A DNA stretch of 64,000 bases from Thermogymnomonas acidicola JCM 13583. GTDB lineage: Archaea; Thermoplasmatota; Thermoplasmata; Thermoplasmatales; Thermoplasmataceae. The position numbers were made by a program, and so were the translations under genes. The notes beneath the pieces are model-generated. The model did not search any database, had not been told where the DNA came from, and saw only the letters and a list, made by a program, of their open reading frames with translations. The stretch's first letter is position 1. Each line of letters starts with the position of its first letter. The DNA is taken from contig NZ_BBCP01000003.1 of assembly GCF_001316105.1 (NCBI RefSeq), positions 62,001 through 126,000 on the forward strand, written 5' to 3'. Positions 1 through 64,000 of this stretch are shown piece by piece.

Positions 1-2
1 CA

Positions 3-338
3 AACTCAGAGATAGGCCGCATCCTGAACGTTTCCGAGGGTACAGTGAGGAAGAGGATATCAAGGATGCTGGCCACAGGGGCCATAAAGAAGTTCACAGT
101 CGTTACAGGGAACGAGGGGGTCGACGCAATAATCCTCGTGAGGCTGGAGTCGAAGAAGACCAAGAACGTCATAGAGGAGATCAGGAAGAGGTTCGATGAG
201 ATATACGAGTACTCCGGCAGGGTGGACCTGGCAGTCAAGATAAACTGCTCCTCTCTCGATGAGCTCAACAGCATAGTGGACAGCATAAGGGCGATTGACG
301 GGGTCAGGGGGACAGATACCCTGATAAGGCTGAAGTGA
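3..338 (+). CDS. Lrp/AsnC-family transcriptional regulator (5' end outside window)
   Basis: The reading frame is open from the first bases of the window, so the N-terminus lies upstream. The visible part starts inside a helix-turn-helix (SEIGRILNVSEGTVRKRI) and continues into a RAM-type alpha/beta effector domain ending near DGVRGTDTLIRLK. This is the usual Lrp/AsnC layout: DNA binding followed by a ligand-sensing, oligomerising domain. About 110 residues are visible of a typical 140-160. The frame is intact. A T-rich stretch follows the stop, and alba lies downstream with its own TATA box, so the two are probably separate transcripts. The ligand and target genes cannot be read from the sequence. 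Confidence 0.85.
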   Translation, partial: NSEIGRILNVSEGTVRKRISRMLATGAIKKFTVVTGNEGVDAIILVRLESKKTKNVIEEIRKRFDEIYEYSGRVDLAVKINCSSLDELNSIVDSIRAIDGVRGTDTLIRLK

Positions 339-353
339 GTGGCCGCAGTGCGC

Positions 354-360
354 TTTTTTT
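354..360 (+). terminator. Oligo-T terminator after the Lrp gene
   Basis: A run of seven T residues lies 15 bp after the Lrp stop codon, in an otherwise GC-rich stretch. Archaeal RNA polymerase commonly terminates at such U-tracts without a hairpin. Confidence 0.5.
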
Positions 361-394
361 CCGCCCGTCCAGTCCAGAGAGCACTGGCTAAGGG

Positions 395-427
395 TTATAT
401 ACATTTTTAAGATAGGGCAAAGGAGGT
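395..427 (+). promoter_or_regulatory. alba promoter and strong Shine-Dalgarno
   Basis: TATA-like ttatatac lies at 395-402. A near-perfect Shine-Dalgarno (aaaggaggt, 419-427) stands 6 bases before the ATG at 434. This is one of the few strong ribosome-binding sites in the window and fits the high expression expected of a chromatin protein. Confidence 0.6.
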
Positions 428-433
428 ACAACC

Positions 434-707
434 ATGGCAGAGGAGAACGTGATCTTCGTCGGAAAGAAGCCAACAATGAACTACGTGCTGGCCGTTGTCA
501 CACAGTTTAACAACAATGTGGACAAGATAATAATAAAGGCCAGGGGGGGCAAAGCCATCAGCAAGGCCGTGGACATAGCTGAGATCACAAGGCACAAGTT
601 CATACAGGATGCAAAGTACGCGGAGATCAGGATCGACACCGAGACCCTCCACGGGGGAGAGGGGAGAGAGCAACGTCTCCTCCATAGAGATAACACTCAC
701 GAGGTGA
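434..707 (+). CDS. alba: DNA/RNA-binding protein Alba
   Basis: Alba is a small dimeric chromatin and RNA-binding protein. The N-terminus (NVIFVGKKPTMNYVLAV), the central ARG.KAISKAVD motif and the C-terminal strands are diagnostic. Two G-run anomalies are visible. The 7-G run at 543-549 gives ARGGKAI where the family has a single Gly. The 5-G run at 653-657 shifts the frame; removing one G restores a C-terminus ending SIEITLTR and a stop at 705-707, giving about 90 residues, the normal Alba length. As read, the frame runs on to 790 as unrelated sequence. The start is fixed by the Shine-Dalgarno at 419-427. Confidence 0.93.
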
Positions 708-820
708 TCTGGGCACCTTCATCCGGGTGGCCCAATATATTTTATTGTATCAACGGGCAAAAACACAACCATTTTGTTACAAAGGGTTAAATTGGCATTG
801 GTAATATTAAAAGTGTTAGC

Positions 821-1820
821 ATGAATGGCCTGGGTGACTTCCTGGAGTGGCAGAAGAACCTTTCCACAAAGATCGAGAAGATAAACGCCAGGCTCCTGGA
901 AACTGTTTATTGCGAGCAGGAGGAACTCTACAGCTGGGCCAGGTACACAATTGAGGCGGGCGGAAAACGTTTCAGGCCACTTCTCACGATACTCGCTTAC
1001 GAGATAGGCTGTGACAGGCCATACGAATCCATACTTGACCTTGCAGCTGGCTACGAGCTGATACACACGGCCAGCCTCATACACGATGACATAATTGACA
1101 ATGCTTCCTTCAGGCGTGGCCTGCCCACGCTGAACGTGAAGATAGGAGTGAACAACGCCATCGTTGTCGCTGACTACCTGTTCGCAAAGGCTTACGAGCT
1201 GGGCTCGAGGTACGGGCCGTTGTGTCGAAGGTCATGGCCGATGCATCTACGAAGCTAGCCGAGGGCCAGATACTCGAAGCAATAAACCTAGGAAACCTCT
1301 CGCTACCGGAGGAGACCTACCTGAAGATCATAGAGAACAAGACTGCCAGGTTCTTTGCGGCCTGTGCACTGGGCGCAACGATAGCTGCAGGTGCCCCCCC
1401 GGAGAACGTCAGGAAGAACCTCACTGACTTCGCCTACAACCTCGGGATGGCATTCCAGATAACCGACGATATACTCGATATAGTGGGCGACCAGAAGAAG
1501 ATAGGCAAGCCAGTGCTCACCGACATAAGGCACAGCGCCATAACCCTTCCCATCATCGTGGCGCTGAGGAACGCCAGCTCTGCCAAGAGGAAGGTCCTGA
1601 CGGATGCCCTGAGGGGGGGTGCCCAGGACATGATAGAGCCAGACCTGCTCAGGTCCGTGTTCATAGAGACGAATGCCATAGACTACTCCTTCGACATGGC
1701 TAGGAAGTACACGGAGAAGGCCATGGAGAGCCTCAGGGGGGTACAGGCAAATCGCCTGACCTCAACCTCCTGATGGAGCTGGCCATGATAGTCATAGAGA
1801 GGATAGAGGCAATGAGCTGA
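821..1820 (+). CDS. Polyprenyl (geranylgeranyl/farnesyl) diphosphate synthase
   Basis: A trans-prenyltransferase that condenses IPP with allylic diphosphates to make the C20 chain of archaeal lipids. The first Asp-rich motif is DDIID (residues 89-93, followed by NASFRRG), the second is QITDDILD, and GGKRFRP lies near residue 47. The total of about 330 residues is normal. Two frame breaks are present: TACGGGCC at 1211-1217 has lost one G, and the 6-G run at 1736-1741 should be 4. With both corrected the protein runs to the TGA at 1818-1820. It precedes an ArsA-type ATPase by five bases and sits near IPK and fni, so it belongs to a lipid-precursor neighbourhood. Chain length (C15 versus C20) cannot be decided by eye. 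Confidence 0.9.
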
Positions 1821-1825
1821 TTGCC

Positions 1826-2994
1826 ATGGCGAGGATAATACTCTATACGGGAAAGGGCGGCGTTGGCAAGACGTCCATAACAGCCTCAACGGCTGCGCTC
1901 ATGGCGGAGATGGGGGGGAAGAGGACCCTGGTCATATCCACAGACCCTGCACACAGCCTGTCTGACGTCCTGGCGATGGATATCGGCCCGGAGATTAAGG
2001 AGGTGGACACCAACCTATACGCCCAGGAGATAAGCGTCAACGATGCCATAAACCACCACTGGCAGGAGCTGAAGGGCTACCTGACCGGCCTCTTCCAGTC
2101 CCAGGGGGGGCTTGACCCTGTTTCCGCTGAGGAGATAGCTACCCTCAGGGTTTGACGAGGCGGCCCAGCTGCTCTACGTGAAGGAGTACTTCGAATCGGA
2201 GAAGTACGATTACATCCTCATGGACAGTGCACCGACCGGTGAGTCGCTGAGGCTCCTCTCGTTCCCGGAGGCCATGACATGGTACATGGAGAAACTCTTC
2301 CCCATAGGCAGGACAACTGCCAAGGTCTTCAGGCCCATTGCAAGGCCCCTCGTGAACATACCCCTTCCCGAGGACTCGGTGTTCGAGAGCCTGGAGAGGC
2401 TGTACAGGAGCCTGCGTGAGGTCAGGAACCTCCTCACAGATCCTGAAACAACGAGCATAAGGCTGGTGTGCAACCCTGACAGGATGTCTCTAAACGAGAC
2501 AAAGAGGGCCTACACGTACCTGATGCTCTACGGCTACCCGGTGGATGCCCTTGTCGTTAACAAGATATACGGGGGGGAAGACACGGGCGAGTTCTTCAAA
2601 GGATGGAGGGAGCTTCAGGCACAGATGCTGGCAGAGATAGATTCTTCCTTTGCGGACCTGAAGGTGTTCAGGGTGGAGCTCGAGAAGGAGGAGCCCATAG
2701 GCCTGAAGAGCCTGAGGCGTTCGCCAGGAAGATCTACGGGAGCGAGGACCCTTCAAGGCAGTTCGGGGTAAGGAAGAGCATAGAGTACGAGAAGGTCGGG
2801 GGACGAATACCTGGTCAAACTGAGCCTGCCATTCGCTAACAAGAACAGGCTGAACCTCTACAACAAGGGCGGGGGAGCTTGTCATTGAGGTGGACAACTG
2901 GAGGAGGGTGTTTTACCTCCCGCAGGCACTGGCCGAAAAGAGACCGGTGGCAGCAGAGTTTATTAACGGCAAACTTAATATAACGATGGGATAG
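1826..2994 (+). CDS. ArsA/Get3-family ATPase
   Basis: A single-domain P-loop ATPase of the ArsA/Get3/TRC40 group. The deviant Walker A TGKGGVGKTS is at residues 8-17, followed by STDPAHSLSDVL, and DSAPTGESLR is the switch region. Near the C-terminus EPIGL...YGSEDP is typical of archaeal ArsA-like proteins. Restored length is about 385 residues. Frame breaks: near 2141-2150 (one or two bases), at 2714 (one G missing), and extra G in the runs at 2798-2802 and 2871-2875. No arsR, arsB or arsD is adjacent, so targeting of tail-anchored membrane proteins is more likely than arsenite efflux. That preference is inference from family and context. Confidence 0.85.
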
Positions 2995-2996
2995 GC

Positions 2997-3198
2997 ATGG
3001 CCAAGGAAGATAGGGAAACCGGAAGGACAATAACAATCGAGATAAACCTGAGGATGCCACAGATGCCTTCCACCTGATGCGGGTTGCAAGGCACCTGATG
3101 AATGCCGCGGAGGAGATCATGAAGCCGGCCAGGAGGTCTCGCCCGTGAAGATAAGGAGCTCAGGTGAGGGAGAGGTCAGGAAGATAGAGATAAAGTGA
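2997..3198 (+). CDS. Small conserved-looking protein, function unknown
   Basis: An ATG lies two bases after the arsA stop. Read literally it stops at 3077. Restoring one G near 3051 and one near 3123 gives about 66 residues with a plausible fold: a beta strand (TITIEINL), an amphipathic helix (DAFHLMRVARHLMNAAEEIM) and a final beta hairpin ending RKIEIK. Codon use (AGG, ATA, GAG) matches the neighbours and the stop falls just before the convergent regulator gene. Tight coupling to arsA suggests co-transcription. I do not recognise the family. Confidence 0.5.
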
Positions 3199-3204
3199 TG
3201 CACA

Positions 3205-3543
3205 TCACAGGACCATAATCAACCTGATGAGGGCCTCCCTCACAAGCCTCCCCCCCTTTTCTGTCAGGCTGTACTGGATGTGCCCGCCCTCCGCCCGCCT
3301 CTCGATGAGGCCCTGCTTCTCGAGGTCCCTGAGGCGTGAGGCCAGGAGCACCCTTCCCGCCTCCGGTATGTCCCTCGAGATCTCGTTGAAGTTCCTTATG
3401 CCTATGTCCTTTCCTAACAGGATCAGGATCTGTGCGCTGTACTTCAGGCCGAGCACCCTTAGGCCCGGCAGGAAAGGGTCTATGCACACCTGGGTGCCCT
3501 CGAACTCGACATAGCATGACTTCTCCCTGCTTCCCCCCCTCAC
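3205..3543 (-). CDS. Winged-helix transcriptional regulator (HxlR/MarR-like)
   Basis: 112 residues. The core LGLKYSAQILILLGKDIGI...FNEISRDI, the recognition helix region (VLLASRLRDLEKQGLIERR) and the wing (IQYSLTEKG) make a classic HxlR-like winged helix. The start is taken as GTG at 3543, where GTGA overlaps the stop of the membrane-protein gene upstream, preceded by a ggagggg Shine-Dalgarno. C7 runs (for example 3533-3539) probably add a Gly near the N-terminus and another in the C-terminal KGGRLV. Coupling to a small polytopic membrane protein suggests a regulator plus sensor or transport unit; the signal is unknown. Confidence 0.75.
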   Translation of the reverse strand: MRGGSREKSCYVEFEGTQVCIDPFLPGLRVLGLKYSAQILILLGKDIGIRNFNEISRDIPEAGRVLLASRLRDLEKQGLIERRAEGGHIQYSLTEKGGRLVREALIRLIMVL

Positions 3544-4026
3544 CTCTCACCCCTCCTTCTCAGGATCTGGAACATGTCGGACAGCGTGAGGACACAGAAT
3601 ATGAGGCCCACAAGCAGTGAGAGGAAAAGGAATATCATGAGGTATGTGAAGTACCTGGTCTGCTCAACGTTGCTCACCCCCCACGGTGAAGGTGGTGAGC
3701 ATGAGCACTATGCCCACTATTATCGTGAAGGAGAAGAGCCTGTTCACCTGCGAGAAGATGGGCTGCCTCAGGCTCTCATGGTGGAAGTTCGGTATCATGG
3801 TCACGAAGACGGCGTACGCTGCCAGTAGAAGCCCTATTATGCTGCCATAGAAGCTTATGAGGGACGTCTGGGAGAAGAATGCCTGGAACCTCTCGACTAT
3901 GATGAGGCCACCGAAGGCATCTATGTACCTATTCACTATCAGTACGGTGGCCGCTGCCGATATTATTATCACCGTCCTGGTCTTGTAGACGCTCTCGAGC
4001 CTGCCCTTTATCCTGATCTGTGCCAC
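3540..4026 (-). CDS. Small polytopic membrane protein, function unknown
   Basis: About 160 residues with four predicted membrane segments: TVIIISAAATVLIVNRYI, FYGSIIGLLLAAYAVFVTMI, FTIIVGIVLML and, after frame repair, a segment around YLMIFLFLSLLVGLIFCVL. The frame breaks at the 6-C run 3677-3682 (one extra base). Once corrected it runs to a stop at 3540-3542 that overlaps the downstream regulator's start. The start is a GTG at 4026. The loop between TM2 and TM3 carries HHESLRQP. Family not recognised. The overlapping regulator implies joint expression. Confidence 0.6.
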
Positions 4027-4285
4027 GGTGTATAGGCTCGTGCAAGTATAATTAACTTCTCAGGCACAGGCAGGTGTGCACAGAAGCAAGGATCCACTGC
4101 CCGGAGGGCCAGAGCCTGTTGTGGCAGAGCCCGCCACTGGAACTCCGCAGATGGTTTCCCTTGCAGTACCTGCACCGTGTCCCTGGCAACACGCACCCCC
4201 CCTCCTGAGAGAGGGCAAGCAATCGGATCTGCACCTAATGTGGAGAGACTAGCAAAGATAAATTACAGGAAAAGATAACAGTCCA
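4027..4285. other. Intergenic region with GC-rich core
   Basis: Divergent spacer between the membrane-protein gene and IPK. Both ends are AT-rich and promoter-like (tataatt at 4046; aagataaattaca at 4254). The core, about 4062-4225, is GC-rich with no convincing frame. It could encode an untranslated RNA but no known RNA motif is visible. Confidence 0.35.
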
Positions 4286-5029
4286 TTGAAGATCTTCAAG
4301 ATCGGTGGCAGCGTAATAACGGACAAAGCCATATACAGGAAAGCGAAAATGGAGACGATAGAGAGGATCGCCGGTGTCCTCTCAGGCATGGGTGAGATGG
4401 TCATAGTACACGGGGGGTGGCTCCTTCGGGCACATAAAAGCGAGGGAGTTTGGCTTTCCAGGCCGGCTGGACGAGGGGAACAGGATGGGTGTGGCCATAG
4501 TTCACAGGGACATGGTGGACCTCAACTCGCTGGTTTCCAGTGCCCTGATTAAGAGGGGGGGCGTACCGGCAGTCCCATTTTCCATCATTGAGCACTACAG
4601 GGACGGCGCGGTAGATTACTCCATCCTGCCGTCCCTGCTAAGGGCCGGGCTCACGCCTGTCCTCTTCGGGGGGGACACATACGTCTCCGGGGGGGACTAC
4701 TGCGGCATATACAGCGGGGGGGACAGGATAATGAGGGACCTTGCGGAGATGCTGAGGCCGGAGGAGGCCGTTTTCATGACGGATGTTGATGGCATATTCG
4801 AGAGCGACCCCAAGAGGGACAGCAGGGCCAGGCTGATACCGCGCTTCTCGGGCGAGGGGGGGCATTGCTGGGCGGGAGCGGGGGGGACGTCACCGGCGGT
4901 ATGAGGGCCAAGGTTAAGGAGGCCCTGGAAATTAAGAGGTTCTCAGGCAGGGTGGTCATAATGAACGGTAATTTCCCCCCCGAGAGGCTGCTCCAGAACG
5001 GAGCTTTTCTGGGAACGGTGATAGAATGA
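4286..5029 (+). CDS. ipk: Isopentenyl phosphate kinase
   Basis: An amino-acid-kinase-fold enzyme that phosphorylates isopentenyl phosphate to IPP, the last step of archaeal modified mevalonate routes. Visible: N-terminal KIGGSVITDK, the substrate loop HGGGSFGH (after frame repair), TPVLFGD, the nucleotide motif MTDVDGIFESDP and the C-terminal DVTGGM. The start is TTG at 4286, giving the family's usual KIFKIGGS N-terminus. The G6 at 4412-4417 should be five; a 7-G run near 4856 also shifts the frame. Restored length is about 245 residues. The ATGA overlap at 5026-5029 couples it to fni, which uses its product. Confidence 0.9.
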
Positions 5030-6088
5030 TATCGAACAGGAAGGAGGAGCACATAAGGATCGCGGAGAACGAGAAGGTGGAATCGGAACACAACTTCTGG
5101 GACGACATAAAGATCATACACAGGGCAATGCCTGAAGTAAACTTCGATGAGATCGACCTGAGCGTGGACTTCCTGGGTAAGAAGATAGGCGCACCAATGA
5201 TAATATCATCGATGACAGGGGGGGGCGTAGAGGTAGCGAAGAAGATAAACAGGAACCTGGCAGCGGCTGCGGAGAAATTCAACATACCCATGGGGGGTCG
5301 GCAGCATGAGGGCTGCGGTTGAGAAGAAGGAGCTGGCGGATTCGTTCTCCGTTATCAACGATTTCAACATACCCGTGAGGTTCGCTAACATAGGCGCGCC
5401 GCAGCTCATAGACCAGGCCAAGCCGGCCTTCAGGGACGCCGACATAGACTACGTCATGGACCTGATTCACGCTGACTTCCTGATAATACACTTCAACTTC
5501 CTGCAGGAGATGATACAGCCAGAGGGTGACAGGAACGGGAAGGGAGTGAAGAAGAGGGTCAGCGAGATCGCATCAAGCTACCCGGTCATTGTCAAGGAGA
5601 CCGGGAACGGCTTTTCGAGGGAGGACGCACTTGAGCTTAAGGATGCCGGCGTGAGGGCCATCGACGTGGGGGGGGCCTAGGCGGCACATCCTTCGCGGCA
5701 ATCGAGTACTACAGGGCCTGAAGGCCAACGACGAGGAGAAGGCTAACTCTGGCCTCTCTTTCTGGAACTGGGGGGGGATCCCGTCCCCCCCTGCCGCCAT
5801 AAAGTACTGCGACGTCGGAATTCCGGTGATAGGCTCCGGGGGGGCCTCAGGACGGGCCTTGACCTCGCAAAGGCCCTGATGCTAGGGGGGGCAGTTGCGG
5901 GCGGCTTCGCCAGGACGCTCCTCAGGAGCGCTGACGACTCCCAGGAGAGCATATTCAAGAGGGTGTCATTCATCCTAAGGGACCTTAAGATAGCGATGTT
6001 CCTCACCGGCCAGACAAGGCCGTACGGGCTGAGGAGGGTAAAGTATTTTGTCCTGGAGCCGCTGCGGTCATGGATGGAGGCCGTATGA
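5026..6088 (+). CDS. fni: Type 2 isopentenyl-diphosphate isomerase (FMN)
   Basis: Interconverts IPP and DMAPP using FMN and NAD(P)H. Diagnostic stretches are NRKEEHIRIA, APMIISSMTGG, IPMGVGSMRAA (after repair), FANIGAPQL, HFNFLQE.IQPEGDRN, VIVKETGNGFSRE, GGTSFAAIE and PVIGSGG.R.GLD. Repairs: G6 at 5292-5297 to five, the 8-G run at 5668-5675, a missing C near 5718, and further runs near 5770 and 5840. The stop is at 6086-6088. It overlaps IPK upstream and ZPR1 downstream by ATGA, so the three genes look translationally coupled. Confidence 0.9.
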
Positions 6089-6618
6089 ACCTGACGATGA
6101 GCTGCCGGCTGATGAGGAGACCGAGATAGAGTGCCCGCAGTGCAGGACCCACCTTCACTTCATAAGGTACACGACCAGGATCGCTTTCGAGGGAGAGATA
6201 ACCATACAGACCTACTACTGCCCTTCCTGCCAGTACAGGCACACCGATACGATCAGGAAAGTGGACAGCAGGCCCAAGAGGACGTGGATAAGCGTGAGGT
6301 CCTCGGATGACCTCCGCATCATAGTCTACAGGTCACCTGAGGGGGGGAAGATAACTATACCGGAGATGGGCGCGGAGATAGAGCCAGGGATAGCGTCCAC
6401 GGGAGAAATAACGACAATAGAGGGTATCATGGCCAGGATAAGGGAGCACATGTGGATCGCCTTCAGGGACTACGGGGGGGAATCGCAGGCCGAGAGGGAT
6501 CTGGACGACATACTTGCAGGCAGGGTGAAGCCATTCACACTCGTCATTGACGACTACGGGAAAGAGCACGATCAGGAGCAGCAGGGCTGTGGAGGTAATG
6601 CTCACAGATGGGCCATGA
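6085..6618 (+). CDS. ZPR1-type zinc-finger protein
   Basis: A single ZPR1 domain as in archaea. The Cys4 zinc finger is ECPQC...YYCPSC, followed by R.TDTI and the beta-rich domain with RSSDDLRI, a PE.G.EIEPG motif, FTLVIDD and a C-terminal TIRSSRAVEVML after repair. Eukaryotic ZPR1 acts as a chaperone for elongation factor 1A; a similar role in archaea is inference. The ATG at 6085 overlaps the fni stop. Two repairs are needed: a C missing near 6105 and an extra A near 6563. Restored length is about 177 residues. Confidence 0.82.
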
Positions 6619-6710
6619 TGGCCATCAGCGAGCCCTGTGGCGTGGTTTCCTGCCATACACTCGGAAAACTCTGCAGCCTCCCGGTATTATACGTATTATG
6701 ACCGGAAGAG

Positions 6711-6790
6711 ATATATATAAAACTTTTTAATATATACGGTTTGAGAGGCAAGTTAGAACACATAAACGTGTTAAAAACATCTTTAAATAA
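6711..6790 (+). promoter_or_regulatory. Promoter region of the ATP synthase operon
   Basis: A strongly AT-rich block holds TATA-like atatatataaaa (6711-6722), a second at 6728-6736 and a third (ctttaaata, 6781-6789). Short inverted arms aacac/gtgtt lie at 6757-6761 and 6768-6772. The distal TATA would give a leader of about 75-85 nt; the proximal one a nearly leaderless message. Confidence 0.55.
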
Positions 6791-6820
6791 TACTCAAGAA
6801 TGATCGTTCGGTGGATTTTA

Positions 6821-7051
6821 ATGGCCATTGACTATACTTCAGCGTTACTCGCTATTGCTGCCTCGATTTCAATAGCAGGTGGCTTAATAGGCACAGGTAT
6901 GGCACAGCAGGGCATCGGAGCGGCAGGAATGGGGATCATAGCGGAGAAGCCGGAGAAGTTTGGTCAGGTCCTTATATTCTTCGTCATACCGGAGACGCTC
7001 TGGATCATAGGCTTTGTTCTTGGTCTGATACTGCTCCTGCACATCATATGA
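6821..7051 (+). CDS. atpK: A-type ATP synthase subunit K (proteolipid c-ring)
   Basis: A short hairpin membrane protein. TM1 runs SALLAIAASISIAGGLIGTG, a polar loop follows (AEKPEKFG), and TM2 contains the conserved proton-binding carboxylate in VIPETLW. The ATG at 6821 gives 76 residues and follows ggtgg; the in-frame ATG at 6800 would add seven residues. It is first in the operon, with atpE six bases downstream. The frame is intact. Confidence 0.9.
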   Translation: MAIDYTSALLAIAASISIAGGLIGTGMAQQGIGAAGMGIIAEKPEKFGQVLIFFVIPETLWIIGFVLGLILLLHII

Positions 7052-7057
7052 TCGAAG

Positions 7058-7625
7058 ATGACAGTTGAAGACATCATAAGGGAAATCGAGGAGAGGAAGA
7101 ACAGGCAGATAGAGCAGATTAGGTCTGAGTACGAGGGCCTCCTCGAAAAGGCAAAGCAGGAGAACGAGGAGAGGAAAAGGAGGGCCGTGGAGGAGTACGA
7201 GAAGAGGAAGAGCCAGCAGGGCAGCATGAAGAGGGAGCAGATCCTGGACGAGGCCCTGGTCCAGGCCAGGAGGATGGTCTCGGAGAAGAAGGACGAACTG
7301 GTCAAACAGGCCCTGGCCAGGGCCCTCTTCTACGTGGACAACATCAGGGCATCCAGGGACTACCCCCAAGCTCCTGAGGAAGATGGTGGACATTTCCAGG
7401 TCCCTGATCGGCCCGGATGCGGAGGTCCTCTGTGCCAGGGAGGACTTCGCACTCCTCAAGGGCGTTGTGACAGGCAAGCTCACCGAGCACCCCGGTATAA
7501 GTGCAGGCATAATCGCGAGGAGCCCCGATGGGAGCCTTGAACTCAACCTGACTGCCAGCAGGATCAGGGAAGACCTGAAGCCTGAGATAGAGAAGCATCT
7601 CTTCATGAGGATAAGCGGTGAATAG
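7058..7625 (+). CDS. atpE: A-type ATP synthase subunit E (peripheral stalk)
   Basis: The N-terminal half is a long charged coiled coil (EIEERKNRQIEQIRSEYEGL onward). The C-terminal half, after frame repair, is the globular E domain with SLELNLTASRIRED and a C-terminal HLFMRISGE. A 5-C run at 7363-7367 should be four; corrected, the protein is about 188 residues and stops directly before atpC. It forms the stator with subunit H, encoded later in the operon. Confidence 0.85.
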
Positions 7626-8693
7626 ATGGATTCCACATACTCTGGCACCTACGGAAAGCTCAAGGCCTATTACCCTGATTTCCTCTCCCGGCAGTTCATT
7701 GATGACCTCATCTCCTCACCGAACCTCGACGATATCCAGGGGAGGCTCGCAAGGACTGTGTATGGGGAGCACATCAACCACCTGGCCTCGCTCTACAGAA
7801 ACCCTGAGCTGCTTGAGATAGCGGTGAACAGGGAGCTGGTGAGGAAGAACCGGATCGCTCTGTTCGCCGTGCCACCTGCCTCCAAGAACAGCGTCCTCGC
7901 ATACCTTGCCAAGTGGGACATCGAGAACATAAAGTCGATACTCTCATCCAAATTCATGGACTACCCTCTGAGGGAGAGCGACGCTTTCCTCATAAGCTTC
8001 AGGGACGTGCCCATGGGTATATTCGCCGGCACGCTGAGGGACGAGGACTTCAAGGCCATGCTGTCCAGGGGGGGCTCCGTGGAGGACGTCATAAACTTTC
8101 TCTCGCCAACGCCTTACGGCACAGCAATGCTCTCGCAGATTGACCAGTACAGGAAAACTAAGGACCTCTCGGTACTCTTCTTTGCTCTTGATGTGTACTA
8201 TTACACAAACCTCCTGAACACCATACTCTTCTACAATGGCGATGAAGGGCCGGTGCTCAGGCTCGTAAGGGAACTGATAGATGTGCACAACCTCGATGTC
8301 CTGATCAAGGGCAAGTCCATGGAGGTTGAGTTCAGCAGGATCATAAGGGGGGGCCTCATAGCCGGTGGGAACATAGGCGTGGAGAGGCTGAGCGACCTCT
8401 ACAGGTCACAGGATGTCGAGCAAATAGCGAAGAACAACGGCCAGTTCGACCTTGGCCCGGCTGTGGAGAGCTTCAGGCAGGACGGGAACATGCTGCACTT
8501 CGACCTGGAGATGAGGAGGCAGGTCTACTCAAAGTACATGCCGGTCATATCCTCAATGTCGCTCTCCCTCGGTTCCATGTTCCACTTCATGATTATGTCG
8601 GAGGTAGAGAGGGAGAACCTCAGAACTATAATACTCGGAAAGCACTACGGTCTGAGTGAGGAGAGCCTGAGGAAACTGATCCTCCGGTGGTAG
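7626..8693 (+). CDS. atpC: A-type ATP synthase subunit C (central stalk socket)
   Basis: Uninterrupted frame of 355 residues, the expected size for the funnel-shaped V/A-type subunit C/d that links the rotor shaft to the K ring. The ATG abuts the atpE stop. Alpha-helical throughout with repeated VNRELVRKN-like segments. Two 7-base G runs (8068-8074 and near 8347) give SRGG and IRGG, probably one Gly too many each. Confidence 0.85.
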   Translation: MDSTYSGTYGKLKAYYPDFLSRQFIDDLISSPNLDDIQGRLARTVYGEHINHLASLYRNPELLEIAVNRELVRKNRIALFAVPPASKNSVLAYLAKWDIENIKSILSSKFMDYPLRESDAFLISFRDVPMGIFAGTLRDEDFKAMLSRGGSVEDVINFLSPTPYGTAMLSQIDQYRKTKDLSVLFFALDVYYYTNLLNTILFYNGDEGPVLRLVRELIDVHNLDVLIKGKSMEVEFSRIIRGGLIAGGNIGVERLSDLYRSQDVEQIAKNNGQFDLGPAVESFRQDGNMLHFDLEMRRQVYSKYMPVISSMSLSLGSMFHFMIMSEVERENLRTIILGKHYGLSEESLRKLILRW

Positions 8694-8695
8694 GC

Positions 8696-9030
8696 ATGCC
8701 GTTAAAGGATTCTTTTTCAGGCAACATTGCGATCGTGGCTGAGAGGGAGATAGCACTGGGCTTCAGGCTGATAGGCATAGAGGACTCCTTCATAGGGACA
8801 GGGGGGGAGGAGGGAGTTAGGAAGTTCGAGGAGCTCTACAGGAGCGGCAAGTACTCACTCATAATGCTCTCCGAGAACCTGCAGAGGTTCATGGACAGAC
8901 GAATGCTCAACATGGTCAACATGTCCACCAGGCCACTGGTGGTATTCATCCCCCCTGCCGGGGGGGGAAGGAGGAGGAATCCGTGGCGGAACTGGCCAAG
9001 AGAGTTCTTGGCGTGGAAATAGGAAGGTGA
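8696..9030 (+). CDS. atpF: A-type ATP synthase subunit F
   Basis: About 108 residues. The N-terminus NIAIVAEREIALGFRLIGIE and the middle MLSENLQRFMD are typical of the Rossmann-like subunit F of the central stalk. The C6 at 8950-8955 and G8 at 8960-8967 break the frame. Corrected, the C-terminus is rich in Glu and ends LAKRVLGVEIGR with a TGA at 9028-9030, right at the start region of atpA. Confidence 0.82.
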
Positions 9031-9040
9031 TGGGGGGGTT

Positions 9041-10813
9041 TTGGGCAAGATCGTTAGGATTTCCGGTCCTGTTGTGATCGCTGAGGACGTAGAGGACGTG
9101 AAGATGTACGATGTGGTCAGGGTAGGTGAACTGGGCTTGGTGGGGGGGGAGGTGATAAGGCTCTCCTCCGGCAGGGCCACCATCCAGGTCTATGAAGATA
9201 CCAGCGGAATAAGGCCAGGGGGGAGAGCGTTGTCACGACCGGGAGGCCGCTCTCGGTTGAACTTGGCCCAGGCCTCCTGACCTCAATATACGACGGCATA
9301 CAGAGGCCCCCTGGACGTCATAAGGGCCAAGACTGGAGACTTCATAAGGAGAGGGTACACGGCACCCCCCCCACTGGACGAGAACAGGGAGTGGGAATTC
9401 GTTCCCCCCCTGGTCAAGAAGGGCCAGAAGGTCTCCCAGGGCCAGGTCATAGGCGAGGTCCAGGAGACTGGCATAATAAAGCACAGGATCATGGTGCCCC
9501 TGGGCGTCAGTGGTGAGGTCAAGGACATATCAGGTGGCAAGTTCAGGGTATCCGACACAGTGGCTTACCTGAACGCGTCCGGGAAGCAGGTGGAGGTGAA
9601 GCTGAAGCAGAGCTGGCCAGTGAGGGTGCCAAGGAGGGTGCTGAGGAAGCTGCCTCCCGAGATACCCCTTGTGACCGGCCAGCGCGTGGTCGATACGTTC
9701 TTCCCCCCCGTCGCAAAGGGAGGCACAGCGGCGGTACCGGGGCCCTTCGGCTCAGGAAAGACTGTGATACAGCACCAGCTCGCAAAGTGGGCCGATGCGG
9801 ACATTGTTGTCTACATAGGGTGCGGTGAGAGGGGCAACGAGATGACGGAGATACTCACCACCTTCCCGGAACTCACTGACCCGAAGACAAGGAGGCCACT
9901 GATGGAGAGGACGATCCTCATAGCGAACACCTCCAACATGCCAGTGGCAGCCAGGGAGGCAAGCATCTACACGGGCATAACGATAGCAGAGTACTACAGG
10001 GACATGGGCTACGACATAGCGCTCATGGCGGACAGCACATCAAGGTGGGCAGAGGCCCTCAGGGAGATATCTGGAAGGCTTGAGGAGATGCCCGGAGAGG
10101 AAGGCTATCCCGCATACCTTGGCAGGAGGATCTCCGAGTTCTACGAGCGGGCGGGAAACGCACAGGTCATAGCGGACGAGGAGAGGTACGGGTCGATCAC
10201 GATAGTGGGTGCGGTGTCTCCGCCCGGTGGCGATATATCTGAGCCGGTCTCGCAGAACACCCTGAGGGTAACGAGGGTGTTCTGGGCACTTGATGCTTCG
10301 CTTGCCTCCAGGAGGCACTTCCCTTCCATAAACTGGCTCAACAGCTACTCGCTCTACAGGAACGACCTGAGGAAGTGGTTCGACACCAACCTCGCCCCTG
10401 ACTTCAACCTCATCTACTCAGAGGCCATGGGCACGCTGCAGAAGGAGGCAGAGCTTCAGGAGGTCGTCCAGCTGGTGGGCTATGACGCACTTCCGGAGAG
10501 GGAGAAGGCGGTGCTCGACACGGCCAGGATGATAAGGGAAGACTTCCTCCAGCAGAGCGCGTTCGACGAGGTCGACCAGTACTGCTCTCTGAGAAAGCAG
10601 TACCTGATGCTCAAGGCGATAATGAAGATGGGCAGGGCACAGACAGAGGCCATAGAGAAGGGAGCACAGATGAGGCAGCTGCAGTCACTGCCTGTGAGGG
10701 AGAAGATCTCGAGGATGAAGGAGGTAAGGGAGGAGGACTTCGAGAAATACTATTCGGAGTTGGAGAAGGAGATAGAGGAAGAGGTTAGACCCCCCCTGGC
10801 GGAGGCTGTGTGA
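9041..10813 (+). CDS. atpA: A-type ATP synthase catalytic subunit A
   Basis: Catalytic ATPase subunit, about 590 residues. N-terminus [11 protein letters not shown], Walker [40 protein letters not shown] and [12 protein letters not shown] are all canonical. A TTG at 9041 gives the standard family N-terminus; an ATG at 9030 overlapping the atpF stop is the alternative. Two opposing breaks lie in the bulge region: G6 at 9218-9223 (should be 4) and C5 at 9307-9311 (should be 4). From 9312 to the end the frame is clean. Runs near 9365 and 9406 add likely extra prolines. Confidence 0.95.
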
Positions 10814-10814
10814 G

Positions 10815-12215
<1,401 letters not shown>

Positions 12216-12220
12216 GCTGA

Positions 12221-12874
12221 ATGCCGTCACTGGACGTCAGGCCCACCAGGATCGAGCTCATCAGGATGAACAGGAGGATCAAGCTGGCCCGCAGGGGGGG
12301 CCTTGACCTCCTGAAGATGAAGAGGTCGTCCCTGGTGATGGAGTTCTTCAACATAGCCCGGACAGTGCGCGGGATGAGGGAGAACCTCAGGGAAGAGGTC
12401 GGTAGGGCCCTGGAGACAATAAGGATGGCGGAGCTCCTCTCTGGGACGATGACCCTGGAGAGGATAGCGTACATGTCTGCAAACTCCACTGTAGGTGTTG
12501 GCCTGAAGAACGTGATGGGCGTTAAGGTGCCGGAACTCAACGTGAACTACAGCCAGACCCTGCTCACCAGAGAGTACAGGGCAGTATCCGTTCCAACCGC
12601 AGTGAACGATGCAATAGTGAGGTTCGAGAGGGTCTTCATCCTCATGACGGAGATAGCGGAGAAGGAGAACGCCATGAGGAGGCTCCTGTACGAGATAGAG
12701 AGGACGAAGAGGAGGTCAAACGCCATAGAGAATATACTGATCCCCCCCCAGCTCGTCTCGACGGCGAAGATGATCAGGATGCACCTGGACGAGATGGAGA
12801 GGGACACGTTCACCACGCTCAAGTTCATAAAGAGGAAAATGGGAGAGAAGGAGAGGGATGGCCCAGCAGTTTAA
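12221..12874 (+). CDS. atpD: A-type ATP synthase subunit D (central shaft)
   Basis: 217 residues, intact. The N-terminus PTRIELIRMNRRIKLARRG.LDLLKMKR is typical of the coiled-coil rotor shaft, and the long C-terminal helix begins around NAIENILIP. A G7 run near 12295 gives RRGG where the family normally has one Gly. The stop overlaps the next small gene by 17 bases. Confidence 0.9.
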   Translation: MPSLDVRPTRIELIRMNRRIKLARRGGLDLLKMKRSSLVMEFFNIARTVRGMRENLREEVGRALETIRMAELLSGTMTLERIAYMSANSTVGVGLKNVMGVKVPELNVNYSQTLLTREYRAVSVPTAVNDAIVRFERVFILMTEIAEKENAMRRLLYEIERTKRRSNAIENILIPPQLVSTAKMIRMHLDEMERDTFTTLKFIKRKMGEKERDGPAV

Positions 12875-13040
12875 GCCGTGGGAGAAGTGGAAGAGGTACC
12901 AGGTGCGGATCCCCCCCAGTGATAAGGTTCAGGCAAACAGGGCCCTGCGCAGCTTCATGAAGATCAGGACAGCCGTTTTCCTGGTCAACCTGGTGGCCAC
13001 AGCCACGGTGATCGGGTTCATACTTGCAAGGGTGATCTGA
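12858..13040 (+). CDS. Small single-pass membrane protein inside the ATP synthase operon
   Basis: 60 residues: a basic, aromatic N-terminus (QFKPWEKWKRYQVRIP), then RALRSFMKIR and one C-terminal membrane segment (VFLVNLVATATVIGFILA). The ATG overlaps the atpD end by 17 bases and the stop is one base before atpH, so it is almost certainly translated with the operon. I do not know a standard A-type subunit of this shape. It may be a lineage-specific accessory or assembly factor; that is inference from position only. Confidence 0.6.
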   Translation: MAQQFKPWEKWKRYQVRIPPSDKVQANRALRSFMKIRTAVFLVNLVATATVIGFILARVI

Positions 13041-13041
13041 A

Positions 13042-13365
13042 ATGCCGGATGACCTGGAGATACTCAAGATGCTCAGGGAGAGGGAGGAGGAGGCGGACAG
13101 GGATGTGGAGAACTTCAGGAAGGAGAAGGAGGCCGATTACGCCGCCCTCGTGAAGTCCCTGGAAGAGGAGTACGAGAAGCTCAAGAACAGGCTGGAGGCA
13201 GAACTCAAGGACTACCTTGACCAGGTGGAGAGGGAGGCCAGGGAGAAGGCATCCCAGATAATCGACGGTGCGAGCATAAGGGCATCTTCGCTGAAGCTGG
13301 ACATCTCAGACCGCGAGCTTGAGGCCCTGGTAAAGGACCTCATAGAAAAGTACCTGGAGGCCTGA
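13042..13365 (+). CDS. atpH: A-type ATP synthase subunit H (peripheral-stalk coiled coil)
   Basis: 107 residues, intact. Almost wholly charged coiled coil (DVENFRKEKEADYAALVKSL and so on) ending with a short amphipathic helix (LEALVKDLIEKYLE). Size, composition and position just before atpI match AhaH-type subunits that pair with subunit E as the stator and contact the soluble part of subunit I. Confidence 0.75.
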   Translation: MPDDLEILKMLREREEEADRDVENFRKEKEADYAALVKSLEEEYEKLKNRLEAELKDYLDQVEREAREKASQIIDGASIRASSLKLDISDRELEALVKDLIEKYLEA

Positions 13366-13370
13366 TCACG

Positions 13371-15406
13371 TTGGTCCTGAGGCCCGTCAGGATGGCGAAG
13401 GTGCGCATCATCGGCTCCGTTTCAAAGAGGGATAGGATACTCAGCGCCCTCCACGACCTCGGCGTCATGGAGGTGGAGGAGGTCGGGAAGGAGGTCCTCT
13501 CCGTACTAAGGCCAGGGAGGAACCCGGAGATATACCAGAAGGTCATAAACACGCTCTCCAGGTTCAGGAGCTATGAGGCACAGCTCCCTGCCAGGGAAGT
13601 GAGGGGAAGGAAGAGGTTCGACAGTGTGGAGCAGGTGCTTGCAGAGGCGGATTCCCTGAACATTGACCAGGACCTTAAGATACTGAAGCAGCAGGAATCT
13701 GACATACTGGGGGAACATAAGGGACATTGAGAGCAGGATCGAGCCGGTCAGCGCCATAAGCGACCTGAACTACGACCTCGGCATTTTCAACGGTGCGCGC
13801 ATATCTTCCTACATAGCGGTGCCGCAGGGGAAGGACTTTGATCCTTCACTTCTCAGGGAGACGCTGAAGGACTCGGTCATAAGGGAGATCAGCGGTGGCA
13901 GGATACTCATCTCCATACCCAGGGAGCAGGAGGCCTTCCTCGGGAGGGTTGCTTCCGAGTCCGGCATCAGGCTAATGCACATACCCGACATGATGGGTAA
14001 AACGCCTTCACAGTACCTGGAGGAGCTGAACAGGAAGCTCGGCGAGAACAGGGAAAGCCTTGAAACTGTCAGGAAGGCACTGATCCAGTTGTCGGAGAAC
14101 TACTACGAGAGGGTAGTGCAGATCAGGGAGCAGCTTGAAATAGAGGCCAGGAAGATGGAGGCCATGGAGAAGCAGGCCGCGTCCGGTGACATCTTCGTGC
14201 TCGAGGGCTGGGTGCCGGAGAGGGACATGGCCAGGGTGGAGAGGGTCCTCGACCGGGTCTCGAACGGGTCGGTGATCGTGAGCAGGGTGGAGACTGACGA
14301 GGTGCCCCCCAACGCTCATGGACAACCCCCCCAGGAGGTTCAGGGCCTTCGAGTTCTTCGTCAGGTTCTATTCAATACCGAAGGAGTACGAGGTTGACCC
14401 GACCCTGATATTCGCCCTCATCTTCCCCCCCGTCTTCTTCGGCCTGATGGTGGGTGACTGGGGGGGGTATGGCCTCGTTATACTCTCGATTTCGCTGTGG
14501 CTTCTCCACAGGCTCGACCACCCACCGAAGAAGAGCCACATACCCAGATCCCTCTCCAGATTCGCCCTGACGGTCTTCGGGCCCAATGCGCTGAGGACGC
14601 TAGCGAGGGCGCTCATACCCGGCGCGGCGGTTGCGATAGTGGCGGGCCTGCTGTTCAACAACTTCTTCGGCTTCCCGCTGCTGCCTCACACGGTCTTCGC
14701 CGTGAGCACAGGCTTCGGTGGCGCGAAGATACTGGGCTTCCCGCCCACACCATCGGAATCGTTCTCCGCTACCGTCGTGATACCCAAGATACTGCTCCTG
14801 GCTGGCTACATCGGCCTTGCAATGGTCACCTTTGGCCTGCTGCTCGGCATAGCCAACTCGCTCTTCATAAGGGAGAGGAGGCACGCGGTGGGCAAGGCGG
14901 GCTGGATCCTGCTGGCATGGGGCATTGCTGTCATTGGCCTCGACCTCATACACCACAACCTCTCCTTCTCCCTGCCCACCGGCCTTGTCAACATAATCTG
15001 CCTGGGGGGGCTCATAGTGGTAGGCCTTGCACTGATAATAGTGTTCGAGGGCGCGCTCAGTGCAATTGAGCTCCCGTCCATCATAAGCCACATACTCTCC
15101 TACACCAGGCTCGTCGGGATACTCCTCGCTTCGGTCATACTGGCGCAGGTCATAGACATAATCTTCATCAAGGGCGTGGACAAGTCCGTGGGGGGGCTCG
15201 CTGTTGCAGGCGTGATTATACTTGTCCTAGGCCAGATATTCAACCTTGCCATCGCGATATTCGAACCAGGCATACAGGGGGGGGCAAGGCTCCTGTACGT
15301 GGAGTTCTTCTCGAAGTTCTTCCAGGGCAACGGCAGGGTGTTCAGGCCCTTCGGGATAAAGAGGAGGTACACGCTCAATCAGGTGGATGAGGCGGAGGCA
15401 AAGTAA
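13371..15406 (+). CDS. atpI: A-type ATP synthase membrane subunit I (a)
   Basis: About 675 residues after repair. The N-terminal half is cytoplasmic and starts [13 protein letters not shown]. The C-terminal half has multiple membrane segments with [14 protein letters not shown], a FFGLMVGD signature and [12 protein letters not shown], whose Arg is the channel residue facing the K ring. Breaks: G5 at 13709-13713 and C6 at 14305-14310. G8 at 14460-14467 gives GDWGGYG where the family has GD.GYG. The start is TTG at 13371. Last gene of the operon; convergent with yceI. Confidence 0.9.
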
Positions 15407-15412
15407 AAAAAA
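15405..15412 (-). terminator. Oligo-T terminator of the yceI gene
   Basis: Eight A residues on the plus strand read as eight U in the minus-strand transcript, four bases beyond the yceI stop and overlapping the atpI stop. Confidence 0.45.
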
Positions 15413-15415
15413 GGT

Positions 15416-15977
15416 TCAGTTGTTCTTTTTCTCCATGGCCTCTATGCTCACGTTGAACTTCACGACATCGCCCACCAGGACACCGCCACCCTCGAGAGGC
15501 ATGTTCCAGCGCAGGCCGAAGTCGTACCTGTTGATCTTTCCCTCGACGGAGAAGCCGAACCTCTGATTGCCCCCCCACGGATCCTTCTGGATGCCCTCAA
15601 AGGTGCCGTCCACCTCGATCTCCTTTGTCACATCCCTGATCGTCAGCTTGCCCCCCCTGATCTTGTACTCCGAACCGGAGACCTTCTTTATGGACGTGGT
15701 CTCGAAAGTTATGTACGGGTACTTTTCCGCGTTGAAGAAATCGTCGCTCCTCAGGTGCGCATCCCTCTGCTTGTCCCTGGTGCTTACTGAGTTCACGTCC
15801 ACCCTTATGACTGCATGGGCGTTCTCTATGTCGTTCACGTCCCCCCTCGACCTCGCCCTCGACCCTGTCAAAGACACCCTTCACCGTGGCTATCATAAGG
15901 TGCCTCACAGAGAACTCCACAGTCGAATGGGAGGCATCCAGAACCCATGTCTTCTTCTGTGTCTCCACGTTTTCCAT
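15416..15977 (-). CDS. YceI-family lipocalin-like protein
   Basis: About 185 residues. Begins WVLDASHSTVEFSVRHLMIA, the YceI signature, and continues with DFFNAEKYP.ITFETT, KLTIRDVTKEI and a C-terminal GFSVEGKINRYDFGL. YceI proteins bind isoprenoid chains in a lipocalin-like barrel. No signal peptide is present, so this one is probably cytoplasmic. A 6-C run at 15841-15846 (should be 4) splits the frame; the G7-derived KIRGGKLTI is probably KIRGKLTI. The start is ATG at 15977. Confidence 0.88.
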
Positions 15978-16109
15978 GTGGACTGCATTTTGTTCTACTA
16001 TTAAAATATTTCTACACTAATTTGTATACATAATGGGCTCCCACGTGCGACCGAGCTGAACGCGTGGGGGGCAAACAAACGCCCCCCCTGGTGGGGGCGG
16101 TGGTTCACC

Positions 16110-16750
16110 CTATGCTCCGCCTGAAGTTTCGGCCTGGGCCAGTGTGCTCTCCGGTGCCTCCTCCTCCACCGGAACCCTGATGAAGTTAATGAGCCAGAAA
16201 GGCCTCCTCAGCGCAAAGGGCCTAGATGGCATGGGCCTGATCGTCACAAGGATGCTCCTCCCAAGCCCTGCCCTGAACCCCCCCCTGACCAGTGATGCCA
16301 GCTGCCCGGCAGCCTGCCACTTCCCGGAGGCCATGGTCACAGAGGCGGACATGTTGAATGTGCCGGCAAGCGATCGCCTGATTGTGAAGCAGTAGACTAT
16401 GTCAAGGCCCCCTGAGTACCATCGGTATGTCGAGCGTGTTCTTCAGGAACGATGGCTCGAACCACTCCCTCACGGCCACAGGCGTTATGAACACCGCAGG
16501 GTCGACCCCCGGGGGGGGTCAGCCTCCACCGTGAAACATGGGTAGAGCCGGGTAAAGAAGAGCTCCATGGAGTTGAGGCCTTCCACACAGGATGACGATA
16601 TAAAGAAGCGTCTGCTCCTGGCCTCTGATAGCACAATGAACGCATTCTCCGCGCCCTGCCGGGGGGGAGGAGCAGCGGTGCCCTGTGGCGGTACCTGACA
16701 GGGTCTGTCCTGCCGACATCCTCCTTGAAGACCAGTTCCCTGGCGAACAC
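16110..16750 (-). CDS. Unrecognised protein of about 215-230 residues
   Basis: After frame repairs (8-G run at 16512-16519, G7 near 16663-16669, C5 near 16413) a continuous product appears: VFARELVFKEDVGR near the N-terminus, then NAFIVLSEARSRRFFISSS, MELFFTRLYPCFTVE, VREWFEPSFLKNTLDIPMV, DIVYCFTIRRSL and ALRRPFWLINFIRVPVEEE, ending in an acidic, Ala-rich tail. The alternating beta pattern and basic patches recall N-terminal domains of conjugation-type ATPases, but I cannot assign it. A GTG at 16750 fits the shared TATA at 16771-16781; an ATG at 16792 is the alternative and would lie on top of that TATA. Confidence 0.5.
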
Positions 16751-16770
16751 CGGTGAGGAGTAAGCGGAGA

Positions 16771-16781
16771 ACGATATATAT
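16771..16781. promoter_or_regulatory. Possible shared bidirectional TATA box
   Basis: The core atatatat (with flanking cg and gg) is self-complementary. Its centre lies about 26 bp from the ATG at 16802 on the plus strand and about 26 bp from the GTG at 16750 on the minus strand. That is the spacing expected for leaderless transcripts in both directions. Confidence 0.4.
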
Positions 16782-16801
16782 GGTGTGCGCATGGTGTTCC
16801 C

Positions 16802-18665
16802 ATGGACGCGTCAAGAGCAGCAACGCTGGACGACATGTTCATGCTACTGAACCCAAGGGATGTGTCCCTCAGCCCATCTGGATCGAGGGCCCTCTTCAGC
16901 GCCTCGAAGACGTTCAGGGAGAAGGGAAAGCAGATAGAGAGCGGCATATTCGTCGTGGATGTGAAGGAAAGGAAGGTGGTTAGGAGGATATGGAGGGAGG
17001 GACACAGGCTCTTCTCGCCCTGCTTCAGGAGCGACTCGGCTGTTGTGTATGCCGACGCTTCTGACGAGGGCATGTTCCTTGTAATCGAAGATACGGAAAA
17101 GGGCCTCGCGGAGGAGGTCAGATTCCGTGGTGAGATCGAGAGTGTCCTGTGCAGCGGCGGAGAGGTCTTCCTGATCGGCAGGCCAGAGGACGTGGAGAAG
17201 AAGAGGAGGGAAAAGGAGGGAGACGATGCGTATTTCTTTGAAGAGGAGGAGGTGGGGGGGAGAAGGCTGTACAGGTACGTGGCAGGTACAGGGTTCGTTG
17301 AGGTCGGGAGGGGGGGCCTGAACATCTGGGAAGCATCTTTATCGGGAGGAGAGGTCTACGCAGTGGCCTCTGACTGCCCGCACGAGTGGTGCTGGTACTC
17401 ATCGAAGCTGTACAGGCTGGATGGAGATGAGTGGAGGATGGCCTACAACCCGGGGGGGGTGGCGCCAGATAGCCATGCCGGCCGCATGGCCTGGAGGGGG
17501 GGTGGCATTCGTTGAATCGCTCTGGAGCGACAGGGGGGGCGTCACTGCCGGGGGGGACATCCTGGTGCTTGACAGGTCCAGCGGAAAGGTGAGGAATGTA
17601 ACGGAAGGATCAGGCGGGAGCCACAGCTCTCCCGTATGGGGGGGCAAGCAGGGAGAGCTGTTCTGCGTCTCGCAGTACGAGGACGAGTTCGCACTGGAAC
17701 AGGTCCTGCCCGAGAGGAGGGTAATATGGAAGAGCCACGGGACTGTCTTGCCAGCCTTTGCACCCTCCGTCTCCCTGGTATCAGGAAAGTTTGCCTTCGC
17801 TTTTGAGACACACTCGGAGCCGCCCGAGGTGTACGTGCTTGAAAGGGGGCGCCTGACCAGGGTGAGCGAGATCAACTCCGCCCTCAGGGGGCTGCAGGAG
17901 ATAAGGTGCGAGAAGGTAGAGTGGGAAGGTGAGGACGGCCTCTCCATCTACGGCCTCCTGAGGTACAGGGAAAGGTCCGACCCCCTCATAGTACTTGTGC
18001 ATGGCGGGCCGACCTCCTCATCCAAGGATACTTTCCTGGACATGTCCAGGCTCTACATATCCAGGGGGGGATTCTCTGTGTTCCTCCGAACTACAGGGGG
18101 GGAGCACGGGGGGGAAAGGGAGGGAGTATGCAGAAGCTAACCTCGGCGACATGGGAGGCATGGACTTCAGAGACATTGTGAGGGGGGGAGTTGAGAAGGT
18201 ACTCTCCATGGGCTTTGCTGACAGGGAACATGTATACATCACGGGCGGGTCTTACGGGGGGGGCTTCATGACAGCGTGGGCAGTGACGCAGACAGATATG
18301 TTCAGGGCTGCCGTTGGCCTATTCGGTATTTCGGACTGGGTTAGCTTCCACGGGGGGGTCAGCAACCTCCCGCTGTGGGACAGGATACACTACAACCAGG
18401 ACCCTTACGAGTTCGACAGGTTCGTGAAGTTCTCCCCCCCCTCTACCATGCGGCCAGGGTGAAGACGCCGGTGCTCCTGATGCACGGTGTAGAGGACCCG
18501 TACGTGCCCGTTGGCCAGTACATGCAGTTCTACAGGGCACTGAGGGAAATGGGCAAGGAAGTGAGGCTACTGCTGTTTCCCAGGGAGGGCCACGGGTTCC
18601 GTGAGAAGGAGCACAGGAAGAGGGAGTTTGAGGAGACGGTGGAGTGGTTCAAGAGCCACTCCTGA
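16802..18665 (+). CDS. S9-family serine peptidase (acylaminoacyl-peptidase/prolyl oligopeptidase type)
   Basis: About 610 residues: an N-terminal beta-propeller (begins DDMFMLLNPRDVSLSPSG) and a C-terminal alpha/beta-hydrolase domain. The catalytic Ser is in GGSYGG.FMTAW, Asp in HGVEDPYVP and His in REGHGF; the oxyanion region is LVHGGP. Several frame breaks (near 17452-17505, 18079-18115 and 18433-18440) are repaired by correcting G or C runs and one missing C. The G8 run at 18256-18263 gives SYGGGFM where the family has SYGGFM. The start is a leaderless ATG 26 bp after the TATA. It removes N-terminal residues from short peptides, matching the nearby M20 and S66 genes. Confidence 0.9.
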
Positions 18666-18667
18666 CC

Positions 18668-19632
18668 TCAGGCCATCTGGGAAAGGGTCTCCCTTATGGC
18701 CACCCTCACGCTCTCGTCGCTACTGTACCTGTTCTTCCAGCCCGTGGAGAAGAGCTTTTCAACATCCAGGTGGGCATACTTCACGTCGCCTGCCCACCCC
18801 CCCCTCCCGTCCTTCCCCCCCCAGTGAGCCTTATCCTGACGTCTTTTAGGCCCATTTCCCCCCCCTATCACCATCTCCGCTATCCTCATGACAGACGTGA
18901 CCTCCCTGTTGCCCAGGTTGAATATCTCAGTCCTTGCAGCCCTCTCTGCCAGGTACTCCATGGCCCCCCGGTGCAGTCGTCCACGTGCATGTAGGACTTC
19001 TTCTGTGTCCCGTCCCCCCCGAGTACCTCCAGTTCTCTCGGGTTCTTCATGAGCTTGTGGATGAAATCGTATATGACGCCATGCGTGGAGTTCCTGCCCA
19101 CTATGTTGGCAAAGCGGAAGATAAGGCCCTTGAAACCGTAGTAGTGTGAATATGCAGATACGAAGCCCTCGCCGGACATCTTCGAGGCACCGTAGCTCGA
19201 TATTGGCATGTATGGGCCGTAGTTCTCTGGAGTCGGTATCTTCTCGGCTTCCCCCCCGTAGACTGTGGAGCTGGAGGCGAAGCAGAAAACCGCGGCATCA
19301 CACTTCCTGGCAGCCTCGAGCACGTTCACAGTGCCCATGGCGTTCACCCTGAAGTCTAAGAGTGGGTCGGAGATGCCTCCCCCCCTCACGTCTGAGTTGG
19401 CGGCCAGATGGAATATGATATCGAAGTGGCCCACCGGCAGTTCCTCCGGCCTCGTGATGTCGCCCCCCCTCACGATCCTGATCCTGTCCCTGAGGTGCCT
19501 TATATACCTGTCGTCCACGGAGGAGAAGTTGTCAAGAACCGTGACGGAGTTCCTGGCGCTCAGCAGGTTAACGAGGTTAGAGCCGATGAAGCCTGCGCCA
19601 CCTGTAACAAGGATTTCCTTGCCCTGGAGCAT
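18668..19632 (-). CDS. NAD-dependent sugar epimerase (GalE-like, extended SDR)
   Basis: The Rossmann motif VTGGAGFIGSN sits at residues 9-19, with LAANSDVRGG, the active-site SSSTVYG and YGASK (catalytic Tyr/Lys), and a typical C-terminal substrate domain with GDGTQKKSYMHVDD. A 6-C run at 18964-18969 (should be 4) splits the frame; corrected length is about 315 residues. UDP-glucose/UDP-N-acetylglucosamine 4-epimerases look like this, but exact specificity cannot be read. It may feed the surface glycans made by the 25-36 kb block. Confidence 0.85.
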
Positions 19633-19741
19633 GGCCCAAAAGCGGGTCTCCTTATAAATTGGTTTTCTCCACTGGCAGGTAAGGTAAGCGATCAATAAAA
19701 TAGAGGATGGATGCTTACAGTGGTTGTGAGGTAGGTACATC

Positions 19742-20913
19742 TTGAATCCGAGGCTGTCTGATGAGGTCGTTGACCTGTCAGAGAAGATATACAGGTACGC
19801 GGAGCTCGGGAGCGAGGAGTTCAGGTCTGTGAAGGCAATCACAGAGATGCTCTCCAGGTATGGGTTCAGGGTCGAGGCCCCGTACAAGGAGATAGAGACT
19901 GCATTCCATGCGGTGAAGGGGGGGCAAGGGAAGGTGGCTGTGGGTTTCCTCTGCGAGTACGACGCCCTCCCAAACGGCCATTCCTGCGGCCACAACCTGA
20001 TAGCCGCGTGGTCTGTGGGCGCAGCAATAATGCTCGCCGAGGCGGCGAGCGATGTGAGGGTTGAGGTTTTCGGGACGCCGTCGGAGGAGGGAATAGGGAA
20101 GTACGCCGGGGGGAAAAGTCCTTCTGGCAAAGAGGGGGTGCGTTCACGACCGTCGACTTCATGGTCGGCATGCACCCCCCCAGCGATGAGTGGTGCGTGG
20201 GCACAACCGCACTCTCCGACATAACGTACAGGTTCACGTTCAGGGGGCGATCTGCCCACGGTGCTGCCTCGCCTGAGGCCGGGAACAACGCGCTGGACGC
20301 TGCTGTGTCTTCCTACGTGGGCATCAACTCGCTCAGGGGGGCTTCCAGGCCATCAAACAACCTAGTGGTTGGCATGGTGTTCAGGGAGGGCGGCAGAGCG
20401 ACCAACGTGATACCGGACAGGGCGGTGCTCGACGTCGAGATAAGGTCCACCTCAGCCCCCATTCCTCAGAACCTTCGGGGGGGAAAGGGTGAAGAAGCTC
20501 GTTGAAGGCATAGCGTCCGCCTACGGGTGCACTGTGGATGGTGAGGAGATAACGCCCCTGTACGAATCTTATTTGAACAACTCAGTGATAAACCGGGTGC
20601 TGAGGAAGTACCTGGAGGCCCTCGGCTACACCGTGAGGGAGGTCGACGAGGGAGAGGTGCCCAGCGGGAGCACGGATGAGGCCAACGTGAGCCGCATAGT
20701 CCCGACGGGGGGGCACATAGATGTGGGGGGGATAGCGCCCCCCTGGGTACGCCGGGGCACTCTGACGACTTCAGGGATTATTCCGATCCAAGGAAGAGTA
20801 GGAAGGCCCTCATGGATTCCATAGAGGCCACCGTGAGGGCATGCCTTGAGATAGTGTCCAGAAGGGAGCTGATCGATGAAATAAAGGAGGAGTTCAGGAG
20901 GAGGTCAGAATGA
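19742..20913 (+). CDS. M20-family amidohydrolase (aminoacylase/PM20D2-like)
   Basis: Metal-dependent peptidase/amidase. CEYDALP.GHSCGHNLIA and GTPSEEG are the metal-site motifs, followed by the dimerisation insert with RSAHGAASPE.G.NALDA. About 380 residues after repairs at 20112-20116 (extra A), 20133-20137, 20456-20460 and 20738-20743. The start is TTG at 19742. The stop overlaps the next gene by ATGA (20910-20913), so M20 and the S66 peptidase are coupled. Hydrolysis of N-acyl amino acids or small dipeptides is the family role. Confidence 0.87.
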
Positions 20914-21845
20914 ACGTGATAAGGCCGCCTGCGCTAAGGGAGGGCGACGAGATAAGGATTGTGGCGCCTGCCAGCGCGCCCGACATGAACAACCTGTCAA
21001 AGGGCATATCCAGGCTGAGGAAGATGGGCTACAGGGTAACCCTAGGGAGGAACATAAAGAAACTGGTGCAGAGGAACAGCCTGGCTGCCCCCCCTGACAG
21101 GGAGAGGATGGAGGAACTTGTCAACGCCTTCAGGGACGACAACGTGAAGGCCATATTCTGCGCCAGGGGGGGTGGATACGGCTCCATACACATATTGCCC
21201 CTCATAGACTATGATGTGATCAGGGACCACCCGAAGATCTTCCTGGGTTACAGTGACATAACTGCGCTGCACCTTGCCATAAACAAGATGACTGGCCTCG
21301 TGACGTTCCACGGCCCCATGCCCGCCTCTGATCCGAACGAGATGGCGAAGCCAACCTACAGGCACTTCCTGGACATACTCTCCGGGAGGTCGAACGACAT
21401 AAACCCTTATACTGAGAGGGTCATAAAGTACATAGTCTCCGGCAGGGCAGAGGGCAGGAGCATGGGCACTAACCTCTCCGTAACTGCTTCACTCATAGGT
21501 ACTTCTTACATGCCCGACCCGGAGGGAAGGATACTCTTTGTGGAGGACACAGGTGTCACCTCGGGTGATGTGGACAGGTACTTCTTCAGCATGAAGCTGG
21601 CCGGTATGCTCCCAAAGTTCGCCGGTTTCGTATTTGGTGAGTTCGAGAGCATAAAGGACATAGAGGAGCCCATGCCCTTCGTAGAGGACGTGATACAGAT
21701 ATTCATGAACGAGGTCCAGAAGCCTTCCCTGTACGGCATGCCCTTCGGCCACGGGGATGACCAGATGCTCATACCGCTGAACTCCAGGATCAAGATATCC
21801 ACAGACGAGCCCTACCTGGAAATGCTTGAGGACGTTGTTGACTGA
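20910..21845 (+). CDS. S66-family LD-carboxypeptidase/MccF-like hydrolase
   Basis: 311 residues, uninterrupted. The nucleophile elbow is GYSDITALHLAI (Ser), the Glu is in ILFVEDTG and the His in PFGHGDDQ, completing the Ser-Glu-His triad of S66. N-terminal IRPPALREGDEIRIVAPA is typical. The motif ARGG.YGS reads ARGGGYGS because of a 7-G run near 21168. Archaea lack murein, so the substrate is more likely a peptide or a peptidyl-nucleotide toxin such as microcin C (the MccF role) than a cell-wall tetrapeptide; that is inference. Confidence 0.88.
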   Translation: MNVIRPPALREGDEIRIVAPASAPDMNNLSKGISRLRKMGYRVTLGRNIKKLVQRNSLAAPPDRERMEELVNAFRDDNVKAIFCARGGGYGSIHILPLIDYDVIRDHPKIFLGYSDITALHLAINKMTGLVTFHGPMPASDPNEMAKPTYRHFLDILSGRSNDINPYTERVIKYIVSGRAEGRSMGTNLSVTASLIGTSYMPDPEGRILFVEDTGVTSGDVDRYFFSMKLAGMLPKFAGFVFGEFESIKDIEEPMPFVEDVIQIFMNEVQKPSLYGMPFGHGDDQMLIPLNSRIKISTDEPYLEMLEDVVD

Positions 21846-21846
21846 A

Positions 21847-22502
21847 TCACACTATTGGCAGGAGAAGTTCTATGAACATATTGCCCCTTTCTGATATCTC
21901 GTAGTAGATCTTGCTACCGTTCTTCACGGAAAGGATCAGTCCGTCCCTGGCCATTTCCTCCAGTATCCTCTTGCTTATGGAATGGTTCAGGTTGCAGCGT
22001 CGGTTATCTGCGTTATCGAAACGGCCCTCCCTGCGTCCCTGATGAATGAGAGTATGTCCAGCACCACCCTGGTCCTGCTCCTCTTTAGCCTGACCGCCCT
22101 TGCCCTGTCTTCCTGTGAGGAGAGAATTAAGTCCCTGGCAATGCTGTACGCACCCCTGCCCCTATCACCGTGGTGGCACATCGGTTCAGGCACCCTTATG
22201 GCGATCAGGCTCATTCCTGACATCGCCCTCTCCTCCTCTTCACTGATGCCGCAGCAGCATATGACCAGGCGTCTGTAGGCCATTATATCCTGAGAGACGT
22301 ATGCGAACTTTGCTATCTTTCTCCTGTCGTTCACCGGATCTGATACCACCAGGATCGTGATCACCTGCCTCATCCTTCTGTTGACGAGTGCGGTGCCCAG
22401 CCTGTAGAGCCTTCCGGAGTAGCCCCTGACGGACAGGTTCCTCACCAGCGACCACTGGGAGAGGTCACCCGCTATGTGCGATAGATCCGGTGCCGGCTGC
22501 AT
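21847..22502 (-). CDS. Winged-helix regulator with unrecognised N-terminal domain
   Basis: About 218 residues. The C-terminal part, after adding one C near 21992, is a winged helix: ITQITDAATLNHSISKRILE, then MARDGLILSV and YYEISERG. The N-terminal 110 residues contain an alpha/beta stretch (RQVITILVVSDPVNDRRKIA, YRRLVICCCGISEEEERAMS) with a cysteine triplet CCC that could bind metal or sense redox. Family not recognised. It is convergent with the S66 gene and divergent from the phosphatase gene. Confidence 0.6.
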
Positions 22503-22570
22503 ATACCTGATCAGCTGTGGAATGGATATAAAGTCAGCTTAAATGCCACTTAACAATTCGGGAAGCTGGG

Positions 22571-23400
22571 ATGTACCGTTACCTCATTGTAAGGGAGTTG
22601 CTGGAAGATACCCTAAGGAGGTTCTCTGAGAGGGAGAGGGAGGTGGAGGTACTGGATGTGGATGGGCTGGTGGCCGTGGGCGACACGCACGGCGCACTGG
22701 ACGTGTCAGCCTTCGTGGTCTCCAGGTACCTTCACAGGAAACACATAGTCTTCCTCGGCGATTATGTGGACAGGGGGGGCAGGTACCAGTTTGAAAACCT
22801 CCTGTTCCTCATCGAGCTGAGCCTGGTCTCCGGGAGGGTACACCTGCTGAGGGGGGGAAACCACGAGGACCTGGGCCTGAACGCCATCTACGGCTTCCGC
22901 GCTGTCCTGGACCGCATGGGCATCGCAGACCTTGAAGAGATATTCCAGAGGGCTTACTCTGCAATGCCACTTGTTATCAAGGTCCCGGGGCAGGCCCTGT
23001 TCGTGCACGGTGGCGTTCCCCCCCACGGTGCACCGGCTGTGGATGGTGGCATATCCTCCTACGCTGAGGAGATACTGTGGAACGACCCATCTGAATCCGT
23101 TCACGATTTCGGCCCCCCAGCCCCCCCAGAGGCGATGGCGCGTACACATTCGGCGTGCAACCGCTGAGGGCCTTCCTCCAGAGGAACGGTTGCCGGCTGC
23201 TGGTCAGGGGGCACGAGGTGCAGAGGGAGGGATACAGGGTCATGTTCGGTGGCCTCCTTGTATCGGTCTTCTCCTCCAGGTACCACGGTGGCAGGGCAGC
23301 GGTATGCCACCTTAACTTCAGTGGCGCTCCGCTGCTCCAGTTCGAGGTGCTGCCAGATTCCATAGACCCCCCCTCCGACCCTGTCCCACAGGTACAATAG
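22571..23400 (+). CDS. PPP-family serine/threonine protein phosphatase
   Basis: Carries all PPP metal-site motifs: GDTHG (near residue 38), GDYVDRG, RG.NHED and RGHEV, plus FVHGG. About 270 residues after correcting two C runs at 23113-23118 and 23121-23127. Two 7-G runs insert Gly into invariant motifs (VDRGGR and LRGGNHE). The start is ATG at 22571. It dephosphorylates phosphoproteins with two metal ions; no kinase is adjacent and its targets are unknown. Confidence 0.9.
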
Positions 23401-23744
23401 ACCTAATGAAGCGCGCCCTCCTGAAATGGCCACACCCATCTCTTGCCACGGGATCTCCCCCCCTCCCAGGGCACACGGCAACGCCCCCCCACTCTTTCTC
23501 ATGCAACCCTGCTCTGGGCCACCGGGGAACCACATAGGGCAGCATGATGCATTGTTTGCGCGCTGACGTTGCATGGCTGCCAAGGACCCTGGACAGCCCT
23601 GAGGCTACACGCCACGCCTGTGAACAGCAATGGGCGCCCCCCCATGGCAGGAGGGCAGGGGTGAAGAGACCCCCCCGTGGCTCTGTGGTGGCTGTTGCGA
23701 CCACTGTCAGTGGACATGTCTAAAAAGCGTTTATCCAAGCTTAT
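23401..23744. other. GC-rich intergenic region without a gene
   Basis: About 340 bases with several C7 runs and no frame resembling its neighbours on either strand. The last 30 bases are AT-rich and hold the promoter of the next gene (gtttatcc, cttatatg). No known RNA motif was seen. Part of its 3' side resembles the spacer at 40589-40816. Confidence 0.4.
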
Positions 23745-23768
23745 ATGCTACCCGGGTATGCACCATGG

Positions 23769-24374
23769 ATGCTTAAGAAGGAGGGCCTGCCCCCCCCGGG
23801 GCAGAGGTATGGCAGGAAGTTCATAATCTACGCGGACCTCGGCATTCCCGATGTTGATATTGAGAGGTACAGGCTCAGAGTCAACGGTCTGGTGGAGAGG
23901 GAGCTGGAGTTCACCTACGATGAGCTCAAGCAGAAGGCAACCATGGAGTACGTCAGGGACTTCCACTGCGTGACCAGGTGGAGCATAAAGGACGTGAGGT
24001 GGAAGGGAGTCCCGATGCTCGATATAATCAGGGAAGCTGGCGTGAAGGGAGAAGCGAAATGGGTAATGTTCCACTGCATAGACGGATACACCGCGCCTGT
24101 GCCCATGGAGTACGTAACTGACGGCCAGGCTATGGTCGCCCTTTACATGAATGGCGAGCCCCTGAGCCTTGAACAGGGCTTCCCGGCAAGGCCATTTATG
24201 CCCAACCTGTACGGCTGGAAGAGTGCAAAGTGGCTCAACGGGATAGAGTTCATAGCGGACTACGAAGACGGGTACTGGGAGGAGCGCGGCTACCACGAGG
24301 TGGGTGATGTGAACAGGGAGGAGAGGTTCAAGGACTTCAGCGCCAGCAGGCAGAAGAAGAGGCCGGTACTGTGA
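23769..24374 (+). CDS. Molybdopterin-dependent oxidoreductase (sulfite-oxidase/MsrP-like domain)
   Basis: About 200 residues, intact. A single Moco-binding domain: RLRVNGLVERELEFTYDELK, the Cys ligand in DFHCVTRWS, KDVRWKGVP, HCIDGYTAPVPMEY and PARPFMPNLYGWKSAKW. The ATG at 23769 lies about 26 bp after the TATA, so it is chosen over the in-frame ATG at 23745 that would overlap it. No signal peptide, so cytoplasmic. Likely reduces or oxidises a small sulfur or oxyanion substrate; the redox partner is not nearby. Confidence 0.85.
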   Translation: MLKKEGLPPPGQRYGRKFIIYADLGIPDVDIERYRLRVNGLVERELEFTYDELKQKATMEYVRDFHCVTRWSIKDVRWKGVPMLDIIREAGVKGEAKWVMFHCIDGYTAPVPMEYVTDGQAMVALYMNGEPLSLEQGFPARPFMPNLYGWKSAKWLNGIEFIADYEDGYWEERGYHEVGDVNREERFKDFSASRQKKRPVL

Positions 24375-24462
24375 GCAGTGTGATGGCCTGGGGGGGGAGA
24401 TATAAGTTTTCCTTAGTAAATATTAATAACGTTTATTTATAACCAGGCCCTGAGATAGCAGG

Positions 24463-25041
24463 ATGCTGGCCTTCGTCTACTTTATACCAGTCATAGGCAT
24501 AGTCACAACCATCATAGTCTATCTGCTGATCGACAGGGGGGCCGGGGAATACATAGGGAACCTGACTGCAAGGGTGGAATACATAAACAACATAGCATAC
24601 CTTGAGTTCATCAAAGACCTGCTGGAGTTTCTCAAGGAGGGTGAGATCGGCACCATCCTCGGCGCGCTGGAGAGTGAGGATGACCCGAAGAAGGCGGAGT
24701 CGACCATATTCGGGAAGTATGAGGAGATAATGAAGCAGGTGGCCCCCCCGATAAGGAGGTCTCTGAACAAGATCGAGGAGACGAACAGCCAGCTCTCCAA
24801 GATAAAGACGGAGATCTCACTACTGCCTGTGCTTACCGTTATCTACGGGGGGGGTGGGACATCCATAGTCATGGGCATAATCATATGGATAATGCGCGCC
24901 CAGAGCACCCATGTCGGCAACCTGATCCTCCAGTATTTCCTTGGGTCAACTGTTGTATTCGCAATATTCATAACAGTCATATGGGCAGACGCACTTAAAA
25001 ATGAGAGGCACATTCAGTTCACGCTGGATATAGATAAGTGA
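24463..25041 (+). CDS. Membrane protein with cytoplasmic coiled coil, function unknown
   Basis: 192 residues, intact. TM1 runs LAFVYFIPVIGIVTTIIVYL; a soluble helical region follows (LLEFLKEGEIGTILGALES to RRSLNKIEETNSQLSKIKTE), then two C-terminal membrane segments around VIYGGGGTSIVMGIIIWIM and FLGSTVVFAIFITVIWA. An AT-rich promoter lies at 24405-24440. The stop is one base from the stop of the convergent wHTH gene. Family not recognised; it resembles a sensor or scaffold more than a transporter. Confidence 0.6.
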   Translation: MLAFVYFIPVIGIVTTIIVYLLIDRGAGEYIGNLTARVEYINNIAYLEFIKDLLEFLKEGEIGTILGALESEDDPKKAESTIFGKYEEIMKQVAPPIRRSLNKIEETNSQLSKIKTEISLLPVLTVIYGGGGTSIVMGIIIWIMRAQSTHVGNLILQYFLGSTVVFAIFITVIWADALKNERHIQFTLDIDK

Positions 25042-25042
25042 A

Positions 25043-25339
25043 TCAGAAGGGATTCCTCTTTGAACCGAATATGCCGTATTTTTCAAGCAGTTCCAGGACC
25101 TGCAGGCCCTTTGAGGTTGGCCTGTAGTAGGCGTGCCCTTCGGATTCCACGACTTCGACGAGGTTCTTCTCTATCAGGTCATCCAGTATATCCTTTGCTA
25201 TCCTGTAGTTGAGATTCGCCTTGTATATGAGTCTGGTGATCTTGGCCCCCCCATCTTGCTCTTCCTTCGCTATTCTCAGTATATCCATGATTATCTCGCT
25301 TCTGTCTCTATTCTTTTTAGTGGAAAGAGAGCGAGCCAT
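25043..25339 (-). CDS. Winged-helix DNA-binding protein (Sso10a/HTH_45-like)
   Basis: 98 residues from the ATG at 25339: RSEIIMDILRIAKEEQDG, then ITRLIYKANLNYRIAKDILD and DLIEKNLVEV, a wing (YYRPTSKG) and a C-terminal helix (LQVLELLEKYGIF). This helix order is that of archaeal Sso10a-type winged helices, which dimerise through the last helix. An upstream in-frame start at 25417 would run through promoter-like AT-rich DNA and is rejected. Confidence 0.75.
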   Translation of the reverse strand: MARSLSTKKNRDRSEIIMDILRIAKEEQDGGAKITRLIYKANLNYRIAKDILDDLIEKNLVEVVESEGHAYYRPTSKGLQVLELLEKYGIFGSKRNPF

Positions 25340-25592
25340 GAAAAAGATAACTGCTGTATATAGATAATTTTTACCTACATACATAAGCGACAAATCCTGT
25401 CTGACAAATATAGGCAATCACCGGAAAACTTGCCAAAATGCAGGGTTTTTTACACATCCGTGGTGTGCACTGCTGTCTCTGCTGCCGTTACACCACTGGC
25501 ACTGCGCTGGAACAGCCTGTGGATCAGTATTCAGTAATTATTTTTCATAATGTATTATCGGTAACTACGTATGACTTGAAACATTGGTCAGG

Positions 25593-26653
25593 ATGAGGGT
25601 ATCTGTTGCTTGCAGCCAGTTCCCTCCCACTAGGAGCGGGTACGCCAGGGTTGCCTACGAGACGGACATGGGCCTGGAGAGGCTCGGCTACGATGTTTCA
25701 GTTGTTACAGAGAACTCCGGGTGCCGGAGGATCTGGAACCTCCCATACCTGGATGGAGAAGGGAGGGAGATAATAAGGAAGAGCGACGTGGTGGTGGTCA
25801 TAGGCCCCTCTCCGCCTTTCACGGAGCAGGTCTGCAGGTATGCCGCATCTCACGGGATACCTGTGATATACATCACCAACGCCTTCGTAGGCCTTGCCTC
25901 TTACCTCGACAATGTCCTCTTCAGGCACTTGATGCCATTTACGAGAGGCTGTTCTACCGCAGGATGCTGGAGAGGTGCAGGATAGTCTTTGCCCAGACCT
26001 CCAGCTTCGCCAGGCACCTGGGCCTGAAGAGGACGGTTTACGTATGCCCTTTCGGCATAAGGTCACTGCCGAAGCCCCCCTGCGATGAGGAGGGAGAAGA
26101 GAGCCCTGTTCGTCGGACAGTTCAGGGACTACAAGGGCATAAAGGTACTGCTGAGGCTGCCAGGGAGATGAAGAGGTCGGGCACTGTGGTCCCCATAGAC
26201 ATAGCCGGCTCCGGCCCAAGGCTCGAGTGGATGCTAAAATATATAGCAAGGAACTCCCTTGACTTCGTAAGGGTGCACGTGTCGCCCGATGATGAGGAGC
26301 TGGCCGCCCTGTACGCCCTTGACTCAGTTTTCGTTCTCCCGAGCGTGAGCGCCGAGAGCTTCGGCTTCGTAGTCGTCGAATCGGCAAGCATGGGCATGAA
26401 GGTCGTGACCTCAGACCTGCCTGGCCTTGAAGAGGTGTGCAGGAAGGTTGGAGGTACGGTGGTGAGGAGGAGGGATCCGAAGGCACTGGCCTCCGCCATA
26501 CTCAGGGCCGTTAACGACCACGTGCCCACTGTGGTTGACATTTCGGAGTTCTCATGGGAGAGGAACATCCAGGTGCTGAGCAACGCCATAACAGCGGTGG
26601 CCAGGGAGATGGGCAGGGAGGTGGAGAATGTACCAGTTTCAAACCCAGAGTGA
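25593..26653 (+). CDS. GT4-family glycosyltransferase
   Basis: About 350 residues after repairs: a G missing near 25924, an extra G near 26091, and a G missing near 26153. N-terminal VSVACSQFPPTRSGYARVAY, the linker LFVGQFRDYKGIKVLL and the C-terminal nucleotide-sugar site AESFGFVVVESASMGMKVV, then SDLPGLEEV, are the GT4 retaining-transferase pattern with the E-x7-E motif. It is the first gene of the surface-glycan block and overlaps the next gene by 26 bases. Donor and acceptor are unknown. Confidence 0.85.
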
Positions 26654-28124
26654 GGGAGTGCACATAAAGCTCCAGAGGGGGGGCAGATACACTCCCCCCC
26701 TTATCGCCTCGGTCACCATATACGTGGCCCTGGCAGCACTCTCCTACGTCTTCGTCGGCGACCGCTCTCCCAGACCGCTCTCCCCCCCACTGACAACGGT
26801 TGTGGACTGGGCCTCATGGTATTCGGTGATCGTTGCTTTCCCGATACTAACGGCCCTCTCGACCCTGCCTTTCGTGGGGAACCGGAGCGCATACATCATA
26901 GTGCCCGTGGCCCTGATAACCCCCCCTACCTACCTTGTTCTGTACTCCTTCTTCCTCGTTTACGGGCTACCGCCCCTGGGTCTCCTCCTGTTCGTGATAC
27001 CGCTGGCGGCACTGGTGCCCGCCTTCATAATACTCTCCGTTTACGCCGTGCCACTCATAATGGCACTCACAGCGTCCGCCAACGTTGAGAGGTCAGAGGT
27101 TGGAATGAGGAGGATGCCGTCCTGGTTCTACTTCACCATTATAGGGGGGGTGGCAGTGGGCCTCACGATCATAGACATTGTATCGAGGTACCTGGCACTG
27201 GGGGGGAAGGATCCAAGTTCCCTGATCTCGGTGGTATCTGATGTGGGCTGGGCCGCACAGGTCGGCGCCAGGGACCTGATCCACGGCATAAACCCATACG
27301 CTGCCAAGCTACCGCCCTGGGGAGGGCCAGCACCCCCCCTGAGCTACGGCCCATGGAGTTCGTCCTCCTGGCCCCCCCGTTCGCACCCCCCCTGTCCATA
27401 GATGCAGGGGGCGCACGTTGCCTCCTTCTTCTACGCCTTCCTGACAGCGCTTGGCGTGTTCATGACTGTCAGGCTGTACAGGAAGGACCTTGCGCTCCCC
27501 CCCGCGGTGGCCTTCTTCGTAGCACTGCCTGTCACATACTACGTCATAGAGGCCGCGTTCACCCAGCACATAATAGCAGCAGCACTGCTGGCCTGGACGG
27601 TGTACTTTTACCTCTCAGGGAGGACGAGGCTCTCGGGCCTCTTCATGGGCCTTGCTGGCCTGACAATAGGCATACCGTTTGCTCTGGTCATTCCCTTCTT
27701 CTTCGGTGCAGGGAAGAGCGAGAGGCTGCGGCTCCTAGAGGGCTATGTGCCTGTGGTGCTTGCCCTTGCGGGCGGAGTTTTCCTGATGTTCGGGAACCAT
27801 GCACTCAGTTCCATAAACGCCTTCACGGGAGTGATAAACTTCTACGGCCTCTCGCAGTACCTGACGGCCTACGCGAACAGCATCCTGAAGTGGATCCCGA
27901 CGGCAGCGATATTCGTGTGGTTCGTGGCTGCGTCCGTCAAGGTGAGGGCCAGGGAGGAGGCGGTGAAGGTGTCCGCCATATTCACGCTCCTCCTCCCGTT
28001 TGCCGTGGGCTACTTCTACCCGTTCTTCTTCATCTGGCAGGGCCTTCTCCTGATAATATATATGTTCATGAGGATGGAGGTAGGTGAACCTTGGAAATCA
28101 ACATATTCAGCAGGAAGTCAATAA
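26628..28124 (+). CDS. Polytopic membrane protein, possibly GT-C glycosyltransferase
   Basis: About 490 residues with roughly ten to twelve membrane segments. After a first TM pair comes a conserved-looking loop, VGARDLIHGINPYAAKLP, whose NPY pattern is common in archaeal GT-C/DUF2029-type mannosyltransferases, then further hydrophobic segments to YFYPFFFIWQGLLLIIYMFM. Breaks near 27352-27410 (a C lost; 7-C runs and G5) are repaired to join the halves. It overlaps both the GT4 gene and the next gene. A lipid-linked sugar transferase or flippase role is inference. Confidence 0.65.
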
Positions 28125-29455
28125 AGTCGCTCAAGACAAGGATCTTCACTCTCGCCTTCGGCTCAACCGGAAGGGCCGTGGCAACCTTCACAGTGATAGC
28201 GATAGTCGTGACCATGGGTATACTTGGGGGCTCAGGCAAGCTTCTCCAACCTGTGCCGTCAGCCGGCCCGTTCGTCGGTGATGCCACGTACCACGTCATG
28301 GTTACGCCAGCCGCCATACCTGTGGGCCACACTACGACGATAATAGCAAGCGTTGATGCATTCATAGCGAACACAGTCCTGGACGTGGAGGTCACCGTGG
28401 TAGGCCCACACGGCTCAGGCATCCTTGGAATCGAAAATACGACCATAAGTACTGATTCTCACGGTAACGGCTACGTGATGCTTGCCTACCCGGGTTCATT
28501 TAAGCCATCAGCATCCACTAATGCCGTTGGAACCTATTTGGTGTCCGCTACCTTCACATACGGCTACACGACAGCCTACGCGTATTCCCACTTCGTGGTC
28601 TTCAAGAACGCAGTATTCGCCGCCCCGCAGCTCTATATAACTCCAGGTTTTGGCCCGGTTGGCACCACCGTGGATGTCTACGGTTACCACTTCGCCCCCC
28701 CTGACGCTAATATCACCCTATACTATGACGGTATCGCGGTCTCGAATGGTTCAGTCCCAAAGACAAACGCCACTGGCTTTTTCTCCCTCACGTTCACCGT
28801 GCCCACGTCCACGGGCCTCAACAAGGTAACAGCAGTCGACCAGTACAACAACACAGCACCGCGTACTTCGAGGTCCAGCCATCCTCACAGCCAGGGCCGC
28901 TAGAGAGCACAGCCACACAGGCCCTTGTGATCAACGGTTCCGCCATAGCGAACTTCACTCAGACCATTGGAATGGAGGTACTGATCACAGGCTCGAACCT
29001 GAGCAATGGCACGAGCATAGGCATAATAGGCTCCATATACAGCGAGATGCCCCCCCTAAACGTGGTCAAACCTAAGACAAGTGACAGCCTCTTCTACGAC
29101 GTGAAGGTGCTCAACGTGTCTAGCGGCAACGCTACCGTTTCGATCACCGAGAGCTTCGTGAAGACGGAGCACATGAACACCATGGAGTACTGGAACGGGA
29201 CGGCATGGGTCCAGGCCTCCTCAATCGTCGTGGTCAACGACACCATACAGGGAGTGATACCTGTAAAGGAACTCCAGAAGACACCCATAGTCATAGTACA
29301 TAGCACCGCCGTCGCACCTTGTCGTCTACCTGGTCGTGGGCCTTGTTGTTGTGGCGGTTGCCATAATACTGCCACTCATAATACTGAGACGCAGGAGGCT
29401 GCCGCCACAGCCACCGCAGGAGGGTGAACAGAGGGAACAGGCAGGGAACCAGTGA
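28091..29455 (+). CDS. Cell-surface protein with Ig-like domains and C-terminal membrane anchor
   Basis: About 450 residues. An N-terminal membrane segment (AVATFTVIAIVVTMGIL) acts as signal or anchor; extracytoplasmic repeats begin YHVMVTPAAIPVGHTTTI and LYITPGFGPVGTTVDVYGYH, the latter IPT/TIG-like; a C-terminal helix (VVYLVVGLVVVAVAIILPL) is followed by a basic and then Pro/Gln-rich tail. At least nine N-x-S/T sequons suggest heavy N-glycosylation. The start is TTG at 28091 with ggaggt nine bases upstream. Breaks: a C missing near 28861, and one near 29311, needed to reach the anchor. Probably S-layer or adhesin-like; exact role unknown. Confidence 0.7.
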
Positions 29456-29881
29456 TACTGCCATGTAACTGACTACACACCTTAATTTTCCTGGGCCATC
29501 CCCCTTGTTTTCCCTCCAACACAGGCCCAGAATTCAAAATACCCTACCTTTTGGAGAATGCAGTGGTGATCGGCCTGTACCCCCCCCTGAAATCAGTTAC
29601 CGGAGAACCGCTGACCCTCCCGCACGCCACCCATGGATTCGTAACAGACAGGCCCCCCCACACCGATGGCTATACGCTTTCAACCTGCAGATGTGTGCCA
29701 CTTGGCAAATTCAAGGTACCGAGGGAGGCGCGCTGGGAATGACACGCACCGGCACGGCCAACCACTGTTCTCCACAAGCACTGTGCCAGGGCCGGTAAGT
29801 TTGTTACCCTTCACTTTGGCCGTATAACTTTTCTGAAACTTGTATACGTAATATTGTTTCATTATCATTTATTCCAGTCTT
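29456..29881. other. Intergenic region before the thermopsin gene
   Basis: About 425 bases. The middle holds an open frame of 63 codons (29551-29742) whose codon use does not match neighbours, so I do not call it a gene. The last 70 bases are AT-rich promoter DNA. Confidence 0.4.
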
Positions 29882-29884
29882 GCA

Positions 29885-29893
29885 ATTTATAAT
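29885..29893 (+). promoter_or_regulatory. TATA box of the thermopsin gene
   Basis: atttataat centred about 27 bp before the ATG at 29916. A purine-rich gggggggag directly precedes the start. Confidence 0.5.
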
Positions 29894-29915
29894 GGCCTAA
29901 AAGGCAGGGGGGGAG

Positions 29916-32900
29916 ATGATGAATCGCAAAGGATGGCTAGCGTTGGCCATAGTGCTGGCGATGGCTCTGTCTGTCGCTGTTCCACTTGGCCTAGGGAGTA
30001 CAAGTGCCGGGACAGATTCCGCCTTACACACACAGCAAGCAGCGAGTGTTGTTTCTCCTTCCGTGCAGGCGCCACCTTCTGTTGCAGCGAATTCTCTGCT
30101 CGCTAAACTGGAAAAGAGCGGCGTTAACCCAAGTATGTCTACCTTCCGAACCTGAACCACGATGAAAAGATGGTCAACGGGGGGGTCGTAACACCCCCCC
30201 TCTACAAGGCCGCGCCTGCGCCCATGGGTATCGGTGACATAGGCGTCATGATGGAGAACGGCCACCTGGTGGCATACAATCTGACGACGCCCAGCATCGC
30301 CGGATCAGCCAGCTTCAGCTCTCTCTACACAGTGAACATGCCCAGCAGTTCCACAACCGGCCTCACAGTGCAGCTGAACGCTGTCATAAAGAACGTGACG
30401 CTGTTCAACGTCACAGGCTATTCCTACTGGACACAGAACGTGATATTCTACAACGCCAGGATACACGAGATGCAGTTTGTCCTGAACATATGGAACTTCT
30501 CCACCCCCACCTTCGCGTTCCCGCCGAACGGCATACTGAGTGGCAGGGGGGGACAGGTCTACTCTGACGAGGTCTACATAACGATCGGGCCCACGATAAC
30601 CATAGCCCCCACCCTTCTCCGTGGAGCTGTACCTGAACTCAACAGTCATCGACAATGAGAGCACAGTGTTCTTCAACTACACCGTGACACACAACGGTGT
30701 GAGCATGTCCGGGTCCTACGATGAGGTCATGTTCAACTCAACCGGCGGCATGGGTGTGATGCCTCCAATGCCCACGCCTGCACCCTACTACCTCATATCC
30801 GGCAACACCATAACGCCAACAGGTTCCTGCTCTACGACGCCGAGATCATGATAGGTGGCCCCCCCGGTGGCGGTTCAACGACCACGGCATACCAGCTGAA
30901 CGGCACAATGAACCTTTACTACATGAACACAACAACGATGTCCTACCAGAGCGTCCCGAGTGCCTATGACTTCGGGACCGACACGGGCGAGACCTCTGAG
31001 GGCGTGAACGTCTACTGGCACGGCACAACTGCCTACCTGGGCGTTGGGCCCTCGCTGCTCTACGGCATGTGGGGTCTCAACGACGCGAGCCTGCACACCT
31101 TCAGTGGGCAGATAACGCCGCCCAACACGTTCATGTTCGTGAACACAGGCAGCACGTTCAACGAGACGTCAGCGGCCTACGTCCCGCTCACTGTCAACGG
31201 AGACTACAGGTTCACAGTGCCGAGCACGGAGATAACAGGCCAGCTCCTCCTCTCAGACTACACCCCCCCGGTGAACTTCACAGTACAGTCGATGACAACA
31301 CAGTCAGTGCAGTTCAGTACACAGCTCACGATGAACATGTCCGCTGGCATATACACGCCACTCATAGCGATGACGAACTCACAGCTGAAGTACATATCGA
31401 TATCCGGTAACGGCACGCTGAGCAACCCGTACGTGCTGTTCAACAACCCGATGTACATGGTGGGTACCACACCGTACACAGTCATCGACCCGATATTCGG
31501 AGAGAGCAATGACTACTTGTTCCCCCCCGTGTTCCCGGGAGTGTTCCTATGGGGCACAACTGACTACGTCGACATGAACATGATGCCTGTAATGCTGCTG
31601 AACTACAGCCTGGTCAATGTACCCATAACTACGCAGATGAACTACCAGTTCTTCATGGCCTCAAACTTCACCCTCTACGACTCGATGGCCAACGGCCTGT
31701 TCCTCGACAGCTTCGTGCCCTTCAGCATATACGGCGAGAACGTCACGCACGCACTCTTTGATTCGAACTACATATACACGAGTGGAGTACTGTTCTACAA
31801 CCCTGACCCGTACGCAAGCGGTGGCCTGTACCTGCTCAACTCCACCGACAACGTCATATGGCACAACGTGTTCCTGCCGTTCTCAGGCCTTGTGGGCCTC
31901 TGGCTGCTCTCCTCCGGCAACCTGATCTACAACAACGGCTTCCTGTCATACTTCACCGCAATTAACCCCCCCGCACCCTACATGAACACCTGGAACGTGA
32001 CGCTAGAGCCCGCATCGGCAGTGATGGTGTTCAACGGCTACACCCTCACCGGAACATAGACGGGTATGGCCTCCAGGGAGGCAACTGGTGGTGGAACTAC
32101 AACGGGACTGTGCCGTACAACGACAATGGCCTGATAGCAATAGGCGGTGACTACTACCCGACGAACGCGATGCTCGAACTCTCCACGCTGAACGCCTTCC
32201 CTGGCCAGCTGATCCAGTTCACAGAGTGGACGAACATATCCATGAACGCTCCGCAGGCGAGGTTCCTCAACGCCATAGTGCTGTTCAACGGCGTCCCGCT
32301 CACCACAGCCCTGGTCACGGTGCACGGCAACGAGGCCATGGGGGGGTACATAACCATGCCTAACGACCAGCCAGGGACCACGTTCAACGTCTCCGTGATC
32401 CTCGAGTACGGGCCGCAGATGTACGCGCTTCCGACCTTCATACTGCACCTCACCCTCGTCCCAGGCAACGGAGCCCTCATAACGTCAATGAACGGCAGCG
32501 ACTCGGTTGAGATCAGCACACTGCTCGGACAGGTCAACGCGACGCTGAGCGAGCTGAACGCCAGGATCATAGGCCTATCGGAGCAGGAAAACGGCACCTA
32601 CGTGCTCCTCCAGACTGACTTCGGCATAATGAAGGCAGACTACACTGCGCTGCAGGCAAGGATATCTGGCATAGAGGGCAACATAGCCACCATACAGACT
32701 GCACTGGGCAACACCACAGCAACCCTGTCGCAGCTCTCGGCCAGCATACAGAGCATAAATGGCCAGGTGGTGACGCTGCAGACAGCCCTCGGGCAGGTGC
32801 AGACTGGCCTGGCTTCCCTGAACACCCAGATAACTGCAGTGAGCAACAATGAGGTGCTGATAAAGACGAGCATAGGCACCATGATGGGTCAGATATCGAG

Positions 32901-33087
32901 CATAAACGGGCAGCTCGCGGAGATCCACACGCAGTATGGAAACATAACTGCGGAGCTGAACCAGATCAGTGGCTACCACGCACCCGCTGGCTCCATAGTG
33001 CCTCTCGGCTACCTGGTGATAGGCCTGATAGCAGTGGTCGCTGTTGGTGTCGGTGCAAGCCTGGCTGTGAGGGTCAGGAAGAGGTGA
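29916..33087 (+). CDS. Membrane-anchored thermopsin (peptidase A5) with coiled-coil stalk
   Basis: About 1,055 residues, three times a minimal thermopsin. Order: signal peptide (GWLALAIVLAMALSVAVPLG); thermopsin domain with APAPMGIGDIGV, VLNIWNFSTPTF, MIGGP.GGGSTTT and DFGTDTGETSEGVN; a region near residues 560-640 with beta-helix-like DSNYIYTSG and NVIWHNVFLP; a second beta domain; a long coiled coil built of heptads around TLSQLSASIQSINGQVVTL; a C-terminal membrane helix (GYLVIGLIAVVAVGVGASLA) with a basic tail. Thermopsins are acid proteases active at low pH. Sequons are dense. Repairs: a C near 30134, C5 near 30606, one base near 30821, and a G near 32051. The 7-C run at 30859-30865 turns GGPGGGS into GGPPGGGS. 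Confidence 0.88.
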
Positions 33088-33188
33088 GCAAACAGGGAAC
33101 AGGCCAAGGATCTGTTGAGGGAAGAGAGTAAAATTATTACCTATTTCTTTTTCACACCCGTTTAATCTCTTTCAACATTTCATTTTCT

Positions 33189-33958
33189 GTGCACTCGATC
33201 TCAGTCGTAGTACCGGTGCTCAACGAAAGGGAGAACGTCTGCCCCCCCTCCTCAGGAGGATCGATTCGGTTGCGAAAGACGCCCCCCCTGTGGTCGAGGT
33301 CATCTTCGTGGACGGCGGAAGCACAGACGGGACCATTGAGGAAATAGAGAGGCAGAGCGGGAGGCACCTGTTCTCCGTGCGTACCGTAATGCAGAGGGCC
33401 AGGCTCGGCCTGGTGCACGCAGAGCTCCTCGGGGGGGCCAGGGAGGCAAGGGGGGGCGAATATGTCACGATACTCGACGGTGACCTCCAGCACCCGCCTG
33501 AATACATAGTGGATATGTCAAGGTACCTTGGCGCATACGATGTGATAGTTGCCTCAAGGTACGTGAAGGGAGGTGGCGCGAGGAGGGACCCGGTAAGGGG
33601 GGGCATAATAAGCCGCACAGCTGTGCTAATATGCCACACCATCCTGCCCGTGTCGAAGAGAATACGAGACCCGATATCCGGGTTCTTCACAGCAAGGAGG
33701 GAAATGTTCGCCGGCATAGACTTCATGCCCGGTTCATATGAAACCCTCCTGTACGTTCTGGCCTACAACCCACTGTGTACGGTTAAGGAAGTGCCGTACA
33801 CATTCGTGGAGAGGGAGAGGGGGGGCTCTTCGAAGATCGTGGGCAGGGGGGGGCTGAGCTTCGTGAAGAACTACATGGGGGGGCAGAACCTGTTCCTCAG
33901 GAAGGCAAGCAGGAGGATAGCGACCGCAGTCCGGCAGCCTGACATTGCCCTGAAGTAA
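33189..33958 (+). CDS. GT2-family polyprenyl-phosphate sugar transferase (DPM1-like)
   Basis: About 255 residues. ISVVVPVLNERENV, FVDGGSTDGT, LDGDLQHPPEYI and a PISGFFTARREMF-type stretch are the pattern of dolichol-phosphate mannosyl/glucosyltransferases, which load a sugar onto a lipid carrier at the inner membrane face. The start is GTG at 33189 after an AT-rich promoter. The 7-C run at 33242-33248 (should be 5) splits the frame. It lies between the thermopsin and a membrane-protein gene, supporting a surface-glycosylation role. Confidence 0.85.
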
Positions 33959-34033
33959 TCCTTTTCCAGACTGTGGCCGAAGCGAAAAGGTACGTTCCAA
34001 GCGGTTAAAGGTGAGGTACGTGGAAGCCATGCG

Positions 34034-35024
34034 TTGGATCGGTCTGCCTTGGACAAATCACAGCTGGTCGTGTATTCAGTCAGCGTGGCATACTCCACAG
34101 CCCTCGTCCTATTACTGTATCCCTACATAGCAGGTGCGGACCCATCGCAGCTCGCCTACATACAGGGGGTTGTCTCATACGGTTTCAGGGTGACCCCCCC
34201 GCAGGACACCAGGCCCATAGACATAAGTTACCTCTTCTACCTTGCCCTGATACCCGTGTACTATGTGTGGCACTCGTACATCTTCATGCTCATCTTCCAG
34301 TTCATCTTCGTGACCATGGGGATAGTCCCCCCCTGAGCCTCCTTGCCTTCAGCCGGAACATGGGCACCAGGGAGGTGCTGGCCCTGGACCTCCTATACCT
34401 CACGACTATGACGGTCTTCACCTCAGACCTGACTGTGTTCAGCCTCAGCTACTTCTTCCCGACCCTGTTCCTGATATCCGTATACCTGAAGGGCCTCGGA
34501 TACCCCCCCAGGTCTTCCATGCTCTTCCTGGCCGCATCGATGACAACTGGCACCATTCCTCTCATCGTAACAGCCATGTACTCCTATTACACTTACATCT
34601 ACCGGTTCTACAGGCGCCTCCCCCCAGGGACTACTACCTGGTGGCGGTGATGTTCGCACTCTTCCTCCTCATGCTGACAGCCATATACTACAACTTCAAC
34701 CTCCACTACATATTCAACGGTGCCTTCGGGCACAGCGACATAAACGCCTCCATACTGTACGTCACCGGCGGTGAGTTCCTCTCGGTCGGTGTGGCACTCA
34801 CCATACTGGCCTCTATGGTGCTCTCGCCAAGGGGGGGAGCGGCCGTCCTGCTTGTCCCCATAGTCCTCTCCATAGTCTCACTGAGATCCGGTCTTTCCTA
34901 TTACCTGTTCACGTCTGTACCAATCCTCCTCGGGCTCCTCTGCTCTGCAGCCCTCTCACTTGGCGGCAGGGGGGGAAGGGAAGGGGGGGGCGGTGGCGGT
35001 ACTTTCATAAGTGTTTTTTCATAA
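34034..35024 (+). CDS. Polytopic membrane protein, function unknown
   Basis: About 325 residues with seven to nine membrane segments (for example YSVSVAYSTALVLLLYPYIA, FMLIFQFIFVTMGIVPL and VPIVLSIVSLRSGLSYYLFT). Two frame breaks, C7 at 34327-34333 and C6 at 34620-34625, are repaired by removing two bases each. The C-terminus is Gly/Arg-rich with long G runs and may be wrong. The start is uncertain: TTG at 34034 or 34049. The loop after TM1 (PPQDTRPIDISYLFYLALIP) recalls GT-C enzymes, but no catalytic acidic motif is convincing. Confidence 0.55.
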
Positions 35025-35055
35025 ATGTTTTAGATTGATTCCAATATAGCCCAGC

Positions 35056-36125
35056 ATGAAGAAAGCGCTCATCACCGGAGTGTCCGGCCAGGACGGCTAT
35101 TTCCTGACACAGTTCCTGATGGACAGGGGGGGTTATGAGGTCCACGGGACTGTGAGGAGGAACAGCAGGATGAGCCAGGGAACGCTTGAGAGGATGCCCA
35201 GGCAGTACAGGGAGAGGCTCCAGGTACACTACGGGGGGGACATAACTGACGGAACCTTCCTCAGCCTTCTCATAAAGGAGAACCAGTACGATGAGATATA
35301 CCACCTCGCGGCCCAGAGCTTCGTGGCGTACAGCTTCCAGAACCCAGCGTCCACATACGACATCAACATAGGTGGCACACTGAACGTCGTGAACGCGATA
35401 AGGGACTATTCGCCTTCCAGCAGGCTTTACTTCGCTGCCACTTCAGAGATGTTCGGCCAGCCAAAAACTACCCCCCCGCAGAACGAGAACACCCCCCCGC
35501 TCTATCCCAGGAGCCCCTACGCGATATCGAAGCTCGCAGGCTTCTGGACGGTGAGGGTGTACAGGGAGGCCTATTCCCTCTACATGTGCAACGGCATACT
35601 CTTCAACCACGAGAGCGAGGTCAGGGGCCCCCCCGAATTCGTCACCATGAAGATAGCGAGGGCGGTGGCTAGGATAGCCAACGGTGACACAGAACCTCTC
35701 GTCCTGGGCAACCTGGATGCCAGGAAGGACTGGGGCTACGCGAAGGACTATGTGGAGGGCATGTGGATGATGCTCCAGAAGGAGAGGCCTGACGACTACG
35801 TGCTTGCCACGGGGGGGAGATACACACTGTCAGGGAGTTTGCCACTGAGGCCTTCGGTGTGGCCGGCATAGATGTGGAGTGGAGGGATTCCGGCCTGAAC
35901 GAGGTGGGCATCGACAGGGACAGTGGGCAGGTGATAGTGCGGGTCAGCAGGGAGTTCTACAGGCCACTTGAATCCGACAATTACAGGGGGGACTATTCCA
36001 AGGCCCAGCAGTTGCTCGGCTGGAGGCCAAAGACAACCTTCAGGGAACTCGTAAGGATCATGGTGGAGAGCGAGATGAAGAGGTACGCGCAGGGAAAGGT
36101 CAGGGTAGACAGGGAAACCACGTGA
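35056..36125 (+). CDS. gmd: GDP-mannose 4,6-dehydratase
   Basis: Converts GDP-mannose to GDP-4-keto-6-deoxymannose. Hallmarks: KALITGVSGQDGYFL, HGTVRRNSR, LAAQSFV.YSFQNP, ATSEMFG, Y..SPYAISKL with catalytic Tyr/Lys, GILFNHES, GNLDARKDWGYAKDYVEGMW and LATG..HTVREF. About 345 residues. G7 at 35811-35817 (should be 5) breaks the frame late. In-frame expansions appear in RGGYEVHG, YGGDITD and RGPPEF. The reductase needed for a finished deoxysugar is not adjacent. Likely supplies GDP-rhamnose, GDP-fucose or a related deoxyhexose for surface glycans. Confidence 0.93.
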
Positions 36126-36253
36126 CTCTGGGGGGGCCGGAACCATGCCCTGAGGCCCGAGGTGTGCCACCGGCGATACTGGCACCTCAACCCCCCACCG
36201 GACATAGCCAACGCGCAGGGGGGGCACCCCGGGGGGGAGAATGGTCGGAAAAT
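36126..36253. other. Spacer with imperfect hairpin after gmd
   Basis: gaggtg..gcca at about 36159-36169 can pair with tggcacctc at 36179-36188, an imperfect stem that could stabilise the gmd transcript end. Several G7 runs follow. No open frame. Confidence 0.35.
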
Positions 36254-36264
36254 TTTTATATATA
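36254..36264 (+). promoter_or_regulatory. TATA box of the NuoL-like gene
   Basis: ttttatatata in a GC-rich surrounding, centred about 27 bp before a GTG at 36286, which suggests a leaderless start. The perfect stem cgtgga/tccacg at 36285-36304 would sit at the very 5' end of the message. Confidence 0.5.
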
Positions 36265-36285
36265 GACCCGCGATTAGCCGGGCAC

Positions 36286-37437
36286 GTGGATTGGCGTCTC
36301 CACGGAAAATCGCCCTTTGAAGGGATGATGACGCCTACTGCATCGGTTATACCCACTACATTGCCCTGCTATTCCTGATAGCAGGAGGTGCCTCACTGGT
36401 CTTCGCCCCCCATGTATGCGTACATCCCAGACAGTCCGAGAGCTCTGTCAGCCTTCAGCACAATCGAAAACCAGGCAGCGATACTTTCAGCCTTCGGCCT
36501 TTACCTGCTCAGCACGGACACGATCCTGAGGCATTTGTCCTGACAGCCATTGTTCTCTTCTCGCTGGCCCATTCCCTGGGGAAGACAGGGCTCTTCCTCT
36601 CCCTGGGCTCAAATACAGGAGATGGAGAGGCAGCCAGTGAAGCTGACAGCCTGGCAACCCTTGGAGGGACACTGTCATTCCTGTCACCCTCAGGCCTCTT
36701 TCCCACACTGTGCGGCCTTGCAACATGGATGCTTCTTGAATCTTTCTTCATGGAGGCCTACGCCGGCGGCTATAAGGGGATTGTTGCAATGGTATCCGGG
36801 TCGGTCCTTGCCATATCGGAGGGTATGGCCACCGGTGCCATCTTCAAGGTACTCTCGTTCAGTGGAGTCTTCAGGAGGATCAGAGCAAGGCGACACGGCC
36901 TGGAGGGTGCCACCGTGCTGGCTACCGGCATACTCCTGGTCGTGCTCTTTGCCTTATCTACAGCATTCGTCCCGGAAACCTTCATCGGTGGCCTGCCACA
37001 GGTCCTTGTGGCGAGAGGCCTGATGATCGAGTCGAGTTCTCATCAGCTGACTTTGGCCTGCTGTCCCCAATTTACGTCCTCGCCCTGACTGTAGCATTCT
37101 CCTGCATTGCGGTTGTCTCGTTCCCCAGGACACGGGCCAGGGCCGTGGAGGTGTGGAACGGGGGGGCTCAGGGCCAACCGATGGGTTCTCTTCTTCGGCA
37201 TTCGCCGGCAACGTCAGGCTCATGCTCAGGAGGATACTCAGGACGAGCGCAGAGCCCGGTGGCCCGTCCAGCAGCTTGGTTGACAGGCTTCTGACCATCA
37301 TAGTATCATCGGTGAGGGCCTTCAGGAAGGCCTGCGGCTGGGTTTCATGGAACTTCATGAACAGTTCAATGGCCTACTACATAGCCTATGCGGCGGTCTC
37401 GTTCCTCCTGGTCATTGTGGTCGCCTCCCTGTTCTGA
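36286..37437 (+). CDS. NuoL/HyfB-like proton-pump membrane protein, short and orphan
   Basis: About 380 residues after several repairs (near 36335, 36406-36411, 36531, 37034 and 37161-37190). The core resembles the second half of the antiporter-like family: SAFSTIENQAAILSAFG, SLAHSLGKTGLFLSLGS and LATLGGTLSFLSPSGLFPTL, then further membrane segments and a C-terminal helix region. Relative to NuoL/HyfB the first five or six membrane helices are missing and only a short GTG-initiated leader replaces them. No hydrogenase or complex I genes are nearby. It may be a degraded fragment, a fast-evolving accessory subunit, or assembled wrongly at its 5' end. Confidence 0.45.
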
Positions 37438-37712
37438 GAAAGCCGTGTTATGTCCTACCAGCAAGGTTAAAACGGGATTCCATAGCATTATCACTAAACA
37501 GGGAGGTTCACGAGAGACACCAGCGCTTGCGTGCGGTGTGGAAGAGGCTGTATGGCTACAATTTCCGGGCCCTGAGCGCCTCCCGCAGATCCTGTACCGG
37601 ATATGGGCCCTGTGGAGGGATAATCGGCGGACCTGGTTAGTGGGTCACATTTTGATCATCACCCTGCTACCATGCCTGGAAGTCCGCCTCATGCAATGGC
37701 AGTGCCCAAGGG
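37438..37712. other. Spacer between convergent genes
   Basis: No convincing frame on either strand and no RNA motif recognised. Confidence 0.3.
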
Positions 37713-38549
37713 TTAAACCATTACCGGGCCCTCCCTCCTGAAAATGCCGTTGCGAAACATATCCATGTGTTCTATAACCCGCCTGTTGAATTCGTAACAC
37801 CTTTCTATGTGGATCGCGTGGCCGGCACCCCCCCTGAAGACCAGGAACCTCGATCCAGGTATCATTTCGAATAGCCTTCTGCCGCTGGATTGTGGGACCA
37901 GCCTGTCGCTGTCCCCGTGAAATACAGTTGTGGGCACGCTTATACTGCCTATCTTCTGAGACAGATCTGTCTGCATTGACATTAGCTGGTTCAGGTAAGC
38001 ATGTTGCGGCATCCTGAGCTCATACCGTAGCCTGCCGAAGTTCTCATACACGTCCCTGTTTGACTCTATCCAGTGCTCGCTGAACGCTATATTGACCTGC
38101 GTGGAAAGGAATGTGCCGTAATCATCGTACATCTTCATCACGCCCTCAATGTACCGGGCATCGATGCTCTGGGATGTCTCAAGCCTTGGCATTGTGGATA
38201 CAAGTACCAGAGAATCAACCAGGTCGGGATACCTTAATGCAAGGCTCTGGGCGATCATGCCACCCATGGAGAAACCGAGCACGCTGGCAGAGGCTATGCC
38301 CTCACTCTCAAGGACTGAACGAACATCATCAGCGAATGCCTCCATGGTGTATGGTGCTTCGGGCTTATCGGACCTTCCCACACCCCCCCTGTTGTCTATG
38401 AGGACAAGCTTGTAGCGGTACGCCAGTTCGAGCTGAAAGTGCCAGGCAGTGAGGTCCCAGCTGAAGCCCTGTATCATGATCAGCGGTTCACCCTCACCTA
38501 TGGATACGTAGTGTATCCTCGTCCCGTCAGAGGAGCGGCAGAACGGCAT
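37713..38549 (-). CDS. Alpha/beta-hydrolase
   Basis: 278 residues, intact. The oxyanion region is LIMIQGFSWDLTAW, the nucleophile elbow is GFSMGGMIAQSLALRYP (Ser), Asp is in HGDSDRLVP and His in GAGHAIHIE. DNRG.GRSD is the family signature but reads DNRGGVGRSD because of a C7 run near 38382; another run near 37826 gives FRGGAGHA. The ATG at 38549 begins MPFCRSSDGTRIHYVSIGEG. This group includes small-ester hydrolases and lactonases; the substrate is unknown. Confidence 0.85.
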   Translation of the reverse strand: MPFCRSSDGTRIHYVSIGEGEPLIMIQGFSWDLTAWHFQLELAYRYKLVLIDNRGGVGRSDKPEAPYTMEAFADDVRSVLESEGIASASVLGFSMGGMIAQSLALRYPDLVDSLVLVSTMPRLETSQSIDARYIEGVMKMYDDYGTFLSTQVNIAFSEHWIESNRDVYENFGRLRYELRMPQHAYLNQLMSMQTDLSQKIGSISVPTTVFHGDSDRLVPQSSGRRLFEMIPGSRFLVFRGGAGHAIHIERCYEFNRRVIEHMDMFRNGIFRREGPVMV

Positions 38550-38712
38550 GGTACATAACATGCCTGTAGTCTATTAATACATTGCCGGTACGGTGGAAGA
38601 CAGTTGGACTGGCCCTTTGCGTGGAGAGCCTTGGGAGCACCAGGTTCCTGCCAGTATCCTTGAAGACATAACCCTGCAGAGAAACAGTGTGTCAGACCAG
38701 GCTGGGTGTGAG

Positions 38713-38786
38713 AGCCACCGGAGGGATTTGAACCCCCCGACCTGCTGATTACGAATCAGCTGCTCTACCTGCTAAGCTACGGTGGC
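38713..38786 (-). tRNA. tRNA-Thr (anticodon CGU)
   Basis: Complete cloverleaf on the minus strand: acceptor stem GCCACCG/CGGTGGC, D stem GCTT/GAGC, anticodon stem GCTGA/TCAGC around loop TTCGTAA (anticodon CGU) and T loop TTCAAAT. The base after the acceptor stem is U, the usual discriminator for archaeal tRNA-Thr. No CCA is encoded and no intron is visible. There is one G more than needed before the T stem (six-base run at 38733-38738), matching the G/C-run anomaly seen in coding genes. Confidence 0.93.
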
Positions 38787-39091
38787 ATGGCAGGGATCCT
38801 CATCTCCCCCCCTGAATCCACAGCCCTGTTGCCGTGGGATAGTTCAAGATTCACAAAAACATTTCTCTTCAGTAACATATACGATCCAAAGCGCACAGCA
38901 GACCGGGAATGCTGTGGAGGACATAGCCCTGATTCCGCGTCAACCATAACTGGATACCTGTGCATTTATGCCCCCCCACCATGCTAGGTGGATCCGGAGA
39001 CCTTAACTGATGCAAGGACACTAAATTCATCGATTAATTCTAGTGAATATTATTTATTACGTATTTTATTAAGATGCATATTAACATCTTC
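38787..39091. other. Spacer between tRNA-Thr and permease gene
   Basis: About 300 bases. It contains only short chance frames and becomes very AT-rich toward 39020-39100, forming the permease promoter region. Confidence 0.4.
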
Positions 39092-39100
39092 ATTTATATA
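39092..39100 (+). promoter_or_regulatory. TATA box of the APC permease gene
   Basis: atttatata centred about 27 bp upstream of the ATG at 39123; supports a leaderless transcript and fixes the start. Confidence 0.55.
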
Positions 39101-39122
39101 CAAGGATGCAATTTTTCACTGG

Positions 39123-40588
39123 ATGGATGGCATTTCCGAAGCGCAGACACTGAAGAGAGGAGCAGCCGGGTTCTACTCCCTCCTCGGCCAGTCGATAGCG
39201 ATGATAGCCCCCCCACTGGGTGCGGTCGCCGCAACGCTCACAGGAGCGGCCCAGTTTGCCAGGGGATCACTACCCCCCCTCGCCTACATCATATCCATAT
39301 TCGGCGTGCTCGTGTGGATCAACACACCTTACCAGTTCTCCTCAAAGATAAACGGTGCTGGCGGCTTTTACACCTTCAACGCGAGAGGGGGTTGGGCCGA
39401 GGTACGGCCTGGTCATAGGCTACATGATGTGGTTCTCTTACTTCATGGTGATAACCAACTCCATCCTCTTCACCTCAGGGGGGGTTTTCATTCCAGGGAC
39501 GATAGCGTACTTCCTTCACATAAACATCGGGACATACACATGGATCCCGATAATGACGGCGTTCATTGCAATACTCACTGTGATAGCCTACCTGGGAATA
39601 AAGCCGTCCCTGGCTTACAGCTTCACGGCCTCAGCCATAGAGATAGCACTGCTCATAGTGACATCGGTGGTGATAATAGTGGAGCTAGGCCCAAGGAACT
39701 CGGTTGCGCCTTTCACCCCCCCCGCCCCCCCTGCAGGAGGTTTCGCCCCCCCGTGGCAGTAGGCATGGTCCTTGCCATATTCTCCATGTCTGGCTCATCC
39801 GCCGTTGTCACGCTAGGGGGGAAGAGGCACAGCAGCCCAGGAGGAACATAAGGAGGGCCCTCCTCATAAGCTTCCTCATAACAGGCGTTGTGTTCGTCCT
39901 CACGTCCTACGCACTGACCGTGGGGGGGTGGGGGGGCATATCGAAGATGTCAAAGTTCTACCAGTCCAGCGTGCCTGGCCTCATCGTCGCTGACAGGTTC
40001 CTTGGCCTGCCCTTCACTGTTGTCCTCTTCGCCTTCATCGTGAACAGCCTCTTTGCGGGCTCCCTGGCCCCCCCACTCAACACAAGCTCGAGGATGCTCT
40101 TCTCCATGAGCAGGGATGGCCTTGGGCCCTCGGTGTTCGCCAGGGTCCACCCGGTACACAAGACACCCTACGTCTCCATAATAACACTGGCAGCGGTGGG
40201 CTACATTGTATCCCTTGTCACTGGCCTCATCATGGGGCCCAGCAACGGCTTCCTATACCTGATCAGTGCATCTTCCGTTGCACTGTTCATAGGCCACATA
40301 CTGAGCAACGTTGGCCTCGGTATCACGTTCAGGAAGGCAGGAGAGATGAGCCTGGCCAAGCATGTCATACTGCCAGCCATAGCCACAGCCATCCTGCTCG
40401 TCGCCATGTTCTACAGCCTCTATCCTCCCGTGTTCCCTGTGGACTATTCGATAATAACTGCGGTCGTCTTCATAGCCATATCGACTGTGGCAATAGCCAT
40501 ATATGCCAGGAACCACCAGGACAGGATCAGGAGGGCCGGACTCACGGACGTGCTTGTCCAGGAACAGATTTACGGGGGGGAGAAGTGA
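39123..40588 (+). CDS. APC-superfamily amino acid permease
   Basis: About 480 residues with roughly twelve to fourteen membrane segments. The N-terminus GFYSLLGQSIAMIAPLGAVA and AGGFYTFNARG are typical of APC transporters, as are GSSAVVTLGEEAQQPRRN after TM6 and the loop SRDGLGPSVFARVHPVHKTP. Breaks: G5 near 39386, C runs at 39716-39753, and G6 near 39815. It imports amino acids or polyamines by proton or cation symport, in line with the peptide-degrading genes elsewhere in the window. Confidence 0.85.
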
Positions 40589-40816
40589 GCGCGGGCCATG
40601 GCCCTTGACCCCCCCACCTGACATTGGATGCTGACAGGTTGTTGCCATGGCCATTCGGCAGGATGCACAGGCAGGTGGCTGCAGGCCATGCACCACCCTT
40701 GCAGCCCGGCCGTGATCCTCCCTGCCCCCCCGCAGTGTAAAGCTGGGAGGCAGGGAAGCCCCCCCGTGGCACCGGCCCCCCCGGAAGACTATTATGTGGC
40801 GTGACAATGACACTCC
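40589..40816. other. GC-rich spacer with possible stem-loop
   Basis: tccctgcc (about 40718-40725) can pair with ggcaggga (about 40749-40756). No open frame resembles a gene. Its 3' side has a block similar to 23650-23685 (cagggg or caggga, then a C7 run and gtggc). Confidence 0.35.
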
Positions 40817-42143
40817 GTGGAGTACGTAAAGTTTGACAGCCTGCGGGTCACCAGGCCACTCGGCATAATCACAATCCTCTCCTCAATGGGCGTCCTCATG
40901 GACGGTTATGCCCTGTCCATATTTTCCACAGCATACATATACTTGAAGCACACCATACTCTCGGCAGCCATACTGGTCTCCCTGGCTCGTCCGCCATATA
41001 CATCGGCATGCTCCTGGGCAGCCTTGTCTTCGGGAACCTGTCGGACAGGTACGGAAGGAAGACCATCTACACCTACGACCTGGCACTCACTGCGGTCTTC
41101 CTGCTCCTCACAGGGCTATCGCATAACTTCTATGAGTTCTTCGCGTTCCAGGCACTTGCCGGCGTGGGTATAGGCGCAGACTACCCCATAAGCTCCTCCA
41201 TACAGGCAGAGTTCTCGCCACTGAGATCCAGGGGGGGCAGGTTCCTTGTCTTCAACATATTCTCATGGACCATAGGCTCCATCATATTCTATGCCATCTC
41301 GATACCGATAGTGCTGTTCACGGGCAGCCTGGCGTGGCGGGTGATGTACTTCACCGGTGCGTGATACCTGTCCTGGTGATCCTGAGCCGCAGGGGGCATA
41401 CCTGAGAGCCCTTACTGGCTCGAGGGGGGGGCGGGCGAGGAGGAAAAGGCGAGGGAGGTCGTCAGGGACTTTGGCAAGTACGCGGGCGTGGAGAACGTGA
41501 AGCCGCCAGAGGTGGACAGGAACATCGGTGTCGGTTCCCTCAGGAACATGACGCTCCTCGTGCTCTTCACATCACTGGCATGGTTCTGTTACGATGTATC
41601 GAGCTACGGGGGGGTCTGGAACTACACGCCTTCAATATTCATATCATCAAGCGGCACTTATGTTTCGAGCATCGTGGGCACACTCCTTGAAGAGATTCCG
41701 GTCATCGCCGGCACCTGGTGTGCCTTGCGCTCATCGAGAGGGTGGGAAGGAGGAGGCTCGAGTACACAGGCTTCCTCCTCGCTGGGGGGGTCTCCCTCCT
41801 CGCCTTTGCACTCACGAGCCTGAGGACGGGCATACCATTCCTGGCCACGTTCTTTGCGTTCGCCCTCATGCACCTGTTCCACAACATTGGGCCCACGAAC
41901 ATAACGTACCTATACCCTGCGGAGTTATTCCCTACCAGGTCCAGGGGCACAGGCATGGGCCTGGCAACCTCGGCCTCAAGGGTCGGGGGGGCAATACTCG
42001 GAGTCTTTGCCTTTCCCCTCCTGACATCTTCCCTCAACATCTCCTATGGCCTCCTCTTCTTCGCGGTCTTTGAGTTCATAGGCTTCGGGGGGGTAACGTT
42101 CGCCCTGGCCCCGGAGACCAGGGGGGGGAGGCCCCTGGCCTGA
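40817..42143 (+). CDS. MFS transporter (sugar-porter/phosphate-symporter-like)
   Basis: About 430 residues, twelve membrane segments. Motif A appears as GNLSDRYGRKT between TM2 and TM3; GVGIGADYPISSS, ESPYWL and YLYPAELFPTRSRG.G resemble the sugar-porter and phosphate:H+ symporter branch. The start is GTG at 40817. Breaks near 40986, 41364-41395 and 41719 are repaired by correcting single bases and G runs. Similar in layout to the MFS gene at 46551, so the two are probably paralogues. Confidence 0.85.
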
Positions 42144-42200
42144 CGGAGGTTAAAACGGATCTCCGAAAGAATTTATTTAACAACGTGGTATGGGACTCAC

Positions 42201-42428
42201 ATGGCAATGACAACAGTACAGAAGCTGGTGATGGTGCTGGTTGGCATCATCCTGGTAATAGTTGGCGCTTACATAGGTTGGGTTGATTTCTTCGTTCCGG
42301 TGGGCCACCTGGTGGCTGGAAGGGTAGACTACCTAATAGTCTTCTTCGTCCTTGTACTCATAGGCATAATACTCCTGGCAGTGGTCGGGGGGGGCACGTT
42401 CAGGAGGAGGGAACAGAAACAGAATTGA
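42201..42428 (+). CDS. Small two-helix membrane protein
   Basis: 75 residues, intact: TM1 VMVLVGIILVIVGAYIGWV, a short loop with GHLVAGRVD, TM2 YLIVFFVLVLIGIILLAVVG and a basic tail FRRREQKQN. A TATA-like atttattta lies at 42171-42179, about 26 bp before the ATG. Function unknown; convergent with the GntR gene. Confidence 0.6.
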   Translation: MAMTTVQKLVMVLVGIILVIVGAYIGWVDFFVPVGHLVAGRVDYLIVFFVLVLIGIILLAVVGGGTFRRREQKQN

Positions 42429-42440
42429 AAATTCTCCTTT

Positions 42441-43115
42441 TCAGACCAGCCTCGGTATCACCTTCTCAATCACGTACTGCATTGTCTTCGTCTCATGTTC
42501 GTACATCTTCTTCCATGCTCCCTCCGAGTCCCTCTCCTTCAGGCTCTGGAATATCTCCGTGTGTTCCTTCAGCTCGTCGTTCATCCTGTCAAGGCTTGTG
42601 AACAGGCTCACCCTAACGACCCTCAGCTTGAGCCTTATGTCGTTGGCATACTTCTCCACGTACCTGTTGCCACTGCCGGCGGCGATGGTGGAGTGGAATC
42701 TGCTGGATACATCTGCAAGCACGTATGGCTCAGGGTTCTTGCTCTCGTTGAGCTTCCTCAGTTCATCAAGAACCGCAGCCAGGGCCCTGAGGTTGTCCTC
42801 CGTGGCGTTCTTGGCAAATAGCCTGGCAGCCTCCGCCTCCAGTATTACCCTTACCTGGTACATCTCCTTGATCTCCTCTGCGGACAGGAAGAGCACGGAG
42901 AATGAACGGCCGGTCCTGAACAGGAGGCCCTCGGTCTCCAGTGCGATCAGGGCCTCCCTGATCGGGGTCCTGCTCATTCCGAGCAGCTTTATCAGCTGCG
43001 TCTCCGTCAGGGTCTGGCCCATGTGGATTTCCCCCCCGTACACTATCTTGTTGATCAGGGACCTGTAGGCAACCTCAGAGAGGTTGTCCTTCTCACGCTG
43101 GGATTGTGCGTCCAT
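42441..43115 (-). CDS. GntR-family regulator (FadR/FCD type)
   Basis: 224 residues, intact. N-terminal winged helix: LTETQLIKLLGMSRTPIREA, EGLLFRTGR. The C-terminal all-helical FCD domain has conserved polar positions in VSSRFHSTIAAGSGN and MYEHETKTM that usually bind a metal with an organic acid ligand. It is bacterial in style, so horizontal acquisition is possible. It may control the transporter cluster on either side. An AT-rich promoter is at 43130-43180. Confidence 0.87.
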   Translation of the reverse strand: MDAQSQREKDNLSEVAYRSLINKIVYGGEIHMGQTLTETQLIKLLGMSRTPIREALIALETEGLLFRTGRSFSVLFLSAEEIKEMYQVRVILEAEAARLFAKNATEDNLRALAAVLDELRKLNESKNPEPYVLADVSSRFHSTIAAGSGNRYVEKYANDIRLKLRVVRVSLFTSLDRMNDELKEHTEIFQSLKERDSEGAWKKMYEHETKTMQYVIEKVIPRLV

Positions 43116-43166
43116 ATGATCCTCCGCCTAGAGATAAGTATTACACTAGATATAAACACTTGTTTA

Positions 43167-44425
43167 TTATTTAACATTTGTCCAAAAATTGGTGTGGGGA
43201 GCCATTCCATATGACCTTTGCCCTGTTCTAAACTGCCTCCTCCTGGTCCTTAAAGATTCTTCCATCTCCCCCCCTCTCTTTATGAACAGTGGCATGACCA
43301 GGGCCTGCAGCACCGTGGCGAGCAGGACTATCGCGTACAGCCCGCCGCCTATCAGGCCCTTCTGGAGCGACAGGGTGGCTGCGACAACACCCACCGCACC
43401 CCCCCCTGCCACCCAGGATCCCAACAGTTGTCCTGGGCATGACCGAGTGGTTCACTTTCCTGGCTGTGAGGTAGTTGAGCAGGCCCCCCCCACGCCTGAA
43501 GAGAAGGCAAGGGCAACTGCCAGGTACATCATGAAGCTCACTGGTGGCCTCGTGGCCTGGAGGGCCGCTATGCTGAAGTAGAGGGGGATGAAGAAGCCGT
43601 TGTTGAACCTCCTGATTGTCCTTGTAAGTATCCCGTAGAACCTCTTCCCTATCATGTCTTCGCGTATTATCATGCCTGCAAAGAATGAGCCGAGGATGAA
43701 GGAGATGCCCAGCTGTGAGAATATCTCAGAGACCAGGAGGCCGAGGATTATGACGAACACCACTGCCACGTCCTCGCCCCCCCTCTCCTCTGACGTTATC
43801 CTGTCGAAGAAGTTGCTTATCCTCTCAGTGTTCCTCCTGAGCACCAGGTCCAGGAGGAAGAGGAGGATGAAGAACAGGAATATTATGAGGAGGAGGAACA
43901 CTATCTGTATCCCGTTCCTCCCTATGGCACCTATCACTATGAATGTGGCCATGTCGGAGAGCACAACGCTCAGTAGAATGATCTGGCCGTCCGCGGTGTT
44001 CTGGTACCCTCCCTTCAGTATGAGCACGGATATGATGGATATTGACGGCACTCCAACGGAGACGGAGTATGCTATTGCCGTGTAGGTGCTGACGTGCATC
44101 AGCTCAGTTATGAAGAAGACCATGATCAGCACGGGCACAGCGAAGCTTGTGAAGGAAAAGAGCACCCCCCTTCCTCATGTGGGCCCTGAAGAGGTCGGTT
44201 GTGACCTCAACGCCTATGAGGAGAACTATGAAGAAGAGCGAGATGTCCTCGATCCCGCTCATGGCAGGGTCAGGTGTTATCAGGCCGAGGCCGAATGGAC
44301 CGAGTATGAGGCCTGTGGCAAGTGCACCCACAACATCCGTTATATTGTACCTCTGCCCTGCCAGGCCTAGCACTATTGAGACGAATATGAGCAGGAGCAG
44401 CGAGGCAAAGATGTCCAGAAAACAT
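43167..44425 (-). CDS. Cation/proton antiporter (CPA2/KefB-NapA type)
   Basis: About 410 residues, some twelve membrane segments. Features include the ALATGLILGPFGLGLI segment, EDISLFFIVLLIGVE, the core ISFILGSFFAGMII and MPRTTVGILGGRGAVGVV near the C-terminus. No RCK/TrkA nucleotide domain follows; the protein ends in a basic tail. Breaks: C6 at 44166-44171 and the 8-C run near 43484, with more in the 3' part. The start near 44425 is uncertain because of a T-run anomaly. It exchanges Na+ or K+ for protons, useful for pH homeostasis in an acidophile. Confidence 0.8.
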
Positions 44426-44510
44426 CACCTTCCGGGTGCCGTTGCACAGTCCATTCTGCGGTACTCCTGAGACGCCAAACGGATAAATACTATTCTGATC
44501 ATTCACAAAT

Positions 44511-44885
44511 GTGCTCACCAGTTACCCTGATGCCTGGAACACGGCCATAGCCCTTGCACTGGCAATGGGATCGGTAAAGATTCCCAAGGATGAGTTCCCC
44601 CCCTGTGGCCCGGAAGAGAGTGGCATGTTTGAGAGGTCTGTTGGGGAGCCCCCCCACGGGCAGCGCTCCGACTGGAGGTGCTCCATACCGTCCTCCGGCA
44701 TGGGCGCACACGTCAGGGATTTCGGCACATACTACGAAGTTCACATTGACAGGCACGATGCACTGAGGATGCCGGTCAGGCACTTCTTCCTGGACAGCAG
44801 GACGGGCAAGGCTGTCCTGGCAGCAGGGGGGGCCATCACTGCGCTGGCACTTGCGCTGAGGGAGAGGAAGAAAATGGGGGGGTGA
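44511..44885 (+). CDS. Conserved-looking protein of unknown function
   Basis: 124 residues, intact. Contains PDAWNTAIALALAMGSVKIP, a patterned middle (HVRDFGTYYEVHIDRHDALR), MPVRHFFLDS and a C-terminal hydrophobic helix AAGGAITALALALRERKK. The GTG at 44511 follows TATA-like ggataaatac by about 25 bp. The HIDRHD segment could hold a metal or active site, but the family is not recognised. Confidence 0.5.
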   Translation: MLTSYPDAWNTAIALALAMGSVKIPKDEFPPCGPEESGMFERSVGEPPHGQRSDWRCSIPSSGMGAHVRDFGTYYEVHIDRHDALRMPVRHFFLDSRTGKAVLAAGGAITALALALRERKKMGG

Positions 44886-44890
44886 ATTGA

Positions 44891-45250
44891 TTACTCCAGC
44901 TCCCTAAATATCTCGTCGTATATGTTTTCCTCCTTCTTGCGCTCGTCCTCGCCTTTGAGTATCCTGTTTATGTTCTCCCTGTTGTAGGTCCACTGGTTGA
45001 TCCTCCAGGTCTTCCCCCCCTTGATGATGTTCACCTCCTCCCTGTAAGTTGTCAGGATGCCGTACTCCTCCAGGTTGTAAAAGACATCCCTCTCAGGCGA
45101 GGTGAGGACGTTGTCCAGCACATAGTCCTCGTAGCCGAAGAACGAAAGTATGAAGTCACACAGTTCCTCTATGTCCTTCTTCCCCATGCCTCTCTTTCCG
45201 TAGACCTTGTCCAGAGCGCTAATCAACACCTCTCTGGTCATCACGGGCAT
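44891..45250 (-). CDS. Helical protein of unknown function
   Basis: 119 residues, intact, from the ATG at 45250. Helical N-terminus (REVLISALDKVYGKRGMGKK, IEELCDFILSFFGYEDYVLD), then a winged-helix-like part (RDVFYNLEEYGILTTYREEV), a TWRINQWTYN strand and an acidic tail (KEENIYDEIFRELE). The middle looks like a small DNA-binding or protein-interaction fold. Convergent with the 44511 gene (5-base gap). Not assigned. Confidence 0.55.
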   Translation of the reverse strand: MPVMTREVLISALDKVYGKRGMGKKDIEELCDFILSFFGYEDYVLDNVLTSPERDVFYNLEEYGILTTYREEVNIIKGGKTWRINQWTYNRENINRILKGEDERKKEENIYDEIFRELE

Positions 45251-45362
45251 CGAGTTCTTGGTTTGATTAAGACACCCTAGTTAAACTTTGCCCTGTCTGT
45301 ATAATCTGATATTCGCGCTCACCTGGGACCCCCCCTCAGAGCTAACGCTGAAGTGCGTGCGC

Positions 45363-46294
45363 TCAACGGGTGCAAATGACCTCCACCTTCGTGTCTTCAT
45401 ACGCTGTGATCTCGGCCTTTCCCTCCTCCAGGATCACATCCCCCGTGTGCACTGCCTTGCCGTTCACCTCCGCCAGGCCACTTATAATCCTGAGTATCGA
45501 TTCGCCGTCATCCACACTGGCCCTCTCGCCGGTCCTCACGAACACCTCGCTCACAGTCCTCCTGCCGTCACTGAAGATCACCTTCCTGTAGCCCCCCACT
45601 CCATGTCCTCCCTGTTGCTGTACTCCTCCCTGATCTGCTCCAGGTCCTTCTCGCTGTCTATTCCCATCCACAGGGTGTCCTCGGTGTAGGCGCCCACCAT
45701 CTTCCTCCTGGCCATTCTCGGGAAGACAGTGGTCTCCAGGTCCTTGCCGTGGTAGTCCTCAAAGAAGATGTCCAGCGCCTCCCTCTTTATGTAGTAGAAC
45801 CCAGCGTTTATGAAGTGGTTCAGGAATGGCTTCTCCACGAAGTTGAGGACCTGGTCGCCAAGCGTCTCAACTATGCCGTACGGGCTCTTCATCTTCACCA
45901 CGAACATGAGGAGCTGGTAGTTCGAGTTCGCAGCGTATTCCAGGAACCTCTTCATGTTCATGTCGGTTATCGTGTCCCCCCCGTTCCTGAGGACTATGTC
46001 GTCCCTCACATGAGATATAAGGTTCCTCAGTGAGAAGAGCGTCCCCATGGGCCTCTCCTCCCTCAGGTACCTCATCTTCAGGCCCATGTACTCATCGCCG
46101 TACCTCTCCTCTATCTTCTGGCCAAGGTAACCGGAGAGGATATAGACCTCCTCAATGCCCATGACCCTGAAGTCGAAGAGCTGCCTGTCCATGATGGTGT
46201 AACCTTCCTTTATGGGGACAAGGGCCTTAGGTATCTCATCAGTTAAAGGCTTAAGGCGCTTACCGTAGCCACCGGCCAGTATGGCACCTATCAT
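45363..46294 (-). CDS. Sugar-phosphate nucleotidyltransferase fused to a small beta domain
   Basis: About 308 residues after repairing the C6 at 45595-45600. The N-terminal domain is a Rossmann NTP transferase: GAILAGGYGKRLKPLT, EIPKALVPI, RNG.DTITD and VEKPFLNHFINAGFYYI. The C-terminal 75 residues (KVIFSDGRRTVSEVFVRTGE to AYEDTKVEVICTR) look like a cupin or jelly-roll strand pattern rather than the usual left-handed beta-helix. The 7-C run near 45976 gives NGGD where the family has NGD. It probably makes an NDP-hexose; base and sugar cannot be read. Confidence 0.82.
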
Positions 46295-46550
46295 GCAACG
46301 TGGATCGTAGTTTAGGATTAAAAAGTAACCAGCCTGGGCCGTGGATGGGAGTGGGCAGAGGGCGCAGCACTCCCTTTCTGTATGTCACGGGTGAATTGCG
46401 TACTCGAGGCCATATGCCTTCGGCGATCAGCGTTGAGGGCTGTCCAAAATGATATATACCATTGAATGAATACTTGCATATCACCCTCAAGGTGTGGAGT
46501 TAAAACAGTGCCTGCTTGTAACCGTGCCTGTTTAATGGCCGGTCCCTGAC
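46295..46550. other. Divergent spacer with two promoters
   Basis: tttttaatcc on the minus strand (about 46315-46325) is a candidate TATA for the nucleotidyltransferase; gtttaat at 46530-46536 for the MFS gene. No open frame in the GC-rich middle. Confidence 0.35.
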
Positions 46551-47913
46551 TTGAGAGAGGTGATTGAGCTGGAAGGTTTTGAGGTGCTTGACAACTCCAG
46601 GATGACGTCCACACACAGGGGGGGCCTGTTCATACTCTCCTCTATGGGGGGGCTGTTCCTGGATGGCTACGACCTGTCCATAATAACGCTCGCCATGCTC
46701 GTGATCCCGGCCCAGCTATCGCTCACGCTCACAGAGCACGTGCTTGTGAATGTGTCTTCATTTGTGGGCATGGCCATAGGTCGCCCCCCCTGTTGCTGGT
46801 TCGCGGACAGGTTCGGCAGGAAGGTAGTTTTCGGGATGGACCTCATTCTGTTCGTCGTTTTCGCCATACTCTCGGGCCTATCCGTCAACTTCTACATGCT
46901 CTTCGTTTCACGCCTGTTACTCGGCGTGGGAATAGGCGGTGACTACCCGATAAGTTCCACCATGCTCTCCGAGTTCGCGCCAGTACGGAACAGGGGCAGC
47001 CTGCTGATCGGCATGGTTGGCCTCTACTGGGTGGGCTCCCTGATGGCGTCCGCCATGAACTACGCCTTCGCCCCCCCGTTCACCGACTTCTGGAGGTACA
47101 CCTTCGTGATAGGCGGCCTGATGGCAATACCTATCATACTCCTGCGCCTGCGCATACCGGAGAGCCCCCAGGTGGCTGGTATCCAGGGGGGGCAGGTACA
47201 GGGAGGCTGAGGAGTCCATAGAGAGGATAACGGGCAGCAGGGGGGGTCTGAGCATAGCCAACGGGAGGCCGCAGAGGAGCAAGCTGAGCGAGATAATGAG
47301 GGGGGCAGGTACGCACTCATGGCCTTCTTCGTCTTCACGGCCTGGTTCTTCTTCGACGTAGCTGCATACGGAATAGGCTTCTACTCACCTGTAATACTGA
47401 GCGAGCTGGGCTTCGACAGGCACATCAGGCTCATAGCCGAGGGCGGCATGATAATAGCAGTGGGCGCGATTGTAGGTTACGTGGTCGCCTTCGGCCTCGC
47501 AGAGAACATAGGGCGGAGGTACCTGACCATAGTGGGATTCCTTGTCATGACAGTCCTGCTCTTCCTGGGCTCATTCGTCAGGATAAGCGGGCCGCTGAAA
47601 CTCATACCCTTCTTCTTCCTGTTTGTCCTGTTCGAGCAGTGGGTTGGGGGGGCCGTCACCCTCTTCTACCCGGCGGAGCTGTTCCCGACAAGCGTCAGGT
47701 CCACAGTCCAGGGAACCTCCACAGCCATATCAAGGATAGGTGCGATAATGGGCGTTGTACTTTTCCCCCTACTTCAGCGTGTTCAGCTCCCTGGAGGTAT
47801 TCGCATTCTTCTCCCTGGTCGGGCTGGTGATAGCCATAGCGCTCGCGCCGGAGACGAAGAGGAAGAGCCTGGAAAAGATAGTGCAGAGCATGGACGTCAA
47901 CGCAAAACTCTGA
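46551..47913 (+). CDS. MFS transporter (sugar-porter-like)
   Basis: About 440 residues with twelve membrane segments. FLDGYDLSIITLAMLVI, motif A as GWFADRFGRKVVFG after repair, GVGIGGDYPISSTMLSEFAP, RIPESP and FYPAELFPTSVRSTVQG. Breaks near 46786-46798, 47180-47300 and 47766-47770. The start is TTG at 46551 or GTG at 46560. The pattern closely matches the 40817 protein. Substrate could be a sugar, phosphate or organic acid; context does not decide. Confidence 0.85.
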
Positions 47914-48074
47914 ACCCTCGGGGGCCTACCGCAGGCTTACGGGACAGTGGTGCACCATGGAAAGGCTTTATAACACAGAAACCATAGTATTTCCCAAACC
48001 TGGGCCAAAAGCTCCTGGTCAGAACTCGCTGGGGGGGCATGGGGGGGTACTGCGGCCTGCGGAGAGAAGGCCAA

Positions 48075-48094
48075 CTGGAATATATATATTCCAG
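48075..48094. promoter_or_regulatory. 20-bp perfect palindrome containing a TATA element
   Basis: CTGGAATATATATATTCCAG is a perfect inverted repeat. The centre is a TATA-like tatatata. It lies 160 bp upstream of the CBS-protein ATG, too far for a leaderless start of that gene. It could be a promoter with a symmetric operator, or drive a short RNA. Confidence 0.5.
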
Positions 48095-48106
48095 AGTGGC
48101 CGCTGA

Positions 48107-48240
48107 GAGAGTGTTCCCCGCGGCGGAACCTCATGTGCGGTGAGAGGGGGGGTCTGGGCCTCCCTGGCAGGCAGGGACCCCCAGGGGGGGCGGGGGGGTG
48201 GGCCGTGTGAGGGCTGGTGCATGTCCATGCACGTCTTTCT
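48107..48240 (+). ncRNA. Candidate structured RNA or 5' leader upstream of the CBS gene
   Basis: Starting about 26 bp from the palindromic TATA, this GC-rich stretch has three stems: gttcc/ggaac (48111-48128), a nested stem ctggg...cccag enclosing tccctg/cagggA (48154-48184), and a perfect 7-bp stem gtgcatg/catgcac (48217-48232). No open frame matches neighbours. It could be a regulatory leader of the CBS gene or a free RNA. Runs of G or C at 48146-48152 and 48185-48198 may have wrong length, which blurs the fold. Confidence 0.35.
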
Positions 48241-48256
48241 GGAAAGGGTGTGAACG

Positions 48257-49113
48257 ATGGAGGTAAGGGTCAGGGACATAATGACAAGGGATCCGATCAG
48301 GTACCGGGTGCCTAGCAACATACAGGAGGTAGTGAGCGTCCTGATAAGGAACAACATAACCGGCCTGCCGCTGGTGGACCAGAGAGGAAAATACGCAGGC
48401 GTGATAAGCAGGAGGGACATATTCGAGCACCCTAACGAGAGCCAGACTGCCATGGTCATGAGGAGGGCAAACACCGTCCTGGAGGATGACAGCATTGAGA
48501 CCGCGGCAAGGGAGCTCTTCAGGCAGGGAAGGAGGCACCTGACTGTGACGAACAGGGATAACGAGGTTGTCGGCATGCTGACGCCGCAGAACTTCATGAA
48601 AATAGTGGTTGAGAGGTTCTCGGGCGTCAAGGTAAAGGACGTCATAAGGAGGACGGCGTTCCCCCATATGGGAGAACACGCCGATCAGCGTCCTGCCAAC
48701 GATATTCAGGGTATCCAAGACATATGCGTGCCCGGTGGTCGATGAGAACGGGGGGGACTTTGTGAGCCTCATAACTGACAGAGACATATTCGACCACGTG
48801 GACCTGAAGAGCACCAGGACTCCAACAGAATCCGGCATAGCAGACGATGAGGACCCCTGGTCCTGGACGGGGGGGATCAGGAACGTTGTCACGTACGTGA
48901 TAGAGAGAACTCATGTGTCACTCCCCAAGATACCTGCCAAGGAGATCATGGTGAAGGACCCGAAGGTGGTCTATGTGAACGATTCCCTCTCACATGCAGC
49001 GAAGATCATGATGGAGGGGGAACTACAACCAGCTCCCCGTCCTGGAGAGCAGCGAGAGGCTGGCAGGCATGCTCTACGATATAGACATAATGGGTGTCTT
49101 CAATGATATATGA
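48257..49113 (+). CDS. CBS-domain protein (four CBS motifs)
   Basis: About 283 residues after repairing C5 near 48661 and the G6 near 49016. Two tandem CBS pairs: VRDIMTRDPIRYRVP and GLPLVDQRGKYAGVISRRDI in the first; a second half with ACPVVDENGDFVSLITDRDI, AKEIMVKDPKVVYVNDSLS and AGMLYDIDIMGVF. CBS pairs bind AMP, ATP or SAM and act as energy sensors. No effector domain is attached. It overlaps glyS by 11 bases, so it is likely co-expressed with it. Confidence 0.87.
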
Positions 49114-50584
49114 GGAAGTCATAGAACTGGCGAAGAGGCGGGGGGGCTTCTTCTGGCCTTCCTTTTCTGTTTACGGCGGTACAAGGGGGGGTTTCTACGA
49201 TTACGGCCCGCTGGGCGTCCTCATGAGGGACAACATCGTCAGGGTCTGGAAGGAGGAGTATATGAGAGAGGGGGGCCGTGTTCATAGACACGCCTGTCCT
49301 CGCACCGCAGCCTGTGTTCAAGGCATCGGGCCACATAGACAGGTTTAGTGACCTGGCTGTGGAGTGTCCCTCGTGCAGGAGCAAGTTCAAGCTGGAGAGC
49401 GTGCTGAAGAGGAACGGCATAGGAAAGGTGCCACTGAACGTTGAGGAGGCAAACGGCGTCCTCACCTCTGTGGAGGTGAAGTGCCCGGAGTGCGGTGCCA
49501 GGCTGAGGGAAGCCTACGACTTCAACCTCATGTTCCCAGTTCAGGGGAAGGAGGAAACCCTGTACCTGAGGCCTGAGACCGCACAGGGCATCTTCGTGAA
49601 CTTCAGGCTCCTGAACAACGTGGCCAGGAACAGGCTCCCGATGGCGGCCGCACAGCTTGGCAAGGGCTTCAGGAACGAGATATCGCCAAGGCAGGGCCTC
49701 ATAAGGATGAGGGAGTTCACCCAGGGCGAGGTGGAGGTCTTCCTCGATCCAGAGAGGAAGGAGTGGAAGGAGATACCGGATTATGAGGAGATCCTCTTCG
49801 TCCCCCCCAACACAGGTAGGCCAGTGAGGGCAACGCCAAGGGATGCATTCGAAACAGGCATAGTGAAGAACAAGGCCCTGGCATACTTCATACTCAAGAC
49901 CCACAGGATCCTCACATCCGTGGGCATAGAAAAGGGGGGAAGATCAGGTTCAGGCAGCACGAGAAGGAGGAGCTGGCCCACTACGCCAGCGACAGCTGGG
50001 ACGCTGAGGCCAACCTTGATGACGAGTGGATTGAGGTGGTTGGGATAGCTGACAGGGGGGGCACGTACGACCTCAGCAGGCACCAGCAGTTCTCCGGGCA
50101 GCCCCCCCTAACGGTAACCGTGGACGGCAGGGAGATCCTGCCTTGCGTTGTGGAGCCGTCATACGGGATCGACAGGATCTTCATGGCAGTGCTCATGACC
50201 TCCCTCTACACCAGGAGCAACGGCTTCAGGGTGCTGCGCCTCCCGCCCCCCCACGTGGCGCCGTACCACGCAGCTGTCTTCCCCCCCTCCAGAAGAAGGG
50301 GGCTTGAGGAGAGGTCGAGGCAGCTTTTCGAATCACTGCAGGCGAAGGACCCTTACATATACTACGACGAGAGCGGCTCCATTGGGAAGAGGTACGCCAG
50401 GCAGGACGAGATAGGTACGCCTTTCTGCATAACTGTGGACTACCAGACGCTGGAGGACGACAGCGTGACTGTGAGGTTCAGGGACACCGCGGAGCAGGTG
50501 AGGGTGCAGGCAAAGGACTTGCTTGAGAGCAGCGACCTCCTATCTTTCCTTGAAGGGCTTTGGAAGAGCAGGGAGGCAGTCTAG
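49103..50584 (+). CDS. glyS: Glycyl-tRNA synthetase (class II)
   Basis: About 485 residues. N-terminal IYEEVIELAKRRG.FWPS, FKASGHIDRFSD, the zinc-type pairs ECPSC and KCPECG, motif 2 region GFRNEISPRQGLIRMREFTQ, RPETAQGIFVNF and motif 3 VEPSYGIDRIF; the C-terminal anticodon domain begins near PPHVAPYHAAV. Breaks at 49270-49276, 49935-49940 and around 50283-50303. The start is ATG at 49103. Convergent with ferredoxin, sharing four bases. Confidence 0.93.
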
Positions 50585-50796
50585 GCCTGCCCCCCCTCCC
50601 TCTCGACACTTATGATGCCCGCCGGGCAGGACTTGCTGGCTTCCATGACACAGCCCAGTTCGCTCTCCTGCACGACTTCCCTGCTCACCGCCGCCTTGCC
50701 CTCGTCGTCCATGTAGAAGAACTGCGGGCATATCGCGGTGCATATGGCATCAGACATGCACTTCTCCCTGTCGATCCTTATCCTGTACTTGACCAT
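50581..50796 (-). CDS. Single-cluster ferredoxin of the suf operon
   Basis: 71 residues. The cluster motif KCMSDAICTAICPQFF has Cys-x2-Asp-x2-Cys-x3-Cys-Pro and a distant SCPAG. This is the arrangement of Pyrococcus-type ferredoxin, where Asp replaces one Cys ligand of a [4Fe-4S] cluster that readily becomes [3Fe-4S]. The start abuts sufU. It may supply electrons for cluster assembly, or be an early client of the machinery. Confidence 0.87.
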   Translation of the reverse strand: MVKYRIRIDREKCMSDAICTAICPQFFYMDDEGKAAVSREVVQESELGCVMEASKSCPAGIISVEREGGQA

Positions 50797-51176
50797 TCAG
50801 CCTTTCCTCCTCCTGATTATCTTCTGGAGGGCATTGTAGGCCAGGAGGGCACACTTCTCCCTGTTTGGCCCAAGGGAAACGCCGAGGTTTCTTAAAATAT
50901 CTTCCTCAGTGATCCTTGATATTTCTGACACTGTCTTCCCCCCCTTCACTGTATCCGTGAGTATGGACGCGGAGGCCTGGCTTATGGAACAGCCGCGGCC
51001 CACGAACTTTATATCTGAGAGAACGTCACCCTGGAACCTGACCGTCAGCCTCACCGCATCTCCGCACACCGGGTTGTACTCAAGTATCTGGTCATCCGGG
51101 CTCTCGATCTCCCCCCCGTAGTTGTGCGGGGAGCGGTAGTGGTCCAGTATTATCTCGATGGCCTCATCCTCATCCC

Positions 51177-51180
<4 letters not shown>
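50797..51180 (-). CDS. sufU: SufU/IscU-like Fe-S scaffold
   Basis: 127 residues. Three conserved Cys: NPVCGD, GRGCSISQASAS and REKCALLAY, with Asp in the first motif. The GRGCSISQAS helix and VKG.KTV...I segment are SufU/IscU signatures. In-frame C7 runs give YGGEIESPD and KGGKTV, one Gly more than typical. The start overlaps the sufS stop by four bases. Confidence 0.88.
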
Positions 51181-52439
<1,259 letters not shown>

Positions 52440-52447
<8 letters not shown>

Positions 52448-53687
52448 TTATATCCAGTTCCTTCACGAACCTCTCCACTGCGCTCCTGAACCTGGGGTGG
52501 CTTGCCCTGTCGGCCACTGAGGCTATGAAGCCCTCAGCCACCATGCTCTTGGCCTCCCCCCCCGCAGGTATGCCCCCCCTGGACCTCAGGTAGAAGACCT
52601 GCTCCTCGTCAAGGCTGCTGATGGCAGAGGCATGCTTGGACCTGGTGTCGTTGTTCTTTATCATGAGGCCTGGCTTGGAGTTTGCATAGCCCTCCTTGGA
52701 GAGGAGGAGTATCTTGGAGTCGTAGAAACCCGAGGACTTCTTTGCCACCTCCTCCAGGTCAACGTTCCCCCTGTGTATTGTCACGCTCTGCCCTGAAACT
52801 ACGCCCCTCACCTGTATGTCAGATGTGGACCCTATACCGAGCTGGAAACTGCTGTCCCTGATGTCCATCTTCTGGGTGCCTGCGCTGAAGCTTATCCCGT
52901 TGACCCTGAAGTCGCTGTAGTCGCCTGCCTGCTGGGACTCGTTGCTGAAGAGCACCTTGGCTGAACCGTAGTTGATGTGGTAGATATTGAAGGCAGAGTA
53001 CCTGTCCTGGAACGACTTCACGTATGTGATGTCCGTTGTCGTCTTCTCCTTCTCTTGGAGGTAGTTGAACTCCACCTTGGAGCCCTGCCCCCCCATTATG
53101 AAGTATATGGTCTTGCCGTGTACACCGTCGCCCTGGCCTGTGCTCATGTCATGCTCAAAGAGCCTCAGGTTCGCGTCCCTGCCCACTATGACCACATTCT
53201 TCAGTGCATACGAGATGCGTGAGTCCCATTCGACGTGTATGTCGACCTGCGCAGTGGCGCCGTCGGCCACCTCTATGAAGTAGCCGTTCTGCCAGGCAGA
53301 GTTGATCAGGAACTCGATCTTGTCGTCCCCCCCGAACTTGTCAAAGACCTTTGCCCTCAGCGTCTCCAGGTGCTCCTCCATGGCACCGCGCATGTCCGTT
53401 ATGATGACCCCCCCGGGCTGCACCTTCCCCACTGAGAAGTTCAGGCCGTACAGGGCCGCGTCCTCACCGTCCTCACGGGTCGCAGTGGATAGCTGGGACG
53501 ATGAGGCGTCCTGGTAGACCAGTGCCTCGACCTCCCTCTTCCCTATCTCAACGTAGTCCTTTACCGTCGGGCTCTCCTTGTAGTCCCTCACCGGGGGGGC
53601 CCTGAGGAAGGCCAGGAAGGCATCCCTCCTGTACTCATATGCACTGTCGTTGAGCCTTGTCTTCAGTGTGTCCAGGTAGTTATCCAT
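52440..53687 (-). CDS. sufD: Fe-S assembly protein SufD
   Basis: 415 residues, uninterrupted. The C-terminal part has IRDSSFQLGIGSTSDIQVRG, ILLLSKEGYANSKPGLMI and the family signature NNDTRSKHASAISSLDEEQ, then FYLRSRG. Two expansions give SRGGIPAGGEA; the family usually has SRGIP.xEA. It pairs with SufB to form the scaffold that SufC drives. Some stretches (for example FDKFGGDDKIEF) may carry an extra Gly. Confidence 0.92.
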
Positions 53688-53690
53688 GTC

Positions 53691-55143
53691 TCATCCCACT
53701 GCGCCCAGCTTGTTCATCTCCAGCTTTATGAGCCTGTTCATCTCCACAGCAAACTCCATGGGTATTTCCTTCATGACGTCGTCAAGGAAGCCCAGCACTA
53801 TCATGGAGCTTGCCTCGTCCTCGCTGAGGCCCCCCCTGGACCTCAGGTAGGTGAGCTCCTCCGTGCCTATCCTGCCCACCGTGGCCTCGTGCGCAAATGT
53901 AGCCGTTGGCTCGTAGATCTCATCGTGCGGGAAGGTGTAGGAAGTGCTCTCGTCGTTTATCAGGAGCGCATCGCACTGCACGTGTGCCTTGGAGTAGACA
54001 GCACCCTTGTTCATCCTCAGCAGGCCCCTGTATATGGCCTTACCGTCCTCTATGCTTATGCTCTTGGCCACTATCCTCGAACTGGTGTATGGGGCCAGGT
54101 GGAGGGCCTTCGCGCCCGTGTCCTTCACGGTGCCAGGGCCTGCAAGGGAGATGTTGAGGTTGTGCGTGCTTGAGTACGGGCCCCCTCAGGTACGATGACG
54201 GGTATATCATTGTGACTTTGGAGCCAAGGGAGCCGCCGACCCACTCCATCTGTGCGCCCTCGTCGACCCATGCCCTCTTCGTAGGCATGTTGTAGACGCT
54301 CTTGGACCAGTTCTGGACGCTCGTGTACCTCACCTTCGAGTACTTCTTTGCGTATATCTCAACTATGGCGCTGTGTAGCGAGTTCCTCTCGTACCTGGGT
54401 GCAGTGCACCCCTCTATGTAGTGAGCGGAGGCGCCCTCGTCCACGATAACAATCGTGTGCTCGAACTGGCCCGTGGACTCGCCGTTCATCCTGAAGTAAG
54501 TCTGGAGTGGCAGGTCTATGTGCACACCCTTGGGAACGTAGAGGAATGAGCCACCGGACCAGACTGCACCGTTCAGTGCGGCGAACTTGTTGTCCGTGAA
54601 CGGGACAGCCTTGCAGAAGTAGTCCTTCACAAGGTCAGGGTACTTCTTCACGGCCGAGTCTAGGTCCATGAAGACGACGCCCTTCTCCTCCCAGGTCTTC
54701 TTCAGGTGGTGGTAGACGCCCTCACTGTCGTACTGTGCCACTGAGCCCGCCAGGTACTTCTGCTCCATCTCCGGTATACCGAGCTTCCTGAACGTCTCCT
54801 TTATCTGCTCTGGCACCTCGTCCCAGTTGTTCACCTTCCTGTCATCCGGCTTCGAATAGTACTCTATGTTGTCCCAGTCGATGCCCGAGAGGTCTGGACC
54901 CCCCCAGGTGGGCACGGGCTTGGACTGGAAGATTTCAAAGGCCTTCAGCCTGAGCCTCCTCATCCAGTCCGGCTCCTTCTTTATCTCCGATATCTCCTCT
55001 ACCACCTTCCTTGTCAGGCCCCCCCTGCCCGTAGAGTAAACAGGCTTCACGGGATCGCTGAACTCCCAGTCAGCGCCCTTTATGCTCTTCAGTTCCTCCA
55101 GCAGCCTCTCGATCTGCTCCTCCTTTGACACTTCAACTTCCAT
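53691..55143 (-). CDS. sufB: Fe-S cluster scaffold SufB
   Basis: About 480 residues. The N-terminus includes VVEEISEIKKEPDWMRRLRL, then FTDNKFAALNGAVWSGGSFL, YVPKGVHIDLPLQTYFRMN, a long stretch with EGCTAPRYERNSLHSAIVEI and, after the C5 at 54181-54185 is corrected, THNLNISLAGPG and FAHEATVGRIGTEELTYLRS. Central assembly surface of the SufBC2D complex. Starts one base after the sufC stop. Confidence 0.94.
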
Positions 55144-55897
55144 TTACGCCACACTCCTCAACCAGTCATAACCCTCTTCCTCGATCTTGAGGGAGAGCTC
55201 TTTATCGCCATCCTTCACGATCCTTCCATCTATAAGCACGTGAACGAACTCAGGTTCGATGTTCTTCAGTATCCTCTGGTAGTGAGTGATGATCAGGAAG
55301 CCCACGTCCTGGCTGTAGTACTCCCTTATCTCATCGGCCACCAGCTTGAGGGCATCAACGTCCAGGCCCGAGTCGATCTCGTCAAGCACCACTATCTTGG
55401 GCCTCAGTATTATCATCTGCAATATCTCGAACCTCTTCCTCTCGCCTCCGGAGAAGCCGTCGTTCACGGCCCTTGAGAGGAAGCTCTCGTCTAGGCCGAC
55501 CTTCTTCAGGTGTTTCTTCACGTTGTCAAAGAACTCGTTCACACCGGTCTTGTCCTCTGGGTGCAGCTGCTTGAATGCGGTCCTAAGGAACGTTGATATC
55601 TTGACGCCCGGAATCGATATGGGGTTCTGGAATGCCAGGAAGAGGCCTGCCCTTGCCCTCTCCTCGGGCGTTGCGTAAGTTATGTCCTTCCCGTCCAGCA
55701 GTATCTGCCCCCCCCAGTCACCTGGTAGCTCGGGTGACCGATCAGCACGCTGCCGAGGGTGGTCTTGCCGGCCCCCCCGTTGGCCCCCCCATGAGTGCGT
55801 GTATCTCGCCACCCCCCCTCACTGTCAGGTTAACTCCCTTGAGGATCTCTTTGTTTTCCACGGTCGCCCTGAGATCCCTGATGATCAGTTCGCTCAT
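55144..55897 (-). CDS. sufC: ABC-type ATPase SufC
   Basis: About 248 residues. LIIRDLRATVENKEILKGVN, signature FSGGERKRFEILQ, Walker B IVVLDEIDSGLD and H-loop IITHYQRIL. Walker A is garbled by two C7 runs (55772-55778 and 55784-55790) and a missing G; restored it reads GPNGAGKTT. Another run near 55713 shifts the frame. First gene of the operon; ATG at 55897. Confidence 0.92.
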
Positions 55898-55925
55898 CTT
55901 GATAGCACCAAATAGAGCATCAGTT

Positions 55926-55985
55926 AACATATTTAAACACTTTGAAATGTCTAAAGTGACCAAAGTATAAATACAAAGTTTGTAT
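55926..55985. promoter_or_regulatory. Divergent suf promoter with two palindromic operator candidates
   Basis: Between sufC and its divergent regulator. Perfect arms CACTTT (55938-55943) and AAAGTG (55953-55958) lie 9 bp apart, just upstream of a minus-strand TATA (tttaaatatg, complement of 55926-55936). ATACAAAGTTTGTAT (55971-55985) is a 15-bp palindrome overlapping the regulator's own TATA (agtataaata, 55964-55973) and its expected transcription start. Placement suits repression of both transcripts by the SufR-like protein. Confidence 0.5.
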
Positions 55986-55998
55986 ACATTCCATGTAA

Positions 55999-56672
55999 AT
56001 GGACAACCAGGGATTCGAGGATTCGCTAACTACGCTGTTCGGCCTGTGAAGGCCGAGATACTGAGGGAGCTGAGCACCTCAGAGAGGAGCGCAGGCTCCC
56101 TATCGGAACTCCTGGGAATAAACAAGACAGCAGTGAAGGAACACCTGGAGACGCTTGAGAAGAAAGGCTACATAAGGTCCTACTTCAAACACCAGAGCTC
56201 CGGAAGGCCAGGCAAGTTCTATGAATTAACAGAGAAGGGAATGGAGCTCTTCCCCAAGAGGTATGCTGAGTTTTCTGCGCTCCTGCTCCAGGAGGTCGAG
56301 AGGGAGCTGGGGGGGCAGGAAAGGCTCAACGCCATACTCTCAAGGATGGCGGACAGGCTTGTTGAGAGCGTCGGGTGGAGCGGCAACCTGGATGAGGGGG
56401 GGACGACCAGGGAGGGCAAGATCAGAAAACTCGGAGAGTTCGTCTCGATGCTCAACAGGCTTGGCTACTACGCCAGGCTGGAGATAGGCGAGGACTGCGT
56501 CAGGATAGTGAGGCACAACTGCATCTTTTACGAACTGGCGAAGGCGAGCAACAGGTTCATATGCAGTTCCCTAGAGAGGGAGGTAATATCCAAGGGCCTG
56601 AGCAGCAAGGCGAGGATAAGCGAGACCTTCTCTGACGGCGGAAAGAGGTGCGTTGTCGAGATCGACCTATGA
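55999..56672 (+). CDS. SufR-like winged-helix regulator with cysteine motif
   Basis: About 224 residues. The ATG at 55999 is about 30 bp after the TATA. It begins MDNQGFEDSLTTLFG and, with one C restored near 56041, continues PVKAEILREL. The wHTH is SAGSLSELLGINKTAVKEHL, with the wing SSGRPGKFYELTEKG. The C-terminal domain holds VRHNCIFYELAKASNRFICS, two Cys and His spaced as in SufR-type Fe-S sensors. Divergent orientation from sufC and the palindromes between support regulation of the suf operon by cluster status; this is inference. Confidence 0.78.
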
Positions 56673-56680
56673 GCAGCCCA

Positions 56681-57285
56681 TTACTTCAGGACCTGTAAGA
56701 GTATAAGCGCATCTATCATGTACTGTATGGCGAAACCCGCCACAAGGAGTCCGAATATCCTGGTTATCGCCTTAATGAGCCTCGGGCCCATCATGGTGGC
56801 TATCCGCACAGAGTAGTGGAAAAACAGGTAGACGAGTGCGAACAGTATGACGATGGAAACCAGGGTGAAGGCCTTGGTCACCACAGAGCCCTTCATGAGG
56901 ATTATGACGAGGGAGATGGCACCAGGGCCAGCAAGCATGGGCGTGGCCAGTGGTACTATACCGACGTCCTCCACTGAGCTGCCGCCAGCCGATGGCGGTT
57001 TGTCTCCCTCCCTCACCATCTCTATCCCCATTATCAGTAGTATCAGGCCGCCAGAGATCTCAAGTGCTGCTATTGATATGCCGAAGAAGTAGATTATGTA
57101 CACCCACAAGCGCGAAGAACACGAGGATGGCGGCACCGTAGAGTGAGGCCTCACGGCTCACGCTCTCCTTCTTTTCCGCGCTCAGTGTACCTGTCACGGC
57201 TACAAATATGACGAGACTCCCGAACGTCGATAACGACGAACAGCGGTATGAACACCTTCAGGAACTCTATGGTGGGGGATGCCAT
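56681..57285 (-). CDS. MarC-family membrane protein (UPF0056)
   Basis: About 200 residues and six membrane segments. FIPLFVVID near the N-terminus, ALEISGGLILLIMGIEMV, VPLATPMLAGPGAISLVIIL and FGLLVAGFAIQYMIDAL are the MarC pattern with internal repeat. The frame breaks near 57102 and 57222 (single bases). The ATG at 57285 is chosen because it gives the standard N-terminus. Transport substrate is not known for the family. Confidence 0.82.
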
Positions 57286-57398
57286 GTCCGGGAGTTATCG
57301 CTGGTTAGGATTAAATGTTCCCAGATAATCGCAAAAACTTATGTACCTAAAGGTTTAGAGATAAAACATTTTAAATTAGTAATGAATGGAGTTTCATC

Positions 57399-58620
57399 AT
57401 GAACGTCCTGATACTCGGTGTTGACGGTTACATAGGCTGGCCCCCCCTCGCACTGAGGCTCCTGAAAAGGGGGGCACATGGTATACGGTGTGGACAGTTT
57501 CTTTACCAGGAGGCGTGTGAAGGAGGTACATTCAGATTCCGTGCTGCCGATTGAGCCTTCAGCATAAGGAACAAGAAGCTGCACGCCAGGATGCAGAAGC
57601 AGGTCACATTCTTCAGGGGGGGTGACGTGAGCGATGCCAAGTTCATGTACGACGTTGTTGAGGCCAGCAGGCCAGATGTCATCGTGCACCTTGCGGAGCA
57701 GAGGTCTGCACCGTACTCCATGATTGGCCTCAAGCAGGCGACCGAGACCATGGTGAAGAACATCGTGAGCACCCTGAACCTGATATACGCGGTGAAGGAC
57801 ATCGTGCCTGAGGCCCACATACTGAAGATGGGGGGGACAATGGGTGAATACGGCACCCCCAACATAGACATACCTGAGGGTTTCTTCGAGGTTGAATACA
57901 ATGGAAGGAGGGACTACCTGCCGTTCCCCAAGTTCGCCAGTTCCTGGTACCACTGGACAAAAGTGCACGACTCTAACAACCTCATGTTCGCGAGCAAGGT
58001 GTGGAACCTCTCAGTGACCGATGTGATGCAGGGGGGGTCGTATACGGCACGAGGACGCCAGAGATTGTCGAAACTGGCCTCTACACAAGGTTTGATGTGG
58101 ACGAGGTGTTCGGCACCGCCCTCAACAGGTTCTGCGCGCAGGCAATTGCAAACCTGCCTATAACGCCCTACGGCAAAGGCGGGCAGACCAGAGGGTTCAT
58201 ATCCCTTGAAGACAGCGTGCAGTGCCTGACCCTCCTAGCGGAGAACCCCCCCCGGACAGGGGGGGAGAGTACAGGGTGTTCAACCAGTTTGACGAGCACT
58301 ACTCCGTCCTCAAGCTCGCCACAATCGTGAAGGAAGTTTATGAGGAGGAGTTCGGAGGCATTGCGGAAATAAAGCACGTCGAGAACCCCAGGGTGGAGAA
58401 GGAGGAGCACTACTACAACCCTATCCATGAGAACCTGAAGAAGCTGGGCTTCAGGAGGACGAAGGAGCTGAGGGATGAGGTTGAGCTCATGCTCCAGGAC
58501 CTATCACAGTTCAGGGACAAGATACTCTCGATGAGGGAGGTCATAGAGCCCAGGACGTTCTGGAAGGAGAGCAGGGGGGGCCTGGTTCAGGGGGGGGAGA
58601 AGGTGGTGGAGGAATCGTAG
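57399..58620 (+). CDS. agl3: UDP-sulfoquinovose synthase-type enzyme (SqdB/Agl3)
   Basis: Extended SDR of about 400 residues. VLILGVDGYIGWPLALRLL, HLAEQRSAPYSMI, MG.TMGEYGTPNIDIPEG, FASSWYHWTKVHDSNNLMFA and a TDVMQGVVYGT stretch are specific to the SQD1/SqdB/Agl3 group, which adds sulfite to UDP-glucose to form UDP-sulfoquinovose. Breaks near 57466-57471, 57564, 58032-58038 and 58245-58266. Related sulfonated sugars are known in archaeal N-glycans. The start is ATG at 57399. It overlaps the convergent nucleotidyltransferase by 34 bases. Confidence 0.9.
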
Positions 58621-59333
58621 CTCCTCCTGAGCACATCAAGGTAGCTCTCCTTTGTGCCAACACTTGCCCAGTCCTCCCTTTCCACTCTGACGTATGTGCA
58701 AGCCAGGCCCCCGCGTATGGCCTCGTCAATTGCAGGGGGGGTGAGCTCCTGCCTTCCCGCAAGCTTCGACCTTATTGATGTGGGCAGGACATAGACAGCG
58801 CACATGGCCAGTTTGCTCTTTGGGGGGGTGTGCGGCTTTTCCTCCACACCCGTCACCCTTTCGCCATCCACAACCGCAACCCCGTACCTCCTCGGGTCGT
58901 CCACCTCCATGAGGCACAGGGCCATGTCAGCCCTTGAGCCTGCCTCCATCAGTGATGCCAGGGATCTAGTTTTCAGGAGGATGCCGTCGCCCGCGTTCAG
59001 GAGGAACTTGCTTCCCTTCACCCTGGAGAGGCCTATCCTGACAGCCTCCCCGTAACCTGTCTTTTCCCTCTGGAACACTATTTCGCACTCGGGGGGGAAG
59101 TTCCTGCTCACGTAGCTCTCTGTGCACGTATCGTTGGGATCGAGGACGCAGACAACGTGCTCACAACCCACCTGGAGCATCCTCGTTATGACGCAGTCGA
59201 TCATGGGCCTGAGGACGAGCCTGCCATCCCTCCTGTCGTACACCGGGAGGAGTTCCTTCCTGAGCTTACCGTCAAGGCCAGAGCGTGTCCCGAGGCCAGC
59301 CGCGGTCACCAGGCCGTACATGCTTCCCGTCAT
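58587..59333 (-). CDS. NDP-sugar nucleotidyltransferase (GalU/RmlA-like)
   Basis: About 248 residues, intact. MYGLVTAAGLGTRSGLDGKL, RKELLPVYD, FLLNAGDGILLKTRSL and VEEKPHTP.KSKLA show a UTP- or dTTP-glucose-1-phosphate transferase. Start taken as ATG at 59333 (MTGSMYG); the ATG at 59321 is the alternative. Next to Agl3, it most likely makes the UDP-glucose substrate; that is inference from position. Confidence 0.85.
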   Translation of the reverse strand: MTGSMYGLVTAAGLGTRSGLDGKLRKELLPVYDRRDGRLVLRPMIDCVITRMLQVGCEHVVCVLDPNDTCTESYVSRNFPPECEIVFQREKTGYGEAVRIGLSRVKGSKFLLNAGDGILLKTRSLASLMEAGSRADMALCLMEVDDPRRYGVAVVDGERVTGVEEKPHTPPKSKLAMCAVYVLPTSIRSKLAGRQELTPPAIDEAIRGGLACTYVRVEREDWASVGTKESYLDVLRRSYDSSTTFSPP

Positions 59334-59460
59334 GGGGGGGCACGACCTAAAAATAGCATGTGCCTGGCGGCATTGGAGAAGCACTTTCCCTGGCACCAAG
59401 TGGATGGGAGGTTTTGCGGAGGCCATTTCACTATGATAGGTGGTGCCCCATGTGGCTATC

Positions 59461-59468
59461 TTTATAAT
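59461..59468 (+). promoter_or_regulatory. TATA box of the pgk-pfdA-ftsY run
   Basis: tttataat centred about 26 bp before the pgk ATG at 59491, suggesting a leaderless transcript. Confidence 0.5.
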
Positions 59469-59490
59469 CGAACCGTGAGATCAAGGTAGC

Positions 59491-60742
59491 ATGGAAGGTT
59501 ACGATGGCCAGTTCCTCACCATGGACGACTACGAGTTCGATGGCAGGCGGGTATACGTCAGGCTGGACATTAACTCACCCATCAACCCCCATAACCGGCG
59601 AGATCATAGGTTCCTCGAGGTTCCGCTCCCATGTGGAGACTGTAAACCTCCTAAGGCACTCCAAGGTTGTCCTTGTAGGCACCAGAGCAGACCTGGGAAG
59701 GAGGACTTCACCTCGCTGAGGCAGCATGCCATGGAGATGCAGAGGGTTCTCGGCCGGAGGGTACAGTTCATCGACGAGCTATTCGGAGAGAGGGTGAGCA
59801 GGGAAGTCCTCTCTATGTCCGACGGAGACATAATCATGCTCGAGAACACCAGGTTCTATTCGGAGGAGGCCAACCTTGATACAGAGGATATCGAGGTCAT
59901 GGAGAGGACCCATATCGTGCAGAACCTCTCGAAGCTCTTCGACTATTATGTGATAGACGCCTTTCCGGCCATACACAGGGCACAGACCTCGCTTGTTGGC
60001 TTCAGGAGGATCAGGCCAAACGTTGCGGGGAGGCTGATCCAGAGGGAGGTGTCCATGCTCGACAGGTTCCTGAGGAGCAGGGACAGGCCAAAGTACGCCA
60101 TACTGGCAGGCGCGAAGATCGACGATTCCATAAAGGTGGCGAGGTCGTTCCTCAGGTCAGGCCTCGTTGACAGGGTCATCACCGGCGGCGTGGTCGCAAA
60201 CGCTTTCCTCTGGGCGGCCGGCAGGCACATAGGGAAGAAGAACATGGAGTTCATAAAGAAAAACAACAAGAACTATGAGGAGCTCCTCGAGACCTGCCGC
60301 TCGCTCCTTAGGGACTACGGCGACAGGATCGTGATGCCCGTGGACGGTGTCCTGAGCCCCTCAGGGAAGAGGCACATACTGACGGAACCGGTGCCCGATG
60401 ACCAGATCCTGGCAGACATAGGCGTGGATACAATAGTGCAGTACTCCGAGATGGTTGCATCCGCAAGGGGGGGCATCTTCATGAACGGCCCCCATGGGAA
60501 TGTACGAGATAGAGGAGTACTCCGCCGGCACCTTCGAGGTCTTCAGGGCTGTTGCCTCCAGCGACGGCATAACCGTGGCAGGTGGTGGGCACACACTGAG
60601 CGCTCTGGAAAAGCTGGGCGCAATCAACAGGATAACACATGCGTCCACGGGTGGTGGCGCACTGATAAGCTATTTATCCGGTGAGAAAATGCCAGTACTG
60701 GAAGCGCTCAAGGAGAGCCGTGCAATTTTCAAGGGTAGGTGA
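59491..60742 (+). CDS. pgk: Phosphoglycerate kinase
   Basis: About 415 residues. VYVRLDINSPINP, GHQSRPGKEDFTSL (restored), the strand IIMLENTRFYSEE, YAILAGAKIDDSI, VVANAFLW and FMNGPMGMYEIEEYSAGT identify archaeal PGK, which makes ATP from 1,3-bisphosphoglycerate. Breaks: C5 at 59586-59590, a C missing near 59679 and C5 at 60489-60493. All three sit in conserved motifs, so the gene is surely intact in life. Confidence 0.93.
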
Positions 60743-60744
60743 AC

Positions 60745-61151
60745 ATGGCCGGGGAAGAGCAAGTCGATGTGGCAGAGCAGATACAGTACATCAAGGGCCT
60801 CATAGACACAACGGAGGCACAGATACAGGTACTCAGCAGGGCGCTGGAAGACATGATCAGGGCAAGGTCGATCCTTGAGGATGCCAGCCTCAGGTCATCG
60901 AAGAGCCTGCGCGTATCCATAGGTGCCGGGATATATGTGGACGCTAAGCTCAACCTTGAGGAAAAGGTCATGGTGCCCATAGGCTCTGACACGTACATAC
61001 AGGAGAGCGCAGAGGACGCCGTGAAGAGGCTGAAAAGCAACGAGGAGGAGGTAAAGGACAGCCTGGGCAGCTTTACGCCCAGAGGGATGAGCTCACGATA
61101 AGGTACAACAACCTCCTGGCCCTTGTGCAGGCATCCGCTCAGGGTAGATAG
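60745..61151 (+). CDS. pfdA: Prefoldin subunit alpha
   Basis: About 135 residues. N-terminal coiled coil (DVAEQIQYIKGLIDTTEAQI), a central beta hairpin (VSIGAGIYVDAKLNLEEKVM) and, after restoring a G near 61077, a C-terminal coiled coil ending LLALVQASAQGR. Hexameric jellyfish-shaped co-chaperone that hands unfolded proteins to the thermosome. The ATG at 60745 is preferred over an overlapping GTG at 60739. The pfdA-ftsY order is common in archaea. Confidence 0.9.
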
Positions 61152-61153
61152 AG

Positions 61154-62044
61154 ATGTTTGATGGCCTCAGGAAGAAGTTTGCAGCACTCTTCGGCCGGGG
61201 CGGTGGCAGCGAGGAGGTAGTCAAGAGGGCAGAGGTGGAGGAGAAGATCCTGGAGATCCTCCTCGAGGCAGACGTCTCTCTGGAGACGGCGGAGAAGATC
61301 GTGAAGAGGATGGAGGAAAGGGTCAGGGCCATGGGCCGCAAGGTCGGCATGAACGACCTCAGGGAGGCCCTGCGTTCCGTCGTTGTCGAGATGCTCCAGG
61401 GCGCCAGGCCACCGGTGGACATAATGGAGCAGGCCAAGAAGCCATACGTGATCCTCTTCCTAGGCATAAACGGCACAGGGAAGACAACGACCATAGGCAA
61501 GATGGCGCACCTCATCAAGAAGAGCGGCAGGAGGGTCGTGATAGCCGCAGGGGACACGTTCAGGGCAGGTGCCATAGAGCAGATAGCGATACTGGGGGGG
61601 AGCAGGTGGGCGTCAGCGTCATAAAGCACAGCTCTGGCGGTGACCCGGCTGCGGTGGCCTACGACGCAATAGAGCACGCTGCTTCCAGGGGGCATAGACT
61701 TCGTGCTCATAGATTCTGCAGGGAGGATGCAGACCAACAGGAACCTGATGGACGAGATGAAGAAGATAAAGAGGGTGGCAAAGCCAGACCTCACCCTCCT
61801 GGTCATAGACGCCGTCGTTGGCCAGGACGCAGTGAACCAGGCCAGGGCCTTCGCAGAGGCTGTGGGATTCGACGGCGTGATACTGACCAAGCTGGATACA
61901 GACGCACGCGGCGGTGCTGTCATAACGGTCGCAGAGGAGGTCGGCAAGCCCATATACTATCTAGGCGTGGGACAGGGCATGGACGACCTCATGCCCTTTG
62001 ACCCTGTGTGGTACGCGAACAGGATAGTGCCGTCACCTGAGTGA
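61154..62044 (+). CDS. ftsY: Signal recognition particle receptor FtsY
   Basis: About 295 residues, N and G domains only. N domain helices begin EKILEILLEADVSLETAEKI; G-domain motifs are GINGTGKTTTIGKMA, AGDTFRAGAIEQ, LIDSAGRMQTN, TKLDTDARGGA and the C-terminal GVGQGMDDLMPFDP, which marks FtsY rather than SRP54. Repairs: G7 at 61594-61600 (should be 5) and G5 at 61688-61692 (should be 4). Docks SRP-ribosome complexes at the membrane. Confidence 0.92.
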
Positions 62045-62721
62045 CGACATTATCTGCGACACTGTCTTGACGTCCAGGTCTGTGTTGAGAAGGGGGGGTA
62101 TGTTCTCTATGTTGGCCAGCTTTATTGCCAGTTCGTCCACCCTGTCAGGCTGGATGTAGACAACCGCTGCGGCTTGAGTGGGTGCACCCTTATGGCAATC
62201 ATTGGGCTCCTCCCCCCCATCTTGACGCCTGTGAAGAATATGATCCTCTGGCTTGACCAGCCGTATATTTTTGAGTATTCCGAGTATGAGAAGGAGAGTA
62301 TGGCCTTGACCCCCCCGTCCAGGATCGTGTATCCCCCCCTGATGTACCTGTTGAGGCCCACGGAGGAGCAGTTGGTTCCGCTTATGAGCCTCATGACCCT
62401 CTCCAGGCTTATGTCATGGTTGTAGTCCTTTATGTCTATCAGGGCGTCGGAGGGCACTCCTGTGCTGTACCGCCTTATCACCGGGCCTCCCCCCCTGGCC
62501 TTGTCTATCTCTATGAGGGCGTTAACTATCTTCCTGATGGATGCGACACCCGGCGACTTCCTCCTGCCCTTCTCATAGTCGCTTATCACCGATGGCGTGA
62601 TCTTGAGGTATTCCGAAAGCTCCAGCTGCGAGATCCTGAACTCTTCCCTCCACTTCTTTATGGTCTTGCCCGGGTTGTCGGACATCGTTATTTCTCCGGC
62701 TATTTTCTCCTCGAGCTCCAC
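62033..62721 (-). CDS. Archaeal XRE-type HTH regulator
   Basis: About 229 residues. N-terminus EEKIAGEITMSDNPGKTIKK, HTH FRISQLELSEYLKITPSVIS and DYEKGRRKSPG follow a pattern widely conserved in archaeal HTH regulators of unknown target. The C-terminal domain runs on, after restoring a C near 62174, with AAVVYIQPDRVDELAIKLAN and a stop at 62033-62035. Overlaps ftsY by 12 bases tail to tail. The ATG at 62721 is preferred over 62685 because EKIAGEI is conserved in the family. Confidence 0.82.
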
Positions 62722-62824
62722 GGATCGCTAAGAGCTTTATTATTTAAAAATTTGCCGTATGCAGAATCGTCTTTTGACGATTCCAACACGCAGGCCATGG
62801 AAATGGCTGGACCCAACTGGAGGT

Positions 62825-64000
<1,176 letters not shown>

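Follow-up and report, generated by a model that had tools for sequence, protein, structure and literature searches.

The 64,000-nucleotide stretch of the Thermogymnomonas acidicola genome analysed here (the window) holds a gene for a stalked protein of the thermopsin family at 29916-33087 on the forward strand. Its first methionine codon lies at 29916 and its stop codon at 33085-33087, in agreement with the preliminary description. No single open frame covers the gene; instead, five pieces alternate over three frames and are separated by four frame breaks. Piece A (29916-30155) encodes an N-terminal hydrophobic, signal-like segment, recognized by inspection, and the start of a pro-region, and has no Pfam match. 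Piece B (30146-30655) encodes the first half of the thermopsin catalytic domain (Pfam PF05317, 2.9e-30, profile positions 7-135 of 256), with Q-L-N, W-T-Q-N and N-I-W-N motifs that are conserved in the alignment, and piece C (30636-30839) encodes the middle of this domain with a G-S-Y-D motif (blastp, 59% over 63 aa against the intact thermopsin of genome G012). Piece D (30836-32056) begins with the end of the catalytic domain and its D-A-E and D-T-G-E-T motifs (30836-31006; PF05317, 2.2e-13, profile positions 203-256) and continues as a beta-helix-type region (31007-32056), for which the supporting model, that of an intact relative, resembles beta-helix enzymes at about residues 431-735; piece D is 42% identical to an intact thermopsin of genome G043 over 444 aligned columns. 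Finally, piece E (32050-33084) contains the conserved end motif of beta-helix thermopsins, GGNWWWNYNGT...GGDYYP (32077-32163; 79% over 29 aa against intact thermopsins), a beta domain common to S-layer-like stalk proteins (32191-32400), a coiled-coil stalk of 156 residues with 28-residue repeats (32503-32970) and a transmembrane helix followed by a basic tail (33007-33075), the latter seen in the sequence and in an AlphaFold2 model. All of these features lie on the forward strand. In total, the pieces predict one protein consisting of a signal segment, a thermopsin (family A5) domain, a beta-helix, a small beta domain, a coiled-coil helix and a C-terminal transmembrane segment.

Pieces B, C, D and E tile the intact G012 thermopsin in order (B at 83-232, C at 243-303, D at 325-721 and the motif of E at about 728). 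Given that intact relatives run through the breaks and that housekeeping genes of the window are broken as well, the frame breaks look like assembly errors rather than decay: the match to PGK covers positions 1-317 of 379, a SufB-type ORF ends at profile position 103 of 232 and the GDP-mannose dehydratase gene is split. For the same reason we reject a pseudogene. Frame breaks split or truncate many genes across the whole window (1-64000), among them genes for ATP synthase, SUF and glycolysis, and the assembly, with a genome completeness score of 50.5% at 1.74 Mb, seems to be rich in small indel errors.

The break between pieces D and E precedes the conserved end motif, and from this motif onwards the beta domain, the stalk and the transmembrane helix share one open frame, with nine residues between end motif and beta domain. 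Frame repair therefore does not split off the stalk, and the outcome that the preliminary description had named as fatal to its proposal, a gene that resolves into two proteins, did not materialize. Two separate genes are ruled out because there is no room for a start and a signal peptide between end motif and beta domain, and a plain secreted thermopsin is ruled out because the stalk and transmembrane helix lie in the end motif's own frame. The four breaks within one gene could nevertheless reflect real decay, or a thermopsin and a stalk could have been wrongly joined, and the fusion was not found in a second genome among 400 sampled evenly from the larger class, with at most five candidates scored in each. 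We consider this very improbable, given that PGK, the SufB-type ORF and the GDP-mannose dehydratase gene are broken in the same way, that the junction coincides with the border between two domains and lies within a single open frame and that the GC content is 0.56-0.60 across the motif, the beta domain and the stalk (GC3 0.76, 0.88 and 0.75, respectively). Two loci of the same genome have GC contents of 0.56-0.60 and the window has 0.562, while no locus examined from 44 other genomes exceeds 0.50; Thermogymnomonas is likewise listed with 56% GC, the other named genera having 34-46% (PMC11349054). We conclude that the gene is a real domain fusion and a variant of the known membrane-tethered thermopsins, as represented by one assembly of a single genome.

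Membership of the head in family A5 is supported by the Pfam thermopsin scores of 106.1 bits for piece B and 50.8 bits for the start of piece D, the curated cut-off being 25, so that the thermopsin domain recognized by the first reading is found and its beta-helix appears as a weak NosD match in piece D; piece E yields generic coiled-coil matches only. Using the residue numbering of the Ferroplasma acidarmanus protein, the conserved family residues Q147, N149, Q168, N185 and N188 are kept in piece B and D299, E301 and E347 in piece D, and D262 reads as D in the Y-D of piece C in the blastp alignment. In the catalytic-domain tree the protein falls inside a 64-row clade (100/100) and it carries the end motif, which places it among the beta-helix thermopsins; a sister within this clade was not singled out by the tree. 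In most members of the class with the end motif the chain stops about 23-65 residues past the motif core, and there is neither a transmembrane helix nor a stalk.

For comparison, a search within the order covered 52 genomes, among them that of T. acidicola, and found a thermopsin in 39. The comparison set consists of 97 intact ORFs from other genomes; ten rows were set aside, namely six from T. acidicola itself, two fragments from one split gene of G066 and two fragments from one broken gene of G045 (C7). The equivalent of Q147 is Gln in all 97 and that of E347 is Glu in 91, with gaps in the remaining six, while E301 is Glu in 88, D262 is Asp in 96 and D299 is Asp in 95. Judging from their motifs, Q147 and E347 appear to be the Gln109 and Glu305 described as conserved by Rawlings (2013), who thought a glutamic type unlikely given the inhibition by pepstatin (PMC3842238); SsMTP-1 has been called pepstatin-insensitive (PMC3958906). 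In the literature that we searched, only PMC3842238 treats thermopsin together with glutamic peptidase, eqolisin or neprosin. The AlphaFold2 model of the F. acidarmanus thermopsin (L180:3865-6156, forward strand; 21 rows, mean pLDDT 75.7) resembles glutamic peptidases over residues 92-375, with Z-scores of 14.4 for HC7, 10.8 for scytalidoglutamic peptidase (187 residues, 3.9 A) and about 9 for neprosin, and HC7 also heads the Foldseek ranking (3.4e-06; the TM-score for the entire model is low, 0.17). The Glu200Ala in the title of HC7 leads us to infer that it is a glutamic peptidase. Sugar hydrolases are also among the structure matches listed, beta-sandwich folds being common; the absence of pepsin from the 50 structure matches listed excludes nothing, and a search with thermopsin against PDB sequences gave one weak match only (0.02). 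The likeness of the A5 model to the glutamic peptidases eqolisin, neprosin and HC7, for which the equivalent in the window is 30146-31006 and for which eqolisin was compared at the level of the fold rather than residue by residue, is a lead that makes the catalytic type of thermopsin testable by mutating named residues.

The C-terminal part of the protein is predicted to be a continuous stalk. Using a COILS-type scoring matrix, the coiled-coil probability exceeds 0.5 over 82 residues, a length reached by none of 1000 shuffles of the 170-residue stalk segment, and the peak score is reached by 11 of the 1000. AlphaFold2, run on piece E alone as a single sequence, models residues 152-307 as one uninterrupted helix (pLDDT about 90 for 200-300) and residues 320-342, at the transmembrane segment, as a second helix; the beta part of this model is unreliable (pLDDT under 50). 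One heptad register runs through the 156-residue helix with I, L, V or M at 73% of 45 core positions, and as a straight helix the 156 residues would measure about 23 nm. The stalk motif recurs at spacings of 28, 28, 28 and 21 residues, with one further pattern match in between. Among 18 stalk proteins and relatives, the same spacing is present in seven others (one in G060 and two each in G045, G038 and G042), and others have more or fewer repeat units. The layout proposed in the preliminary description, i.e. a thermopsin domain, a beta-rich middle, a continuous stalk and a C-terminal transmembrane helix, is thus borne out by Pfam, by the coiled-coil score and by structure prediction.

Piece E has two sets of sequence matches: its first ~45 residues match thermopsins and its last ~300 match large proteins. 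With most of the thermopsin part removed, it has matches in 26 of the order's 117 genomes, counting that of T. acidicola. The matching proteins are mostly long, beta-rich by eye and end in the same C-terminal module. A profile of the beta domain from which the window protein and the coil had been removed, its alignment having originally been made with the window row in place, recognizes the window protein at 2e-11, compared with 0.33 for the best of the 97 thermopsins and 0.063 for the best of 500 shuffles. Because the beta domain and the 28-28-28-21 spacing provide two independent grounds, sequence evidence identifies the last ~300 residues as a homologue of the stalk module found in large S-layer-like proteins, and the protein has all three parts of the Thermoplasmatales stalk module (beta domain, coiled coil of 28-residue repeats and transmembrane helix).

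No other thermopsin head was seen among 59 other stalk ORF rows, 14 of which are open at the start so that their heads are out of sight, and one of the 59 bears an acid protease of the unrelated S53 type. This intact S53-type protease (Pfam Pro-kuma_activ), from another family of the order, sits on the same type of stalk with a transmembrane helix (L141:255-2609, forward strand). Large Ig-like stalk proteins (L138, L146 and L148) share the C-terminal module but have about 1200-1400 aa and other heads, with no thermopsin in the 59 rows. Two proteins of about 590-670 aa (L153:2741-4756 and L021:361-2118, both on the forward strand) have a SlaB-like layout of a signal-like N-terminus, a beta domain, a coiled coil of 28-residue repeats and a transmembrane helix. 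The named relatives are Ferroplasma, Acidiplasma and Thermoplasma, and none of 29 named loci contains the stalk.

The combination of protease and stalk had been described as unusual compared with secreted thermopsins, and this holds for one of its two elements only. By a crude rule (mean hydropathy of 1.6 over 19 residues within the last 60), 63 of the 97 thermopsins end in a predicted transmembrane helix, 18 have the end motif without such a helix, six are fused to S53 and ten have neither. A coiled coil after the protease domain is present in none of the 97, with the Sulfolobales thermopsins known to us from papers only, and is therefore ruled out as a common thermopsin feature. Thus, tethering of thermopsins is ordinary and an S-layer-type stalk is unusual in those surveyed. 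The literature searched contains no paper that joins thermopsin, coiled and transmembrane, and none that joins sedolisin and thermopsin. The six S53 fusions (G005, G010, G023, G073, G074 and G075) combine thermopsin, beta-helix and S53 in one polypeptide and form one clade (100/99), and a broken copy of the same fusion lies elsewhere in the T. acidicola genome (L136, contig C7).

Among the known systems, the comparison with SlaB drawn in the preliminary description is apt: a sequence search of the PDB with piece E ranks SlaB (8qox_B, E 0.001) first, over the coiled coil and transmembrane helix, and trimeric viral fibres score nearly as high. Foldseek, given the single-sequence model of piece E, returned no hits at E up to 0.001. 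SlaB (8QOX) consists of beta-sandwiches, a C-terminal helix of 132 residues and a transmembrane segment (PMC10903991), and the two proteins share beta domains followed by a long C-terminal helix that forms a coiled coil and then a membrane helix (PMC10903991, PMC6911244). SlaB differs in having beta-sandwich domains in place of an enzyme head, where the window protein has a protease and a beta-helix, and the match is marginal and confined to coil and membrane helix. A further known system is Saci1846, a thermopsin-family protein with a C-terminal transmembrane helix that helps SlaB to anchor SlaA in Sulfolobus acidocaldarius (PMC12207459). M164_1049 helps SlaA anchoring in S. islandicus, with published deletion phenotypes (PMC6712394), and its relative SSO1175 (SsMTP-1) was purified as an active acid protease (PMC3958906). 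The window protein shares with these the thermopsin family, a signal sequence, the C-terminal transmembrane helix and a predicted surface location; they differ in having Ig-like or repeat domains after the protease, with no coiled coil mentioned in the sections of these papers drawn on here, and in belonging to a different phylum, the host here being probably wall-less. SsMTP-type thermopsins, although called membrane-bound, are also recovered from the medium (PMC3958906), and by analogy tethering may be temporary. The secreted beta-helix thermopsins, such as the 764-aa protein of F. acidarmanus (L180), share the catalytic domain, beta-helix and end motif, but most lack a transmembrane helix or stalk. 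In Staphylothermus marinus, tetrabrachion displays the STABLE protease on a coiled-coil stalk at the archaeal surface (PMC5744192); there, however, the protease is a separate, subtilisin-type subunit and the stalk a right-handed tetramer of 11-residue repeats, whereas the stalk in the window is an unbroken series of heptads, which rules out a tetrabrachion-type stalk.

Combining these data, we suggest that a beta-helix thermopsin of a class that often ends just after the GGDY-x-P motif gained a C-terminal module of beta domain, 28-residue-repeat coil and transmembrane helix. The signal segment would export the protease, the transmembrane helix would keep it in the membrane, and the helix would hold the head roughly 20-25 nm off the surface, probably as a trimer, where at acid pH it would cleave proteins, either for the uptake of peptides or in surface processing. 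Building on the domain order, the homology of both halves and the conserved catalytic-domain residues, all read from the sequence, and on the continuous helix of the model, we consider it probable that the protein is a membrane-tethered acid endopeptidase on an S-layer-type stalk, with catalytic activity, expression, trimerization, display height and a nutritional role all presumed. The S53 protease on the same type of stalk argues that the thermopsin head is there as a protease. Against this explanation counts that coiled-coil sequence is low in information, and against a nutritional role that the nearest genes concern glycans and not the uptake of peptides. Upstream lies a gene for a surface protein with a C-terminal transmembrane helix and an RRRR tail (28091-29455, forward strand; broken frames, no Pfam match) and downstream a piece of a family 2 glycosyltransferase (33290-33958, forward strand; PF00535, 5.3e-13). 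The distances to an amino-acid permease fragment downstream (6.6 kb) and to an S66 peptidase upstream (8 kb) make the earlier idea that the enzyme feeds a permease and peptidases nearby a weak one. The upstream surface-protein gene belongs to a series of genes on one strand that also includes those for glycosyltransferase and GDP-mannose dehydratase.

Alternatively, the head could bind a surface lattice and the stalk hold that lattice off the membrane, much as Saci1846 and M164_1049 assist SlaB, proteolysis being secondary or lost. Such an anchor has its precedent, with deletion phenotypes, in the Sulfolobales (PMC12207459, PMC6712394); the stalk module is common to S-layer-like proteins and SlaB-like in layout; and in genus g21 thermopsin genes lie near genes for large stalk proteins (L151, L138 and L058), in the case of L151 convergently and about 290 bases apart. 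However, two S-layer-like queries retrieved no gene but this one from the genome, in which no further stalk or S-layer-like protein was found, the genus is likely wall-less, being listed without cell wall or S-layer (PMC11349054), and the conserved catalytic-domain residues are kept. Given the first two of these points, we favor a stalked surface protease over an S-layer anchor, which we regard as unlikely, and the suggestion that the protein is part of the cell coat loses ground relative to that of a surface enzyme. Less likely still is that the enzyme acts in self-processing or defence, cutting surface proteins, pili or competitors instead of supplying food. The one-strand run of glycan and surface-protein genes would fit this, as would the proposal that STABLE protease processes its own surface protein (PMC5744192), but the acidic proteases of Sulfolobus solfataricus are made in peptide-rich media, which fits feeding (PMC3958906).

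A bolder version of the stalked surface protease, possible but doubtful at present, is that three thermopsin heads share one trimeric coiled coil of 23 nm in a wall-less archaeon, that S53 was mounted independently in another lineage, making the stalk a portable display module, and that the head is glutamic with an eqolisin-like fold and a Gln/Glu pair. The gene joins in one polypeptide the acid proteases of archaea and the S-layer stalk, which were known apart, and suggests that enzymes and coat-like proteins exchange stalk modules, also in cells that have no S-layer; as such, the stalked thermopsin is a concrete test case for what membrane-tethered thermopsins do. In a tree of 122 proteins Oxyplasma is reported to be the closest of the named organisms to Thermogymnomonas, and its cells are described as speckled with globular surface structures of 10-20 nm (PMC11349054), for which stalked surface proteins might be one explanation.
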